From Deltaproteobacteria bacterium (GTDB lineage: Bacteria; Desulfobacterota; Desulfomonilia; UBA1062): a stretch of DNA of 52,999 nt. Of this stretch, positions 1 to 52,999 are shown one piece after another. The notes under the pieces were generated by a model. That model searched no databases. It had not been told where the DNA came from and saw only the letters and a list, made by a program, of their open reading frames with translations. The stretch covers positions 1-52,999 of the forward strand of contig WFSG01000017.1 of assembly GCA_015486075.1 (NCBI GenBank). Reading direction: 5' to 3'. The position numbers were made by a program, and so were the translations under genes. Every line of letters begins with the position of its first letter. The first letter of the stretch is position 1.

Positions 1-15
1 CAAAGCTTATTATCA

Positions 16-2676
16 CTATTTGTTATTTATAGCTGCGTGGGCTGCAGCAAGCCTTGCTACGGGTACCCTGTAGGGGGAGCAACTCACGTAGTCAAGTCCA
101 ACCCTGTGACAAAAGTCAATCGAAGAAGGCTCACCAGCATGCTCACCGCATATACCTGTCTCAAGATCAGGCCTAACCTTTCTCCCCCTCTCTAGCCCTA
201 TCTCCATCAGATACCCAACCCCCTCCTCGTCAAGTACCATGAACGGATCCCTCTCAAAAACCTTCCTCTCCACATATTCGGGCAAAAACCTTCCCGCATC
301 ATCCCTCGATAAACCAAAAGTAGTCTGCGTCAAATCATTGGTCCCAAAAGAAAAGAACTCCGCTTCCTTCGCTATCTGATCAGCAGTTATAGCCGCCCTG
401 GGTAACTCTATCATGGTGCCAACAGAATACTCCAGACTTGTACCATGGGCATCCATGACCTCTGATGCAACCTTCTGGGTCATCTCCTTGAGAATCACTA
501 ACTCGTTTACATGACCAACAAGAGGTATCATAATCTCTGGCTTTACAACCACACCCTCCTTCTTGACCCTGCACGCAGCCTCTATTATGGCCCTCACCTG
601 CATCTCGTAGATCTCAGGAAAACTTATCCCCAACCTGCACCCACGATGTCCCAACATAGGATTGGCCTCTCGCAACTCATCCCTCTTTGCCTTCACAGCC
701 TCCACAGTTGCATTAAGCCCCCTTGCTACTTCCTCCACCTCCTCGTCTGTCTTGGGCAAAAACTCGTGAAGAGGTGGATCTAATAACCTTATAGTCACTA
801 TAAGACCATTCATTACCCTGAATATACCCTCAAAATCACTCACCTGCATGGGCATTATCTTGTCAAGCGCTCTTCTCCTACCTCCCTCATCTTCAGCAAG
901 TATCATCTCCCTCACCGCAACTATCCTGTCCCCCTCAAAAAACATGTGCTCCGTACGACAAAGCCCAATACCCTCCGCACCAAAATTCCTGGCTACCTCG
1001 GCATCCCTGGGCGTGTCAGCATTCGCCCTTACTCCCAACTTCCTTACCTCATCAGCCCACTGCATGAGTGTACCAAATGCACCTGAAAAAGAAGGCTCAA
1101 CCGTTGGACACTTACCCAGTATAACCTCACCCTTTGCCCCATCCAAGGTGATGAAATCCCCCTTCTTCAACTTGTACCCACCTATTACACATTCCTGCCT
1201 GTCATAATCTATGCTGAGATCATGACAACCAACAACACAACACTTGCCCATACCCCTCGCAACTACAGCCGCATGAGAAGTCATACCACCCCTCGCAGTC
1301 AGTATCCCCTCTGCAACACTCATCCCATGTATGTCCTCTGGCGATGTCTCAAACCTTACAAGCACTACCTCTTCCCCACCAGAAACCACCTCCTCTGCAT
1401 CCTCTGCAGAAAATACAATCTTCCCCACCGCAGCACCAGGAGACGCAGGCAAACCCCTGCCTATAACCGTCTTGTCCGCACCAGGATCTACCATGGGATG
1501 CAACAACTGATCCACCTGATTAGGATCCACCCTCAACAAAGCCTCCTCCTTTGTTATGAGCCCCTCACCCACCATGTCCACCGCAATCTTCACCGCAGCC
1601 AAAGCAGTACGCTTACCCGTCCTCGTCTGCAACATCCACAAATTTCCTTCCTGTATCGTAAACTCTATGTCCTGCATGTCCCTGTAATGACCCTCAAGGG
1701 TATGATATATCTCCTCCAACTGCTTGTACTGCTCCGGCATGACCTCCTCTAAAGACACCATCGAACTGTCCTTCTTTCCTACCTTGTTTATGGGCATGGG
1801 CGTCCTTATTCCAGCAACCACATCCTCACCCTGCGCATTAGGCAAATATTCACCAAAAAATACCCTCTCCCCCGTTGCAGGATCCCTGGTAAATGCAACA
1901 CCAGTAGCAGAAGTCTCCCCCATGTTCCCAAACACCATGGCCTGAACATTAACCGCAGTACCCCAATCATCAGGTATGCTGTTCAGCTTCCTGTAAGTGA
2001 TGGCCCTGGGCGTGTTCCATGAGTTAAATACCGCCTCAATTGCACCCCATAACTGGTCCATAGGATCACTCGGCACATCCCTACCCGTAAGCTCCTTAAC
2101 CTTGTCCTTTAATATACCCACCAGTCTCTTGAGATCCAACGCATCCAGCTCAGTATCCAGCTTCACACCCTTCGCCCGCTTGAGACCCTCCAACTCCTCC
2201 TCAAGAGCATGCGCATCAACCCCCATCACAACATCCGCATACATCTGCACAAAACGCCTGTAAGAATCATACGCAAACCTCTCATTACCACTCATCTTTA
2301 TTAAACCCCTTACCGTGTCATCATTAAGACCAAGATTCAACACCGTGTCCATCATACCCGGCATCGAAACCCTGGCACCAGAACGCACCGAAAACAAAAG
2401 CGGAACCTCAGAATCACCAAACTTTAAACCAATCGTCTTCTCCACCCTCTCCAACGCATCAAGCACCTGCTGCCTCAACTCCTTCGGAAGACCCCCAGTC
2501 TCAAAATAAACCCTGCATACCTCAGTAGATATGGTAAAACCAGGAGGCACAGGTATACCAAGATTACTCATCTCAGCTAAATTAGCTCCCTTACCTCCTA
2601 ATATATCCCTCATCCCAGCACTACCCTCAGCCTTCATTCCCTTACCACCAAATAAATATACATACTTCTTTACCAT
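16..2676 (-). CDS. ppdK: Pyruvate, phosphate dikinase
   Basis: Interconverts pyruvate + ATP + phosphate with phosphoenolpyruvate + AMP + pyrophosphate in the cytoplasm, linking glycolysis and gluconeogenesis in many anaerobes. The 886 residues match the usual length (about 875-890). An N-terminal ATP-binding region (about 1-340) is followed by the swivelling phosphohistidine domain with [16 protein letters not shown], which carries the catalytic histidine, and by a C-terminal PEP-binding TIM barrel ending in [12 protein letters not shown], which carries the catalytic cysteine. The ATG at 2676 has a clear AGGAGA ribosome site five bases upstream. It stands alone, with 163 bases of upstream DNA before the next gene. 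Its codons favour G or T at third positions and avoid C more than most neighbours do, as in a highly expressed gene. Identity is secure from family signatures. Confidence 0.97.
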
Positions 2677-2725
2677 ATAAGTCTCCTTATTCTTCTTTAG
2701 ATTGCGACGACATCAAGCCTTATGG

Positions 2726-2752
2726 TTAATATAAAAAACCTTTTGTTATCAA
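2726..2752 (-). promoter_or_regulatory. Possible ppdK promoter
   Basis: Read on the minus strand, TTGATA (2752-2747) and TATTAA (2731-2726) are separated by 15 bases, in an AT-rich stretch about 50 bases before the ppdK start. The spacer is short and the -10 box matches consensus at only four positions, so this is a weak call. The rest of the 163-base gap holds a 6-bp inverted repeat (ACATGG...CCATGT, 2780-2803) without a suitable T-tract. Confidence 0.35.
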
Positions 2753-2839
2753 GTTAAAAATAAACCGCGGATGTAACAACATGGCTTTCTCCAACACCAT
2801 GTAAAAAACTCCAAGAGCTGTATAATCTGTATGATATAG

Positions 2840-4180
2840 TCAACCCATGGCTTTTTTTATTGCCCTTGCAGCAATGAGGCCAGAGCAACTGGCCTGTACC
2901 AGGCCTCTTGTGATGCCTGCACCGTCCCCCACCACGAAAAGGCCATCTATACTTGTGGACAGGTCACTGTTGAGACGAATACGGTTCGAGTAAAACTTGA
3001 CCTCAACACCGTATAGGAGCGTGTGACTAGTGTTCACTCCAGGGGTTATCTTGTCAAGGACCTCTAGCATCTCTACTATGTCGGTGAGGATCCTGTACGG
3101 TATACAGTAGCTAAGGTCACCAGGCGTGGCATCTTTTAGCGTGGGTTCGGTCATGCTTCTTTTCAGCCTTTCATCAGTGGTTCTCCTACCGCTTATGAGG
3201 TCGCCGAGCCTTTGCACGATGACACCGTTACCTAGCATGTTTGCCATCGCAGCCACAGACCTCCCATAGCCAATCGGATCGTCAAATGGCTCTGTAAAGT
3301 TAGCACTTACGAGTATTGCAAAATTTGTGTTGTCAGAACGCCTTTCTGCCCAGGAATGCCCGTTTACCGTTATGATATCATCGGCCATCTCTTTTACCAC
3401 CTCGCCATATGGGTTCATGCAGAAGGTCCTGACCCTATCGTCAAAGGTCCTCGAATAGTATATGAACTTTGTCTCATACGCCATTGATGTGAGTTCCTCC
3501 AAAGTAACTGCCGGTAGTTCCACTCTCACCCCAAGGTCAACAGGATTGGGCCATGCATCAATTCCAAGGTTTGTGGCCTGCGATGCCATCCATGCAGAGC
3601 CAGCCCTGCCCGGTGCAACAACAACGTACTTTGCCTGTATAAAACTTCCGTCGGCAAGCCTTACGCCCCTTACCTTGCCTTCATGGCTCACGATCTCCAT
3701 GACCTTTGTGTTGAACAGTATCTCTAGCTTACCATCAAGATATCCCCTCATGTTCTTTAGGACTGTATAACAGTTTTCAGTTCCAATATGACGGATCCTT
3801 GTGGGTATGTACATTAGTCCAGCCAGCTTTGCCCTTGCAGATATCTTCTCTGCACTGTCCGGACTGACCTCGAAAACTTTCTCTGGTGCTGAATACCTAA
3901 GATATGTTTCATCCACCTCGTTCACGAGTCCCATTAGATCTTTTTCTGGGACGAGACTAGACAGGTCACCCCCAAGTTCAGTTGATAGAGTTAGCTTTCC
4001 ATCGCTAAAAGCGCCTGCACCGCCCCAGCCTTGCATTATGTCGCCGGAGGATCTGCTTCTTGACAAGATATCCTTGCCCTGTTCCACCATAAGGACGTGA
4101 ATGCCACGTGCATCCCCTACCAGCTCTAGTGCAGCAAATACTCCTGCAGGTCCTGCACCTATTATCACTACATCAACCAT
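2840..4180 (-). CDS. FAD-dependent dehydrogenase (COG2509-like)
   Basis: A 446-residue flavoprotein with an N-terminal dinucleotide-binding fold (VVIIGAGPAG, residues 4-13) and a C-terminal FAD-contact motif (GLFVVGDGAGITRGLVQAS). The glycine-rich stretch GWGGAGAFSDGKLTLS around residue 52-67 is typical of the uncharacterised FAD-dependent dehydrogenases of COG2509, related to geranylgeranyl-reductase-type proteins. The physiological substrate is unknown. The ATG at 4180 overlaps the end of lptG by eight bases and has a strong AAGGAGG site inside lptG, so the two are probably translated together. That suggests a cell-envelope or lipid-related job, but this is only context. No signal peptide is visible, so it is likely cytoplasmic. 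Confidence 0.8.
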   Translation of the reverse strand: MVDVVIIGAGPAGVFAALELVGDARGIHVLMVEQGKDILSRSRSSGDIMQGWGGAGAFSDGKLTLSTELGGDLSSLVPEKDLMGLVNEVDETYLRYSAPEKVFEVSPDSAEKISARAKLAGLMYIPTRIRHIGTENCYTVLKNMRGYLDGKLEILFNTKVMEIVSHEGKVRGVRLADGSFIQAKYVVVAPGRAGSAWMASQATNLGIDAWPNPVDLGVRVELPAVTLEELTSMAYETKFIYYSRTFDDRVRTFCMNPYGEVVKEMADDIITVNGHSWAERRSDNTNFAILVSANFTEPFDDPIGYGRSVAAMANMLGNGVIVQRLGDLISGRRTTDERLKRSMTEPTLKDATPGDLSYCIPYRILTDIVEMLEVLDKITPGVNTSHTLLYGVEVKFYSNRIRLNSDLSTSIDGLFVVGDGAGITRGLVQASCSGLIAARAIKKAMG

Positions 4181-5255
4181 ATTTATTCCTCCTTAGAAAC
4201 AGTATAACCATCCCTATGGCAAGTGCAATCACGTTGGTCATCCAGGTAGCAACAGCAGGGGAAAGTGAACCTGATTTGCCAAGGCTTACCATAGCGTAGT
4301 GAGTTCCCCAGTAAGAAAGGCCCAGCACTATGCCTAAAGCCATGCCCCTTGCTATACCTCCTGTCCTTGGAAATCGTATGCCAAAGGGTAAGGCAAGCAC
4401 GGCCATCACAAAGGGAGACATGGCAAAGCTAATACGATCGTAGTAGGTGGTTTCCAGGCTTGAGGAATATATACCGTCGGCTCTTAACTGGACAAGGTAA
4501 GATCTTAACTGGCCAATAGTTAACACATCAGGCCTGGGACTGGCCATGACAAGGTCCTCCGGGCCTTTTTTGAGCGCAAAACCAGAAGCCTTTGATATCT
4601 TTATATCCTCAGTCCCAAGCATTATCACTTTCATGCCCGTAGGATGCCAGATTGTGCCATCCCACCGGGCATGGGCTATCCTTGCAATACGTGTAAGCCT
4701 TCCATCTTTTACTGTGTAACATACCAGATTATCCATTGTACCCCTGCGTATATCCATGTGCTCGACAAAGTAAAAGGTATCTCCGAGCTTGAACCTGCCC
4801 CCAAGCAGTGTAAAGGAACCCTTTACATCCCTTTTCTTTATGAATATATCCTCTATCTTGTCTGCTTTTTTCTGCGAGAGGGGATATAGCTCAAAGCTGA
4901 ACAGCATCATTATGATAGTAGTCAGGACAGCGATTATTGTAAAAGGCATGAGTATACGCCACCATGGTATTGCAGATGCCTCCATTGCTATTATCTCGGA
5001 ATGCTTGGACAGAGACGCCTGTGTTGCCAGTATAGCGAGGCAGACGGAAAAGGGTAAGACCATGAAGATTACCTGTGGCAAGGAGAAGGCCATGTAGCTG
5101 AGCATGGTTTTTAAATCGGTATTATGCTGTATGAACATGGATATATCGCCGAAAAACATAGATATCATGACGAGCATGCAAAGGGCCACCAGGAATGCAA
5201 TCCACATGTAAATGGTCTTCTTGAGTATATATACGTCGAGCGTTGCCGTGCTCAC
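4173..5255 (-). CDS. lptG: LPS export ABC transporter permease LptG
   Basis: Inner-membrane permease that, with LptF and the LptB ATPase, extracts lipopolysaccharide from the inner membrane and feeds it to the Lpt bridge. The 360 residues show the family plan: N-terminal membrane helices (about 10-120), a periplasmic beta-jellyroll region (about 130-260), and C-terminal helices with SFAMSPFVMAVLALPFGIR. The start is a GTG at 5255. A perfect GGAGGT sequence lies directly against this codon with almost no spacing; no better start codon follows in the first dozen residues, so the start is slightly uncertain. It follows lptF by 32 bases and overlaps the downstream FAD dehydrogenase. lptB is not in the window. 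Confidence 0.9.
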   Translation of the reverse strand: MSTATLDVYILKKTIYMWIAFLVALCMLVMISMFFGDISMFIQHNTDLKTMLSYMAFSLPQVIFMVLPFSVCLAILATQASLSKHSEIIAMEASAIPWWRILMPFTIIAVLTTIIMMLFSFELYPLSQKKADKIEDIFIKKRDVKGSFTLLGGRFKLGDTFYFVEHMDIRRGTMDNLVCYTVKDGRLTRIARIAHARWDGTIWHPTGMKVIMLGTEDIKISKASGFALKKGPEDLVMASPRPDVLTIGQLRSYLVQLRADGIYSSSLETTYYDRISFAMSPFVMAVLALPFGIRFPRTGGIARGMALGIVLGLSYWGTHYAMVSLGKSGSLSPAVATWMTNVIALAIGMVILFLRRNKYG

Positions 5256-5287
5256 ACCTCCTTTACAATAATAGCAAAAACAAGCAT

Positions 5288-6331
5288 TTAGCTCTTAGAT
5301 CTCCATATCCATAGGGCTGCAAGTACAAGCCCGAAGATAATGTCCGGTAACCAAGCACCTGCCACAGGGCCTATTATTTCACCTTTGGCAAGACGGCTGG
5401 AAAGCACAAACACCATGTAATATGCCACTATTGTACCTATACCTATCAAGAACCCTCTGCGCCTAGTACCTCTTGCCGGTCCCTGGTATCCAAATGTTAT
5501 GCCAATCATGCCCAGGATGAGATTTAGGACAGGTAAGGCCAGCCGGCTATGGTATTCCTTTATCCAGTCCTGGTTTGGATTTTTACGTATCATCTGTCTA
5601 AGTTGTGGTAGGGTAGCGCTATCGTATGGTCTGAAACTAAGTTCACGGGAGAGGTTCGCATTGATGCTGAACGTATATTCATCAAAGGTGACATACCTGA
5701 AGATGTCCTTGGGCGAGGTAAATATGCTACCGTGCTTGAGGGTTAAAGTAAGTCTGGTCTTGCCAAGCTTGATGTAACCCATCTTGGCCGTTATAACGGA
5801 TGGGTGAGCACCAAAGGTCTCTATAAAAATTCCTCTTAGCTCGTGCGATGCCCTGTCCACTGCATCAACGTACACAATGAGGCCCCTGAACATGGTCTGA
5901 AAATCCCTTTCCTCAATGAAGGAGTATATCTTTTGCTTTGCTTCTCTCATTACCCTTTGCTGAAGCTTTGCCATGGCCATGGGCCCAATATAGGTGGAGA
6001 TAGCTAGGTGCACCACCATGCACATGGCGCTGAAGACCAATACCGGGGCATATATGCTATGCCAGGTTATTCCACTCGCTTTCATTGCTATGATCTCGGA
6101 GTCAGACGAAAGCCTGTCCATGACAAGGAGTACGCTGAAGAGCACGCTCATAGGGATGGCAAAGGTTGCTACGGGCAAGAGGGAAAGCATTAGGAGGTCG
6201 ATATCCTTGATGGATATGATGCTACCGAACCTCATCCACTCCGCTATCAATGCAACAGCGCTGAGTACCAGCAGTATGGCTGTAAATGATCTCAATACAT
6301 TGGAAAACACATACCTGTGTACAAGCTTCAT
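5288..6331 (-). CDS. lptF: LPS export ABC transporter permease LptF
   Basis: Partner of LptG in the LPS-extracting LptB2FG complex of the inner membrane. The 347 residues start with MKLVHRYVFSNVLRSF, the usual cytoplasmic leader of the family, then membrane helices to about residue 115, a periplasmic domain, the LptF-like motif EYHSRLALPVLNLILG near residue 265, and two or three C-terminal helices. It is the first gene of lptF-lptG-FAD dehydrogenase. A near-consensus promoter sits so close to the ATG at 6331 that the transcript would be almost leaderless; the only ribosome-site-like sequence (AAGG) is three bases from the ATG. Assignment of F versus G rests on gene order and sequence flavour. 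Confidence 0.9.
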   Translation of the reverse strand: MKLVHRYVFSNVLRSFTAILLVLSAVALIAEWMRFGSIISIKDIDLLMLSLLPVATFAIPMSVLFSVLLVMDRLSSDSEIIAMKASGITWHSIYAPVLVFSAMCMVVHLAISTYIGPMAMAKLQQRVMREAKQKIYSFIEERDFQTMFRGLIVYVDAVDRASHELRGIFIETFGAHPSVITAKMGYIKLGKTRLTLTLKHGSIFTSPKDIFRYVTFDEYTFSINANLSRELSFRPYDSATLPQLRQMIRKNPNQDWIKEYHSRLALPVLNLILGMIGITFGYQGPARGTRRRGFLIGIGTIVAYYMVFVLSSRLAKGEIIGPVAGAWLPDIIFGLVLAALWIWRSKS

Positions 6332-6339
6332 AGACCTTG

Positions 6340-6368
6340 ATTATAACTTTTAAAGAGGGAGTTGTCTA
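6340..6368 (-). promoter_or_regulatory. lptF promoter
   Basis: On the minus strand TAGACA (6368-6363) and a perfect TATAAT (6345-6340) are separated by 17 bases, matching sigma-70 consensus at 11 of 12 positions. Only eight bases lie between the -10 box and the lptF ATG at 6331, so transcription should begin at or within a base or two of the start codon. Confidence 0.62.
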
Positions 6369-6419
6369 CTTGTCCAGTGTGTCACTTGGGAATAAATATG
6401 TCTAAGTTTGTACGAGTTA

Positions 6420-7712
6420 TTATTTATCCATCTGCCTGAGTACAAGTAACCATCCCTTTATGGCCTTTGCACTGTGGAAGTTCTTAATCCTCATTATATG
6501 GAGCTTGTTAAGCCTCATGCCCTTGGGAAGGAGAAGCAGCCCTGACTTTGTTTTTACATCTTCAGCAAGAACAAAACCCGGTTCCAAGTTGTCCAGACTT
6601 ACCTTTCTCGCCATGTCCAGCCTTTTTATTGACCTTCTCCACAGGTTCTCCACGTCACCAAGGGCCTTTACAACCTCTGGATCAAAGAGCTTGCCTGAAA
6701 AGCCTTTTATGTAGTTCCATGCCTTGTCAACGAGCTCTGGATGGCCATAGCCCCTTGAGTATACAATCCTGTCGAATGTGTCTGCCACGTTTATGATTCT
6801 GGAGCCTAGCGGTATGTATTTCTCGTAAAGGCTGTCAGGATAGCCCGAGCCATTGTACCTCTCGTGGTGATGCCTTACTATGGTACTTACATCCTCAAAA
6901 CCTGGAATGCCCATAAGGCACAACTCTCCAAGCGCAGGGTGTTCCCTCAATAGGCCACTTTCTTCACTATTTAAGTTATTTTCATCCTTCCTTAGCAGCA
7001 CATCAGGAAGTCCGATCTTACCTATATCGTGCAGCCACGCGGCAACCACTGTATCCTGCAATTCCTGCCCATCAAGGCTCATGGCCATGGCAATTGACCT
7101 TGATAGGGATGCCACCCTCCCCATGTGAGCTCCCAGATCAGGATCCCTGAGCTCGACTGTCTTGCTGAATGCCTTCACGGTCTCCATGAAGGTTACCTTG
7201 AGCTTATTGAACTGGTCTGTGATGAAGCGAGTCTGTTCCTTGACCCTTGCTTCGAGGTTTTTGTTTATCTCCTCTAGTTCCTTGTTTCTCATGTCAAGGA
7301 GTCCAGCCAGCCTTTTGTTCTCCCTCTCAAGGTCATAGTTCTTAAGTGCATTTCTCAAGAAGATCCTTATCTCGTCGTTATCCCATGGCTTAGTGAGATA
7401 GCCGTACACTGCACCACTGTTTATGGCCTTTATTGCAGTATCAAGGTTGGCGTGCCCTGTAAGAATCACCCTGACGCAATCGGGCAGCTTTTCCCTGGTC
7501 TTCAGTAGGAAGTCCAGTCCATTCATGTCGGGCATCTTGAAATCAGATATAATGGCAGAGACCTTCTCCTTTTCTATGAACCCAAGCGCATCTAGTGGAG
7601 ACGAGTAAGTGTCTATCCTGTACCCATCTTCCATAAACGTTCTTTTCAATGCCTTCAGTACATTCTCCTCGTCGTCCACTATAAGAACACGGTGCGATCT
7701 TGCCTCTTCCAT
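6420..7712 (-). CDS. HD-GYP domain response regulator (probable c-di-GMP phosphodiesterase)
   Basis: A 430-residue cytoplasmic response regulator. The receiver domain (about 8-125) has the acidic pair DD near residue 13, phospho-acceptor Asp57 in SDFKMPD, and the LTKPW lysine. A coiled coil (about 130-170) leads to an HD-GYP domain (about 175-345) with the metal ligands intact: AHMGRV, LHDIGK, REHP, RHHHERYNGSGYP and VADTFD. HD-GYP enzymes hydrolyse cyclic-di-GMP. The usual segment after VADTFD is shortened to YSRGYGH here. The C-terminal 70 residues form a separate small module (NLEPGFVLAEDV...) also encoded alone by the 107-residue gene at 8607-8930. It is the last gene of the six-gene signalling operon, 34 bases after the HDOD gene. 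Confidence 0.9.
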   Translation of the reverse strand: MEEARSHRVLIVDDEENVLKALKRTFMEDGYRIDTYSSPLDALGFIEKEKVSAIISDFKMPDMNGLDFLLKTREKLPDCVRVILTGHANLDTAIKAINSGAVYGYLTKPWDNDEIRIFLRNALKNYDLERENKRLAGLLDMRNKELEEINKNLEARVKEQTRFITDQFNKLKVTFMETVKAFSKTVELRDPDLGAHMGRVASLSRSIAMAMSLDGQELQDTVVAAWLHDIGKIGLPDVLLRKDENNLNSEESGLLREHPALGELCLMGIPGFEDVSTIVRHHHERYNGSGYPDSLYEKYIPLGSRIINVADTFDRIVYSRGYGHPELVDKAWNYIKGFSGKLFDPEVVKALGDVENLWRRSIKRLDMARKVSLDNLEPGFVLAEDVKTKSGLLLLPKGMRLNKLHIMRIKNFHSAKAIKGWLLVLRQMDK

Positions 7713-7746
7713 AACCTTATAACCTTTTATCTATCTTGTTTGCCCC

Positions 7747-8604
7747 TCAGCCGTTCTTGGGCCTGAGACCATATGCGTCTTCGATCTGGGAAAACTCTTC
7801 TTGTATCCTTAAGAGCAATTGTACAAGGTCATCACCACTATTGAAAAACATATCCCAGCAGCTTTTATCTATGGGCATAACAAGCATCTCGTTGCTCCTG
7901 CCTAGCATGAGTGCCTTTGCTATCTCGTTCCCTACATGTACTGCTGATACCTGTTCAATTGCCACCTTTGTGTCTTTAGGCCTGTGGTGAAAGGCAATCA
8001 TGGCCTCTACATTCTCCGGGAACCTCCACCTTCTTGCAAGGATTCGACCCACTGCAGCATGCGTCCTTCCAAGCACGCGGATCTCAGAGTCCAGAAGGGT
8101 CACGCCTGAATTGTGGACCTTCATAACATCGAAGTACTCGTCCTGCATATAGGTATCTAAAATGATCTTGCCTATGTCGTGGAGTATGCCACCTACGAAT
8201 ACATCATCACCGCTTTTGAACCTAGTTTCAAAGACCGTCTTTGCAGCTACTGCGCAACCTAGGTTGTGCCTCCACATCTCTACTACATCGAACGAGCTTC
8301 TAGCTCCAACCGAGCCGAATACATCCATTATGGTAACAGATAATGCCATGTTCTTTACCGAGTTAAGGCCGAGTACCGTGCACGCCCTTTCCACGGTGTC
8401 GACCTTGCGACTGAGCCCGTAAAAGGGTGAGTTGGCTACCCTCAAAAGTTTTGCCGTGAGTCCTTGGTCCTTTTCAAGTACCCTAGCAACGTCCTTGCTG
8501 CTGCAGGTTGGTTTGTTCGTGACCCTGAAGAGTTCCTCTAGAATGTCTGGCATGCTGGGTAAGTCAGACATACTGTCGATTATGGCCTGTAAACTCTTTT
8601 GCAC
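7747..8604 (-). CDS. HDOD domain protein
   Basis: A 285-residue protein dominated by an HDOD domain (about 10-210), the non-catalytic HD relative often found in bacterial signalling proteins. Visible motifs include DLPSMPDILEEL, VLEKDQGLTAKLLRVANSPFYG, LHDIGK and AFHHRP. The start is taken as GTG at 8604: an AAGGAG site lies nine bases before it and it begins three bases after the stop of the preceding gene. A longer reading to 8676 would overlap the upstream gene by 70 bases, and its extra residues are unlike an HDOD start. HDOD proteins act as scaffolds or regulators in two-component and c-di-GMP circuits; a direct role here with the adjacent HD-GYP regulator is inferred from the operon. 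Confidence 0.88.
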   Translation of the reverse strand: MQKSLQAIIDSMSDLPSMPDILEELFRVTNKPTCSSKDVARVLEKDQGLTAKLLRVANSPFYGLSRKVDTVERACTVLGLNSVKNMALSVTIMDVFGSVGARSSFDVVEMWRHNLGCAVAAKTVFETRFKSGDDVFVGGILHDIGKIILDTYMQDEYFDVMKVHNSGVTLLDSEIRVLGRTHAAVGRILARRWRFPENVEAMIAFHHRPKDTKVAIEQVSAVHVGNEIAKALMLGRSNEMLVMPIDKSCWDMFFNSGDDLVQLLLRIQEEFSQIEDAYGLRPKNG

Positions 8605-8606
8605 GT

Positions 8607-8930
8607 TCAATGTCTCCTTGCCCTTGCAGATGCAGCTGCTTTCATCAATGATGCCATCCACTCCATGTTGGAGCACCTTGAAAATAGTGGTCTCAATATC
8701 TCCATCTGTTCCAGTATCTTATCCTTGAGCTCAGCCGTATCCATGGCTGCCCCTGTTTTATCGTCGCTTGCTTCAACCATGACTGATGATACACCACGCC
8801 GCTTAAGCCCTGCTATGATGCCATCGCTCAGTACTGTACCTTCCTTTACCATGACCATCCCGCTTGCATCCTTGACATCACGTGCCAGCCTCATGCCTGG
8901 AACAAGGTTCGATGTATCTTGTTCCCTCAT
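8607..8930 (-). CDS. Small stand-alone HD-GYP-associated module protein
   Basis: A 107-residue protein with no recognised enzymatic motif. Residues about 6-50 (NLVPGMRLARDVKDASGMV and following) resemble the C-terminal module of the HD-GYP regulator encoded three genes away (NLEPGFVLAEDVKTKSGLL), with the same L-PG-LA-DV-G-L-G-L-I spacing. Such segments often flank HD-GYP domains. The remainder, about 55-107, is charged and helical with two cysteine/methionine-rich turns. Its ATG at 8930 overlaps the stop of the PAS kinase as ATGA, and its stop is three bases before the HDOD start, so it is embedded in the operon. Function unknown; an adaptor between the kinase and the HDOD or HD-GYP proteins is plausible. 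Confidence 0.75.
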   Translation of the reverse strand: MREQDTSNLVPGMRLARDVKDASGMVMVKEGTVLSDGIIAGLKRRGVSSVMVEASDDKTGAAMDTAELKDKILEQMEILRPLFSRCSNMEWMASLMKAAASARARRH

Positions 8931-11900
8931 CTCTCTTTGGCCTCCTGGTTTTGCTCCTGCTTCATAGGTAGGGTTATGCTAACCCTTGTGCCCTTCCCCT
9001 CAACGCTGGTTATGTCAATGTCGCCCCTGTGCATAAGTACTATCCTCTGGGCAATGCTTAGGCCTAAACCCCTTGCACCAGGGTCACCCTTTGTAGTGTA
9101 AAAAGGATCAAATACCCTATCGATGTCCCCATCTTTTATACCCATGCCAGTATCCTCTATCACGACTTTTACCTTGCTATCCTCTGACATTGTCTGTACA
9201 AGCACTTTCCCTCCCTTGCCGACCGCCTGCAGGGCATTTTCTATAATGCACTTAAAGGCCTGCCCGAGTTCAGCTCCGTATGCTTCCACGTAGGGGATAT
9301 CCCTGTATTCTTTCTCTATACTGATGCCATCTGTTGCCCGAGAAAGTATGTCTAGGGTTGAGTCTAGAAGCTTGTTTATTGATACCTGGGTGAGGCTGGG
9401 CTTGTCCACGTGACTGAATTCCTTGAGGCTCTCAACTATTGACCTTATTCTGTATGTGCCCTGCATGGTCTCTTCAATGATGTCATGGGCGTCTTTTACC
9501 ATGAGGTCAACCATGTCCTTGTTCCAGACCTCATTGATCTTGCGCCTGATGGGATCAGAGAGGTTGTTCTTGAGACTCTCTAGTGTGTGTAAAAAATCCA
9601 AGGTGTGATCCAGATACCTTCCAAGGGTATTCAGGTTGGACATAATAAAACTCAATGGATTATTTATCTCGTGTGCCATGGTAGCAGCCAGATAGCCTGT
9701 TGTTGCCATTCTCTGCTCATGGACAAGCATTGCCTGAGTTTGCTTGAGTTTTCTGAGTGCATCCTCTAGCCTGTGATTGGTCTCTTTGAGCCTGTTCTCG
9801 TTTTTCTTCAAGGCCGTGATATCCTGGGCATTGTACTGCATTTCCTTTACATTGCCATCGATATCCCTTATTACGCTGGCACTTGCCAGCACATCTACAA
9901 GGTCACCTTTCTTTGTTTTTATCTTAATCTCATAGTTTTTAGACACGCCTTTAAGGGTCTCCCTTCTTATTTCTATAAAGTCCTTGATGTACTTGGGAGG
10001 GCTAAACATGGTTATAGGCTTGCCTAGTATCTCATCTATTGAATAGCCAGCTACCTCCTCGACCTTTTTGTTGGCACTAATTATGTAGCCCTGTGAATCA
10101 ACGGTTATGATCATCTCGTTGGCACCTTTGAACAGGGTCTCGAATCGATCCTTGGCCTGCCTGAGTTTTTCTTCTGTGTGTTTTCGGTCTGTTATGTCAC
10201 GTATAATACCAACAGCATACCAATCACCATCTATCTCAAGAGAGGACATGGAGAGCTCGATTGGGAATTCAACGTTGTCTTTTCTCAATGCACTGAGTTC
10301 GAGTGTTTTTCCAATAGCATCCCCCTTACCATGTAACTGGTATGTCTTGAATGCCTTTCTGAATGCATCCCTGTATTGTTCGGGAGCAAGCACTTCATGG
10401 AGGTCTTTGCCCAAGATCTCTACCTTTGAATAGCCAAATATCCTTTCTGCTGCGCTGTTCCAGAAGGTTATCCTGCCATGGTTATCCATCATTATGATTG
10501 CATCTAGTGCATTGGACGTTATGCTTCTGAGCTTTTTCTCGCTCTCAACGAGTCTTTTTTCTAGTTTCCTTTGCCCGGTTACATCTATGAAGCTATCTAT
10601 TATGTATGGTTGGCCGTCTATGGACGTGAGCCTTGCTGTCTTTTGCAGGAAGAGTGTATCTCCGTTTGCGGTTATGGTCTCGTACTCGCTGTTATCAATG
10701 TCCTTGCCCATATCTGTTATGGGGCATTTACCCCCTGCCATTGGACAAAGAAACTCATAGCAAGGCTTACCGACTAGATCCTTACGCTCAAGCCCGAGGA
10801 GGTTCAATGCATGGATATTTGCATCTACTACCTCGTGATTCGAGGCATCTATGATCACGATGCCGGCATGCACGTTGCTCAGGACTGCATCAAGACGTTC
10901 CTCGTTCTTACGCATGGCATCCAGGGCCTTCTTCTTGTCGGTTATGTCGAGGAGCTGACCTATTACCTGCACACCTTTGTTGGTATCCTTTACCATGGAG
11001 ACCTTAACCTCAATGCGCCTCTTGTCACCACCCTTGGTCAGAAGGTCAAACTCGTACACAGAGCGGGCTTCCCTGCCTTGTTTCCTTTTCAAGTACTGTT
11101 CTACAACGTATTCTATGCTAGACCTGTCCAGGAATTCCCTGAAATCATGACCTATCATCTCGTCTGTTGGATAGCCGGTTATGTGTGAGGTCTGCTTATT
11201 TGCGTAGGTTATGTGGAAATCTTCATCCAGTAAGACTATTCCGTCATGGGAATTTTCTACGATGGCCCTGTATTGCTCGCGGTTTCTTGAGAGCTCACCT
11301 TCCAAGATCCTTTGCTCTGTTATGTCCAGCCCTGAACTGAGTGTGCCGGTTATGTTACCATGCCTATCCCTTATCAGGCTATTGTGCCACGCTATTATAC
11401 GCTCTTGGCCGGACCTTGTCACAACGGTATTCTCGTGATAATCCGCCAGTTCTAGGTCTCCTTCTAAAATCTTTTGGAACAGATGCTTGAGGCTTGGTCT
11501 ATCCTTATCCGGTATCACGGTATCGAACCAATTTCTGCCAACGATCTCGTGCTTTTTATACCCTAGTATCTCAAGGCCTTTTCTGTTGATAAGTTCCACA
11601 TTCTGGTCAGAACTTATGGCAACGATCATGGTACCTGCTATGTCAAGATATTGCTGGGCCTTTTCCTTTTCCTCGTTCAACCTTATCTCTGCTCTCTTGT
11701 TCTCGGACACGTCCTGTGCATTGTACTGGATCTCAACGATCTTTCCTTGTCCATCCCTTATGACACTTCCGCTGGCAAGTACATGTGCAACATATCCTGT
11801 CTTTGCCAAGACCCTTAGCTCATACCTGGCGATGAGTCCGTTTAGAAGGTCCTTCCAGAACTGGATAAACTTTGTCTTGTCCTCCGGGTAAGCGAGGGTT

Positions 11901-12424
11901 AATATACTTTTACCCGCTAGCTCTTCCTTTTTGTAGCCTGAGAATTCTTCTGCCTTTCTGTTCATCCTCATTATGTAGCCGTTGGGATCGGTTGTTATTA
12001 TCAGCTCACCCGCTCTTTCAAACAACGCCTCAAACCTGGCCCTTAAATCATCATCTGATGTGCTTTGATTACTTTCTTTTGGCCCGTCATCACAGCCAGG
12101 ACAGGACTCTGGTATGAATTTACCAAGGCCTTTTAGTATCACCAGGAACACGCCACTTACCGAGGCCATTATGCCTATTTCCTTCATGTCGGAGTAAAGG
12201 CTTACATTAATGCCAAAGACCATGTGCATAACAAGCATGGCAACGAGTAGAAAAAGCATACCCACTAACCAACCTGAGAGTCCCCACCACAAGGACATCA
12301 TCAAGATAGGTATGTAGTAAAGTTGTAGAGATATCTGAGAGAAATTGCACATAGTGATCAGGATAACAATCATAGAGGCGAGCATTACAAGTATTACTTT
12401 CTTACTGGTCGTACTGTGTCCCAA
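8927..12424 (-). CDS. Membrane histidine kinase with six PAS domains
   Basis: A 1,165-residue hybrid sensor. The N-terminus (about 10-105) has about four hydrophobic helices with very short loops, then six consecutive PAS domains (about 130 to 885), each closing with the PAC-type signature such as NAQDVSENK or DITDRK. The fourth PAS carries a cysteine cluster (CYEFLCPMAGGKCPITD) that could bind a metal or respond to redox. The kinase core has the H-box MAHEINNPLS with phospho-acceptor His918, the N-box IENALQA, and G-boxes EDTGMGIKD and GARGLGLSIAQ. PAS domains 1 and 6 look alike (both end SVIRD...EMQYNAQD), suggesting internal duplication. The start is a TTG at 12424, two bases after the response-regulator stop; an AGG-rich stretch lies just upstream. 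No receiver domain is fused, so the adjacent regulators are the likely targets. Confidence 0.9.
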   Translation of the reverse strand: MGHSTTSKKVILVMLASMIVILITMCNFSQISLQLYYIPILMMSLWWGLSGWLVGMLFLLVAMLVMHMVFGINVSLYSDMKEIGIMASVSGVFLVILKGLGKFIPESCPGCDDGPKESNQSTSDDDLRARFEALFERAGELIITTDPNGYIMRMNRKAEEFSGYKKEELAGKSILTLAYPEDKTKFIQFWKDLLNGLIARYELRVLAKTGYVAHVLASGSVIRDGQGKIVEIQYNAQDVSENKRAEIRLNEEKEKAQQYLDIAGTMIVAISSDQNVELINRKGLEILGYKKHEIVGRNWFDTVIPDKDRPSLKHLFQKILEGDLELADYHENTVVTRSGQERIIAWHNSLIRDRHGNITGTLSSGLDITEQRILEGELSRNREQYRAIVENSHDGIVLLDEDFHITYANKQTSHITGYPTDEMIGHDFREFLDRSSIEYVVEQYLKRKQGREARSVYEFDLLTKGGDKRRIEVKVSMVKDTNKGVQVIGQLLDITDKKKALDAMRKNEERLDAVLSNVHAGIVIIDASNHEVVDANIHALNLLGLERKDLVGKPCYEFLCPMAGGKCPITDMGKDIDNSEYETITANGDTLFLQKTARLTSIDGQPYIIDSFIDVTGQRKLEKRLVESEKKLRSITSNALDAIIMMDNHGRITFWNSAAERIFGYSKVEILGKDLHEVLAPEQYRDAFRKAFKTYQLHGKGDAIGKTLELSALRKDNVEFPIELSMSSLEIDGDWYAVGIIRDITDRKHTEEKLRQAKDRFETLFKGANEMIITVDSQGYIISANKKVEEVAGYSIDEILGKPITMFSPPKYIKDFIEIRRETLKGVSKNYEIKIKTKKGDLVDVLASASVIRDIDGNVKEMQYNAQDITALKKNENRLKETNHRLEDALRKLKQTQAMLVHEQRMATTGYLAATMAHEINNPLSFIMSNLNTLGRYLDHTLDFLHTLESLKNNLSDPIRRKINEVWNKDMVDLMVKDAHDIIEETMQGTYRIRSIVESLKEFSHVDKPSLTQVSINKLLDSTLDILSRATDGISIEKEYRDIPYVEAYGAELGQAFKCIIENALQAVGKGGKVLVQTMSEDSKVKVVIEDTGMGIKDGDIDRVFDPFYTTKGDPGARGLGLSIAQRIVLMHRGDIDITSVEGKGTRVSITLPMKQEQNQEAKER

Positions 12425-12426
12425 GC

Positions 12427-13269
12427 CTACCTGTCCTCTCTGTCCACCACAATGACCACGCCTTGCTGATCCTTTGTATGCCAGATCCTTGATCCCTTTA
12501 CCTTTAGATACATGTCCCCTACACTCACCTGCCTGGCATACTCCCCCTGGTCTATTACTTCATCAATAAGGGAGTTTATGCCCTTAGGCAGGGAATCTTT
12601 CCTGTCGCTTCCTATAAGGTCCTTACCCAGCAGTTCCTTGGCCTTTATGTTGCATTGTACGACAAGACCGTCTGGATCTATGCCAATTACACCCACTGGT
12701 AGTGAATCTAGTATGTTCTGTGACCTTTTCAGCACCTTATTCTGGAATATAAGCTTGGCAGTGCGCTCAAGTACTACTTGCTCAAGCCTTTTGTTTATGC
12801 TGGTAAGCTCTTCGTTCTTCTTTTTCAGCTCCAGTGAGAGTTCATGGTTTTTCTTGCCGAGGTAATAGCGTTCAATGGCCTTCCCTATAGTAACCTTGAG
12901 CTCGTCGTCGTTCCATGGTTTTGCGATAAACTTGTAGATGTGGCCTTCGTTTATGGCAGAAACTACAGATGCTGTATCTGCATAGCCTGAGAGTACCATC
13001 CTTATGGTTTCAGGCCATCTCTTGCAGACTTGCTTCAAGAAATCCACACCATTTGTACCCGGCATCCTGTAGTCGGACACCACTACCTGCACGGGCGATC
13101 TCTTCTCAAGGACCTCTATACCGGCCTCCACAGTAGTCACCGTGATTATCTCGTAGTTGTAGTCTAAGAATATTCTTTTTAGTGACTTCAGCACGTTCTC
13201 CTCGTCATCCACGAAGAGGATGCGAACAGGTTCACCCGGGTCTATTCTAAGTATCCTAAGCTGTTCCAT
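12427..13269 (-). CDS. Response regulator with PAS-like output region
   Basis: A 280-residue cytoplasmic regulator. The receiver domain (about 15-130) shows DDEE near residue 21, Asp66 in SDYRMPG, and the AKPW lysine. A coiled-coil segment (about 135-180, KKKNEELTSINKRLEQ) leads to a PAS-like domain (about 185-280, NILDSLPVGVIGIDPDGLV). No DNA-binding or enzymatic domain is present, so it probably works by protein contact, perhaps passing a phosphate or binding the PAS kinase. It sits one base after the upstream kinase stop and two bases before the PAS kinase start, indicating a single transcript. Its receiver closely resembles that of the HD-GYP regulator in the same operon. Confidence 0.88.
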   Translation of the reverse strand: MEQLRILRIDPGEPVRILFVDDEENVLKSLKRIFLDYNYEIITVTTVEAGIEVLEKRSPVQVVVSDYRMPGTNGVDFLKQVCKRWPETIRMVLSGYADTASVVSAINEGHIYKFIAKPWNDDELKVTIGKAIERYYLGKKNHELSLELKKKNEELTSINKRLEQVVLERTAKLIFQNKVLKRSQNILDSLPVGVIGIDPDGLVVQCNIKAKELLGKDLIGSDRKDSLPKGINSLIDEVIDQGEYARQVSVGDMYLKVKGSRIWHTKDQQGVVIVVDREDR

Positions 13270-13270
13270 T

Positions 13271-14173
13271 TCACTTGGCCTCCACTACGGGGATGCTAAC
13301 AACAAACGTGGTGCCCTGGCCTATTTTGCTTTCCACCTTGATGTTACCACCGTGCTTTTTCACAATATCATAGGTTATGCTGAGACCTAGACCTGTACCC
13401 TTACCAACCTCCTTTGTAGTAAAAAAGGGTTCGAATATCCTGTTCAGGTTTTCCTCAGGTATGCCAGGGCCAGTATCAGAGATACTCACAAATATGTATC
13501 CTTCCTCATGCCATGATTTTATACGTATCTCTCCCTTTTCCTCTATTGCCTGTGCAGCGTTAACAAGTATGTTCATAAACACCTGGTTTAACTGTCTAGG
13601 ATAGCACTTGGTCACTGGTATATCACCGTATTCTTTGGTCACAGTAGCCTTGTACTTAAGCTCGTTCCATACTATGTTGAGGGTTGTCTCAAGGCACTCG
13701 TTTACATCCGCGTGTGTGTACTCCTCGTCATCGACCCTTGAAAAACTCTTAAGGTCCATGACTATTTTCTTTACACGCTCCAGGCCCTCAAGGGATTCTT
13801 TTATCAGGCCATCTATATCCTCGATTATAAAATCTATCTTTAGCACGGTCCTCTTCTCATCCAGGAGGGTCTTGGAGTCACTGTCTGCACTTGCATTAAG
13901 AACATCCTGTTGGAGGGACATAAATTCAAGTAACCTCTGGATATACTTGGATAAGGTATCAAGGTTACTGTAGACGAATCCTATGGGGTTATTGATCTCG
14001 TGTGCTATGCCTGCAGCGAGTTGACCAATGGAAGCAAGCTTCTCCTGTTGGAATATCTTTGCTTGTGTTGTCTTGAGCTCGTTGTATGCAGACTCAAGTT
14101 CCTTGTTCTTTGCCTCGAGCTCACGCTGGAGCTCTTCAAGACTCTGTAATCTCTCAGTAGCCTTAGATCCCAT
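13271..14173 (-). CDS. Soluble sensor histidine kinase
   Basis: A 300-residue histidine kinase lacking membrane segments. Residues 5-45 form a coiled coil; the H-box [11 protein letters not shown] carries His58; the ATPase core shows the N-box [37 protein letters not shown] and the terminal G-box. It ends with VSIPVVEAK. Start chosen at the ATG 14173, which has a GGGGGT site six bases upstream; a reading extended to 14215 lacks a ribosome site. It is the first gene of the signalling operon. Without a sensor domain of its own it must be controlled by partner proteins or an upstream receptor. The kinase class resembles the Che/NtrB-like family of the PAS kinase three genes on. Confidence 0.9.
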
Positions 14174-14332
14174 GGTACACCCCCTGGCGTCCCTACATGT
14201 AGTTGACCCAATCATGTATTTCGGAAAATCCAGTAAATTACTTAAAAGGCATACATATCAGAAAACATCACCATGCCCACGGAGAGTCAGGGATGAGAGA
14301 AGGAAAACGCTTTTCTGTATAGACTAAGAAGC

Positions 14333-14692
14333 TTAGAGCTCAACCGTCTCTGTTAGTCTGTTCAGGGTTGCCATTGTACCAATATACAGGCGTTTCATTG
14401 CCTTTAATAGGAGATCTATCTCCTTGTTATTCTCATCTTCAAACTGTACGGCCATGCCTCTGTTTGGGACTACCCTGACTACGCTTGCTTGTACGTCTAT
14501 TATTTTCCCGAGGTCTACCGCGTTTATGCTTATCTTGACACTGCTTCCTGGCTTCAAAGGGTGGTCTGTTTCAATAAACGCTCCGCCCTTGCTTAGGTTC
14601 TTTAGCTTTCCCCTTATTATATTCAGGTTTTCGTCGTCAAACCTGGCTTCTATTCTGACTATCTTCCTGGAATGTTTTCTCCTGTTTGACAC
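14333..14692 (-). CDS. PilZ domain protein
   Basis: A 119-residue single-domain protein. It has the PilZ signature in two parts: the arginine-rich start RRKHSRK and NLSKGGAFIE, the latter matching the (D/N)xSxxG motif, followed by beta strands ending in GMAVQFEDE. PilZ domains bind cyclic-di-GMP; both binding parts look intact, so it is a plausible receptor. The start is GTG at 14692 with an AAGGGTG site upstream. It lies 159 bases ahead of the signalling operon on the same strand and may or may not be cotranscribed. Given the HD-GYP phosphodiesterase downstream, a shared c-di-GMP circuit is a reasonable inference; a target such as the pilus is not shown. Confidence 0.85.
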   Translation of the reverse strand: MSNRRKHSRKIVRIEARFDDENLNIIRGKLKNLSKGGAFIETDHPLKPGSSVKISINAVDLGKIIDVQASVVRVVPNRGMAVQFEDENNKEIDLLLKAMKRLYIGTMATLNRLTETVEL

Positions 14693-14802
14693 TTTATCAC
14701 CCTTGCAAGAAACCTTTTATACTATGTTATACTTTTCGACCTGAATTAGATTTCCTTGAATAAGCATCATATGGCCAAGGACAAGCAGACCATACATCCT
14801 TC

Positions 14803-14829
14803 TTGACTCACCAAACATACTCTGATAAT
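14803..14829 (+). promoter_or_regulatory. Possible dapF promoter
   Basis: TTGACT (14803-14808) and GATAAT (14824-14829) are each one base from consensus but are separated by only 15 bases. They lie 60 bases before the dapF start. The 196-base intergenic region between pilZ and dapF shows nothing else that I recognise; no clear terminator is present. Confidence 0.4.
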
Positions 14830-14888
14830 TCAAGCTCACCTCCTGCATGGAAGATCAACATTTCGAGGTGGGAACCTAGGCTTTTAAG

Positions 14889-15734
14889 ATGACGAACACG
14901 CTTATAAAGGGACTCAAGTTTACAAAGATGGTGGGTTCGGGTAACGATTTTATTGTCATAGATACCCGCAATCATGGCATTGATATTGACCTGCCAGCCC
15001 TGGCCAGGAAGGCCTGCGAGAGACGAATATCTGTTGGTGCAGACGGCATACTGGCCCTGGGAGAGAGTGATGTGGCAGATTTCATGCTGAGGATATTTAA
15101 CCCGGACGGGAGCGAGGCAGAGATGTGTGGTAATGGTGCTAGGTGTGCTGCACTCTTTGCCTGGTATAAAGGTATGACAGCTGCCACTATGTGCTTTGAG
15201 ACATTGGCGGGTCTGGTGGAGGCAACTATCCATGATGATAATCTTGTTTCCATAAAGATGACGCAACCCAGGATTATTAACACGGGCATCGAGTTAGATG
15301 TGCTAGGTAATAGGTTGTTGGTCCACTCTATTAATTCTGGTGTGCCGCATGCAGTTGTGTTCACAAGGGATGTGGAGGGTATAGACGTGTATAAAATCGG
15401 CAGGGCGATCCGCATGCACCAGACCTTCATACCCCGAGGTACAAACGTTGATTTCGTGCAGGTGGTCAACCCCAACCTCATACGTGTACGCACGTACGAA
15501 AGGGGCGTAGAGAAAGAGACACTTGCCTGCGGGACCGGTGCTGTGGCATCTGCCATTGTAAGTCATAGGTTAAATAAAGGCTGGAAGCCGTCTGTAACAG
15601 TAGAAATGCCAGGAGGTAGACTGTACGTGGAGTTTGTGGAAAAGGATGGAGAGTATAAAGATGTATGGCTCAAGGGTGAGGTTATGAGTATCTATGATGC
15701 TGAATATCTTGAAGAAATACCGGGCAAAGGCTAG
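14889..15734 (+). CDS. dapF: Diaminopimelate epimerase
   Basis: Converts LL-diaminopimelate to meso-diaminopimelate for lysine and peptidoglycan. The 281-residue protein has the N-terminal FTKMVGSGNDFIVID motif and both catalytic cysteines: EMCGNGARC and LACGTGA. This pseudo-symmetrical pair of cysteines acts as base and acid without cofactor. The start chosen is the ATG at 14889, with a weak AGG eight bases ahead; the family normally begins a few residues before KFTKM, so eight extra residues are possible. It leads the plus-strand group dapF-dapL-purF-guaA, with dapL eight bases downstream, which couples the two consecutive steps of the diaminopimelate pathway. Confidence 0.96.
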   Translation: MTNTLIKGLKFTKMVGSGNDFIVIDTRNHGIDIDLPALARKACERRISVGADGILALGESDVADFMLRIFNPDGSEAEMCGNGARCAALFAWYKGMTAATMCFETLAGLVEATIHDDNLVSIKMTQPRIINTGIELDVLGNRLLVHSINSGVPHAVVFTRDVEGIDVYKIGRAIRMHQTFIPRGTNVDFVQVVNPNLIRVRTYERGVEKETLACGTGAVASAIVSHRLNKGWKPSVTVEMPGGRLYVEFVEKDGEYKDVWLKGEVMSIYDAEYLEEIPGKG

Positions 15735-15742
15735 GTAAAGGC

Positions 15743-16921
15743 ATGTCGGTTAATATGAAGCTTAGCTCAGAGAGGATAAGAAAATTGCCTCCATACCTGT
15801 TTGCCGAGATAGACAGGGTAAAGGCAGATGCCATAGCTAGGGGTAAGGACATCGTTGACATGGGCGTAGGCGACCCAGACCTCAGGCCACCGGATGCCGT
15901 TATAGAGAAGCTAAGGCAGAGCACAGGTAAAGATGGCATGCATAACTATGCCTCTTATAATGGCACTCCAGGGCTGAGAACCGCCTTTGCAAGGTGGTTC
16001 AAAAGGAGGTTCAATGTTGAGCTGGATCCGGACAAAGAGGTACTCCCATTGCTGGGAACAAAGGAAGGTATAGGCCATATATACCTAGGTGTTACTGATC
16101 CTGGCGATGAGATCCTGATACCTGATCCAGGTTACCCTGTTTACATGTCTGGTGCCATATTATCTGGGGCAATACCGGTGAGATACCCGCTCAGACAACA
16201 GAATTCATTTCTGCCAGATATGGACGAGCTCAAGTCCCTGTGTTCTCCAAAAACAAGGATGATCTGGATCAACTACCCTTCCAACCCAACAACAGCGGTG
16301 ACTACCCTTGACTTGTTTAAAGAAATAGTAGAGTTTGCAGAGCACATGGGTATACTCGTATGCCATGATGCAGCCTACTCCGAGATAGTCTTTGATGGCA
16401 GAAGATCGCCGAGTATACTCCAGGTCGACGGGGCAAAGGACGTGGCTATAGAGTTTCACTCGCTTTCCAAGACCTACTGCATGCCTGGCTGGAGGGTAGG
16501 ATTTGCAGTAGGGAACCCCTCTATACTTTCAAGTCTGGGCAGGGTAAAAACAAATCTAGACTCGGGTATATTCCTTCCTGTACAGGAGGCATCTATAACC
16601 GCACTCGAAGAATGCGATGCATATGTTGAAGAAAACAGGAAGGTGTTCGAAAACAGGCGTAACAGGTTTGTGGGGGCACTCAAGGATGCTGGTTTCAAAC
16701 TAGATAGCCCACCAGCAACATTCTATGTATGGATGCCTGTACCAGATGGCTTCGGCTCCATGGATTATACCAAATACCTACTAGAGAAATTAGGCATTGT
16801 ATGCACACCCGGGATCGGCTTTGGACCAGCCGGTGAGGGATTTGTGAGGATCAGCCTGACTGTGGGGGATAATCTCCTAGAGAAGGCCATGGACCGCATA
16901 AGGGGCCTAAGAGAGGTCTAG
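15743..16921 (+). CDS. dapL: LL-diaminopimelate aminotransferase
   Basis: PLP enzyme that makes LL-diaminopimelate directly from tetrahydrodipicolinate and glutamate, bypassing the acyl-intermediate steps. The 392 residues show the DapL start LPPYLFAEIDRVKADAIARG, the substrate loop GVGDPDLRPP, NYPSNPT, the PLP-lysine segment HSLSKTYCMPGWRVGF, and the C-terminal arginine region FVRISLT. Its placement next to dapF supports DapL over the similar aspartate aminotransferases. The ATG at 15743 lies eight bases after dapF; a second ATG four codons on is possible. It ends directly before purF. Confidence 0.92.
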   Translation: MSVNMKLSSERIRKLPPYLFAEIDRVKADAIARGKDIVDMGVGDPDLRPPDAVIEKLRQSTGKDGMHNYASYNGTPGLRTAFARWFKRRFNVELDPDKEVLPLLGTKEGIGHIYLGVTDPGDEILIPDPGYPVYMSGAILSGAIPVRYPLRQQNSFLPDMDELKSLCSPKTRMIWINYPSNPTTAVTTLDLFKEIVEFAEHMGILVCHDAAYSEIVFDGRRSPSILQVDGAKDVAIEFHSLSKTYCMPGWRVGFAVGNPSILSSLGRVKTNLDSGIFLPVQEASITALEECDAYVEENRKVFENRRNRFVGALKDAGFKLDSPPATFYVWMPVPDGFGSMDYTKYLLEKLGIVCTPGIGFGPAGEGFVRISLTVGDNLLEKAMDRIRGLREV

Positions 16922-18334
16922 ATGGCATCTGGATTACACGAATCTTGCGGTGTTTTCGGCATATTTGGAGATGAACATGCCGCAGAGAAAACGTATCTAG
17001 GCCTGTATGCATTGCAGCACAGGGGACAGGAGAGTGCCGGTATATCCGTGTCCGATGGCCATGTCTTGTCCATCTACAAGGGCATGGGACTGGTAAGGTC
17101 AGTCTTTAATAGCCCTGACATACTAAAGGGCCTCAAGGGTTTTTCTGCAATAGGACACAACAGGTACTCAACCGAGGGCGAATCCAAGATCATAAATGCC
17201 CAGCCAATACTCATACAGTTCAGGGGTGGCCAGATAGCTGGTGTACATAACGGTAACCTGGTAAATGCACTGGAGTTGAGGAAGCACATGGAAAATACGG
17301 GTTCCATATTCCAGACCACTTCTGATAGCGAGATAGTACTGCACCTTATAGCCCGTTCAAGCGAACAGGAAATGGTGGAAATGGTATACGATGCGCTAAA
17401 GAGGCTCGACGGTGCATTCAGCTTTCTGTTTCTGACCCCTGACAAGCTGATCGCGGCAAGGGATACCTATGGCTTCAGACCTTTATGCCTTGGAAGATCA
17501 GGAGATGCAACGGTGGTAGCATCAGAAACGTGTGCGTTTGACATAATTGGAGCAGAATACCTGAGAAGCGTTGAGCCTGGTGAGATGGTTATCATAACGC
17601 GTGACGGTGTGGAGTCAAGGATGCTGCCTCAAAGAGGGCGAAGGGCAATGTGTATATTTGAATACATCTATTTTTCCAGACCTGACAGTATTATTTTTAA
17701 CGACAAGGTGGACAAAATCAGGAGAAGACTGGGTAAAACCTTGGCAAGGGAGGCACCAGCAGAGGCGGACATAGTCATTGCCATACCAGACTCTGCCAAC
17801 ACAGCTGCCCTTGGCTATGCACAGGCGTCAAACATGCGCTTTGAGATAGGTCTGATTAGGAATCACTATGTCGGCCGTACATTCATAGACCCAGAACAGG
17901 GAATGCGGGATATTGACGTAAAGGTAAAGTTCAATCCTGTTACAGGTGTACTAAGGGATAAGAGGGTAGTTGTTGTTGACGATTCCATAGTAAGGGGTAC
18001 CACGCTCAGGCAACTTGTAAAGATCATCCGGGGCGCCGGGGCTAAGGAGGTACACGTAAGGATAAGCTCTCCACCGGTTGTATCTCCCTGCTATTATGGA
18101 ATAGATATATCGCGTAGCGGAGAATTGATTGCATCATCCAAGAGCGTGCAAGAAATACTCAAGTTCATCGGTGCAGATAGTCTCGCCTACCTCTCGGTCG
18201 AAGGTATGCTCAGCACGGTCTCTGATAGTGACTCTTTCTGCACCGCTTGTTTTACAGGTGAATATCCTACACCTGTACCACATAATTACGACAAGATGCA
18301 GCTTGGTCTGGGTAAAACGAATGGGTGTGTCTAG
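16922..18334 (+). CDS. purF: Amidophosphoribosyltransferase
   Basis: First committed step of purine synthesis: phosphoribosyl pyrophosphate + glutamine to phosphoribosylamine. The 470 residues begin with a short propeptide, MASGLHES, which must be removed to expose the nucleophilic Cys9 of CGVFGIFG. Other glutaminase residues are present (HNRYST, NGNLVN, SDSEI). The phosphoribosyltransferase motif VVVVDDSIVRGTT is near residue 355. Cysteines at RRAMCIFEY, SPCYYGID and FCTACF match the four ligands of the [4Fe-4S] cluster in the Bacillus-type enzyme, so this is the oxygen-labile iron-sulfur form, fitting an anaerobe. The ATG immediately follows the dapL stop, with AGAGG upstream. Confidence 0.96.
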   Translation: MASGLHESCGVFGIFGDEHAAEKTYLGLYALQHRGQESAGISVSDGHVLSIYKGMGLVRSVFNSPDILKGLKGFSAIGHNRYSTEGESKIINAQPILIQFRGGQIAGVHNGNLVNALELRKHMENTGSIFQTTSDSEIVLHLIARSSEQEMVEMVYDALKRLDGAFSFLFLTPDKLIAARDTYGFRPLCLGRSGDATVVASETCAFDIIGAEYLRSVEPGEMVIITRDGVESRMLPQRGRRAMCIFEYIYFSRPDSIIFNDKVDKIRRRLGKTLAREAPAEADIVIAIPDSANTAALGYAQASNMRFEIGLIRNHYVGRTFIDPEQGMRDIDVKVKFNPVTGVLRDKRVVVVDDSIVRGTTLRQLVKIIRGAGAKEVHVRISSPPVVSPCYYGIDISRSGELIASSKSVQEILKFIGADSLAYLSVEGMLSTVSDSDSFCTACFTGEYPTPVPHNYDKMQLGLGKTNGCV

Positions 18335-18337
18335 ACC

Positions 18338-19876
18338 ATGAGAGAAATAGTAGCAGTACTGGATTTTGGTTCACAGTATGCCCAGCTTATTGCCAGGAGA
18401 ATCAGGGAGCTGGGTGTATATTGTGAGATTCTAAGGCATGATACTTCCAAGGATGAACTTGCCGCTCTGGCACCAAAGGCCCTTATATTCTCTGGTGGAC
18501 CTGCATCAGTCCTGGATGAGGATCATCCAGTTCCAGATCCGCGTGTGTTCGACATGGGTATCCCTATACTGGGGATATGCTATGGCATGCAGCTCACTGC
18601 AATCATGTTGAAAGGCAAGGTAATTGGTGGAAGAAGCGGTGAGTATGGCCATGCAATAATGAAGGTAACAAAGCCATCTAACATCTTTTCAGACATGGAT
18701 AAAGAGCTAGACGTCTGGATGAGTCATGGAGATCGAGTACAGGAACTTCCTGCTGGCTTTGAAACCATAGCAAAAAGTTCTGGATGCGAGATAGCTGCAA
18801 TGGCAGACCCGTCAAGACAGATATACGGCGTTCAATTTCATCCCGAGGTGGTCCACACACCAAAGGGAAAGCAAATAATAAGGAACTTTCTTTATAAGGT
18901 GGCCGGGTGCAAGGGTGGCTGGACAATGGCAGGATTTATCGGGGAGTCAATTAAGAGGATAAGGAACACGGTAGGCAAAGAGCGTGTCATCTGTGCACTC
19001 TCAGGTGGCGTTGACTCGGCCGTTACTGCGGCTCTTACAAGCAGGGCTATTGGCGACAACATGGTTGCTATATTCGTGGACAACGGGCTCATGCGTGCAG
19101 GTGAGGCAGAGGAGATACTGGATATATTCACAAGGGAATATCCTCTTAACATACACATGGTAAACGCATCCAAGGAATTTCTCGATGCGCTAAGGGGTGT
19201 TATAGATCCTGAGAAGAAGAGAAAAAGCATAGGCAAGACTTTCATTGATGTGTTCAACAGAGAGGCAGAAAGAGTTGGTGGTGCAAGGTTTCTTGCCCAA
19301 GGCACCCTATACCCGGACGTTATAGAGAGCAGGTCTCCCAGGGGTGGGCCATCGGCCACCATAAAGAGCCACCACAACGTGGGTGGACTACCCAAGGACA
19401 TGAAGTTCACCTTGCTAGAACCATTAAAAGAGCTTTTCAAAGATGAAGTCAGGCGTCTCGGAAAGGAACTGGGTCTACCTGATCGGCTCCTTAAGAGACA
19501 GCCTTTTCCAGGACCTGGCCTTGCTGTTAGAATCCTGGGCGAGGTCACTGAAGCAGGCCTTAAGGTGCTCAGGGAGGCTGACCTAAGGGTCCAGGAGGAG
19601 ATGCAAAACTACGAACACATAGACGAGGTATGGCAGGCGTTTGCCGTATTGCTACCTGTCAAAAGCGTGGGCGTTATGGGTGACGAGAGAACGTATTCAA
19701 ACGTGGTTGCCATAAGGGCGGTGACCAGCCTAGATGGCATGACAGCAGACTGGGTTAGGATTCCCTACCACATACTTGAGAGGATATCTTCAAGGATAAT
19801 AAACGAGGTAAGGGGTGTAAACCGTGTAGTGTACGATATAAGTACCAAACCACCCAGTACCATAGAATGGGAATAA
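18338..19876 (+). CDS. guaA: GMP synthase (glutamine-hydrolysing)
   Basis: Amidates xanthosine monophosphate to GMP using glutamine and ATP. The 512 residues hold an N-terminal class I glutaminase domain with catalytic Cys in GICYGMQLTA and His/Glu in QFHPEVVHT, an ATP-pyrophosphatase domain with the P-loop-like ALSGGVDSAV near residue 227, and the C-terminal dimerisation domain ending in TKPPSTIEWE, the standard GuaA terminus. It starts three bases after purF and shares its transcript, so two purine genes follow the two lysine genes. The stop is 15 bases from the convergent giant GlmS-like gene; no terminator is visible between them. Confidence 0.97.
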   Translation: MREIVAVLDFGSQYAQLIARRIRELGVYCEILRHDTSKDELAALAPKALIFSGGPASVLDEDHPVPDPRVFDMGIPILGICYGMQLTAIMLKGKVIGGRSGEYGHAIMKVTKPSNIFSDMDKELDVWMSHGDRVQELPAGFETIAKSSGCEIAAMADPSRQIYGVQFHPEVVHTPKGKQIIRNFLYKVAGCKGGWTMAGFIGESIKRIRNTVGKERVICALSGGVDSAVTAALTSRAIGDNMVAIFVDNGLMRAGEAEEILDIFTREYPLNIHMVNASKEFLDALRGVIDPEKKRKSIGKTFIDVFNREAERVGGARFLAQGTLYPDVIESRSPRGGPSATIKSHHNVGGLPKDMKFTLLEPLKELFKDEVRRLGKELGLPDRLLKRQPFPGPGLAVRILGEVTEAGLKVLREADLRVQEEMQNYEHIDEVWQAFAVLLPVKSVGVMGDERTYSNVVAIRAVTSLDGMTADWVRIPYHILERISSRIINEVRGVNRVVYDISTKPPSTIEWE

Positions 19877-19891
19877 ACCGGGTCTTACTCT

Positions 19892-22800
19892 CTAGATGAT
19901 GTTCTCTATTATCTTCTCTGCAATCACCTGCTCTGGCTCTCCCAGCAGAAAACCTGTTGACAGCTTCTCAAGGTAGTTATCATTCCAGTTTATGTTTGAC
20001 TCGTTCACCAAGTCCTTTACGTTGTAATACTTCTCACCGAGTATGTCTCTTTTCTCCGATGGGGACAAGGACTCGTTAAATGTTACATGGCACAGCAGCA
20101 GGTATGATACCAGATGCTTCTCTCCTAGTATGGGCACTATAACAATGGGGGCTCTGTCTGAACGTCCGAATCCCACGTACACGTTCTGGGTATTTACTAT
20201 GGTCTTTTTCGTGCCTATAAGTGGGCCGGGGGTTTCTACTCTGGACCTCATGGAGAGAGAGACACCCCCCCTGGATGCTATGGATATGGTAGTAGTGTCA
20301 GTTGTCTTTCCCTGATCATCTAGGCCATCTATGGTATAAAGGGTATAGCCCCTGAGTTGAGAAAGGGCAAGCTGTATCCTCTTAAGAGTAAGGCCCACAT
20401 CTATACCCAAGTTTTCCACAGAGAAATTCAGCTCCTCAATTAGATCGAATATTATACCCCTTAAGTGCTCTTTCTTCCTGCTCGTACCAACGGTTACTGT
20501 CTTGGCCTGGTGCCTTATGGCGTCAACTGGCCTGGATAGTTCATCAATGGCAAGCGCCAGTTCCATGTCTAGTGCATCCAGGGGCGAGGGAGATGTCCTT
20601 TTATCCTTGAAGTCTTCCCAGAAATCCTCCAGGGGTAGTTTACCAATGGCATACTTTAAGAGAAGGGTGATGTCAGAAGCTGTACCAACCTTCATGGTAG
20701 TAAAAAAACCCTGGTCTTTCCTCCTATGAAATTCCCTGGAAAAGCCGGTCACCAGTTCCTTGACTCTCTTATCTGCCATGGTTTCGAATACTGACAACCC
20801 CTTCCTGTCGTGTTCAATCATCTCCCTTGCAAGCTCGCTCCTGAACCTCCTGAAAAAACTGGCTTCGTCGTTTATGCTACATGCTGCATAGTATCCCCAT
20901 AGATGACCGGCAAGAGTATTGATTATCACGGATACAGGGAAAGATGTTCTGGGCACACGTATGATCGAATCGGCAACTAGCGAGAACCTAGTGTCACCTT
21001 CCTCTGCAATTACGGCAATAGACGCGTTGTGTGCCTTGAATATGGAAATATCCTTTACAATGTCGTCCTTGACAGTCTCAGGGTTGCCCGCAGTACACGC
21101 AATAATCAATGGTTCACTAGAGAGATCAATATGTTTTTTGTCCTCTATTATATCCGAAGAGATGGTCTTGTAGCAGAGTTCGCTGAGCTTAATTCTTATC
21201 TCGTCAGCCGCTACCTTGTTGGCACCACTACCAACAACGGCCCAGTACCTTTTTCTCCTGGCAAGGACGTAGGCCGACTCCCTTATTTCGTCCCTTCTCC
21301 TTATGACCCTCTGCATCATCTCTGGAGCCCTCTCCAGATAGGAAAGTTGCCTTACTATGCTAGCAGGCGAAATGGTTCCGAGCTCATGTGCAAAATAGAG
21401 GGCCAGTATGTATCCTGCAACGATTTGAGAATAGAATGCCTTTGTTGAGGCAACAGCCATCTCCACGTCCCTGCCATCACTGGTGTAGAAGATACCGTGT
21501 GCCTTAGTGGTAATATCAGACTGTCTCCTGTTAACAATGGCAATTATGTGTGCACCCTTAAGTCTTGCCATGGACACAGCCCTGTTTGTATCCGTTGTAG
21601 TACCTGACTGTGTAACGGCGATAACAAGGGAATCCCCCAGTTCTTCTCTTATAAGAAAACCGCTTAAGTCAGATGCTGTCCTTCCTGATATCTTTATGCT
21701 CGTGCCCTTAAGGTAAAGTTGCATGGCCTCGGCAATAGCACATGCAGCCACGTGGGCAGTGCCCTGGCCAATGACATATATGTTTGTCACCTTGCCAGTC
21801 TTAAGCGCATGCCTGAGCCTTCTAGGGACCATGTCATCCCCTATGTTAAAGACTATATCATGCTCGGATGGCCTTGTACCAACGACCCTGTACTTGCCCC
21901 TTAATGTCTTTCTCACAGATGATGGCGCATCGAAAATCTCCTTAAGGAGGAAATGGGGATGGTTTCCCCTGTCAATATCCCTTGTCGTTATCTCTGCCCT
22001 CTGGACGTCCTTATCTGTCAGGTGTAAGGGAAATCCGTCATAGTAAAAGGCTTCTATGCCATCCAGACCTTTCTTATGCTCGCCAAGTATGAATATCTGT
22101 CCCCTTGTAGAAGGGTCATCTTCGGTTCTTGGCGTTTCCCCATCCATCTTTATAAAGTATGGGGTGTATTCGACTAGGCCGTAAATTTCCGAAGAAAACA
22201 CGTATTGATCGTCACCTAGGCCCACATAAATGGATTGTCCGCTCCCTTTGAGTGCGAGGAACACCTTGCCCGGTTCGAGGTTACTCTTCATGGCAATGGC
22301 ATGGGAACCCTCGAAGTCATTAACCGCAAGCCTGAAGGCCTCCTTGAGCCCATGTCCTGCAAATAGGTGCTTTTCTATGATGAGAGGAATTATTTTTGTG
22401 TCTGTTGTAATGCCCGGGTCTATTAGGTTATTGTCATTTTCCTCAAGTCTCGACCTAAGCCAAGCATAGTTATCTATGTCACCGTTCAGGGCAACATCTA
22501 TGTACCAGCTACCTCTGCCGTAATATGGATAGTCCTTGATAGGCACCTGGATATTGGCCTTTGAATCCGCATGTGTTCCCAGTGTAAAGTTGTTCACAGG
22601 ATGGCAATTGGCCTCGTTTATCGATCCAACCGAGGCCCATCTTGTATGAGCTATGCAGGCGTCAAGGCTTGTCTTGAGACCTGAGAATGTATGCAAGACA
22701 GTATCAGAGCGTATCTCGTTTCTCAGGTTCCTGACATTCTTACCAAGCTCACCTGTTATTGATGCTGTCTTGTACGTAAACGAGACTGACCTGCCATTGT

Positions 22801-23638
22801 CCATGGATATTGAAATAGACCCGTTCATTAGGTCCCCGGGACGTGAACGCCTTATAAAATCGTTTAGCAGACCCTTTTCCTTGAGTTTAGTCAGGGCCCT
22901 TTCCATATCCATGGCCGTGTTCATCCTCAGCGTAAGCTGTATTCCTGCTGAGTCCCTGCCCCTTACCTCTAACCTGTCAATGGAATTCAGCAAAAAGTTT
23001 GCGGTCTTATATATACCCAGACCTCCGTTGAGCAGGCCCTCAGGTGCCTTTGTTGGTACGAGCGATAATACGCCATCCCTATTTGCGAGAATGTCGTTCT
23101 TAAGCCCCCAGGCAAAATCCTTGAGCCTTGTGAAAGAATCGTTAATCCTCTCCAACTCAGCAGAATCGAAACGGCTAGCGTTGTTTTCTATAGCCCTTTC
23201 TTCTTCCACGACAAATTCATTAATATCATTTGAGAGTGTGGTAAATGCCTCGGCCTTCCTAGGATGGGTAAGGATATAGCGCAAAAAATGCTCCTGCTTG
23301 AGCCTTACAAGGTACCTCTCCATGGTATTAAACGCCCTTTTGCCACCAAGATACCTTGTGGTGGATATTGATCCATCAAGCACTTTGTTTATGTTTGAGG
23401 CCTTTATTCCCTTAAGAAATGCCTTTAATCGTCCAGGGTCTATTCTCTTGCCATTGCTGCCGTTCTTTATAACCAGAACCCCTGCTAGACCGCAGTATAA
23501 CGTGCAGTCCATTATCGGGAAGAATACCATTGAGCCAAGGGGTACGTCTTTGACATGCCTTGCAACGTACACACGTACATGTCGTAGACTAAGACAGATT
23601 TTCTTAATATACTCTAGAATCGAAGTTCTCACAAGCAT
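19892..23638 (-). CDS. glmS: Giant GlmS-like glutamine-fructose-6-phosphate aminotransferase
   Basis: About 1,248 residues, twice the ~610 of ordinary GlmS, which makes glucosamine-6-phosphate. Glutaminase landmarks survive but are spread out: CGLAGVLV with Cys49, RGRDSAG (226-232), HTRWASVG (331), LNGDIDNY (384), TDT (412). In normal GlmS the first two are about 25 residues apart, here 177. The linker HFLLKEIFDAP (562) and first SIS domain with TQSGTTTDT (676) and VASTKAF are conventional. The second SIS domain is divergent but keeps KKHIDLSS; the catalytic-lysine tail AIRHQAKTVTVG (Lys1046) is displaced by about 120 inserted residues and followed by about 195 of unknown function. Start taken at ATG 23638 (GAAAGG six bases upstream); a GTG at 23659 is possible. 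The cysteine is not N-terminal, so cleavage would be needed for activity. Confidence 0.82.
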   Translation of the reverse strand: MLVRTSILEYIKKICLSLRHVRVYVARHVKDVPLGSMVFFPIMDCTLYCGLAGVLVIKNGSNGKRIDPGRLKAFLKGIKASNINKVLDGSISTTRYLGGKRAFNTMERYLVRLKQEHFLRYILTHPRKAEAFTTLSNDINEFVVEEERAIENNASRFDSAELERINDSFTRLKDFAWGLKNDILANRDGVLSLVPTKAPEGLLNGGLGIYKTANFLLNSIDRLEVRGRDSAGIQLTLRMNTAMDMERALTKLKEKGLLNDFIRRSRPGDLMNGSISISMDNGRSVSFTYKTASITGELGKNVRNLRNEIRSDTVLHTFSGLKTSLDACIAHTRWASVGSINEANCHPVNNFTLGTHADSKANIQVPIKDYPYYGRGSWYIDVALNGDIDNYAWLRSRLEENDNNLIDPGITTDTKIIPLIIEKHLFAGHGLKEAFRLAVNDFEGSHAIAMKSNLEPGKVFLALKGSGQSIYVGLGDDQYVFSSEIYGLVEYTPYFIKMDGETPRTEDDPSTRGQIFILGEHKKGLDGIEAFYYDGFPLHLTDKDVQRAEITTRDIDRGNHPHFLLKEIFDAPSSVRKTLRGKYRVVGTRPSEHDIVFNIGDDMVPRRLRHALKTGKVTNIYVIGQGTAHVAACAIAEAMQLYLKGTSIKISGRTASDLSGFLIREELGDSLVIAVTQSGTTTDTNRAVSMARLKGAHIIAIVNRRQSDITTKAHGIFYTSDGRDVEMAVASTKAFYSQIVAGYILALYFAHELGTISPASIVRQLSYLERAPEMMQRVIRRRDEIRESAYVLARRKRYWAVVGSGANKVAADEIRIKLSELCYKTISSDIIEDKKHIDLSSEPLIIACTAGNPETVKDDIVKDISIFKAHNASIAVIAEEGDTRFSLVADSIIRVPRTSFPVSVIINTLAGHLWGYYAACSINDEASFFRRFRSELAREMIEHDRKGLSVFETMADKRVKELVTGFSREFHRRKDQGFFTTMKVGTASDITLLLKYAIGKLPLEDFWEDFKDKRTSPSPLDALDMELALAIDELSRPVDAIRHQAKTVTVGTSRKKEHLRGIIFDLIEELNFSVENLGIDVGLTLKRIQLALSQLRGYTLYTIDGLDDQGKTTDTTTISIASRGGVSLSMRSRVETPGPLIGTKKTIVNTQNVYVGFGRSDRAPIVIVPILGEKHLVSYLLLCHVTFNESLSPSEKRDILGEKYYNVKDLVNESNINWNDNYLEKLSTGFLLGEPEQVIAEKIIENII

Positions 23639-23691
23639 CTTAGTCCTTTCACCGGCCACATGTAAGCTATAGTATTTCTCGTAAACTATCT

Positions 23692-23697
23692 ATTATA
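23692..23697 (-). promoter_or_regulatory. Possible -10 box upstream of the GlmS-like gene
   Basis: A perfect TATAAT on the minus strand, 53 bases before the proposed ATG at 23638. No good -35 box is found 16-18 bases upstream (the hexamer there is AGAGGT), so this is a partial promoter at best. No GlmS ribozyme-like or T-box-like structure was recognised in the 140-base gap. Confidence 0.35.
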
Positions 23698-23778
23698 TAT
23701 GACATCGGCTTACAACCTCTTTTCTAAACTTGTAAGGGTATCCAAGGTTATCCCGGATCAAGATAGGTATTACTTTGT

Positions 23779-24123
23779 CTATCCAGAGATGAACAGATTC
23801 AGGGTAAAGCTCACAAACGACATTATTATGGCTCCTGTAAGCGCTGCCCAGAAGCTTGTTACGTCAAATCCCCTTACTATCTCTGAAGCGAGCATTATCA
23901 TTATACCGTTTATGACAAAGGTGAAGAGGCCAAGAGTGAGAATGTTTATGGGCAGGGTAAGTAGGATTATGATGGGTTTAAGAAACGCGTTTAAGAGGCC
24001 TATCACAAGTGCAGCTCCAAGTAGTGCCCACCCACTGGTAACCTCTATGCCCTTCACCAGCCATGAGGCAACTGCAAGCGCAATCGAAGACACACACCAT
24101 TTAAGCAAGAATCGTTGCATCAC
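23779..24123 (-). CDS. Four-helix membrane protein (phage-holin 4_2 / PF04020-like family)
   Basis: A 114-residue, almost entirely hydrophobic protein with four predicted membrane helices. The motif NAFLKPIIILLTLPINILTLGLFTF matches in part the conserved core (FLKPI, LPINILTLGLFTFVIN) of small bacterial membrane proteins grouped as Mycobacterium-type holin superfamily IV. Despite the name these are ordinary chromosomal genes in most bacteria, and no phage genes are near. Function unknown. The first two codons are GTG ATG; either could start. It lies between acylphosphatase (81 bases upstream) and the GlmS-like gene. Confidence 0.78.
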   Translation of the reverse strand: MMQRFLLKWCVSSIALAVASWLVKGIEVTSGWALLGAALVIGLLNAFLKPIIILLTLPINILTLGLFTFVINGIMIMLASEIVRGFDVTSFWAALTGAIIMSFVSFTLNLFISG

Positions 24124-24204
24124 CTAGTATTCTAACTGTATGCCTCTCTCGAGGCAACATCATAATAGAGAATGTCATAACAGAAAAAGTCCGCATAAGC
24201 ATTG

Positions 24205-26495
<2,291 letters not shown>

Positions 26496-26542
26496 TCATG
26501 GGAAGATTTTTGCTAATACAAATGTGGTATCACAAAAAGTAC

Positions 26543-26573
26543 TTGAACAAAAGTGTTTAATGGTTATTAATAT
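26543..26573 (+). promoter_or_regulatory. Possible hfq promoter
   Basis: TTGAAC (26543-26548) and TAATAT (26568-26573) are separated by 19 bases in an AT-rich region. Each is an imperfect match, and the spacer is long; the assignment is tentative. A start near 26580 would give a leader of about 60 bases. Confidence 0.35.
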
Positions 26574-26606
26574 AGCTAAAGCATGGTATTTTAATGATGC
26601 TATACC
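26571..26606 (+). promoter_or_regulatory. Overlapping inverted repeats in the hfq leader
   Basis: Three short inverted repeats overlap: TATAGC (26571) with GCTATA (26599-26604), AGCAT (26580-26584) with ATGCT (26597-26601), and GGTAT (26585-26589) with ATACC (26602-26606). They are mutually exclusive as RNA stems. They lie 35-70 bases before the hfq ATG. Function unknown. Confidence 0.4.
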
Positions 26607-26640
26607 GAAGTTATTATTATGAATCTATAAGGAGATTGTT

Positions 26641-26874
26641 ATGGCAAAGGTAGTTTTTAATGTACAGGACCAGTTCCTTAACCAGGCAAGGAAAGAAAAA
26701 GTCCCGATAGTCATCACCCTCATTAACGAGGTGAAGCTTAACGGGTTTGTCAAGAGCTTTGATCCTTTTTGCATCCTGCTTCAGAATGACCGCCCTGTGC
26801 TGATTTATAAGCACGCTGTGGCAACAATCGAGCCCAAGGACAAGGATTCCCAGTTAAAAGACTTTCTTTCATGA
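26641..26874 (+). CDS. hfq: RNA chaperone Hfq
   Basis: Hexameric Sm-like protein that binds small RNAs and mRNAs. The 77 residues carry the Sm1 motif region (VQDQFLNQARKEKVPIVITL...KLNGFVKSFDPF) and the Sm2 signature LIYKHAVATI; the proximal-site Gln and the YKHA motif are present. The rim patch, RRER in Escherichia coli, is RKEK here. The C-terminal tail is short, as in most non-enterobacterial Hfq. A strong AAGGAG site lies seven bases before the ATG. miaA, its usual neighbour, is absent; instead its stop overlaps the start of a secreted protein by ATGA. No known small RNA gene was recognised in the window. Confidence 0.96.
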   Translation: MAKVVFNVQDQFLNQARKEKVPIVITLINEVKLNGFVKSFDPFCILLQNDRPVLIYKHAVATIEPKDKDSQLKDFLS

Positions 26875-27986
26875 CAAAATCACTCCGTTTGTCTTTAGCC
26901 ATTGCCTTGTGCTTCCTGGTTATTGCATCAAGCCCATCACGGGCATTGTCTGATTCGTTTATTACAGTACAAGGCATAGGATCCATAGAGCAGGGCAACA
27001 TGGCAAAGGCGGAGTACCTTGCACTGAACGATGGTTTCAATAAGGCACTCCTCACAAAGGCCATGCAGATGGTTCCAACATCACAAATACATGCGCTTCT
27101 AGAGGCGTTTCCCGAGTATCTATCCATAAGGGGTACAAGGGACATTACGCAGTACCAGATAACAAAGAGATCAGAGGAAAACAACGTACTTGTACTTACC
27201 ATAAACTTACAGATAGGCGATTCACACCTTAAGCAATGGCTTGACTCAAAGACACTTACAATACCAACTGAATCCAGACCAAGGATACTTGTTGCTATCT
27301 CTTATACACAGGACCAAGGAGAAAAACCGTATGCATGGTGGGAGCAGGTGGGTAAGTCCAGGTATTCCTCTTTTGAGAAAACCCTAGTAGACAGGCTTAG
27401 TATGTGGGGTGAGAATGTCTTCTCAACCCCTCCAGGCCAGGTAGCTTACAGCAAAGAAAATGGTGGTCTCGTGGATATGGCAAAGAACACAGGTGCCGAC
27501 ATTATCCTAACAGGTACAATGGCCTATGCTAGAGATGAACAGGGGCTTTACACCTGCACCCTTCATCTTGACATGATCGACACCCAAAAAGGCACAAAAA
27601 TGGGTTCGTGGAGCATAAAACATGTTTCTGACATAGCACCAAAGGACATGAATGCCTTTCTGTCAAAACAGTTAATTTCACCCATACGCGCAAAAATAAT
27701 AGGCGACATACTGGCGATGAATCCCGTGGTCAGCACTGAAACTCTCTGCATAGATGGTATCAGGGACTACACCACGTACCAAGCCATGGTAAATGCACTG
27801 GGTGCAATGGAAGATGTGCTAAAGATAACCCCGTGTAGCATCAAGCAACACGCCATATGTCATACTCTTACTATAAGGGGCAGTATCACATACATTCTAG
27901 AGGCATTGAAGGCGGAGCAGATAACGGACATGGATGTCGAAATCAAACCAGGCGGTGCATATATAAAGATCATAGAACACCCTTAG
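26871..27986 (+). CDS. Secreted protein with FlgT-N-like domain
   Basis: A 371-residue exported protein. Residues 1-26 form a signal peptide ending near SPSRALS. The next about 90 residues (FITVQGIGSIEQGNMAKAEYLALNDG...) resemble the N-terminal domain of the flagellar assembly protein FlgT and related periplasmic proteins. The middle (about 140-240) resembles a TolB-N/FlgT-M-like module (GADIILTGTMAY), and the end carries beta-rich repeats. FlgT itself is a flagellar basal-body H-ring component in Vibrio, but no flagellar genes lie here, so a general periplasmic or outer-membrane-linked role is more likely. It is translationally coupled to hfq. Function not established. Confidence 0.7.
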   Translation: MTKSLRLSLAIALCFLVIASSPSRALSDSFITVQGIGSIEQGNMAKAEYLALNDGFNKALLTKAMQMVPTSQIHALLEAFPEYLSIRGTRDITQYQITKRSEENNVLVLTINLQIGDSHLKQWLDSKTLTIPTESRPRILVAISYTQDQGEKPYAWWEQVGKSRYSSFEKTLVDRLSMWGENVFSTPPGQVAYSKENGGLVDMAKNTGADIILTGTMAYARDEQGLYTCTLHLDMIDTQKGTKMGSWSIKHVSDIAPKDMNAFLSKQLISPIRAKIIGDILAMNPVVSTETLCIDGIRDYTTYQAMVNALGAMEDVLKITPCSIKQHAICHTLTIRGSITYILEALKAEQITDMDVEIKPGGAYIKIIEHP

Positions 27987-27992
27987 GGGTGT
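27977..27992. other. Hairpin over convergent stop codons
   Basis: Perfect 6-bp inverted repeat ACACCC-TTAG-GGGTGT. It covers the stop codons of both the secreted-protein gene and buk, which overlap by four bases. No T-tract follows on either strand, so it is not a standard intrinsic terminator. Confidence 0.45.
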
Positions 27993-29068
27993 AGTACATT
28001 GCCAGAAGGATAATCAAGCAAACTCTCTTGCCTTGTTAGCACCCTTAGGCCACCTTCCACTAAAGCTGCTATCTCGTCTTCACCAGGGTAGACCATTATG
28101 TCTGCTATGAAACCTACCATGCGTGTTATCCATGACACTAGCATTTTGGAGTTAGCTAGCCCACCTGTGAGTACTATTGCATCCACGTTACCTTCCAGTA
28201 CCACTGACATGGCACCTATGCATTTTGAGGCTTGGTAGGCCATGGCCATGTAGACAGTCCTTGCATTCCTATCTCCCTGTTCGATCATGGCTTCGATCCG
28301 CTGTGCATCCTTGGTGCCAAGATAGGCAAAGAGCCCTGATCTATTGCTTAACTTGGACTTGATATAGTCTGGGCTTTTGCCCTGTGACAACACCAAGTCT
28401 ACTATGTCCAGGGTGGGCAGCTGACCTGCCCTCTCTGGCGTGAAGGGCCCTTCGCTCAGCCCATGGGTCGCATCTATCACCCTACCCTTTTTGTGTGCAC
28501 CAATGGTTATACCCCCTCCCATGTGAGCAACAACAAGGCTGGTTTTATCGTAAGGTTTTCCCAGTACCTTACATGCCTTTCTCGCAGCTGCCTTCTGGTT
28601 CAAGGCATGGAATGCGCTCTTTCTTTCTATGGAAGGAATACCGGTGACCCTGGCTATATCTTGTAATTCGTCAGTACTAGGTGGATCTACTACTACGGCT
28701 TGTTTGCCGTACATACCTGCTAATTTAAGGGTTATAGAAGGTCCAAGGGCAGATGGGTGCCAGCCAAACCTTCCCGAGAGCAAGTCATCGCACATCTTTC
28801 TGTTGATCCTGTACACCCCGGAGGGACCGGGGGCGCAAAGACCACCCCTGCTGACAAATATGTCTATATCTCCAAGGTCCACTCGCTCCTGGTACAGGGC
28901 ATGCATTATGCCTATTTCCCTTGTTTCAAGCTGTTCCTGTACACCCTGTCCGGCTAGTACAGTGCAAGGTATGTTCCACCTGCGGCTTAACTTACCCTCT
29001 TTGTAGAGGCCAAGTTTTGTCGAGGTTGATCCTACGTTTATGGCAAGTACACTATAATCTTCCCCCAT
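27983..29068 (-). CDS. buk: Butyrate kinase family acyl kinase
   Basis: Phosphorylates butyrate (or branched/aromatic acids) reversibly, making acyl phosphate and, in the catabolic direction, ATP. The 361 residues show the acetokinase-fold start VLAINVGSTSTKLGLY, VAHMGGGITIGAHKKG near residue 185, and the late motif LTGGLANSKMLV. Length and motifs fit butyrate kinase rather than acetate kinase (about 400 residues). It follows the phosphate-acyltransferase pair by five bases, so the three genes should make CoA-ester to acyl-phosphate to acid plus ATP. The true acyl chain is not evident. The ATG at 29068 has AGGG upstream. Confidence 0.92.
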   Translation of the reverse strand: MGEDYSVLAINVGSTSTKLGLYKEGKLSRRWNIPCTVLAGQGVQEQLETREIGIMHALYQERVDLGDIDIFVSRGGLCAPGPSGVYRINRKMCDDLLSGRFGWHPSALGPSITLKLAGMYGKQAVVVDPPSTDELQDIARVTGIPSIERKSAFHALNQKAAARKACKVLGKPYDKTSLVVAHMGGGITIGAHKKGRVIDATHGLSEGPFTPERAGQLPTLDIVDLVLSQGKSPDYIKSKLSNRSGLFAYLGTKDAQRIEAMIEQGDRNARTVYMAMAYQASKCIGAMSVVLEGNVDAIVLTGGLANSKMLVSWITRMVGFIADIMVYPGEDEIAALVEGGLRVLTRQESLLDYPSGNVLHP

Positions 29069-29073
29069 AACTT

Positions 29074-29979
29074 TTATCCCTGGGCTACCATTAACTTTGC
29101 CATGGCTATTTCTACTAGCTTTTGCTCACGCGTTACAGGAGGTGTATTTACTATGCATGGTGCTCTCATCCCTAGCACAAGCCCGGCAACTGACATGCCA
29201 CCCAGGAGAACAAGGAATTGCACGAAGCTTAGCCCTGCCTCGGTATTTGGTACTAGGTAGATGTCAACCTTTCCAGTAACATCGCTTGCAATGCCTTTTC
29301 TGGATGCAGCATTGGCACTCACTGCACAGTCTATGTCTATGGGACCGTCTATTATGACATCGCCGAACTGACCCCTCTCTCCCATCTTAGAGAGTACTGC
29401 CGCGTCCACAGTGGAAACAATATCTGGATTTACATATTCTATGGGTGAGAGTGCTGCAACCCTTGGGCATAGAATACCCATGGCCCTTGATAGTTCCAGT
29501 GCGTTCTCTAGTATACCTATCTTCTGCTTCAGGCTAGGCCTGTGGTTTATCATACCATCTGTTACCATGAAGTGTCCACCAGGTAGCCCCCCTTCCAAGA
29601 TAAAGGCATGGCTTGCTATCCTTGAACTGCCAGATAGAGCAGGATTGAGCATTACAGTGTCCCTAAAAGTGGTATTAAGCACATCCCCTTGCATAAGGAT
29701 CTGGGCCTGGTTTTCAAGGACCATTTCCACGGCCATTGAGAGAAGGGCCCCATCGTTGTTATCCATGCCCTCCACGCACTCAAAACCGAGCTCCTTTGCA
29801 TGTTCCCTTAATTCAGCTGTTCTAGGACCTGAAGTAAGAATGAGTGGTCTTACCATACCACCCACCCTTGGATCACAGAGGATATCCAGCACATAATGAT
29901 CACGTACCGGTGCCACCACCATGGTTGGAACCTGGTTGACTGAAAGCGCCAATTCCACAAGGGTACCCATGTGTCTCAT
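29074..29979 (-). CDS. ptb: Phosphate acyltransferase (Ptb family), paralogue 1
   Basis: A 301-residue protein of the phosphate acetyl/butyryltransferase family, which converts acyl-CoA + phosphate to acyl phosphate + CoA. It keeps the central family motifs: LMQGDVLNTTF, MVTDGMINHRPSL, ILENALELSRAMGI, PIEYVNPDIVSTVDAAVLSKM and IIDGPIDIDCAVS. The C-terminal motif usually reading SRxD, thought to contact CoA and phosphate, is replaced by NTPPVTREQK, and the GN-K segment before it by GLSFVQ. Its ATG overlaps the stop of the second paralogue as ATGA. It probably acts with that paralogue and with buk downstream. Confidence 0.85.
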   Translation of the reverse strand: MRHMGTLVELALSVNQVPTMVVAPVRDHYVLDILCDPRVGGMVRPLILTSGPRTAELREHAKELGFECVEGMDNNDGALLSMAVEMVLENQAQILMQGDVLNTTFRDTVMLNPALSGSSRIASHAFILEGGLPGGHFMVTDGMINHRPSLKQKIGILENALELSRAMGILCPRVAALSPIEYVNPDIVSTVDAAVLSKMGERGQFGDVIIDGPIDIDCAVSANAASRKGIASDVTGKVDIYLVPNTEAGLSFVQFLVLLGGMSVAGLVLGMRAPCIVNTPPVTREQKLVEIAMAKLMVAQG

Positions 29980-30887
29980 TGTGCAGCCTCCATTTTAAGC
30001 AACCTGGATACCACGACACCTAGTGCCACTTCACCTATCACAGACGTATGCACATCAGAGCGTGAAGGGATGATAACTGGTCCCCGGGAACTCAGGACAA
30101 GGGATCTTCTCGTAACATCCAGCATAAAATCTAGCTTCGATATTACGTTACCTGCGTCAAGGTCTGGCACGAGTATTACATGTGGCATGTTATCGAGCTC
30201 TATGCGAGTTTTACCATCACGTGATAGTAACATGTCAACCATTGAGAAGGCATCCATGACCCTGCATGCCCCGAGCTCTCGTCTTGAAGCGGCATCTTTA
30301 AGCATCTTTGCATGCCCAAGGGATTGGGGCTCAAGGTTTATTCCCGTGTAAGACGATAGTACTGCAACGCTTAGGTCCTTATAGCCAAGCAAGTCCATAA
30401 GAAAGACTGCATCGCGTATAATGTCCACTTTTGCAGTGTAATCAGGGGCTATGTTCACTCCAGTGTCTGTTATGGACACGAGGTGATCCACCCCGGGTAT
30501 ATCCCAGAGCGTATTGACACTTATGGTCTGCTTCTTCCCGAGGCTCCTTTCATTTCTTAGTATGGAGCGGTAAATAAAGGCCGTTGGGATATGACCCTTT
30601 ATCGCAAGATCAACCTCTGAGCCAAAGAGCATGGATATCCCCTTGTCAGATATCTCCTGGGGATCAGAGACATTTATTACCTCAACCTGGGATATATCAA
30701 ATTCTATCTCACCAGACAGCCTCTCAATAGCTTCCTTTTTACCTACGAGGTATGGGACCACATAGCCCTTGTCACGGGCAATCTTTACGGTGAGCAAGAA
30801 TTCCCTCTCCTGCGGGGCTAGTACTGCCATGCAAACCGCATTACCTGATGAAGCTAGATTGTCTATCTCCCGGAACTCCTTGATCAC
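29976..30887 (-). CDS. ptb: Phosphate acyltransferase (Ptb family), paralogue 2
   Basis: A 303-residue member of the same family as the next gene but divergent from it. The N-terminal half includes IKGHIPTAFIYRSIL and SITDTGVNIAPDYTAKVDIIRDAV. It lacks the VNPxxxSTxDAA and GPxxxDxA blocks seen in its partner (here NLEPQSLGHAKMLKDAA and an unrelated loop), yet retains the C-terminal AGNVISKLDF and PSRSDVH motifs that the partner has lost. The start is GTG at 30887 with AGG eight bases upstream; this AGG lies inside a strong hairpin. First gene of the ptb-ptb-buk unit, 70 bases after the RND pump gene on the same strand. Confidence 0.82.
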   Translation of the reverse strand: MIKEFREIDNLASSGNAVCMAVLAPQEREFLLTVKIARDKGYVVPYLVGKKEAIERLSGEIEFDISQVEVINVSDPQEISDKGISMLFGSEVDLAIKGHIPTAFIYRSILRNERSLGKKQTISVNTLWDIPGVDHLVSITDTGVNIAPDYTAKVDIIRDAVFLMDLLGYKDLSVAVLSSYTGINLEPQSLGHAKMLKDAASRRELGACRVMDAFSMVDMLLSRDGKTRIELDNMPHVILVPDLDAGNVISKLDFMLDVTRRSLVLSSRGPVIIPSRSDVHTSVIGEVALGVVVSRLLKMEAAQ

Positions 30888-30893
30888 GAGGCA

Positions 30894-30912
30894 TACCTAG
30901 CATGGCTAGGTA
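30894..30912 (-). promoter_or_regulatory. Hairpin covering the ribosome site of the ptb operon
   Basis: Perfect 8-bp inverted repeat, TACCTAGC-CAT-GCTAGGTA on the minus strand, ending six bases before the GTG start at 30887. The downstream arm contains the only AGG ribosome-site candidate. It could be an mRNA stem masking translation or a protein-binding palindrome. No T-tract follows, so it is not a terminator for the upstream pump operon. Confidence 0.55.
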
Positions 30913-30957
30913 AGGCAAGTCAACATCGCACCAACTGGCCTAGTCAACCCAAAGGCT

Positions 30958-33900
30958 TTATCTACGATGTCTAAGAGCATTTATGTCTCTTAGCATGGCA
31001 TACATGCAGGGTATCAGGACAAGTGTTATAAGAGTTGCGAAAAGAACGCCGAATCCAAGGCTTATGGCCATAGGTATGAGAAACCTTGCCTGCAGGCTCC
31101 TCTCTGTTATAAGGGGTGTCAAACCGAAAAAGGTCGTAAGTGTTGTAAGTATTACTGCCCTAAAGCGTAGTTTGCCGCCTTCTACTATAGCAGTATACAA
31201 GTCCATGCCCTTGGTCATGTTGTTATTTATCTCGTTTACAAGGACCAGGGCATCGTTTACCACCACCCCGGATAGGCCTATTATGCCGAACAGGCTCAGT
31301 ATGCTCAGGTTGTAGCCCATTATCATGTGCCCCCATATAGCACCCACTATACCAAATGGTATTGCAGTCATGATGATAAGGGGCTGTGCAAAAGAGTTAA
31401 ACGGAATGGCCAAGAGTACGTATATAAGAAAAATGGCTATGACAACACCCTTTTTCACATCTGCCATGGATTCTTTTTGCTCTTTTCCTTCTCCTGCCAT
31501 GGAGTATTTTAGGTCAGGGTAATGTTTCCTCAGCCCTGGTATTATTTTGTCCACTAGTATGCGTCTTAACTCGTTCGCATTTGCAACGCTCTCGTCTACG
31601 TCTCCATAGACCTCTATAACACGCAGCAGGTTGTGGTGTCTTATCGTGGTGTAGCCCCTTACTGTCTTAACCTTGGCCACCTCCTTGAAAGGCACCTCAA
31701 TGCCCTGTAATGTGCGTATGTGCATCCTGTCCAGACTCACAAGCAACCTTCTTTCATTGTCGGGATAGCGGACTAGCACCTTTACCTCATCTTTTCCTCT
31801 CTGTATCCTTAGGGCCTCGGCTCCGTAAAACGCACCCCTTACCTGGGAGGCTATGTCGTTAAGTTTCAATCCAAGCGCTTTCCCAGCATCCTTTAAGCTT
31901 ATTCGAATCTCTTGCTTGCCGGGCAAGAAACTATCTCCCACGTCAGACACGCCGGGGTAGGTTTCAAGCTCTCTTTTTAGCTCATTTACGCAGGATATTA
32001 GCCTCTTGCTATCCTTCATGGAGAGTTCTACGTCTATGGGTTTGCCTGTGCTGAACAATTCGCTTGTATACGATATATTCTCTGCGCCAGGTATAACGCC
32101 TGCCTTGTCCCTCCACATGTCTGTAAGCATCTGTGAACTTATACCCTTTCTCTTGTCTCCACCAATGAGCTGTACCATTATCTGCGCAACGTTGCTCCCA
32201 ACTGTTGATCCGCTTTCTGCTGGTCCATGCGACGGTAGTTGAAGCCCTATCAAGGATATACTGTACTTGAAAAGGGGCTCAGAACCTTGTGGACGCTTTG
32301 CGTCTTCCTTTCTTAGAACCTCGGTTGCAGCCTTCTCAATGTGGCTCGCCACCCTAATGGTACGCTCAACAGGAGTGCCAGCAGACAGCGTAAGGTCACA
32401 CCTCATAACATCCCCCTCTACCTTTGGAAAGAAGGTGAACTTGATTATTCCTCCACCCCATATACCAATGGTTATGAAAAGCACGGCAATAAAAAAGGCA
32501 AGAGTGGCATATCTCCACCTGAGGGAAAAGCTTATGAGCCTAGTGTAAGGGCCTTCTATAAACCTAGTCAGCAGCCTATCAACCCTCTTGCTCTCCTTAC
32601 GGGGTCTTACCTTTGTCCTAGCGAGGTGTACGGGTAGTATCAGGAGAGCCTCAAGTAAAGAACCAGTAAGTACAAGTATGACAACTATGGGTATATTCCT
32701 CATGAACTGGCCCATTATACCCGTTGCCATAAGTAGGGGCCAGAAAGCTGCTATAGTCGTAAGTACAGAGAATATTACTGCCTTAGCAACCTGACTGGTA
32801 CCTTCAACCGCAGCTTTCTCTGGATCCATGCCCTTTTGTCGCAAACGAAAAACATTCTCGCCTATTACAATGGCATCGTCAACCACTATACCCAGGACCA
32901 TTATGAAGGCAAAGAGGGATATCATGTTTATGGAGACGTTAAAACTGGGCAGTAGCCACAAACCAGTAGCAAAGGCAATGGGTATTCCCCATGATATCCA
33001 CCCGGCTAGCTTCCAGTTTAAAAAAAGTCCGAGGGTAATCACAACTAGTACCATGCCAAATGCCATGTTCTTCAGCAGAAGGTCCAGCCTGCTCTTAAGT
33101 ATGGAGGACATGTCAGAAAAGCTATCAACGGAGATGCCCCTTGGCAGAGAGGGCCTTATATTATTTATGTATGTCTTTACCTTGTCTGCAACTTCCAGAG
33201 CGTTTTGGTCTCCGACCCTATATACCATGATAATCACGGCTGGCTTGCCGTTGAACATAGCATACAGATCTGTATCAGCAAAACCTTCCTTCAAGTCTGC
33301 GATGTCTCCAAGCTTCACCACAGCACCCGATGGATCCGTGATTATAGGTATATCCCTGTACTCCTCTGCATGGTAGCGCCTACCTTTTGACCTTATGAGT
33401 ATCTCCTGTGAACTTGTCTTTATGCTACCAGCAGGAAGGTCCATTGCAGACGACCTGATTATTGACGCCACCTGGGGAAGGGTTATGCGATAGCGTCTCA
33501 ACGTCTCCTCAGGAATGTCAATGTGTATCTCCTCTGTACGTGACCCGTAAAGATCAACTAGGCTGATCCCTTTTGTGTTTGTCAGGTCATCCTTGATATC
33601 CTCTGCTACGTGTTTTAAGGATGCTTCTGGAGCATCTCCATACACTGCAACGCTTATTACCTGGGTACTCCTGGTAAGTTCCCTTACAATAGGCCTTTCT
33701 GCCTCTTGGGGTAGCGTTGTTATGCTATCTACCCTGGTCTTAACATCATCAAGCAACTTGGACGTGTCCCATCCGTTCATTACGTCGATGATTACAGTCC
33801 CCAAACCCTCTCTGGCTATCGAATTTATCTCGTCTATGCCATCAAGGCCAGATACCCTTTCCTCTATCCTGTCTATTATGGACTCCTCTACCTCGCTCGG

Positions 33901-34068
33901 AGATGCACCTGTATCAACAACCGTGATAATTATCTTGTCAGGTGTGACATCTGGGAATACCTCCACCTTCATGGTAAGTGCGGTAATTACACCCGCTGTG
34001 AGGACAAACAGCATGATAAGATTTGCGCTTACGTGATTATCAACAAACCATTTAAATATATACTTCAT
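30958..34068 (-). CDS. RND efflux pump, inner-membrane transporter
   Basis: A 1,036-residue proton-driven transporter of the hydrophobe/amphiphile RND family. It has the duplicated plan of two six-helix halves, each with a large periplasmic domain: first helix FVDNHVSANLIMLFV, periplasmic domain about 40-330, TM4 motif FAFIMVLGIVVDDAIVIGENVF with the proton-relay aspartates, and the matching second-half motif GIIGLSGVVVNDALVLVNEI. Substrate is not predictable; sequence is closer to multidrug/hydrophobe exporters than to metal pumps, since metal-binding methionine clusters are not evident. Third-to-last position in tetR-oprM-adaptor-pump; ATG at 34068, 32 bases after the adaptor gene. Confidence 0.93.
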   Translation of the reverse strand: MKYIFKWFVDNHVSANLIMLFVLTAGVITALTMKVEVFPDVTPDKIIITVVDTGASPSEVEESIIDRIEERVSGLDGIDEINSIAREGLGTVIIDVMNGWDTSKLLDDVKTRVDSITTLPQEAERPIVRELTRSTQVISVAVYGDAPEASLKHVAEDIKDDLTNTKGISLVDLYGSRTEEIHIDIPEETLRRYRITLPQVASIIRSSAMDLPAGSIKTSSQEILIRSKGRRYHAEEYRDIPIITDPSGAVVKLGDIADLKEGFADTDLYAMFNGKPAVIIMVYRVGDQNALEVADKVKTYINNIRPSLPRGISVDSFSDMSSILKSRLDLLLKNMAFGMVLVVITLGLFLNWKLAGWISWGIPIAFATGLWLLPSFNVSINMISLFAFIMVLGIVVDDAIVIGENVFRLRQKGMDPEKAAVEGTSQVAKAVIFSVLTTIAAFWPLLMATGIMGQFMRNIPIVVILVLTGSLLEALLILPVHLARTKVRPRKESKRVDRLLTRFIEGPYTRLISFSLRWRYATLAFFIAVLFITIGIWGGGIIKFTFFPKVEGDVMRCDLTLSAGTPVERTIRVASHIEKAATEVLRKEDAKRPQGSEPLFKYSISLIGLQLPSHGPAESGSTVGSNVAQIMVQLIGGDKRKGISSQMLTDMWRDKAGVIPGAENISYTSELFSTGKPIDVELSMKDSKRLISCVNELKRELETYPGVSDVGDSFLPGKQEIRISLKDAGKALGLKLNDIASQVRGAFYGAEALRIQRGKDEVKVLVRYPDNERRLLVSLDRMHIRTLQGIEVPFKEVAKVKTVRGYTTIRHHNLLRVIEVYGDVDESVANANELRRILVDKIIPGLRKHYPDLKYSMAGEGKEQKESMADVKKGVVIAIFLIYVLLAIPFNSFAQPLIIMTAIPFGIVGAIWGHMIMGYNLSILSLFGIIGLSGVVVNDALVLVNEINNNMTKGMDLYTAIVEGGKLRFRAVILTTLTTFFGLTPLITERSLQARFLIPMAISLGFGVLFATLITLVLIPCMYAMLRDINALRHRR

Positions 34069-34100
34069 GGATCTATGTCACCACGATGCTCAAGACAGGC

Positions 34101-35252
34101 CTAGTACCCAGGTCTTTTATACAATCTTACCGACATCCCATCTGTTACTGCATCCAAATGGGATATGATTACACTGTCTCCATCTTTTAGACCTGAACTT
34201 ATAATCACCTTGTCACCGATTGACCTGGCTACATCGACTTTCCTGAATCTTAACCTACCCTTATCAAATATCCATACACTACCCATATGAAGGGCTGACC
34301 TTGGTATTATTGCAGAGTGCCTAAGGACATGACCGAATATGGAGACCTTTACGAAAAGTCCAAATGCAAGGGGAGGATAGACATTGTAGGGATTGTCCAC
34401 TCTGACAACCACGTTTACCATGCGGGTCTTAGGGTTGATTGCACCCTCTGCCCTTACAACTTTTCCCTCCCAGTAACATGTTTTACCCGCTATATCGGCA
34501 GTCACCCTTGCCTTAGAACACTTTTCCTCATCTGTTATACTTGGCACGTCTATCCATTTGAGATCGTCTTTCTCCAAGGGCACCGGTATCTCTGCACAGG
34601 ACGTAGGGTAAAGTGTTGCCAGCACCTGGCCTGGAGCCACGAACTGAGTTTTTCCCACTGATTCATCCACCACAACACCATCGAAGGCTGCCTTTATCTC
34701 GGTACGCTCAAGGTTGAGTTTCGCCTTATCCAGTTCAGCCTGGGCTGCCTCGAGGGCAGCTTTTGCTGCCTGTAGTTGGGGTTCCTTTGCCACCAGAGGC
34801 GGCGGTTCAGTGGTGTGCGTCATGAACCATTCTTGCCTTGCTTGGCTTGCAAGCTGTTCCAGCTGTAACAGCTTGCTCTTTGCATCTTCTAGCCTTGCCT
34901 CTGCCATTGTTACAGCGAGCATGTAATCTCTTTGATCGATCTTTACTAGGATCTGACCTTTCTTAAATCGTCCACCCTTGACTATCACGGGGGATACATA
35001 AGTAAGTGTACCCGAAACCTGTGGTATAACCCGCACCTTATGCAGAGGTTGTACATCCCCGTAGCCATCCACAAAGACCTGGTGTTTACCAGTGCTTACT
35101 TTCACTACCTCTACCACAGGTACATAGTATCTTGGTTTCTGTTTCTTTATCTTTGGCTTTGCTTTTATGATTGCAATGGAGAGTACTATACCTATAGCTA
35201 TAATGGCCAATGCTACAATTGTGTGGACAGATCTGATTGAGTCCGTTTTCAT
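34101..35252 (-). CDS. RND efflux periplasmic adaptor (membrane fusion protein)
   Basis: A 383-residue adaptor linking the RND pump to the outer-membrane channel. An N-terminal membrane anchor (about 10-32) is followed by a barrel-sandwich/lipoyl half (KVRVIPQVSGTLTYV), a long alpha-hairpin about 110-185 rich in Ala, Lys and Glu (AALEAAQAELDKAKLNLER), the second lipoyl half (IKAAFDGVVVDESVG) and C-terminal beta-barrel. No lipobox cysteine at the N-terminus, so it is membrane-anchored by the helix. ATG at 35252 has GAAGGA nine bases upstream and begins four bases after the channel gene stop. Confidence 0.92.
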   Translation of the reverse strand: MKTDSIRSVHTIVALAIIAIGIVLSIAIIKAKPKIKKQKPRYYVPVVEVVKVSTGKHQVFVDGYGDVQPLHKVRVIPQVSGTLTYVSPVIVKGGRFKKGQILVKIDQRDYMLAVTMAEARLEDAKSKLLQLEQLASQARQEWFMTHTTEPPPLVAKEPQLQAAKAALEAAQAELDKAKLNLERTEIKAAFDGVVVDESVGKTQFVAPGQVLATLYPTSCAEIPVPLEKDDLKWIDVPSITDEEKCSKARVTADIAGKTCYWEGKVVRAEGAINPKTRMVNVVVRVDNPYNVYPPLAFGLFVKVSIFGHVLRHSAIIPRSALHMGSVWIFDKGRLRFRKVDVARSIGDKVIISSGLKDGDSVIISHLDAVTDGMSVRLYKRPGY

Positions 35253-35256
35253 GCTA

Positions 35257-36738
35257 TTAATCCTTCGCTCCTGTGAAACTTATTGACCAGTCTCCGCCGA
35301 GTGAGCGATACAGCGAAATCCTGTTACTTACAATGGCCAGATCCAGAAGAGAAAGCCTGTCTAGGAATTCGAGATATGTCTTATCTGTATTGAGCATAGC
35401 TATATAGTCAACAAGGCCTCTTTTATACCTTGATTTCATTATCTTAAGGTTACACAAGGCATTATTGCATGCCTTCAACAGATCTGTCCTTTTCTCTAAT
35501 AGCCTTTTCTCAGTAACAAGTGAGTTTTCTACCTCGAAGAATGCATTAAGGACTGTCTTTGCATAATCCATCAAGGTCTGCTTGTACTGGATCTCCATTT
35601 CTTTTTGTTTTGCCTCCAGTGCACCTGCATTGTAGATGGGTTGTACAATGCCTAGGGCCATGTTCCTCAACATGCTGTCAGATCTCAATAATCTTTTAAG
35701 TGAGTCACTGACAAAACCGTAATCGCCAGTAAGAGATATCCTGGGGAAACGCTCTGCCTTGGCCACTCCAATCAATACATTGGCAGCCTTCAACCTTGCC
35801 TCAGCTGCCCTTATATCAGGCCTTCTCTCCAGCAGCTGTGATGGAATGCCACAAGGCACAGGGCTCATCCTGTCAACATAATCCTTTAACTCGGCATACG
35901 TATTGTCTTCCTTGTCCTTGCCAGGTGTTTTTCTGTCTACGCCTATTATGTATACATGTTCAGTTTTCCCTGGATATCTTCCCAGGAGCAGGTCAATCTT
36001 CTGCCTTGTTGTGGTAAGCTCTTGTTGGAGCTGCGGTATGGATGATCTGAGTTGTTCCAATTCCATGCTTGAATTGTCTAACTCGATCCTAGTCGATATA
36101 CCCCTCTCATATCTCTGGCCTATGATGGAAAATACACGCTTCTGATCCATTACCATTTTCTTTGCAAGGTCAATCCTCTTCCTGATGGTGATGGTCTGAA
36201 AGTATAGTGCTGCCACCTCTGAGGTTATGGAATTAATCAGGGCATTTCTTGTGTCTCGAGCCTCTAGGAGTCTTTCCCTTTGTGCTTCACTCTGTCCTCT
36301 CAGTTTTCCCCATATATCAAGTTCATATGATGCTGCAGCAGCCAGGTTGTATGTATCAACGGTTCCCTTATACTGATAGAGAGATGGGAGGTTTATGCCA
36401 AATGTTTCTCTTGTCTTTGTTCCCTTGGCGCTGAGGTTAATACTAGGGAGGCTTTTTGCCCTTGTTTGAATCAACCTGTAGTGCATCTGCATTATCCTTA
36501 GCATTGAAGCCCTTATGTCCAGATTTTGGCTTATTGTCTGGTCAATAAGATTATTAAGAGTGTTATCGTGGAACGACCTCCACCACTTACCAGTGTATGT
36601 CTTCCCAGCTTGATCCACGCTTGTATTATCAAAATGTCCCGGGACATTAAGCCTTGGTTTTACATACCTTGGCCCAACGTTTAAACATCCTGAACACATG
36701 GTTAATAAGAGCATCAAGCATATCGTAAAAGGTCTCAT
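35257..36738 (-). CDS. Outer-membrane efflux lipoprotein (NodT/OprM family)
   Basis: A 493-residue TolC-like channel that completes the tripartite pump. The signal peptide ends in a lipobox, MCSGC, with the lipidated cysteine at residue 18; then NVGPRYVKP, the standard opening of NodT-family lipoproteins. The two TolC repeats follow (about 60-250 and 270-480) with the conserved start of the second repeat GIPSQLLERRPDIRAAEARLKAANVLIGVAKAERFP (signature residues IPSxLLERRPD). Starts five bases after the tetR stop with AGG just upstream. Confidence 0.93.
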   Translation of the reverse strand: MRPFTICLMLLLTMCSGCLNVGPRYVKPRLNVPGHFDNTSVDQAGKTYTGKWWRSFHDNTLNNLIDQTISQNLDIRASMLRIMQMHYRLIQTRAKSLPSINLSAKGTKTRETFGINLPSLYQYKGTVDTYNLAAAASYELDIWGKLRGQSEAQRERLLEARDTRNALINSITSEVAALYFQTITIRKRIDLAKKMVMDQKRVFSIIGQRYERGISTRIELDNSSMELEQLRSSIPQLQQELTTTRQKIDLLLGRYPGKTEHVYIIGVDRKTPGKDKEDNTYAELKDYVDRMSPVPCGIPSQLLERRPDIRAAEARLKAANVLIGVAKAERFPRISLTGDYGFVSDSLKRLLRSDSMLRNMALGIVQPIYNAGALEAKQKEMEIQYKQTLMDYAKTVLNAFFEVENSLVTEKRLLEKRTDLLKACNNALCNLKIMKSRYKRGLVDYIAMLNTDKTYLEFLDRLSLLDLAIVSNRISLYRSLGGDWSISFTGAKD

Positions 36739-36742
36739 ACAC

Positions 36743-37390
36743 CTAGCTGTCCTCTTTTCCTTTTATCAGGTAGTTAAGCCCATAGAGAGAAAATCTTGTT
36801 ATATGGTCCACAAGTAAGTCTGTGAATTTTTCATCATACACCCTACCTGTAACTGCGCTTACAGGTATTCTCCCAATAAATGAAAAATAGATGATTAAGG
36901 CGGTTATACTCAACGTGCATAGGGTTATGTCTTCTTTGCTTGCCCCCTTGAACCATGGCTTTATAAGTTCCTGTATCTCTTGCGCAAACGGATATATTAC
37001 CTCCTTAAGCATTATGTCCAAGGCGCCTGTCGGGTTTGTATGTTCTCTGGCTATGAGCTGCTGATGTAATTCCCTCTCTTCATCTCCAACCGGTCCCTTC
37101 ATGAATGACTCTGCAAGGGACTTAATAATGCCCCCTGGCGTGCTCTCTTTCTGGGCCCTCAGCCTGGACCTGAAGAAATCATGTATACGTTTTGCCCTTG
37201 GTACCATACGCTGCCTGAAGACCTCCTCATAAAGCCTTCCCTTGCCCCCGAAGTAGTAGTTTACAGATGCTAGGTTACTACCTGCTTTACTTGTTATCTC
37301 CCTTATACTTACGTGGTCGTAGCCTTTTTGGGCAAACAGGCGTTCTGAAACATCAAGTAATCTTTCCTTCACATCCTGACTGGACTTCAT
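36743..37390 (-). CDS. TetR-family repressor, CerR/YbiH-like
   Basis: A 215-residue regulator. The N-terminal helix-turn-helix (about 8-55) is canonical: RLLDVSERLFAQKGYDHVSIREITSKAGSNLASVNYYFGGK in pattern, and the C-terminal ligand domain (HQQLIAREHTNPTGALDIM, IYPFAQEIQELI) resembles the CerR/YbiH group that often controls efflux genes. It is the first gene of the tetR-oprM-adaptor-RND operon. Start taken at ATG 37390; the TTG at 37462 that would extend the frame coincides with the -35 box of a good promoter. No ribosome site precedes the ATG. Two palindromes directly upstream suggest autoregulation. Confidence 0.87.
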   Translation of the reverse strand: MKSSQDVKERLLDVSERLFAQKGYDHVSIREITSKAGSNLASVNYYFGGKGRLYEEVFRQRMVPRAKRIHDFFRSRLRAQKESTPGGIIKSLAESFMKGPVGDEERELHQQLIAREHTNPTGALDIMLKEVIYPFAQEIQELIKPWFKGASKEDITLCTLSITALIIYFSFIGRIPVSAVTGRVYDEKFTDLLVDHITRFSLYGLNYLIKGKEDS

Positions 37391-37418
37391 ACAAACGTAT
37401 GTATCAAACAATTGTTTG
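37389..37418. promoter_or_regulatory. Tandem palindromic operator for the TetR-type regulator
   Basis: Two palindromes abut: ATACAAACGTATGTAT (37389-37404, 14 of 16 bases symmetrical) and CAAACAATTGTTTG (37405-37418, perfect 14-mer). They lie between the putative transcription start (about 37426) and the tetR ATG. Binding here would block transcription. That the TetR protein binds them is inferred from position and symmetry. Confidence 0.65.
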
Positions 37419-37432
37419 GATATCAAGAAGAA

Positions 37433-37462
37433 AATATATAGGAAGACACGTTCAGGTGACAA
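37433..37462 (-). promoter_or_regulatory. Promoter of the tetR-efflux operon
   Basis: On the minus strand TTGTCA (37462-37457) and TATATT (37438-37433) are separated by 18 bases; each is one base from sigma-70 consensus. Predicted start near 37426 gives a leader of about 35 bases that contains the two palindromes. Confidence 0.6.
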
Positions 37463-37553
37463 GGCGATCCATGGTTTCAGGTAGATCTCCGTGGCTTCTT
37501 TTCGTACACCTTTAATTGACGATGCGTGGCAAGTCGCTGAATGAGTCTAGTAT

Positions 37554-38003
37554 TTACCAGGGTGTGGCAGGTTTGGCCAATATATTTTTTACCCTCTTGT
37601 CATCATAGATGGACAAGGTGCCAGGAAGTACATAGATTTCCTTTGCAACCATTTCAATGCTGTTTGAACGGCCTGTAGCAATTATCGCCGAGCCCTTTAC
37701 AATGACTTCCCTTCCCCTGGATAATGCGTTCCATGAAAGTATCCTGCCATCTAAATTCATAACGCTGGTTTTATACGTCACCTTACCTAGATGGACATTC
37801 ACAAGGAATATCTTTTTCTCGTTTACTATGATGTATTTACTCTTTAAGGATGCGTCCATGACAATACCTCTCAGTATAGCAGGTCTCCACCCCTCAAGAG
37901 CTTTCTGCAAGGGACCAGCATAACTTGAGCCAGCAGAGAACCATAAGAGTATTATTAAAACGAAGAGGTTCTTTATCTTTATTCTTCTACGTACCAAAAA
38001 CAT
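37554..38003 (-). CDS. Small secreted protein downstream of PilY1
   Basis: A 149-residue protein with a signal peptide (about 1-30, hydrophobic FVLIILLWFSAGSSYAG). The rest is beta-rich (RGIVMDASLKSKYIIVNEKKIFLV, then REVIVKGSAIIATGR), consistent with a small OB-like or beta-sandwich fold. I do not recognise a family. It begins 19 bases after pilY1, with a strong AAGGAGGG site, so it is very likely the last gene of the minor-pilin operon and exported for pilus-related work. A 163-base gap separates it from the tetR start; this gap holds the efflux promoter and operator. Confidence 0.72.
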   Translation of the reverse strand: MFLVRRRIKIKNLFVLIILLWFSAGSSYAGPLQKALEGWRPAILRGIVMDASLKSKYIIVNEKKIFLVNVHLGKVTYKTSVMNLDGRILSWNALSRGREVIVKGSAIIATGRSNSIEMVAKEIYVLPGTLSIYDDKRVKNILAKPATPW

Positions 38004-38022
38004 GTATCCCTCCTTAAGGGTC

Positions 38023-41000
38023 TTAGTTCTGCTTCCAGTAGTATTTGTTTATGTTCTGGTTGGTGCTCACCGTGGTTGAATACACACCACCCTCTGTACC
38101 GACAACAACATGGGCGCCTGTCTTTGTCACCACTAACACGGGTTGTGACGGTATTCCTGAACCGATTGTCTTTGACCTGTCTTCCTTTGTTATGTTGCCA
38201 TCACCATTAAAATCTATAGCTGCATTGCCTGTTGTGTAGTCCAATGCATAGAGCCTCGCTGTGCCACTACCATGCTGGAAGCAAAGATCAGTAGTTCCAG
38301 AGCTAGACTCAACGCTGGGTGTAAAGGTCGTGAAGTATACAACCTTGTCGAATATAACAGGGGAAGACACTACCTTCTCACCCTGGTTTTCAAGGTTGAT
38401 ATACCATCCCATTCCATTGTCAATCGTCTCCCTGACAGAGGCTTTTTCTTCTTCTGTCTTTGTTGGATCCTGCAGTACATCAGATGTCACGTCCACAAGA
38501 TCAGACGGTGTAATCGTATCTGTATCATCGTTCCAGGTAGAAGGCCACTTGTTTTTTATGGCATAGAACTGGTTGGTGACACTTGTCTTCATGGGATCTT
38601 CCCTGTCGCCAGTCCCTATGTATACATAGTCACCAAATGTTTCTTGGGTTACTCCCGGGGCATAAAAGAACTTTTTAAGCTTGTCAGTACCTGAATTACC
38701 TGCACTGAAAAGTCTCCTTGCTTCCCACGTACCATCTTCATCCCTGTCATTGAATACAAAAAGGTTTCCACCCAAAGACGGCGCATATATGGTATCATCA
38801 AAGCCATCTGCATTACTGTCAAAGGAGGTAAGGTCAACTATACTATATACCATCTTGTCATAGTTGCTGTGATTGAAGTTTACGGTATCACACCGTGCTC
38901 CTGTTGCTGCATCAACTGCGTAGACAGCCCTACCTTTTGTATCACCTGAACCCGGATCTGTACTATCCTCGTTTGTATCATATCCTCCTGAGAGAAGCAG
39001 GACATCCCTTGTGCTACCGCCTGACTCCTTTATGGTACAAAAACGTGGTGTTGACCATGATTCTCCGAGTGTTTCCGCACCTAGAATATTAGGAGAAACC
39101 TTCCATGCAAAATTAGGCGATGAATAATCTGTTACATCCAGTGTATAGTATCCATCCCCTCCCCTTCTGAGACCAAAAATCACATAGGTATGCCCTGACG
39201 TTGTATAGACGACCGGTGTTCCATCCACGTAGTAATCGTGTTCCGAGTCTGCCCTCAGGTATTTAAGCCTAGGTACAAGGTCCCAGGGCACAAAGCACCA
39301 TTCCTCGCTAACCGTATCATCGGTCAAGTCGTTATCGGTTCCCTTGTCATCGTCAACGAAGCAATGCAGAAATCCATCGTTTGCCCCAACAAATATAACG
39401 TTCCTATGGTTGGCGTCATCATACAGAATAGCAGGCCTTGAATGCAAGATGTCTCCCAGCACCCATGTCCTTGCATCGGTTCCACCAGAGGTTGGATCGT
39501 AGATACCTTCTGCCCTTATGAAGTCCACTAGGTCATCCCTTTCAGATGTGGTTGAAAGACCAAGGTCTGCCGGCGAGATATTATCCTTGTCAAACAAGGT
39601 AAGCGTTGTACCAGTATTGTAGGTGTAGAAAAGTCTGGATGACTGGGTCAATAGTTCCTCGCCTGCACCGCCCTTCTCCACTTCCATGCCTTCAAGCCCT
39701 GTAACCGAGACCCAGCAAGAATGTGCACCCTCCTTTATTGCACCTGTCGAATCCGTGGCAATGTTGCCGTCCCTGTCTAAGAGCTCACCATCCTCGTTTA
39801 GTCCGAATTTCTTGAGATTCCCTTTCCACAGTCCAGAGTTGTCAGGAGAGAATATACCCAGGTAAACACAGTTACCCGCATAGGTCTTGTTCATCCTGCT
39901 TACAGGAACCACAGGGGCCACGAACTCTGAATTTACCTTGAGTATGCTACCTATTATCTTCTGGAATATATCGGAAAGGCTCTGCACCCCCTCTCCACCG
40001 GTATCCTTTGTGGTATAGTAATGGCCCTGGCCATGAGAAGCATCCGCTGTTTCTTCAAGGAGGGTATTGTCCGCATCAAATCCTACAGTGTAGGTTATTA
40101 TGTTTTGCTTGGCAAAGTTTGAGTTATTGGGATCATCAAATGAAACTCCGCCAGAGTCGTACAGTGCACCTCCCAGGAGATCTTCATCGTGAAGGAATTT
40201 TGCCACGTCGTCAAGATAATCGCTACCGTCGTAAGGGTAAGACCCTGGGTCATTACCATCTTTGTCGTAATCACCAATGGACTTGCCATTTATGTAATCA
40301 GGGCGGGTAAGGATGTCACCCTGGTCCTTTGTTGACTCGCCGTCGGTCATTATAATTACGTAATTCTTCTGGCATCTCCACTCAATAGCAGGAGGAAAGT
40401 CAGTGGCATAATCAACACCGGGATTCGCCCATGATGGCTTCCTGGCAAAGTAGAGGCCAGCCTCTGCCAGTGTCTCGGCAAGGGGTGTCCACGTGCTTGG
40501 CGTTATGGCATTGATCGCATTGTGAAGCGTAGTTTTGTCAGAGCCAAGTGGTGCTACCAAGTGTCCGCCTTGATCCTCGTTAAACACCATAAGACCAAAA
40601 CGAACACCATCTGTTGTGTCAATTAGGTCGTTTATAGTATCCTTTGCTATGTCTATCTTTTTTCTCTTTGTTGCACCCACAGTAGTTATGTAGTTCAGGT
40701 AATTGCCTGTCCTTAGCATGTAAGACCACCAACCACCACATGCATGCGAACCCGAGGTATATATTTTACCCTGCCAGTGCCCATTTGTATTTAGAGAGTT
40801 CCTTGCATCGTCGCATGCTATCTCGTCTGATTGTACTATGCCATCGCTTCCGATGTATGTAAACTTGGACCACCATGATCCAAAGAATGAGTAATATACC
40901 CACGAAGGGTCATAAGACCCGGAATAAGTGGTGGATGGGTCATAATCCACTGGTATAACATTTACCTCTTCATCCATGCTCCCGGAATTATCAAATATAA

Positions 41001-41130
41001 TAAGTACATTCGGTGGTACGTTGATTACACCACCTCCAAAAATTTCGGCGTCATCACCAAAAGCGTATGTTTGGAAGAATAAAAGGGTAAGAAAGACACA
41101 GGGTATTATAAGTTTTATTCTTTTACTCAT
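38023..41130 (-). CDS. pilY1: Type IV pilus tip-associated protein PilY1
   Basis: A 1,035-residue secreted protein that sits at the type IV pilus tip with minor pilins and influences pilus extension, adhesion and surface sensing. A signal peptide (1-25) is followed by a von Willebrand A domain with the metal site DNSGSM (residues 47-52) and ITYTVGFDAD. The C-terminal half (about 480-1000) is the PilY1/PilC beta-propeller, with propeller-like repeats and EF-hand-type loops DSNADGFDD and DFNGDGNITKED that would bind calcium. The ATG at 41130 has a strong GGAGG site and follows pilX by 19 bases. Part of fimT-pilW-pilV-pilX-pilY1. Confidence 0.93.
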   Translation of the reverse strand: MSKRIKLIIPCVFLTLLFFQTYAFGDDAEIFGGGVINVPPNVLIIFDNSGSMDEEVNVIPVDYDPSTTYSGSYDPSWVYYSFFGSWWSKFTYIGSDGIVQSDEIACDDARNSLNTNGHWQGKIYTSGSHACGGWWSYMLRTGNYLNYITTVGATKRKKIDIAKDTINDLIDTTDGVRFGLMVFNEDQGGHLVAPLGSDKTTLHNAINAITPSTWTPLAETLAEAGLYFARKPSWANPGVDYATDFPPAIEWRCQKNYVIIMTDGESTKDQGDILTRPDYINGKSIGDYDKDGNDPGSYPYDGSDYLDDVAKFLHDEDLLGGALYDSGGVSFDDPNNSNFAKQNIITYTVGFDADNTLLEETADASHGQGHYYTTKDTGGEGVQSLSDIFQKIIGSILKVNSEFVAPVVPVSRMNKTYAGNCVYLGIFSPDNSGLWKGNLKKFGLNEDGELLDRDGNIATDSTGAIKEGAHSCWVSVTGLEGMEVEKGGAGEELLTQSSRLFYTYNTGTTLTLFDKDNISPADLGLSTTSERDDLVDFIRAEGIYDPTSGGTDARTWVLGDILHSRPAILYDDANHRNVIFVGANDGFLHCFVDDDKGTDNDLTDDTVSEEWCFVPWDLVPRLKYLRADSEHDYYVDGTPVVYTTSGHTYVIFGLRRGGDGYYTLDVTDYSSPNFAWKVSPNILGAETLGESWSTPRFCTIKESGGSTRDVLLLSGGYDTNEDSTDPGSGDTKGRAVYAVDAATGARCDTVNFNHSNYDKMVYSIVDLTSFDSNADGFDDTIYAPSLGGNLFVFNDRDEDGTWEARRLFSAGNSGTDKLKKFFYAPGVTQETFGDYVYIGTGDREDPMKTSVTNQFYAIKNKWPSTWNDDTDTITPSDLVDVTSDVLQDPTKTEEEKASVRETIDNGMGWYINLENQGEKVVSSPVIFDKVVYFTTFTPSVESSSGTTDLCFQHGSGTARLYALDYTTGNAAIDFNGDGNITKEDRSKTIGSGIPSQPVLVVTKTGAHVVVGTEGGVYSTTVSTNQNINKYYWKQN

Positions 41131-41149
41131 GGCCTGCCTCCTAGGGAGT

Positions 41150-41578
41150 TTAATTTTTGGGAAATGCCTTCCATACGCCGACCTCTATTGTCTGCCCGCT
41201 GTCGGTGGAATCTATCCTGTAATAATTTGCGCTGAAGTTATTCACGCTAAAGCCAGAACCTATTGGAGGGTTGGTTATTTTGGTAAGCATAATGGTTATA
41301 TGGGTGTTTTTCAGCATGGAGGGTAGACTCGAAGAAGAATACGTATAGGTATTGTTCAGCGTAACACCTATGGTAGTCATGGCAGACACTGCATTTGCAA
41401 TGGCATAATCAACCCCACTCTCCGCTGTATAAAAGTCCTGCTTATACACCCTCTCGTTACCAATTATCCTTGTCTCTATGGTTGAGGAACTCATCACTGT
41501 GATGCCAATAATAATGGCTGAGACCAAAACTAGAAGTACAATCACCAGTATCATGCCATCATCTTTTTTGATTATCAT
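41150..41578 (-). CDS. pilX: Minor pilin PilX-like
   Basis: A 142-residue membrane-anchored minor pilin. The N-terminus MIIKKDDGMILVIVLLVLVSAIIIGI follows the PilX pattern of a short charged leader, glycine and a long hydrophobic helix (cut here: DGMILVIVLLVLV), then IETRIIGNERVYKQDFYTAESG, the conserved AAExG-like region of the family. The remainder is a small globular head. Starts with ATG at 41578 behind GGAG. It lies between pilV and pilY1, the usual order. Confidence 0.85.
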   Translation of the reverse strand: MIIKKDDGMILVIVLLVLVSAIIIGITVMSSSTIETRIIGNERVYKQDFYTAESGVDYAIANAVSAMTTIGVTLNNTYTYSSSSLPSMLKNTHITIMLTKITNPPIGSGFSVNNFSANYYRIDSTDSGQTIEVGVWKAFPKN

Positions 41579-41590
41579 GACCTGACTCCC

Positions 41591-41986
41591 CTACTTAATA
41601 AACGATATGGTAACACTGTGGGTATTACCTTTTTCCTGCCACGTACTCGTAACATCTATCTTGAGCACACCTGTTGAAAGCTGGGTGACTAGCCATGATA
41701 CGTTGTAAGTTCTGCCGAGATTTGATGTAATGGGGGAAGTACTATGCATACCAAGACCTAGGCTGGTGCTTGAAGAGGAAAGCGACTTAAGAAACTCTAC
41801 CTCGTCCTGTGCCAGGTTTACACCATCTGTCATATCCATACTGAAACTAGAGCCCTTCATGGCCTCAGACTGCATCTTGGCAACGCCCACTATTCCAAGT
41901 ACCAGTATTAGAAGTGCTATTCCCACCTCAATGAGAGTAAATCCTTTCTCTGCATCGCCCAATCTTGAGACCGTTTGTTTTCTCAT
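41591..41986 (-). CDS. pilV: Minor pilin PilV-like
   Basis: A 131-residue type IV minor pilin. The prepilin cleavage site is GFTLIEVGIALLIL, preceded by a 14-residue leader MRKQTVSRLGDAEK, after which the hydrophobic helix begins. The frame can be read 30 residues further upstream into pilW, but the ATG at 41986 has a GGTGGTG site and gives a normal leader. The PilV/shufflon-like family is suggested by VGVAKMQSEAM. Begins 16 bases after the pilW stop. Confidence 0.83.
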   Translation of the reverse strand: MRKQTVSRLGDAEKGFTLIEVGIALLILVLGIVGVAKMQSEAMKGSSFSMDMTDGVNLAQDEVEFLKSLSSSSTSLGLGMHSTSPITSNLGRTYNVSWLVTQLSTGVLKIDVTSTWQEKGNTHSVTISFIK

Positions 41987-42002
41987 TGTATCACCACCCT
42001 GT

Positions 42003-42650
42003 TCAGTTTCTCCTGTAGATCCTTCTTGTAAGTGTCCTTGTGATGTACTTGCCGGTGTCAGGGTCTGGCTGGTCACTTCTTGTCACTATTGTCACGACAA
42101 CGGACTTAACATTTCCTGATGAGGGTGACACCGAGTTGTTATTGTCATCAAGGTATGTGAAACCAAGTGTTGTAACATTTGTGGCTATTATCTGCGAATT
42201 TCTCAAGAGGTCTGTGCCATTCATCGAATATGTTACCTGCTCATCTGCATCTGCTGTATCCCCATCCCCATTGAGATCCATGGAGACGAATATGCTGGAA
42301 GATGAACTTCCCGAAGGTATTATACCTGCCGTGGATGACATGGCTGGATCACAACCAGCCATACGTATATCTTTCTCCATCATGTCCATTGCTGCCCTTA
42401 GGTCCTGTTGCATGGTAATTACTTTGTATTCCATGTGGGAGCTCTTGTACTGTGTCTGATAAGCCATGTACACAGCCGCCATGACCAGCATTGATAAAAC
42501 CAGGGCTATCATAAGCTCTACTAGGGTTACACCTGATTTATCAGCTACGCATGTGTATAGTCTGTACTTATTAGAAGAACGTCCATCATGGGCATTAGCC
42601 TGCGACAAGTAGCATAATCCAGCCTCTTTTCTTCTATTGGTCAATATCAT
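42003..42650 (-). CDS. pilW: Minor pilin PilW-like
   Basis: A 215-residue minor pilin with prepilin signature SGVTLVELMIALVLS, glutamate at +5, and the PilW-like continuation QQDLRAAMDMMEKDIRMAGCDP. The ATG at 42650 overlaps the upstream gene stop as ATGA. The leader before the cleavage glycine is about 40 residues, longer than the usual 6-30, and no other Met codon lies between; a TTG at codon 15 could shorten it. A long leader is unusual but not unknown. Confidence 0.83.
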   Translation of the reverse strand: MILTNRRKEAGLCYLSQANAHDGRSSNKYRLYTCVADKSGVTLVELMIALVLSMLVMAAVYMAYQTQYKSSHMEYKVITMQQDLRAAMDMMEKDIRMAGCDPAMSSTAGIIPSGSSSSSIFVSMDLNGDGDTADADEQVTYSMNGTDLLRNSQIIATNVTTLGFTYLDDNNNSVSPSSGNVKSVVVTIVTRSDQPDPDTGKYITRTLTRRIYRRN

Positions 42651-43075
42651 TGTATGCTAACACTCCCACCTGGTGATATATAGATTGTCTTGGTATCACC
42701 TGTATCAGTACTGGTTATTACAATATTACCAGGTCTTGTACTTATTCCTCTGCTGTCAAAGCCTGTTGTACTCATGCCACTTGCGGTCGAGCATACAGAG
42801 GAGATTACCACGCCATCTGGCATGTTCTGAGTTGGTATGAGGGTCCCAGAACTGTAAGTATTATTATCCAGGTTAAAAGATATTGTAATAGTGGTGTTTT
42901 CTTTGACTGCCTCTCCTCTCACCTGCTGAAGATGATAGAACACAGTCCTTGATGCAGACTTAAGACGTTGCTTAGATACCCAGGCGCCCATGTCAGGTGC
43001 TGCCAATGCAGCACCAATGGCGATTATTACAATCACGATTATGAGCTCCAAGAGGGTAAAACCTTTGTCTTCCAA
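42647..43075 (-). CDS. fimT: GspH/FimT-family pseudopilin
   Basis: A 142-residue type IV pilus pseudopilin. The very short leader MEDK precedes GFTLLELIIVIVIIAIGAALA, the hydrophobic segment with +5 glutamate, followed by a GspH/FimT head domain (SKQRLKSASRTVFYHLQQVRGEAVKEN). The start is a TTG at 43075, supported by a GGAGG site five bases upstream. First gene of the minor-pilin cluster, 42 bases after comEC; probably co-expressed. Confidence 0.85.
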   Translation of the reverse strand: MEDKGFTLLELIIVIVIIAIGAALAAPDMGAWVSKQRLKSASRTVFYHLQQVRGEAVKENTTITISFNLDNNTYSSGTLIPTQNMPDGVVISSVCSTASGMSTTGFDSRGISTRPGNIVITSTDTGDTKTIYISPGGSVSIQ

Positions 43076-43117
43076 GTACGCCTCCAGATATACCTGTATC
43101 CCTTTTTCGGATATATT

Positions 43118-45415
43118 CTAATTATCGGCTGTTTTGCGTACTGACTTAACTGACAAGGCCTTCTTGAAATCTATAATCACTTCACCTGCACTATCTGTCC
43201 TTAGGATAGTCACAGACTTCATTGTAAGTCTCTTAAGTGCAGAGTCTGCCACATGGCCTTTACCACGGGCAGGGTACGTGACCACAGCTACCTCTGGTCT
43301 TACCCTCTCAAGAAACACGGATAGGCAGGACCTCTCTGAACCAAAATGGGATACCTTTAGCACCCTGGCAGATATATTCTTTCTTAGATGAGCTATGGAC
43401 AGCTCTGTATCCCCATCCCCATCAGACATAAAAAGGCCTTTCATTTTATCATCACCTACCCTAACCACTATAGAATTCAATCCGTGTACCAGAGAGTACC
43501 GCGAATTTTTACAACTACGTGGGTTAAGAACATCTATTTTCATATCACCCGTACACAGGCTAGTACCTAGGCTTACACATTGTACAGGTATTGATTTCAT
43601 GTCCGCTATCTTAGTTACTTCCCTGATGACGGGACTGAAGCTACTTGACTTACTTATCCAGACACGCCTGACAGGAAACCTTTTAAGTATGAACAATGCC
43701 CCTCCTGCATGGTATGGGCTGGAACTTGTTATAACAAACAGGTCAAGCACCCTGATTCTCCTGTACAAGAGATGAGGGTAAACTATGTAACGGCCTGTAT
43801 CAGGGCCCATGTAAGAACCACCGGCATCGATTAGAATGGCATGACCTTTCTTTGTGACGAGTTCACTCTCGCCGTGACCCACGTCCAGAAAATCGAATCT
43901 AAGACCTTCAGAATAAGCGATCATATCATGCACCAATGGTAGGCATATCACCAGCATAATACATGCACATAGGAGTATACGCCTGAGAGATGATTTTCCT
44001 GCAAAGAATGCTATGAACAGGCCTAGGTAGCATGTGTAGACCCAGCCCAGCCAAGGCCTTACCACTGGTAAAAGCAGTCCGAACTTGTCTGATGCCCTGA
44101 GTACAAGCCCTATTCCGTACATGGAGGCCTGAAATAAGTGACAGGCAACCTGGTTTGAGAGAGGTAACACAACCATACCTAGTATGCCTGTTGGCATGAT
44201 GAAAACACCGAACAAGGGTACGAACAAAAGATTGGCAAGAAAACCCACCGGCGAGACAGCACCAAACACATAGACCACGATTGGTAGCGTGAACACGGTT
44301 GCACCTGCGGTAACACCCATGAGCGGCAAGAAGTAACCCTTCTTCAGAGGTAACCTTTTTAGTACCCCGATTATACCCAGTACCGATGCAAAGGATAGGA
44401 TCAAGCTAACGCTGAATATGCTGGATGGCCAGATGGCTAGTATAATAATGCCTGCAAGCGAAAGTGCATTCATAAGGTGTGCCTTGTTGTTCAAGATAAT
44501 AGAACACACAAGCATGGTCGCCATAATGGAAGCCCTTATCGTGGGTAGTGATGTCTCAACAAACGAGGCATACGCTATGGCCACAAGGACTCCTGCTATT
44601 TTTGCAACAAGTGGAGTGTCTGCCCTTTTTGCTATAAAGTGTATGGCCCTAATGATGTTAAAGGCAATTATGCCCCCGAAGAACATTATTAGTCCCAGGT
44701 GAAGCCCTGAGATCGCAAGAAGATGGGAAATACCTAGCCTTGCAAAGCTGTCTTTTATTGAATCTGTGATACCTGATCTCTGCCCGAGCAAGACTGCCTT
44801 CAGCACCTCTGCCTCTGGCCTGCACATGCCCGAGAGTAAAGTTGACAATCTTTGCCCAAGGCCTTTTCTCGGCGGGGCACGGGCTATGTGGATGTCATTG
44901 AAGTCCCTTACAAAACCAGTGACAGTAATGCCCTTTGACTCGAGGTACTTTGTGTAGTCGAAACCCCCTTCGTTATATGTAGTACTATGTTTGCCTAAGA
45001 ATGCCATTGTTCTGATACGTGAGCCTGAAATTATTGCCCGGACGTGATTGAAAACACTTATCCGTGCAATACCTCTTGTCTTTCTACCATCAATCCAGAT
45101 TTCATCAAGTTTCAGGCGATAATTGCCATTCACAAAGGCACTGGATATAACCCTTGCATCTAAAAGATGCTTCCCCTTGATGCACGCCTCTCTGGGCTGC
45201 ACATGTATAGCGAGGAGCCCTATTATAAAACCCAATATAACGTGTAATAGAAAGGGCCTTGATATAGACATGAAGAGTAATGCCGTGGAGAAAAGTGCAG
45301 GTGCATATGCCTTTTTATAGAAAAGTATAGAGATGGTCATGGAGAGAAAGACTATTACAAGGGGCGCCTTATGTCCTATATCACGAAACATATTATAACA
45401 GTAAAAAAACCTCAA
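43118..45415 (-). CDS. comEC: ComEC/Rec2 DNA-uptake channel protein
   Basis: A 765-residue membrane protein that carries single-stranded DNA across the inner membrane in transformation. N-terminal helices and DUF4131-like region are followed by the competence domain (GLGQRLSTLLSGMCRPEAEVLKAVLLGQRSG; helices about 230-480) and a C-terminal metallo-beta-lactamase domain (LRFDFLDVGHGESEL, LIDAGG). The latter has a degraded metal motif: THxHxDH-type is ITSSSPYHAGG here, and the usual HHGS is SHFGS. The start is a TTG at 45415; an ATG eight codons on is possible. It lies directly before the pilin genes, matching its role in pilus-mediated DNA uptake. Confidence 0.9.
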   Translation of the reverse strand: MRFFYCYNMFRDIGHKAPLVIVFLSMTISILFYKKAYAPALFSTALLFMSISRPFLLHVILGFIIGLLAIHVQPREACIKGKHLLDARVISSAFVNGNYRLKLDEIWIDGRKTRGIARISVFNHVRAIISGSRIRTMAFLGKHSTTYNEGGFDYTKYLESKGITVTGFVRDFNDIHIARAPPRKGLGQRLSTLLSGMCRPEAEVLKAVLLGQRSGITDSIKDSFARLGISHLLAISGLHLGLIMFFGGIIAFNIIRAIHFIAKRADTPLVAKIAGVLVAIAYASFVETSLPTIRASIMATMLVCSIILNNKAHLMNALSLAGIIILAIWPSSIFSVSLILSFASVLGIIGVLKRLPLKKGYFLPLMGVTAGATVFTLPIVVYVFGAVSPVGFLANLLFVPLFGVFIMPTGILGMVVLPLSNQVACHLFQASMYGIGLVLRASDKFGLLLPVVRPWLGWVYTCYLGLFIAFFAGKSSLRRILLCACIMLVICLPLVHDMIAYSEGLRFDFLDVGHGESELVTKKGHAILIDAGGSYMGPDTGRYIVYPHLLYRRIRVLDLFVITSSSPYHAGGALFILKRFPVRRVWISKSSSFSPVIREVTKIADMKSIPVQCVSLGTSLCTGDMKIDVLNPRSCKNSRYSLVHGLNSIVVRVGDDKMKGLFMSDGDGDTELSIAHLRKNISARVLKVSHFGSERSCLSVFLERVRPEVAVVTYPARGKGHVADSALKRLTMKSVTILRTDSAGEVIIDFKKALSVKSVRKTADN

Positions 45416-45472
45416 GGTACCCGAGATACAAGGTGTAGGTCACAAAGGTGCGTCTCCAGGCCTGGTTACAAC

Positions 45473-46381
45473 CTAAGACCTAAGCTTCCCCACTATGTCG
45501 TTTATTGACTCTATATGGTGCAAGGCCATATAGGCCCTCAGTCCCTCTATAATTTCCTTGAAACACAGTGGGTCCCTCAAGGACATGCTACCTACCTGTA
45601 CAGCAGATGCTCCTGCCAGCAGAAACTGTATGACATCCCTATAGGATGAAATTCCACCTGATGCTATGATAGGTATGTCTACCTTTGTATGTATGTCCCA
45701 CACAAAACGTAAGGCTATGGGTTTGATTGCAGGACCTGATAAACCGCCCACATAGTTTGCTAGGGTTGGTTTCCATGTCTCCTCGTCGATTGCCATTGCC
45801 GGAAAAGTGTTGGCACATGTTAGTGCATCTGCACCTGCTTTCTGGGCAGCAAGCGCAAGCTCAACTATGTCACCCCCGATAGGGGGAAGTTTTACTATGA
45901 TGGGTTTTGTTGTCTTATCCTTCACCATTCTTACGAGGTCTGAAAGTACTTTCTTGTCCCTTCCAAACTCTAGACCGCCTGACTTCACGTTAGGGCAAGA
46001 CACATTCATCTCCAATGCATTAATACCATCTACAGTCAATCTCGATGCGCATTCTATGTATTCTTCAAAGCTCTCACCGAAGAAATTTGCTATTATCGGG
46101 ACCTTGAATCCCTTTAGAAAAGGCAACTCCCTCTTCAGGAATGCATCAACACCTATATTTTCAAGACCAATAGAATTTATGAGTCCACACGGTGCTTCGA
46201 CAATTCTTGGAGCAGGGTTGCCTTGCCTAGGTCCTAGAGAAAGTGCCTTTGGGATGAGGGCACCCATTATCGAGAGATCAAATATCTCGGAGAACTCCCT
46301 TCCATAGGCAAAGGTACCTGATGCGTTCATAACCGGGTTATTGAGCATCAGACCATCAGCAATGTTCAACGATAGATCCAA
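45473..46381 (-). CDS. pyrD: Dihydroorotate dehydrogenase, class 1B catalytic subunit
   Basis: Oxidises dihydroorotate to orotate in pyrimidine synthesis. The 302 residues show NPVMNASGTFAYGREF, MNVSCPNVKSGG with the catalytic cysteine typical of class 1 enzymes, and the FMN-binding IASGGISSYRDVIQFLLAGASAVQVGS. Adjacent pyrK marks the NAD-dependent type B heterotetramer, common in anaerobes. The start is TTG at 46381, supported by GGAG seven bases upstream; it begins two bases after pyrK. Last gene of the long thi-rapZ-PTS-rimI-pyr run, 57 bases before comEC. Confidence 0.96.
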   Translation of the reverse strand: MDLSLNIADGLMLNNPVMNASGTFAYGREFSEIFDLSIMGALIPKALSLGPRQGNPAPRIVEAPCGLINSIGLENIGVDAFLKRELPFLKGFKVPIIANFFGESFEEYIECASRLTVDGINALEMNVSCPNVKSGGLEFGRDKKVLSDLVRMVKDKTTKPIIVKLPPIGGDIVELALAAQKAGADALTCANTFPAMAIDEETWKPTLANYVGGLSGPAIKPIALRFVWDIHTKVDIPIIASGGISSYRDVIQFLLAGASAVQVGSMSLRDPLCFKEIIEGLRAYMALHHIESINDIVGKLRS

Positions 46382-46382
46382 G

Positions 46383-47144
46383 CTATGTTCTCCAGATTAT
46401 CTTGGAAGCATCGAAGCACGGTCCATCCTTACACACAAGTCTGTTTCCATCCAGCGTGTTTACTGTACAGCCGTGGCACACACCGAAACCGCATCCCATG
46501 CGTTCTTCCATGGAAACCTCGCACATAACGCCGTTTTCAATGGATACCTTTGAGACGCGTTTCAGCATGGGAGTAGGACCGCACGCATAAACCATGCACC
46601 CTGGGCCAAAACCTTCAACAAGTTTCTCGAACCGTGGGATCACAGTACCCTTTTCACCTATTGATCCATCTTCTGTGGCAAGCGCTATCTCTATCCCATC
46701 TATATCCTTAATCCTGTCAAGCATTGGAATTTCCCTAAAGGTCTTTGCCCCAAGTATAAGGTGGCCCCTCTTGAGCACACGTGCCAGTGCAAGTACGGGT
46801 GGAAGACCTATTCCACCAGCCACGTATATAATCTCCTCGTTGTCACGTGGCATGCTGAACCCTTTGCCCAATGGACCCAGTACCTTGAGGTTTTCACCCT
46901 TGCCCATTCTTGAGAGCATATTTGTTGCCCTGCCCCTGATTCTGTAGAGTATCTCAAGCCGATTATCACCCAGATCCAGTATACTGAAAGGTCTCCTCAA
47001 GAATGGATCTAGGGCCTCTGTCAATCTTAACATTACAAACTGGCCCGGCCACCAGTCAATCTTTTTTTTGTATTCAAGCACAAGCATAAAGGTGTTTACA
47101 GCAACTGGTCTGTTTTCCAGGATATGGCAATTGGTATCAATCAT
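46383..47144 (-). CDS. pyrK: Dihydroorotate dehydrogenase electron transfer subunit
   Basis: FAD/[2Fe-2S] subunit passing electrons from PyrD to NAD. The 253 residues have a ferredoxin-reductase-like domain (WPGQFVMLRL, FLRRPFSI, VAGGIGLPP) and four iron-sulfur cysteines near the end: MGCGFGVCHGCTV and CKDGPCFDA. Its ATG at 47144 overlaps the rimI stop as ATGA, and pyrD follows by one base, giving tight coupling. Confidence 0.95.
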   Translation of the reverse strand: MIDTNCHILENRPVAVNTFMLVLEYKKKIDWWPGQFVMLRLTEALDPFLRRPFSILDLGDNRLEILYRIRGRATNMLSRMGKGENLKVLGPLGKGFSMPRDNEEIIYVAGGIGLPPVLALARVLKRGHLILGAKTFREIPMLDRIKDIDGIEIALATEDGSIGEKGTVIPRFEKLVEGFGPGCMVYACGPTPMLKRVSKVSIENGVMCEVSMEERMGCGFGVCHGCTVNTLDGNRLVCKDGPCFDASKIIWRT

Positions 47145-47596
47145 TTACCTTTACTCGTCCTCATGATCATGACTGATGCGTCTTCACCAGTATCCTCATA
47201 ATAACCCTTCCAAGTACAGACGTATTCGAAACCCATTGAGGTGTAGAGCGACTTGGCAGCTATATTGTTCACCCTTACCTCTAGCAATACAATACTCTTA
47301 GCCGTTGACCTTGCATATGCCGCCATTTCTTCGACAAGCCTCCTCGCAATCCCTTTGTGTCTGAAGCGTGGATGCACAGCGAGGTTCAGTATATGCAAGA
47401 CATCCTTCATACCCCTTGACAGACAATAGCCCACCACACTATCCTTGGTTCTTGCTGCAAGTGATTTGCTTCCATAACCGGTATAAACGGCAAGAAATGT
47501 GTCTATGTCCCAGGGCTCAGGGAACGATAGTTTTTCTATTTCCATCATATCGGAGAAATCAGACAGCCGCACATCTGATATGATCACCAGATCCAT
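47141..47596 (-). CDS. rimI: Ribosomal-protein-alanine N-acetyltransferase RimI-like
   Basis: A 151-residue GNAT acetyltransferase. The acetyl-CoA motif is LAVHPRFRHKGIARRLVEEM, followed by VNNIAAKSLYTSMGFEYV and YYEDTGEDASVMIM, which fit RimI more than other GNATs. RimI N-acetylates ribosomal protein S18 in some bacteria. The start is placed at ATG 47596, within the last 13 bases of the PTS IIC gene; a longer reading to 47713 would overlap IIC by 130 bases and lacks a ribosome site. ATGA coupled to pyrK. Confidence 0.88.
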   Translation of the reverse strand: MDLVIISDVRLSDFSDMMEIEKLSFPEPWDIDTFLAVYTGYGSKSLAARTKDSVVGYCLSRGMKDVLHILNLAVHPRFRHKGIARRLVEEMAAYARSTAKSIVLLEVRVNNIAAKSLYTSMGFEYVCTWKGYYEDTGEDASVMIMRTSKGK

Positions 47597-48261
47597 TCCA
47601 AGACAACCACTGTAAGTAGGCCCATCAAGAAAGACATTATGTCCATTTTTAACGAGCGTCCTGTCCTCACTAGGGAAGCAAGTCCTATGGTTATGCTGAG
47701 ATAAGGAATGCATTTCAGTGCACTGTTCATGTCACCTGGTATGTGCGGTATTATGAAGTGCACCAGTGCAACAACCGTCAGTGAAAGGACTAGTATGGCC
47801 AAAAAAATCCTGATAAGTGTGAAAAGTAATGCCTTGGCCAGGTTCCTTCCAATTAACCTATCCAGCTCCTCGCTCTTCTGCATGTCCATCAAGGACTCGT
47901 TGGCCTTCCTCTGATAAGTATCTATTGCCCTTCCAATGAAGACCGAGGGTATACTTAGTACCAAAGAGAGGCCCACGGCAGCGTTTACATCCATGGTCGA
48001 TGCTGCATAGCAAGCAACAGGCGTTGCAACCGCAGCACAAAAGGACTCGTCTTCCGGGAGAAAGGAGCCTACAGGAGGGCTGTTAAGCCACAGCAGTTCT
48101 AGACATGCACCGGTAAGTAAACCTGTTTGAACCTCTCCAAATACAAGGCCCAGGATGGGCGCCATTATTATAGGTCGCGATACCATGAACTGGAACACGT
48201 AGGCCCTGTCCATCCAGAGTATTGAACTTATTATGCTACTAGCAACCACCCTGAATATCAT
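47584..48261 (-). CDS. Mannose-class PTS system IIC-like membrane protein
   Basis: A 225-residue hydrophobic protein with the mannose/sorbose-family IIC signature GLVFGEVQTGLLTGACLELLWL and PPVGSFLPEDESFCAAVATP, then four or five further helices. Full-length IIC of this family is slightly longer (about 250-260). IIC is the sugar channel, which normally needs a IID partner; no IID gene is found in the window. Together with IIA and IIB and rapZ it may therefore act in regulation rather than sugar uptake. ATGA overlap with IIB upstream. Confidence 0.85.
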   Translation of the reverse strand: MIFRVVASSIISSILWMDRAYVFQFMVSRPIIMAPILGLVFGEVQTGLLTGACLELLWLNSPPVGSFLPEDESFCAAVATPVACYAASTMDVNAAVGLSLVLSIPSVFIGRAIDTYQRKANESLMDMQKSEELDRLIGRNLAKALLFTLIRIFLAILVLSLTVVALVHFIIPHIPGDMNSALKCIPYLSITIGLASLVRTGRSLKMDIMSFLMGLLTVVVLEWIW

Positions 48262-48749
48262 AACTTTATCATTTGAAGAATGTCTTTTGCGTTGATTTCC
48301 CTCTCTCTAGGCACAGACTGCACTGCTACGTAGACTCCTTTGGATATAAGGGACTTTATTATCTCGATATCCTTGTTGTTAACCCAGACGGAGAAAGAAA
48401 GCTGGTAACTCCCATCGTGCACCTTGAGGTTACCTATGTTCAGTCTGTTAAAGGTAATGCCCTTGTTGTATATGTTAAACGCATCCACCAATGATGAGAC
48501 AATGACAAGAACCCTCTTGTCTTTGAACAGGGTGTCCCCTTCGAGCCTAGGGACATCATCGACTGAGCTCACCTTGAATCTTATCCTGTCTGGCAGTGCC
48601 ATCTCCATAATAGACTTCTGGAACTCATCAGAGCTTAGACGGTCATTTACAATTATGACCCCATCTGCGCCTAGATATGGTATCCACGCCTCGAGTATCT
48701 GGCCGTGGATAAACCTGTCATCTACCCTTACCAGTCGGAGATCCATCAT
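48258..48749 (-). CDS. Mannose-class PTS system IIB component
   Basis: A 163-residue cytosolic phosphotransferase protein with RVDDRFIHGQILEAW, carrying the phospho-accepting histidine of sorbose/mannose-family IIB, and IIVNDRLSSDEFQKSIMEMALP. The ATG at 48749 overlaps the IIA stop as ATGA (a second ATG directly follows). Phosphate passes IIA to IIB; the next acceptor would be a sugar via IIC/IID, unclear here without IID. Part of rapZ-IIA-IIB-IIC. Confidence 0.88.
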   Translation of the reverse strand: MMDLRLVRVDDRFIHGQILEAWIPYLGADGVIIVNDRLSSDEFQKSIMEMALPDRIRFKVSSVDDVPRLEGDTLFKDKRVLVIVSSLVDAFNIYNKGITFNRLNIGNLKVHDGSYQLSFSVWVNNKDIEIIKSLISKGVYVAVQSVPREREINAKDILQMIKL

Positions 48750-49156
48750 ACCTTGGGTGGTGCAGACAGTATCTCGGATGCAATAGAGATATTTCTGCAA
48801 GCGTTATTTTTTAATATCTGCGCTAGTTCTCCCAGCTTTTTGCCCTCTCTTTTCGTAAGAGCATATATCACCATGGGAAGGTTAACGCCTGTTACCACTT
48901 CTACCCTGTCCTGCTCTAGGAAAGAGAGAGATATATTGGAAGGGGTTCCACCAAACATGTCCGTAAGTATCATCACCCCATCCCCTGCATCCACCTTCTT
49001 TATTGCCTCCCTCAACATCTTCCTTAGGCCCTTTGCACTTTTATCTTGGGCAAACGTACATGCCTCGCACCTGTCTACAGGACCCACTATCATACATGCG
49101 GTCTCAAGGATCGTCTTAGCAAGCTCACCATGTGCCACTATTACAATACCTACCAT
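48746..49156 (-). CDS. Mannose-class PTS system IIA component
   Basis: A 136-residue EIIA-Man fold protein with phosphoryl-accepting His in VGIVIVAHGELA, and LTDMFGGTPSN, the typical second motif. The ATG at 49156 has a GAGGG site five bases ahead; an earlier TTG is less likely. It begins eight bases after the rapZ stop. In deltaproteobacteria rapZ often sits with such IIA genes, pointing to a regulatory PTS branch. HPr and enzyme I genes are not in the window. Confidence 0.9.
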   Translation of the reverse strand: MVGIVIVAHGELAKTILETACMIVGPVDRCEACTFAQDKSAKGLRKMLREAIKKVDAGDGVMILTDMFGGTPSNISLSFLEQDRVEVVTGVNLPMVIYALTKREGKKLGELAQILKNNACRNISIASEILSAPPKV

Positions 49157-49164
49157 CTTATCCC

Positions 49165-50034
49165 TCAATCGAGATCCCTGTGCCTGACCTCACAGCTAAA
49201 ACCTGCATCCCTGATCATCTCGCCTGTCTCCTCCGCAATGCTAACTGACCTGTGCCTACCGCCTGTGCAGCCTATTGCTATAGTAAAATAAGATCTTCCT
49301 TCTCTTCTCACCCGTGGTACAATAAACCTGACAAGTCCTCTCCACTTCTCTATAAAATCCTTGTAATCAAGGGTGGAATGTATGTAATCCTTTACCTCAC
49401 TGTCCTTGCCTGTCTTGTCTTTGAGTGCATCCACAAAGTACGGGTTAGGAAGAAAACGTACATCCATAAGCATATCCGCGTCTATTGGTATACCTTTCTT
49501 AAAGCCAAAAGAGATAACCTGTATATACATATCTCTTGATTTGTCAAGGCTAGATGCAATCTCAGCCACCTTTGCCTCGAGTTCGTGGATATTCATGTGG
49601 CTTGTATCTAGCACATAGTCTGCCCTGTGCTTAATCTTGTCCATTATTGAGATCTCGGCATCTATGGCAGATATGAGGTCAGGATAAGTATCACTCAAAG
49701 GATGCCTTCGCCTCGTCTCTTTGAACCTGTTAACAAGGGAATTCTTGTCAGCCTCGAGAAAAATCAGCTTGAATTCTCCAACAAGGGAACGAAACAGGCC
49801 AAAAGCCTTTGGAACCCTTTCCACAAATTGGCCTGCCCCTCCCCTTACATCCATCCCTATGCAAAGTTTAGATATATTTAGATAGGCAAAGTCATATACC
49901 TCGGTCAACTTCATGAGAAGATCTATAGGTATATTGTCCATACAGAAAAAACCGGCATCCTCCATTACCTTCAATGCCGTGGATTTTCCTGAACCAGACA
50001 GGCCTGTTATGATTACTACAAGTGGACTTCTCAT
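49165..50034 (-). CDS. rapZ: RapZ-family RNase adaptor/nucleotide-binding protein
   Basis: A 289-residue protein with an N-terminal P-loop, ITGLSGSGKSTALKVM (residues 9-24), and the C-terminal RapZ motif FGFKKGIPIDADMLMDVRFLPNPYF (start FGFKKGIP) and IGCTGGRHRSVSIAE. In Escherichia coli RapZ directs a small RNA controlling GlmS synthesis to RNase E; in other bacteria the role is less certain. It sits at the head of the PTS IIA-IIB-IIC genes. A glmS-like gene is in the window 26 kb away; no direct link is shown. ATG at 50034. Confidence 0.94.
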   Translation of the reverse strand: MRSPLVVIITGLSGSGKSTALKVMEDAGFFCMDNIPIDLLMKLTEVYDFAYLNISKLCIGMDVRGGAGQFVERVPKAFGLFRSLVGEFKLIFLEADKNSLVNRFKETRRRHPLSDTYPDLISAIDAEISIMDKIKHRADYVLDTSHMNIHELEAKVAEIASSLDKSRDMYIQVISFGFKKGIPIDADMLMDVRFLPNPYFVDALKDKTGKDSEVKDYIHSTLDYKDFIEKWRGLVRFIVPRVRREGRSYFTIAIGCTGGRHRSVSIAEETGEMIRDAGFSCEVRHRDLD

Positions 50035-50076
50035 ACCTTATTATCTGCCCAAACCGCCTATCCGAGCCACATCGTC

Positions 50077-51357
50077 TTAAAGGCCGGCATCTTTAATGGT
50101 TTTTATGGCGCAGAACTCTCCGCACATGGTACATACCTCGTCCTGGCCTATCTCGCTGGAATCCCTCAAGGCCTTCGCCTTACGGGGATTTATCGACATC
50201 TCTATCTGCGTCTTCCAGTCGAGATCCTTCCTTGCCCTTGACATCTTGTCATCCATCTCACGGGCATACCTCATCCCCTTTGCCAAATCCGCTGCATGAG
50301 CCGCAATCTTGGAAGCAATAACACCCTCCCTTACATGCTCAACCGTGGGAAGCCTCAAATGCTCAGCAGGAGTAACATAACACAAGAAATCCGCACCATA
50401 ATACGCCGCAAGGGTACCCCCTATAGCACCTGCTATGTGATCATAACCAGACGCAATATCAGTCACAAGAGGCCCCAATACGTAAAAAGGCGCATCATGC
50501 GTCAAAGACTTCTGAAGCCTTATGTTCTCCTCTATCATCTGCAACGGCACATGCCCAGGCCCCTCTATCATCACCTGTACCCCCTTGTCCCACGCCCTCT
50601 GGGCAAGCTCCCCTAAAGTCACAAGCTCTGTTATCTGCGCCCTATCCGTTGCATCAGCAGTCGCTCCCGGCCTCATACCATCACCCAAAGATATCGTCAC
50701 ATCATAAGACGCTAATACATCCAATATGTCATCATAAAACTCAAACAAGGGAGACTCCCTCCTGTTCTTCCTCATCCACGCAATCAAAAAAGACCCTCCC
50801 CTGCTCACTACGTCCAAAACCCTCCTGTCCGTCTCCAAAGCATGAAGAGCATTCAAATTCACACCCGCATGAATCGTCATAAAATCAACACCCTCCCTCG
50901 CCTGCTTCTCAACCGTGGACAGAAAATCATCTATCGTCATGTCAGTTATCACCCTCTTCTTCAACGATAACTCAAACGCAGTCTGATATATGGGCACCGT
51001 ACCAACCATTACACTCGATGCATCCAACACCCTCCGCCTTATCTCTATCAACTTCCTACCCAAAGAAAGATCCATCACTGAATCAGCACCATACTCTACC
51101 GCAGCACCTAACTTCCTAAGCTCCTCCTCAACATCCATATGATACGGAGACGACCCTATGTTGGCATTTACCTTCGTACGCAAACCCCTACCTATACCCC
51201 TTATGTTCTCAAAATCCCTCAACCTGTTCTTGGGTATCACTATGTTACCCCTCGCAATACCATCACACACAAACCCAGGATCCAAACCCTCATACTCAGC
51301 CACTACCTCCATCTCCTCAGTAATAATACCCTTCCTCGCCTTCTCTATTAACGTCAT
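50077..51357 (-). CDS. thiC: Phosphomethylpyrimidine synthase
   Basis: Radical SAM-type enzyme that turns aminoimidazole ribotide into hydroxymethylpyrimidine phosphate in thiamine synthesis. The 426 residues show GIARGNIVIPKN, KVNANIGSSP, MTIHAG and DGMRPGATADA; the C-terminal iron-sulfur cysteines read CTMCGEFC (CX2CX3C). The usual motif quoted for ThiC is CX2CX4C; shorter variants occur in short-form ThiC. The start is ATG 51357 (ATGA overlap with thiE; GGAAGG eight bases upstream), two codons after an alternative ATG. Third-position use favours G/T, as in ppdK. Stop 42 bases before rapZ. Confidence 0.95.
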   Translation of the reverse strand: MTLIEKARKGIITEEMEVVAEYEGLDPGFVCDGIARGNIVIPKNRLRDFENIRGIGRGLRTKVNANIGSSPYHMDVEEELRKLGAAVEYGADSVMDLSLGRKLIEIRRRVLDASSVMVGTVPIYQTAFELSLKKRVITDMTIDDFLSTVEKQAREGVDFMTIHAGVNLNALHALETDRRVLDVVSRGGSFLIAWMRKNRRESPLFEFYDDILDVLASYDVTISLGDGMRPGATADATDRAQITELVTLGELAQRAWDKGVQVMIEGPGHVPLQMIEENIRLQKSLTHDAPFYVLGPLVTDIASGYDHIAGAIGGTLAAYYGADFLCYVTPAEHLRLPTVEHVREGVIASKIAAHAADLAKGMRYAREMDDKMSRARKDLDWKTQIEMSINPRKAKALRDSSEIGQDEVCTMCGEFCAIKTIKDAGL

Positions 51358-52382
51358 GGACATACCTTCCTGATAAACATGTTATTAAGTTCCAATATTG
51401 CCCTGTAAGGGTCGTCAGCGTCTCTGACAGCGCTTATGACCGCTATATTATTACAGGATATCTCCTCAATTGATTCAAGACGTTTCTTGTTGATACCCCC
51501 AATAGCTACCACAGGTATTTGAGATTGTTCAACGCATTGTTTCAACCTAGCCACACCAGTAGGTTCAAGAACATCATTCTTGGTATCTGTGTGCCATATG
51601 GGGCCAAATCCTATATAGTCAACATCAAGGTATGAAGCCTTTTTTGCCTGATCCAAACTGTGTGTTGACAAACCTATAAACGCTTGGTCGCTGAGAATTT
51701 TCCTTGCCTTGTCAGGCGGAAGGTCTCTCTGGCCGAGGTGGACACCGTCAGCGCCTGATAACATGGCTATGTCTAGTCTGTCATTAACTATAAACAGGGT
51801 GTCTGTTCCGGCCGTTATGGCCCTTATATTCATAGCAATGGAGAGGAAGTCACTATCCGAGGTATACTTTAACCTCAACTGAACAGCCGGTATGCCAATG
51901 TCTACGGCCATTCTTGCTATGTCTTCGCACGACTGACTGGATTCGGATATTATCAAATAAAGTCCCTTCCTGAGAATAGGTCTGTTTATTCGACCGAGCA
52001 TTGACTTCTCTACGTCATAAACATCATAACGTAACTTCTTCATACCCATGGATATGTCCGTGGATTCCAACTTGAAAAGTTCTTCTAGAACCCTCAACCC
52101 TTCTTCAACACGTTTCAAATTGGACATCAAGACATCCTTTATACCCTCCCTCTTCATCTCCTTTGCACCCACCGACGAAAAACCGATGTCATTCAAGGAG
52201 TCCCTGTAAAGGATAAACCGTTCCTGTTCAAACATGGAGCTTAAAGAATGCCTGAGTTTTTTAAGTGTAGCCTGTGTAGGTTCGTCATTGTAATAAAACC
52301 TAGCCAGATCCTCTATCACCCTCAACCCCTCGGCCACTCGGTTTATGTTGGCGTCGATTGCCCTGTATATGTGTCTTTCCAT
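51354..52382 (-). CDS. thiE: Thiamine-phosphate synthase with N-terminal ThiD2 domain
   Basis: A 342-residue fusion. Residues about 5-130 (RAIDANINRVAEGLRVIEDLARF, with a second copy RVEEGLRVLEEL) match the ThiD2 domain, an alternative hydroxymethylpyrimidine-phosphate kinase proposed for bacteria lacking classical ThiD. Residues about 140-340 are ThiE, joining pyrimidine and thiazole to thiamine phosphate: QLRLKYTSD, IVNDRLDIAMLSGADGVHLGQRDLP, GFGPIWHTDTK and VVAIGGI. The ATG at 52382 is two bases past the thi4 stop, with AAGG upstream. The operon order thi4-thiD2E-thiC covers both branches. Confidence 0.92.
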   Translation of the reverse strand: MERHIYRAIDANINRVAEGLRVIEDLARFYYNDEPTQATLKKLRHSLSSMFEQERFILYRDSLNDIGFSSVGAKEMKREGIKDVLMSNLKRVEEGLRVLEELFKLESTDISMGMKKLRYDVYDVEKSMLGRINRPILRKGLYLIISESSQSCEDIARMAVDIGIPAVQLRLKYTSDSDFLSIAMNIRAITAGTDTLFIVNDRLDIAMLSGADGVHLGQRDLPPDKARKILSDQAFIGLSTHSLDQAKKASYLDVDYIGFGPIWHTDTKNDVLEPTGVARLKQCVEQSQIPVVAIGGINKKRLESIEEISCNNIAVISAVRDADDPYRAILELNNMFIRKVCP

Positions 52383-52384
52383 TT

Positions 52385-52999
52385 CTAAAGCCTTGCAAGT
52401 ATCTCCTCTGCTGCCTTTTTACCGGATAGGAACATGCCCCCGAAGATGGGACCCATGCGATGCCCCCCGAAGACAGCATTCGCTGCCATGCCAGAGACAT
52501 ACAACCCAGGAAAGACCTCCCTGGTGTTCTCCACTGTGTGCATCTCGCCTAACTCTGCATCCATCGACCTCTCACCAACTATACCACCAGTGGAAGTGCT
52601 CAACCTGACGCCCATCTTTCTCACCAACGCTGATACCACATTGGCATCATGACCAGTCGCATCAAGCACAAAACGGGAATGCAAAGTCAAAGGATCTATG
52701 TGCAAACCCGTCATCTCCACAGGCGACCAGTTTATAACAAGACCAGAGACACGACCATCCTTGAAGACTATGTCCTCCATGGTTATAAGATTGAAAATCC
52801 TGAGCCCCTCGGCAATAGAGGCCCGAATCAAAGCAGCAACCGTCTCAATAGCACCAAACGTGTAATACCCCTCCTCGTATTCCACTACATCAATACCAAA
52901 CTCCCTCACAACAGGTAATGCTGTGTCCTGCACAACTATCTCGTTAAACATCATACCACCACCCCAAATCCCACCACCTATGGAGAGCTTCTTGTCAAA
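52385..52999 (-). CDS. thi4: Thi4-type thiazole synthase (5' end outside window)
   Basis: The coding frame is open to the window edge; 204 residues are visible and about 60 more N-terminal ones should lie outside. It opens FDKKLSIGGGIWGGGMMFNEIV, in pattern a Thi4 signature, and continues to LDATGHDANVV and GAIETVAAL. The family makes the thiazole phosphate of thiamine from NAD and glycine. Where yeast Thi4 has its sacrificial cysteine (sequence CCMDP) this protein has a histidine: GLHIDP. That marks the archaeal-type, catalytic, sulfide-using enzyme. A TPP riboswitch, if any, would be beyond the window. Confidence 0.93.
   Translation of the reverse strand, partial: FDKKLSIGGGIWGGGMMFNEIVVQDTALPVVREFGIDVVEYEEGYYTFGAIETVAALIRASIAEGLRIFNLITMEDIVFKDGRVSGLVINWSPVEMTGLHIDPLTLHSRFVLDATGHDANVVSALVRKMGVRLSTSTGGIVGERSMDAELGEMHTVENTREVFPGLYVSGMAANAVFGGHRMGPIFGGMFLSGKKAAEEILARL

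Follow-up and report, generated by a model that had tools for sequence, protein, structure and literature searches.

Bacteria depend on GlmS for the first amino sugar of the cell wall, and the enzyme is both a target for drugs and a textbook case of ammonia channelling. The window analyzed here, a stretch of 52,999 nucleotides from the deltaproteobacterial contig WFSG01000017.1, encodes a GlmS-like protein of about double the usual size, in which 48 residues precede the presumed nucleophilic cysteine. As class II amidotransferases use an N-terminal cysteine (PMC9140057), the locus raises the question of whether this giant protein serves as the glucosamine-6-phosphate synthase of its host and, if so, how its cysteine could become N-terminal.

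A single intact gene with a buried cysteine

The gene and its start region comprise the following features:

19892..23638, minus strand: giant GlmS-type gene (ATG at 23638, stop at 19892, 1248 residues), a single intact open reading frame
23644..23650, minus strand: Shine-Dalgarno sequence GAAAGGA, 5 nt before ATG 23638, from the sequence and the start scan
23659, minus strand: alternative GTG start

The minus-strand frame 19892..23659 is open over 1255 codons. ATG 23638 is likely the start, and as it is the best candidate and is accompanied by GAAAGGA, the nucleophile is numbered Cys49, which agrees with the 48 preceding residues counted in the initial annotation. The additional statement that no start codon adjoins the cysteine was correct in substance, but in-frame ATGs do exist at positions -12 and -6 relative to it. 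We rejected both as starts, as neither has a Shine-Dalgarno sequence and the conserved leader described below lies upstream of both.

The unusual length and the two near ATGs could in principle reflect an artefact, be it a frameshift, a gene fusion, or a mis-called start. We regard this as practically negligible, as the same architecture recurs in tens of independent genomes, one of which (G181) is a single contig, and as the leader is homologous in 37 sequences. A frameshift or fusion was discarded specifically because the gene is collinear and stop-free in most independent assemblies of relatives, and the giant gene is therefore not a sequencing artefact.

In profile searches, the protein matched the Pfam models SIS (9.3e-14) and GATase_6 (1.9e-6) as well as the NCBIfam models NF001484 (2.6e-74) and TIGR01135 (6.1e-68), the latter two under their curated cut-offs. 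The TIGR01135 equivalog cut-off of 418 bits was missed with 230 bits in the protein search and 199 bits in the genome search. The second-best SIS matches were NagB-II type SIS deaminases (NF046059, 8eol).

The enzyme core is that of the GlmS/GFAT superfamily

A profile of 47 giants aligned with 14 ordinary GlmS proteins, including that of E. coli K-12, over 599 columns (hhalign P=100, E=8.7e-67), and the homology to the GlmS/GFAT superfamily spans the glutaminase and both SIS lobes. Two AlphaFold2 models (pLDDT 82) matched human GFAT-1 and E. coli GlmS in fold over the whole length when compared by Foldseek, with E values of about 1e-25 to 1e-23 for both models and TM scores of 0.75-0.76 when normalised by E. 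coli GlmS. The catalytic elements were located as follows:

23492..23494, minus strand: Cys49 in the motif CGLAG, presumed N-terminal nucleophile (E. coli Cys1); invariant in 30 aligned relatives, with leaderless relatives starting directly before it
22631..22648, minus strand: HTRWAS motif (R73 and W74 of E. coli GlmS), invariant, from the profile alignment with GlmS
22478..22489, minus strand: LNGD motif (N98-G99 of E. coli GlmS, oxyanion hole), invariant, from the profile alignment
20921..21985, minus strand: two-lobed SIS isomerase region, from the motifs QGTA, TQSGTTTDT, VASTKAF, EIRIKLSE and KKH, the Pfam SIS match and conserved residues
20486..20515, minus strand: C-tail motif RHQAKTVTVG with the catalytic lysine (E. 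coli K603), internal, invariant in 30 relatives

All tested glutaminase and isomerase residues are present, in agreement with the initial description of a GlmS-like enzyme whose motifs are in order but spread by what proved to be four extra segments. In the 30 relatives, the equivalents of E. coli C1, R26, R73, W74, N98, G99, and D123 in the glutaminase and of T302, Q348, S349, T352, S401, E481, K485, E488, and H504 in the isomerase are invariant. The residue roles named here are those of the E. coli enzyme. Replacements relative to E. coli GlmS are S303A, S347T, E351T, T76S, and H77V/N.

The C-tail of GlmS carries residues of both active sites (PMC8041777). RNLAKSVTVE of E. coli corresponds to RHQAKTVTVG of the window protein in identical register, with the equivalents of R599, A602, and K603 invariant in the 30 relatives; this equivalence is based on the RxxAK[ST]VTV motif, as the hhalign alignment ended before the C-tail. 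Judged from homology and catalytic residues at the sequence level, the giant belongs to the GlmS/GFAT superfamily, albeit as a protein that scores under the curated glmS cut-off and departs from two architectural hallmarks.

Four extra segments double the size

The additional length is distributed over four segments:

22961..23470, minus strand: insert 1, which adds about 150 residues to the interval from CGLAG to RGRDS and is modelled as entirely helical
22676..22933, minus strand: insert 2, which lengthens the interval from GRDS to HTRW by about 55 residues, from spacing and profile alignment
20534..20881, minus strand: insert 3, helical, which sets the C-tail motif about 110 residues further from the second SIS lobe, from spacing and model
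19895..20485, minus strand: C-terminal extension, about 200 residues long and modelled as mixed alpha/beta

When the originally reported spacings were re-measured, they were upheld: the distance from the cysteine to GRDS is 178 residues (about 26 in E. coli GlmS), from GRDS to HTRW 104 (about 44), and from GHxWG to the C-tail lysine 135 (about 25), and about 200 residues follow this lysine in each full-length aligned member, compared with 5 in E. coli. Within each clade, the motif spacings are nearly constant (29 relatives). As the C-tail lysine is internal, closure over the sugar must use a loop that is anchored at both ends instead of a free tail.

Pfam and PDB profile searches with the extra segments gave scattered weak matches of the coiled-coil type and no convincing relative, and no Pfam or PDB family matched the C-terminal extension. 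By eye, this extension contains a GAF-like hairpin (VPL..G.LLLHV followed by a helix). In a direct comparison with GAF, hhalign placed the match on the expected hairpin with a probability of 4.6%, compared with up to 3.2% for column shuffles, and Pfam gave no hit. The profile comparison was not significant, and a GAF domain at the C-terminus of the giant is only a lead. Probably, the helical insert 1 and the C-terminal domain form an oligomerisation or regulatory layer.

The giant form replaces ordinary glmS

A scan of public genomes returned 13 loci with 50-60% identity in MAGs titled delta-proteobacterial, Desulfobacterales, or Syntrophaceae. When 60 relatives of the window's genome were compared, the giant was present in those of the same family, with 49-61% identity; a sister clade of the same class has a form of 1137-1170 residues at 36-40% identity. 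In an even sample of 394 genomes from the same phylum, counted at a threshold of >1200 bits, the giant form occurred in 55 genomes from 22 families of these sulfate-reducer-like bacteria; most of the other genomes have an ordinary glmS of 606-720 residues. We found no conserved operon around the giant gene, with guaA adjoining in few relatives, and no plasmid copies. Elsewhere in the window, we noted a 1165-residue sensor kinase containing four or more PAS domains (8930-12424, minus strand) beside a response regulator and a second kinase, and a 361-residue protein (27986-29068, minus strand) with a partial acetate-kinase match to model positions 173-341 of 392.

No ordinary glmS scored over the cut-off in 59 of the 61 carriers, whereas all 14 control genomes were positive, from which we conclude that the giant takes the place of glmS. 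An ordinary glmS is likewise absent from the window's genome, which is 100% complete, so that the initial impression of its absence from the window holds across the whole genome of this organism. As glmM (over its cut-off) and glmU-like genes are present, glucosamine-6-phosphate is needed there. The glmU gene is seemingly split, with one part in a 340-residue open reading frame at G000:C33:105500-106474 (L088; model positions 3-329) and a second part in a 421-residue open reading frame at G000:C5:142873-143577 (L089; model positions 234-444), beside glmM.

The low TIGR01135 score and the changes at S303, S347, and E351 could also point to a GlmS paralogue with another reaction, such as that of a different sugar isomerase or aminotransferase. 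However, such a paralogue would have to explain the replacement of the ordinary glmS in nearly all carriers, the presence of glmM, and the invariance of the E488, H504, K603, K485, and E481 equivalents, and we consider it very unlikely.

Two carriers, G038 and G199, have both the giant and an ordinary glmS, which may reflect either genuine coexistence or contamination; G038 is 86% complete and 5% contaminated. In three further genomes that are 94-100% complete (G008, G012, and G326), neither the giant nor an ordinary glmS was found, which likely reflects assembly gaps, as sister genomes carry the giant. Our search of mostly non-subscription literature on long GlmS proteins, on glmS of Desulfomonile, and on propeptides in a giant GlmS family returned nothing.

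The leader is translated, conserved, and lost in some relatives

The segment that buries the cysteine was defined as follows:

23495..23638, minus strand: 48-residue leader, putative propeptide, conserved from W/V-28 to -1

Most of the giants carry a leader of this kind, 40-50 residues in length. Its last 28 residues align gap-free across 37 sequences, with W-28 conserved in 22, G-23 in 34, P-20 in 30, F-9 in 32, P-8 in all 37, and L-2 in 26 of them, and with I or V at -12 and -11. The stretch from -12 to -8 is as conserved as a structural strand. The leaders had been picked by a pattern with a proline 6-10 residues before the cysteine, and as all 37 candidates passed, the count for P-8 was not inflated by lost rows.

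In the start scan, Shine-Dalgarno-backed starts of the leader-bearing relatives were mostly at -42 to -48, and none of the 37 had such a start within 14 codons of the cysteine. In two groups of close relatives, pN/pS was 0.20-0.61 in the leader and 0.13-0.27 in the mature part, with mostly higher values than in the leader for the codons upstream of it. As the leader thus lies between the mature part and the upstream codons, it is translated and under selection, though less tightly than the enzyme. The frames of four relatives (L021, L075, L077, and L013) are open far upstream of the conserved leader, with 245 residues before the cysteine in L077; these long frames are probably due to chance, and the true starts are uncertain in these cases.

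In the AlphaFold2 model, pLDDT fell below 50 in the ten residues preceding the cysteine, as would be expected for a linker that is to be cut. The basic, hydrophobic N-terminal helix found in most leaders (residues 2-12 in the model) would also suit a targeting or membrane-docking segment with a basic amphipathic helix at -42 to -30, or a leader that is cut by a separate protease, with the conserved part as the recognition site. Conservation, however, peaks near the cysteine and not in the helix, the residue at -1 varies (C, F, N, or Y) and there is no consistent protease-like motif, and the substrates and neighbours are cytosolic, all of which makes a separate protease or a targeting role unlikely.

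In the sister clade, every start codon directly precedes the cysteine. The same is true for L063 and L113, which are nested in leader-bearing clades: both start with ATG-TGC, so that the cysteine is codon 2, and the ATG follows its own Shine-Dalgarno sequence or an upstream stop. A nucleophile at position 2, where removal of the methionine would expose it, is found in the sister clade, L063, and L113, but not in the window gene with its Cys49. In a tree of 46 giants, leader presence needs exactly three changes, all forced by well-supported branches, and two of these are the losses in L063 and L113 inside leader-bearing clades. As the leaderless relatives start at the cysteine, it is simplest to assume that both forms end up with a free N-terminal cysteine and that the leader is a propeptide that can be removed.

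It could be argued that the leader is retained, with a glutaminase that either is silent or needs no free alpha-amino group for its function, and that the enzyme uses free ammonia, which is plentiful in anoxic sediments. The conservation in a fixed register exceeds what a discarded peptide needs, and class II enzymes without a free cysteine can still use ammonia, as known for E. coli PurF (PMC3261824). On the other hand, an unused glutaminase would not keep the cysteine and the equivalents of R26, R73, W74, N98, G99, and D123 invariant, and the sister clade and the two nested lineages start directly at the cysteine. Retention of the leader therefore appears improbable to us.

A proposed precursor of glucosamine-6-phosphate synthase

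We consider it quite probable that the giant is the diverged glucosamine-6-phosphate synthase of its host and that it is made as a precursor from which the leader is removed before Cys49. At the level of sequence, this view builds on the homology, the invariant catalytic residues, the replacement of glmS, the translated and conserved leader, and the relatives that start at the cysteine, and from these we infer the cleavage, its autocatalytic nature, the glutamine-driven synthesis of glucosamine-6-phosphate, and a structural or regulatory role of the inserts. Of the two options initially offered, a cleaved propeptide or a glutaminase that works differently, the first is favoured by the conserved translated leader, the leaderless relatives, and the invariant glutaminase residues, whereas a different mechanism found no positive support.

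According to this precursor model, the N-terminal Ntn glutaminase domain would take the amide nitrogen from glutamine and pass it to fructose-6-phosphate in the SIS domain. The first 48 residues would act as a propeptide, either helping the protein to fold or gating this step, and their removal before Cys49, most likely by the enzyme itself in analogy to PurF, would generate the free N-terminal cysteine. The C-tail lysine would form the Schiff base with the sugar, and the C-tail would roof the ammonia channel as an internal loop held between the helical insert and the 200-residue C-terminal domain.

Some aspects speak against the precursor model. Compared with the propeptide of PurF, the leader has a greater length and stronger conservation, and it might remain bound or serve a purpose of its own. 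The replacements at the sugar site and elsewhere, the missed TIGR01135 cut-off, and the three genomes with neither form argue in the same direction. A more far-reaching idea, which we put forward only tentatively, is that an essential entry enzyme of amino-sugar synthesis is held inactive by a long conserved prodomain and that its internal C-tail is coupled to a new C-terminal ligand-sensing domain, which would amount to a bacterial way of controlling the hexosamine pathway through allostery and maturation that differs from GlmS and GFAT.

A double-size form that replaces GlmS in many families of one phylum illustrates the extent to which this enzyme can be remodelled. Relatives that bear a leader, that have lost it, or that never had one provide a natural experiment on the gain and loss of Ntn propeptides, and the internal C-tail offers a test of whether the sugar Schiff base and the ammonia channel require a free C-terminus.

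Comparison with known systems

With GlmS and GFAT (TIGR01135/NF001484; E. coli GlmS 2J6H, human GFAT-1 6R4E), the giant shares the order of GATase II, SIS-SIS, and C-tail, the catalytic residues, the whole-length fold, and the genomic role, as it substitutes for glmS. It differs in its length of about 1250 residues, compared with 610-680, in the inserts within the glutaminase domain and before the C-tail, in the internal position of the C-tail with about 200 residues beyond the lysine, in the leader of 40-50 residues that buries the cysteine, and in several changes at the sugar site. The NagB-II type SIS deaminases are without a glutaminase domain and score much weaker. The large subunit of glutamate synthase (GltB), likewise a long class II amidotransferase, carries a propeptide some tens of residues in length ahead of its cysteine, but it has other synthase domains and no SIS domain.

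In B. subtilis PurF, the cysteine is exposed by cleavage of a short peptide (PMC3261824). PurF of this type and the giant are both class II Ntn glutaminases with residues before the nucleophilic cysteine, whose removal is known for PurF (PMC3261824, PMC9140057) and predicted for the giant. The window also encodes a PurF (16922-18334, plus strand) with eight residues (MASGLHES) before the nucleophile in CGVFG, which is predicted to need processing. The second domain of PurF is a phosphoribosyltransferase and its propeptide is short, whereas the leader of the giant GlmS is several times longer and contains a conserved motif.

Follow-up and report, generated by a model that had tools for sequence, protein, structure and literature searches.

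Why should a single butyrate kinase gene be preceded by two Ptb-type genes, each of which has discarded a different part of the family's motifs? The arrangement lies in a 52,999-nucleotide stretch of a Deltaproteobacteria bacterium contig (WFSG01000017.1; the whole stretch is referred to below as the window). The original prediction offered two readings of it: an obligate heteromer that forms a composite active site, or a catalytic subunit accompanied by a regulatory one. From the sequences of the two proteins, P2 and P1, taken together with published structures, we put a probability of about 0.8 on the reading that they would form an obligate-heteromeric Ptb-type acyltransferase with a composite site as its only complete one. 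Both proteins together are probably needed for one working enzyme.

Gene layout and family membership

The two predicted Ptb paralogues were recovered as open reading frames on the minus strand (Table 1), where the order of transcription is P2, P1 and then Buk, the butyrate kinase. The ATGA overlap claimed for the first two genes is exact (29979-29976), as is the claimed spacing of five bases between the stop codon of P1 and the ATG of Buk (at 29068). Upstream, a gene that by eye resembles an RND pump (30958-34068) ends 70 bases before P2. Elsewhere in the window, inspection by eye picked out a series of genes resembling those of type IV pilins (38023-43075), the last of which encodes a large PilY1-like protein, and a group of small genes resembling a mannose-type PTS beside a gene for a RapZ-like ATPase (47584-50034).

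Table 1. Positions in the window of the three-gene cassette and of the motif codons discussed in the text.
Feature	Position	Strand	Description
P2 (upstream paralogue; paralogue 2 of the original prediction)	29976-30887	-	303 aa, GTG start, first gene of operon
P1 (downstream paralogue; paralogue 1 of the original prediction)	29074-29979	-	301 aa, second gene
Buk, butyrate kinase	27983-29068	-	361 aa, third gene of cassette; TIGR02707 match
ATGA stop/start overlap, P2/P1	29976-29979	-	
S275-R276-S277-D278 codons of P2	30054-30065	-	SRxD motif; MtPta S309-R310
N247...K251 codons of P2	30135-30149	-	GNxxxK motif; MtPta N279, K283
G212-P213-x-D215-x-D217...K228 codons of P1	29296-29346	-	GPxxxDxA block plus the lysine after it; position of MtPta Q244, and MtPta K257, candidate in-trans donors

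Both paralogues score above the gathering cut-off (24 bits) of the Pfam family PTA_PTB (PF01515), P1 with 89.9 bits and P2 with 37.6 bits, and both miss the cut-off of the Ptb equivalog TIGR02706 (177.8 and 130.7 bits, respectively, versus 410.5). Buk passes the butyrate kinase model TIGR02707 (388.9 bits; cut-off 289.1), in agreement with the original assignment. Each paralogue could be aligned over nearly its whole length to the crystal sequence of Clostridium acetobutylicum Ptb (CaPTB, 7vg9; 4.1e-39 for P1 and 2.9e-27 for P2). An AlphaFold model of P2 (43 rows; pLDDT 92.0, pTM 0.91) had 7vg9 as its best match, with 288 of 301 residues superposed (Z 34.2, rmsd 2.3; 3.2e-27 by Foldseek). The idea that the missing motifs had merely shifted was ruled out by the full-length alignments, in which the lost residues are replaced in register with 7vg9, and by the P2 model.

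Complementary residue loss

Residues are numbered as in CaPTB (7VG9) unless a protein's own numbering is indicated. The comparison set comprised 23 canonical Ptb-type, 62 P1 and 64 P2 proteins, counted after the removal of matches shorter than 230 amino acids and of identical copies. The class of each gene was set by profile and coincides with gene order, P2 first and P1 second, in every adjacent pair examined; the second gene of one locus (L119), which scored slightly better with the canonical profile (239 versus 222), was counted as P1 by position and falls among the P1 proteins in the tree described below.

In its own numbering, P2 of the window retains K97, T102, N247, K251, S275-R276 and D278, equivalent to K97, T102, N250, K254, S279-R280 and D282 of CaPTB. 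P1, whose numbering coincides with that of CaPTB, retains E181, N184-P185, S189-T190, G212-P213, D217 and K228, and has lost N250, K254, R280, D282 and K97, the KG lysine of domain I, which is replaced by Q. Thus P1 is without the KG, GNxxxK and SRxD set of a homomeric Ptb, and P2 is without the E181, GPxxxDxA and K228 set. The alignment therefore bears out the original description of P1 as keeping the central blocks and lacking the C-terminal GN-K and SRxD motifs, and of P2 as the reverse, with GNxxxK and SRxD kept and the GPxxxDxA block lost. That motif list was correct as far as it went and slightly incomplete: it missed the K97 to Q change in P1 and the losses of E181 and K228 in P2.

The same partition, nearly absolute, runs through the comparison set. 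All 23 canonical Ptb proteins carry K97, E181, G212-P213, D217, K228, N250, K254 and R280. K97 is present in 63/64 P2 and 0/62 P1 proteins, and N250, K254 and R280 are present in 64/64 P2 but in only 1, 0 and 1 of the 62 P1 proteins, respectively. D282, found in 14/23 canonical proteins, occurs in every P2 (64/64) and in 4/62 P1; for S279 the corresponding figures are 21/23, 47/64 and 10/62. Conversely, E181, P213, D217 and K228 are each found in 62/62 P1 and 0/64 P2 proteins, and G212 in 62/62 P1 and about 5% of P2. Retention of K97 and T102 in P2 is partly selected, since the P2 patterns used to collect the loci contained KG[HQ]IPT; N250, K254, R280 and D282 lay outside these patterns, and P1 was never selected in the named-locus collection.

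Nineteen positions are invariant in the 23 canonical proteins, of which 4 are lost in P1, 8 are lost in P2, 7 are kept by both and none is lost from both. By itself this lack of overlap is weak evidence, as chance makes it only marginally unlikely (hypergeometric values of 0.085 with full invariants, then 0.057 and 0.043 (85% threshold)). Strong evidence comes instead from conservation: throughout each clade one half-set is fixed, and the other has become as variable as ordinary positions. Indeed, in P1 the column entropy of the cis-cleft positions ranges from the 25th to the 86th percentile and that of the trans positions is zero, and in P2 the situation is reversed, with the trans columns released and the cis-cleft columns conserved. 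Thinning at 70% identity (19 canonical, 40 P1 and 32 P2 proteins) left the partition unchanged.

Distribution of the pair and its hosts

A search of a named genome collection with the P2 alignment gave 56 loci, mostly from Syntrophales-type and other Deltaproteobacteria MAGs; the remainder carry the labels Desulfotomaculum, Syntrophomonadaceae, Firmicutes, Acidobacteriota, Dehalococcoidia and Kiritimatiellae, although MAG labels may be wrong. P2 is followed by P1 in 52 of the 56, a recurrence that rules out chance or an assembly oddity, and the four exceptions are contig ends (L069, which has a partial second gene, and L070) or P2 fragments (L072 and L074). Buk comes next in 49 of the 52 pairs, and one other pair (L047) stops at the contig end. 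At L039 and L048 the sequence continues past P1 without a Buk match. Buk is split into two frames, through assembly error or as a pseudogene, at L021:7816-8878 (from the same genome as L013), L038, L042, L043 and L061, and at L043 P1 is also in two frames. A second P2-type gene, reaching the contig end, lies directly downstream of P2-P1-Buk at L029:3097-4188. In the 20 flanking open reading frames scanned out of 156 for hints of the substrate, no neighbour family recurred beyond the three genes, except for a LytB-S1 protein at two loci.

Among 297 genomes of the phylum, a search with the P1 profile gave matches in 28. Sixteen of these hold P1-type genes, 17 in total, and every one adjoins a P2; of the other 12, 11 have a canonical single Ptb and one (G024) has a 912-residue frame with a partial match. 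Neither the 56 named loci nor the 297 phylum genomes yielded an intact P1 or P2 on its own. Two genomes carry two separate PF01515 gene pairs (G205, on C13 and C233; G333, on C20 and C59), like Syntrophus aciditrophicus.

In a quick tree of 91 rows, P1 and P2 each formed one clade (SH-aLRT 99 and 100, respectively) with matching inner order, and P1 and P2 distances were correlated (r = 0.84 over 32 loci). Since this matching order includes a basal group of five pairs in which the split is already present, the split predates the diversity sampled here. The root branches, on which a sister relationship of P1 and P2 would depend, had a value of 33. These patterns would fit a history in which a homodimeric Ptb was duplicated and complementary losses then made the heteromer obligatory and co-inherited.

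The host genome (2.3 Mb, listed as 100% complete) contains exactly two PF01515 matches, P1 and P2, and one PF00871 match, Buk, which is its sole match to the acetate/butyrate kinase family. A hidden intact Ptb or Pta elsewhere in this genome was ruled out, as nothing beyond the pair was found up to E 10; PduL was likewise not found in it. Seven POR-gamma and seven Succ_CoA_lig matches (the latter of the ADP-forming acyl-CoA synthetase type) indicate that ketoacid oxidation and a second acyl-CoA-to-ATP route probably exist in this host. More widely, the pair or pairs are the only PF01515 genes in 14 of 17 tested pair-bearing genomes, with G303, G178 and G086 adding a canonical enzyme, and a canonical enzyme stands beside the pair in 3 of 9 genomes reached through the named loci. 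Its coexistence with the pair in some genomes argues that the pair is more than a stand-in for Pta.

Clusters of this kind have been seen before. Two were already noted in S. aciditrophicus, with scarce products, in the accessible text of James et al (2016; PMC4992975), and from the published description alone we liken them (SYN_00653/00654/03090 and SYN_01210-01212, each with buk and two pta/ptb genes) to the present cassette. According to the same text, butyrate kinase reached 0.19 U/mg and Pta 0.18 U/mg in some extracts, Pta being low or undetectable elsewhere; the value of 0.18 U/mg came from crotonate-coculture extracts in which the partner archaeon was below detection. The genome is said there to have no other Pta, and the authors conclude that ATP is made by Acs1. 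Given the scarce products, the low activity and this conclusion, the route through the pair may be minor or conditional in S. aciditrophicus. Smithella M82 is described as having one buk and two ptb genes (PMC5606693, available in part), a set that matches locus L049. Neither split motifs nor a heteromer are mentioned in the accessible parts of these descriptions, and titles and abstract openings in the open-access literature yielded no description of a heteromeric Ptb or Pta or of a split site. Hence, the two-ptb-plus-buk cluster was known before, and the split site appears to be new as far as this literature goes.

A putative composite active site

In Pta and Ptb dimers, the two domains of a subunit enclose the active cleft, which adjoins the second domain of the partner. 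For MtPta, the accessible part of Kim and Kim (2021; PMC9706017) lists as contacts to CoA S128, N279, Y282, K283, Q286, T298 and C312 from one subunit (A), and Q244 and K257 from the other (B); for CaPTB it describes an inter-subunit salt bridge between D217 and K254, the latter also binding substrate. A similar division is reported for BbMaeB, in which T614, N718, Y721, K722 and others act in cis and Q683 comes from the opposing monomer (PMC7902834, in part). The sources available place the dimer interface in domain II for PgPta, BbMaeB and CaPTB; the published description of the TP0094 dimer places it in domain I, which counts against the domain-II picture.

We mapped Q244, K257, N279 and K283 of MtPta onto positions 215, 228, 250 and 254 of CaPTB by their equal spacings (13 residues for Q244-K257, 35 for Q244-N279 and 4 for N279-K283); MtPta S128 would be the equivalent of T102. 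On this mapping, the sequences fit a P2 that retains the subunit-A set (equivalents of MtPta N279, K283, S309 and R310) and a P1 that retains the subunit-B set (the K257 equivalent together with D217), so that a P2-P1 dimer would have exactly one whole site. Neither homodimer would have a complete one, because in P1-P1 no site has K254 or R280 and in P2-P2 the partner's K228 and D217 are absent. Consistent with this, D217 of P1 could pair with K254 of P2 in 62/62 pairs and the mirror pairing is possible in 0/62. A second CaPTB bridge, K132-D261, which is rare among canonical Ptb, has its plus residue on P1 and its minus residue on P2 in 25/62 pairs and the mirrored arrangement in 0/62; the window, with L / D at these positions, lacks it. 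A model of a P2-P1 read-through chain from L019, a same-family locus on the same contig as L012 in which the genes are in frame, reached pLDDT 75.8 and pTM 0.50; its best matches were Ptb chains and its placement of the halves is without confidence. Because MAFFT mixed the halves in 99/105 rows of the fused-chain alignment, only four fused rows were used for this model.

We propose that P2 acts as subunit A, its interdomain cleft supplying the KG lysine, N250, K254, S279, R280 and D282, and that P1 acts as subunit B, its second domain crossing the dimer interface to donate residues in trans. D217 of P1 would be salt-bridged to K254 of P2, with K228 and position 215 of P1 contacting CoA and the acyl group. 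The mirror site, between the P1 cleft and the second domain of P2, would have lost both halves and be dead. The composite site would convert acyl-CoA and phosphate to acyl phosphate, which the adjacent Buk would use to form ATP, releasing the free acid; alternatively, the pathway would run in the reverse direction. We infer from these comparisons that the heteromer forms and is active, on some acyl substrate in the C2-C5 range, acetyl being possible.

The nearest known systems are the homo-oligomeric Ptb enzymes (CaPTB 7VG9; Listeria 3U9E/3UF6; Enterococcus 1YCO), which share the full-length fold, the cleft residues and the Buk partner. In CaPTB, however, each subunit has both halves and both sites of the dimer can be complete, whereas in P2 and P1 the halves lie on two genes. 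In the structure search with the P2 model, isopropylmalate dehydrogenase appeared at rank 50 (Z 13.5), and the IDH fold is presumably a distant relative of the two-domain PTA_PTB fold. As described in the accessible part of PMC6827300, the active site of IDH3 is formed by the alpha cleft and the small domain of beta, and its mirror is a pseudo-site. The likeness lies in the use of one subunit's cleft with a partner's domain and in the mirror pseudo-site; the reaction and cofactors differ. The mirror sites of IDH3 are allosteric or pseudo-allosteric, a role for which that of P2-P1 is only a candidate. Its P1 cleft, in which Q97 (48/62), P280 (50/62) and Q or E254 (54/62) recur, may bind CoA, acyl-CoA or another effector. 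Asp215 of P1 (codon 29335-29337) is found in 57/62 P1 proteins; canonical Ptb proteins have Ala, Ser or Gly here, with Ala or Gly persisting in the basal pairs. Lying at the acyl-contacting position of MtPta Q244 and BbMaeB Q683, it may alter substrate choice. That the dead mirror site is an IDH3-like allosteric pocket gating the composite site, and that Asp215 sets a substrate preference unlike that of known Ptb, is a speculative combination that we consider rather doubtful.

How, then, does the composite site fare against other explanations? P2 might be the sole catalyst, with P1 a pseudo-enzyme that stabilises or regulates it and gives no active-site residues. P2 does retain the S and R of SRxD, which are essential in Pta (the TP0094 mutants S314A and R315A have 0.30% and 0.07% of wild-type activity), and a PTA domain turned sensor has a precedent in MaeB. 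However, D217, K228, E181 and the GP of P1 are invariant in 62/62 proteins while its own cleft has drifted, and a scaffold would have no need of them; moreover, K228 and D217 are lost in 64/64 P2 proteins, which leaves a P2 homodimer without the trans contacts. This explanation is therefore unlikely, and the catalytic-plus-regulatory alternative of the original prediction fits less well than the obligate heteromer, which is supported by a residue-by-residue fit to the published dimer contacts.

Less probable still is that neither protein is now a phosphotransacylase and that the pair binds or senses acyl-CoA or CoA to regulate Buk or something else. The PTA domain of MaeB offers a parallel, in that it combines the PTA fold with lost catalytic residues, a fixed partnership and Q683 of the opposing monomer in the acyl pocket, and senses acetyl-CoA in place of catalysis; in the sources available it differs as a single, homo-oligomeric domain. 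The scores of P1 and P2 far below the Ptb equivalog cut-off and the low Pta activity of extracts from S. aciditrophicus point the same way, yet N250, K254, R280 and D282 are invariant in 64/64 P2 proteins, the host genome offers its single Buk no other candidate supplier of acyl phosphate, and Pta activity was measured in the coculture extracts mentioned above. Tandem duplicates of divergent specificity are common, and the two genes could in principle encode independent homomeric enzymes for different substrates, placed in one operon by the chance of duplication. This we find scarcely credible, as each paralogue lacks residues that all 23 canonical Ptb proteins share, and intact lone copies are missing from the loci and genomes searched.

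As far as the literature consulted goes, every known Ptb or Pta enzyme is a homo-oligomer. If the composite-site reading is true, P2 and P1 would provide a clean natural case of complementary loss within a shared active site after gene duplication, and would account for the presence of two ptb genes per butyrate kinase in syntrophic and related anaerobes. It would also warn against inferring or testing Ptb or Pta activity from single genes, for example in Syntrophus, where the ATP-forming route is debated.
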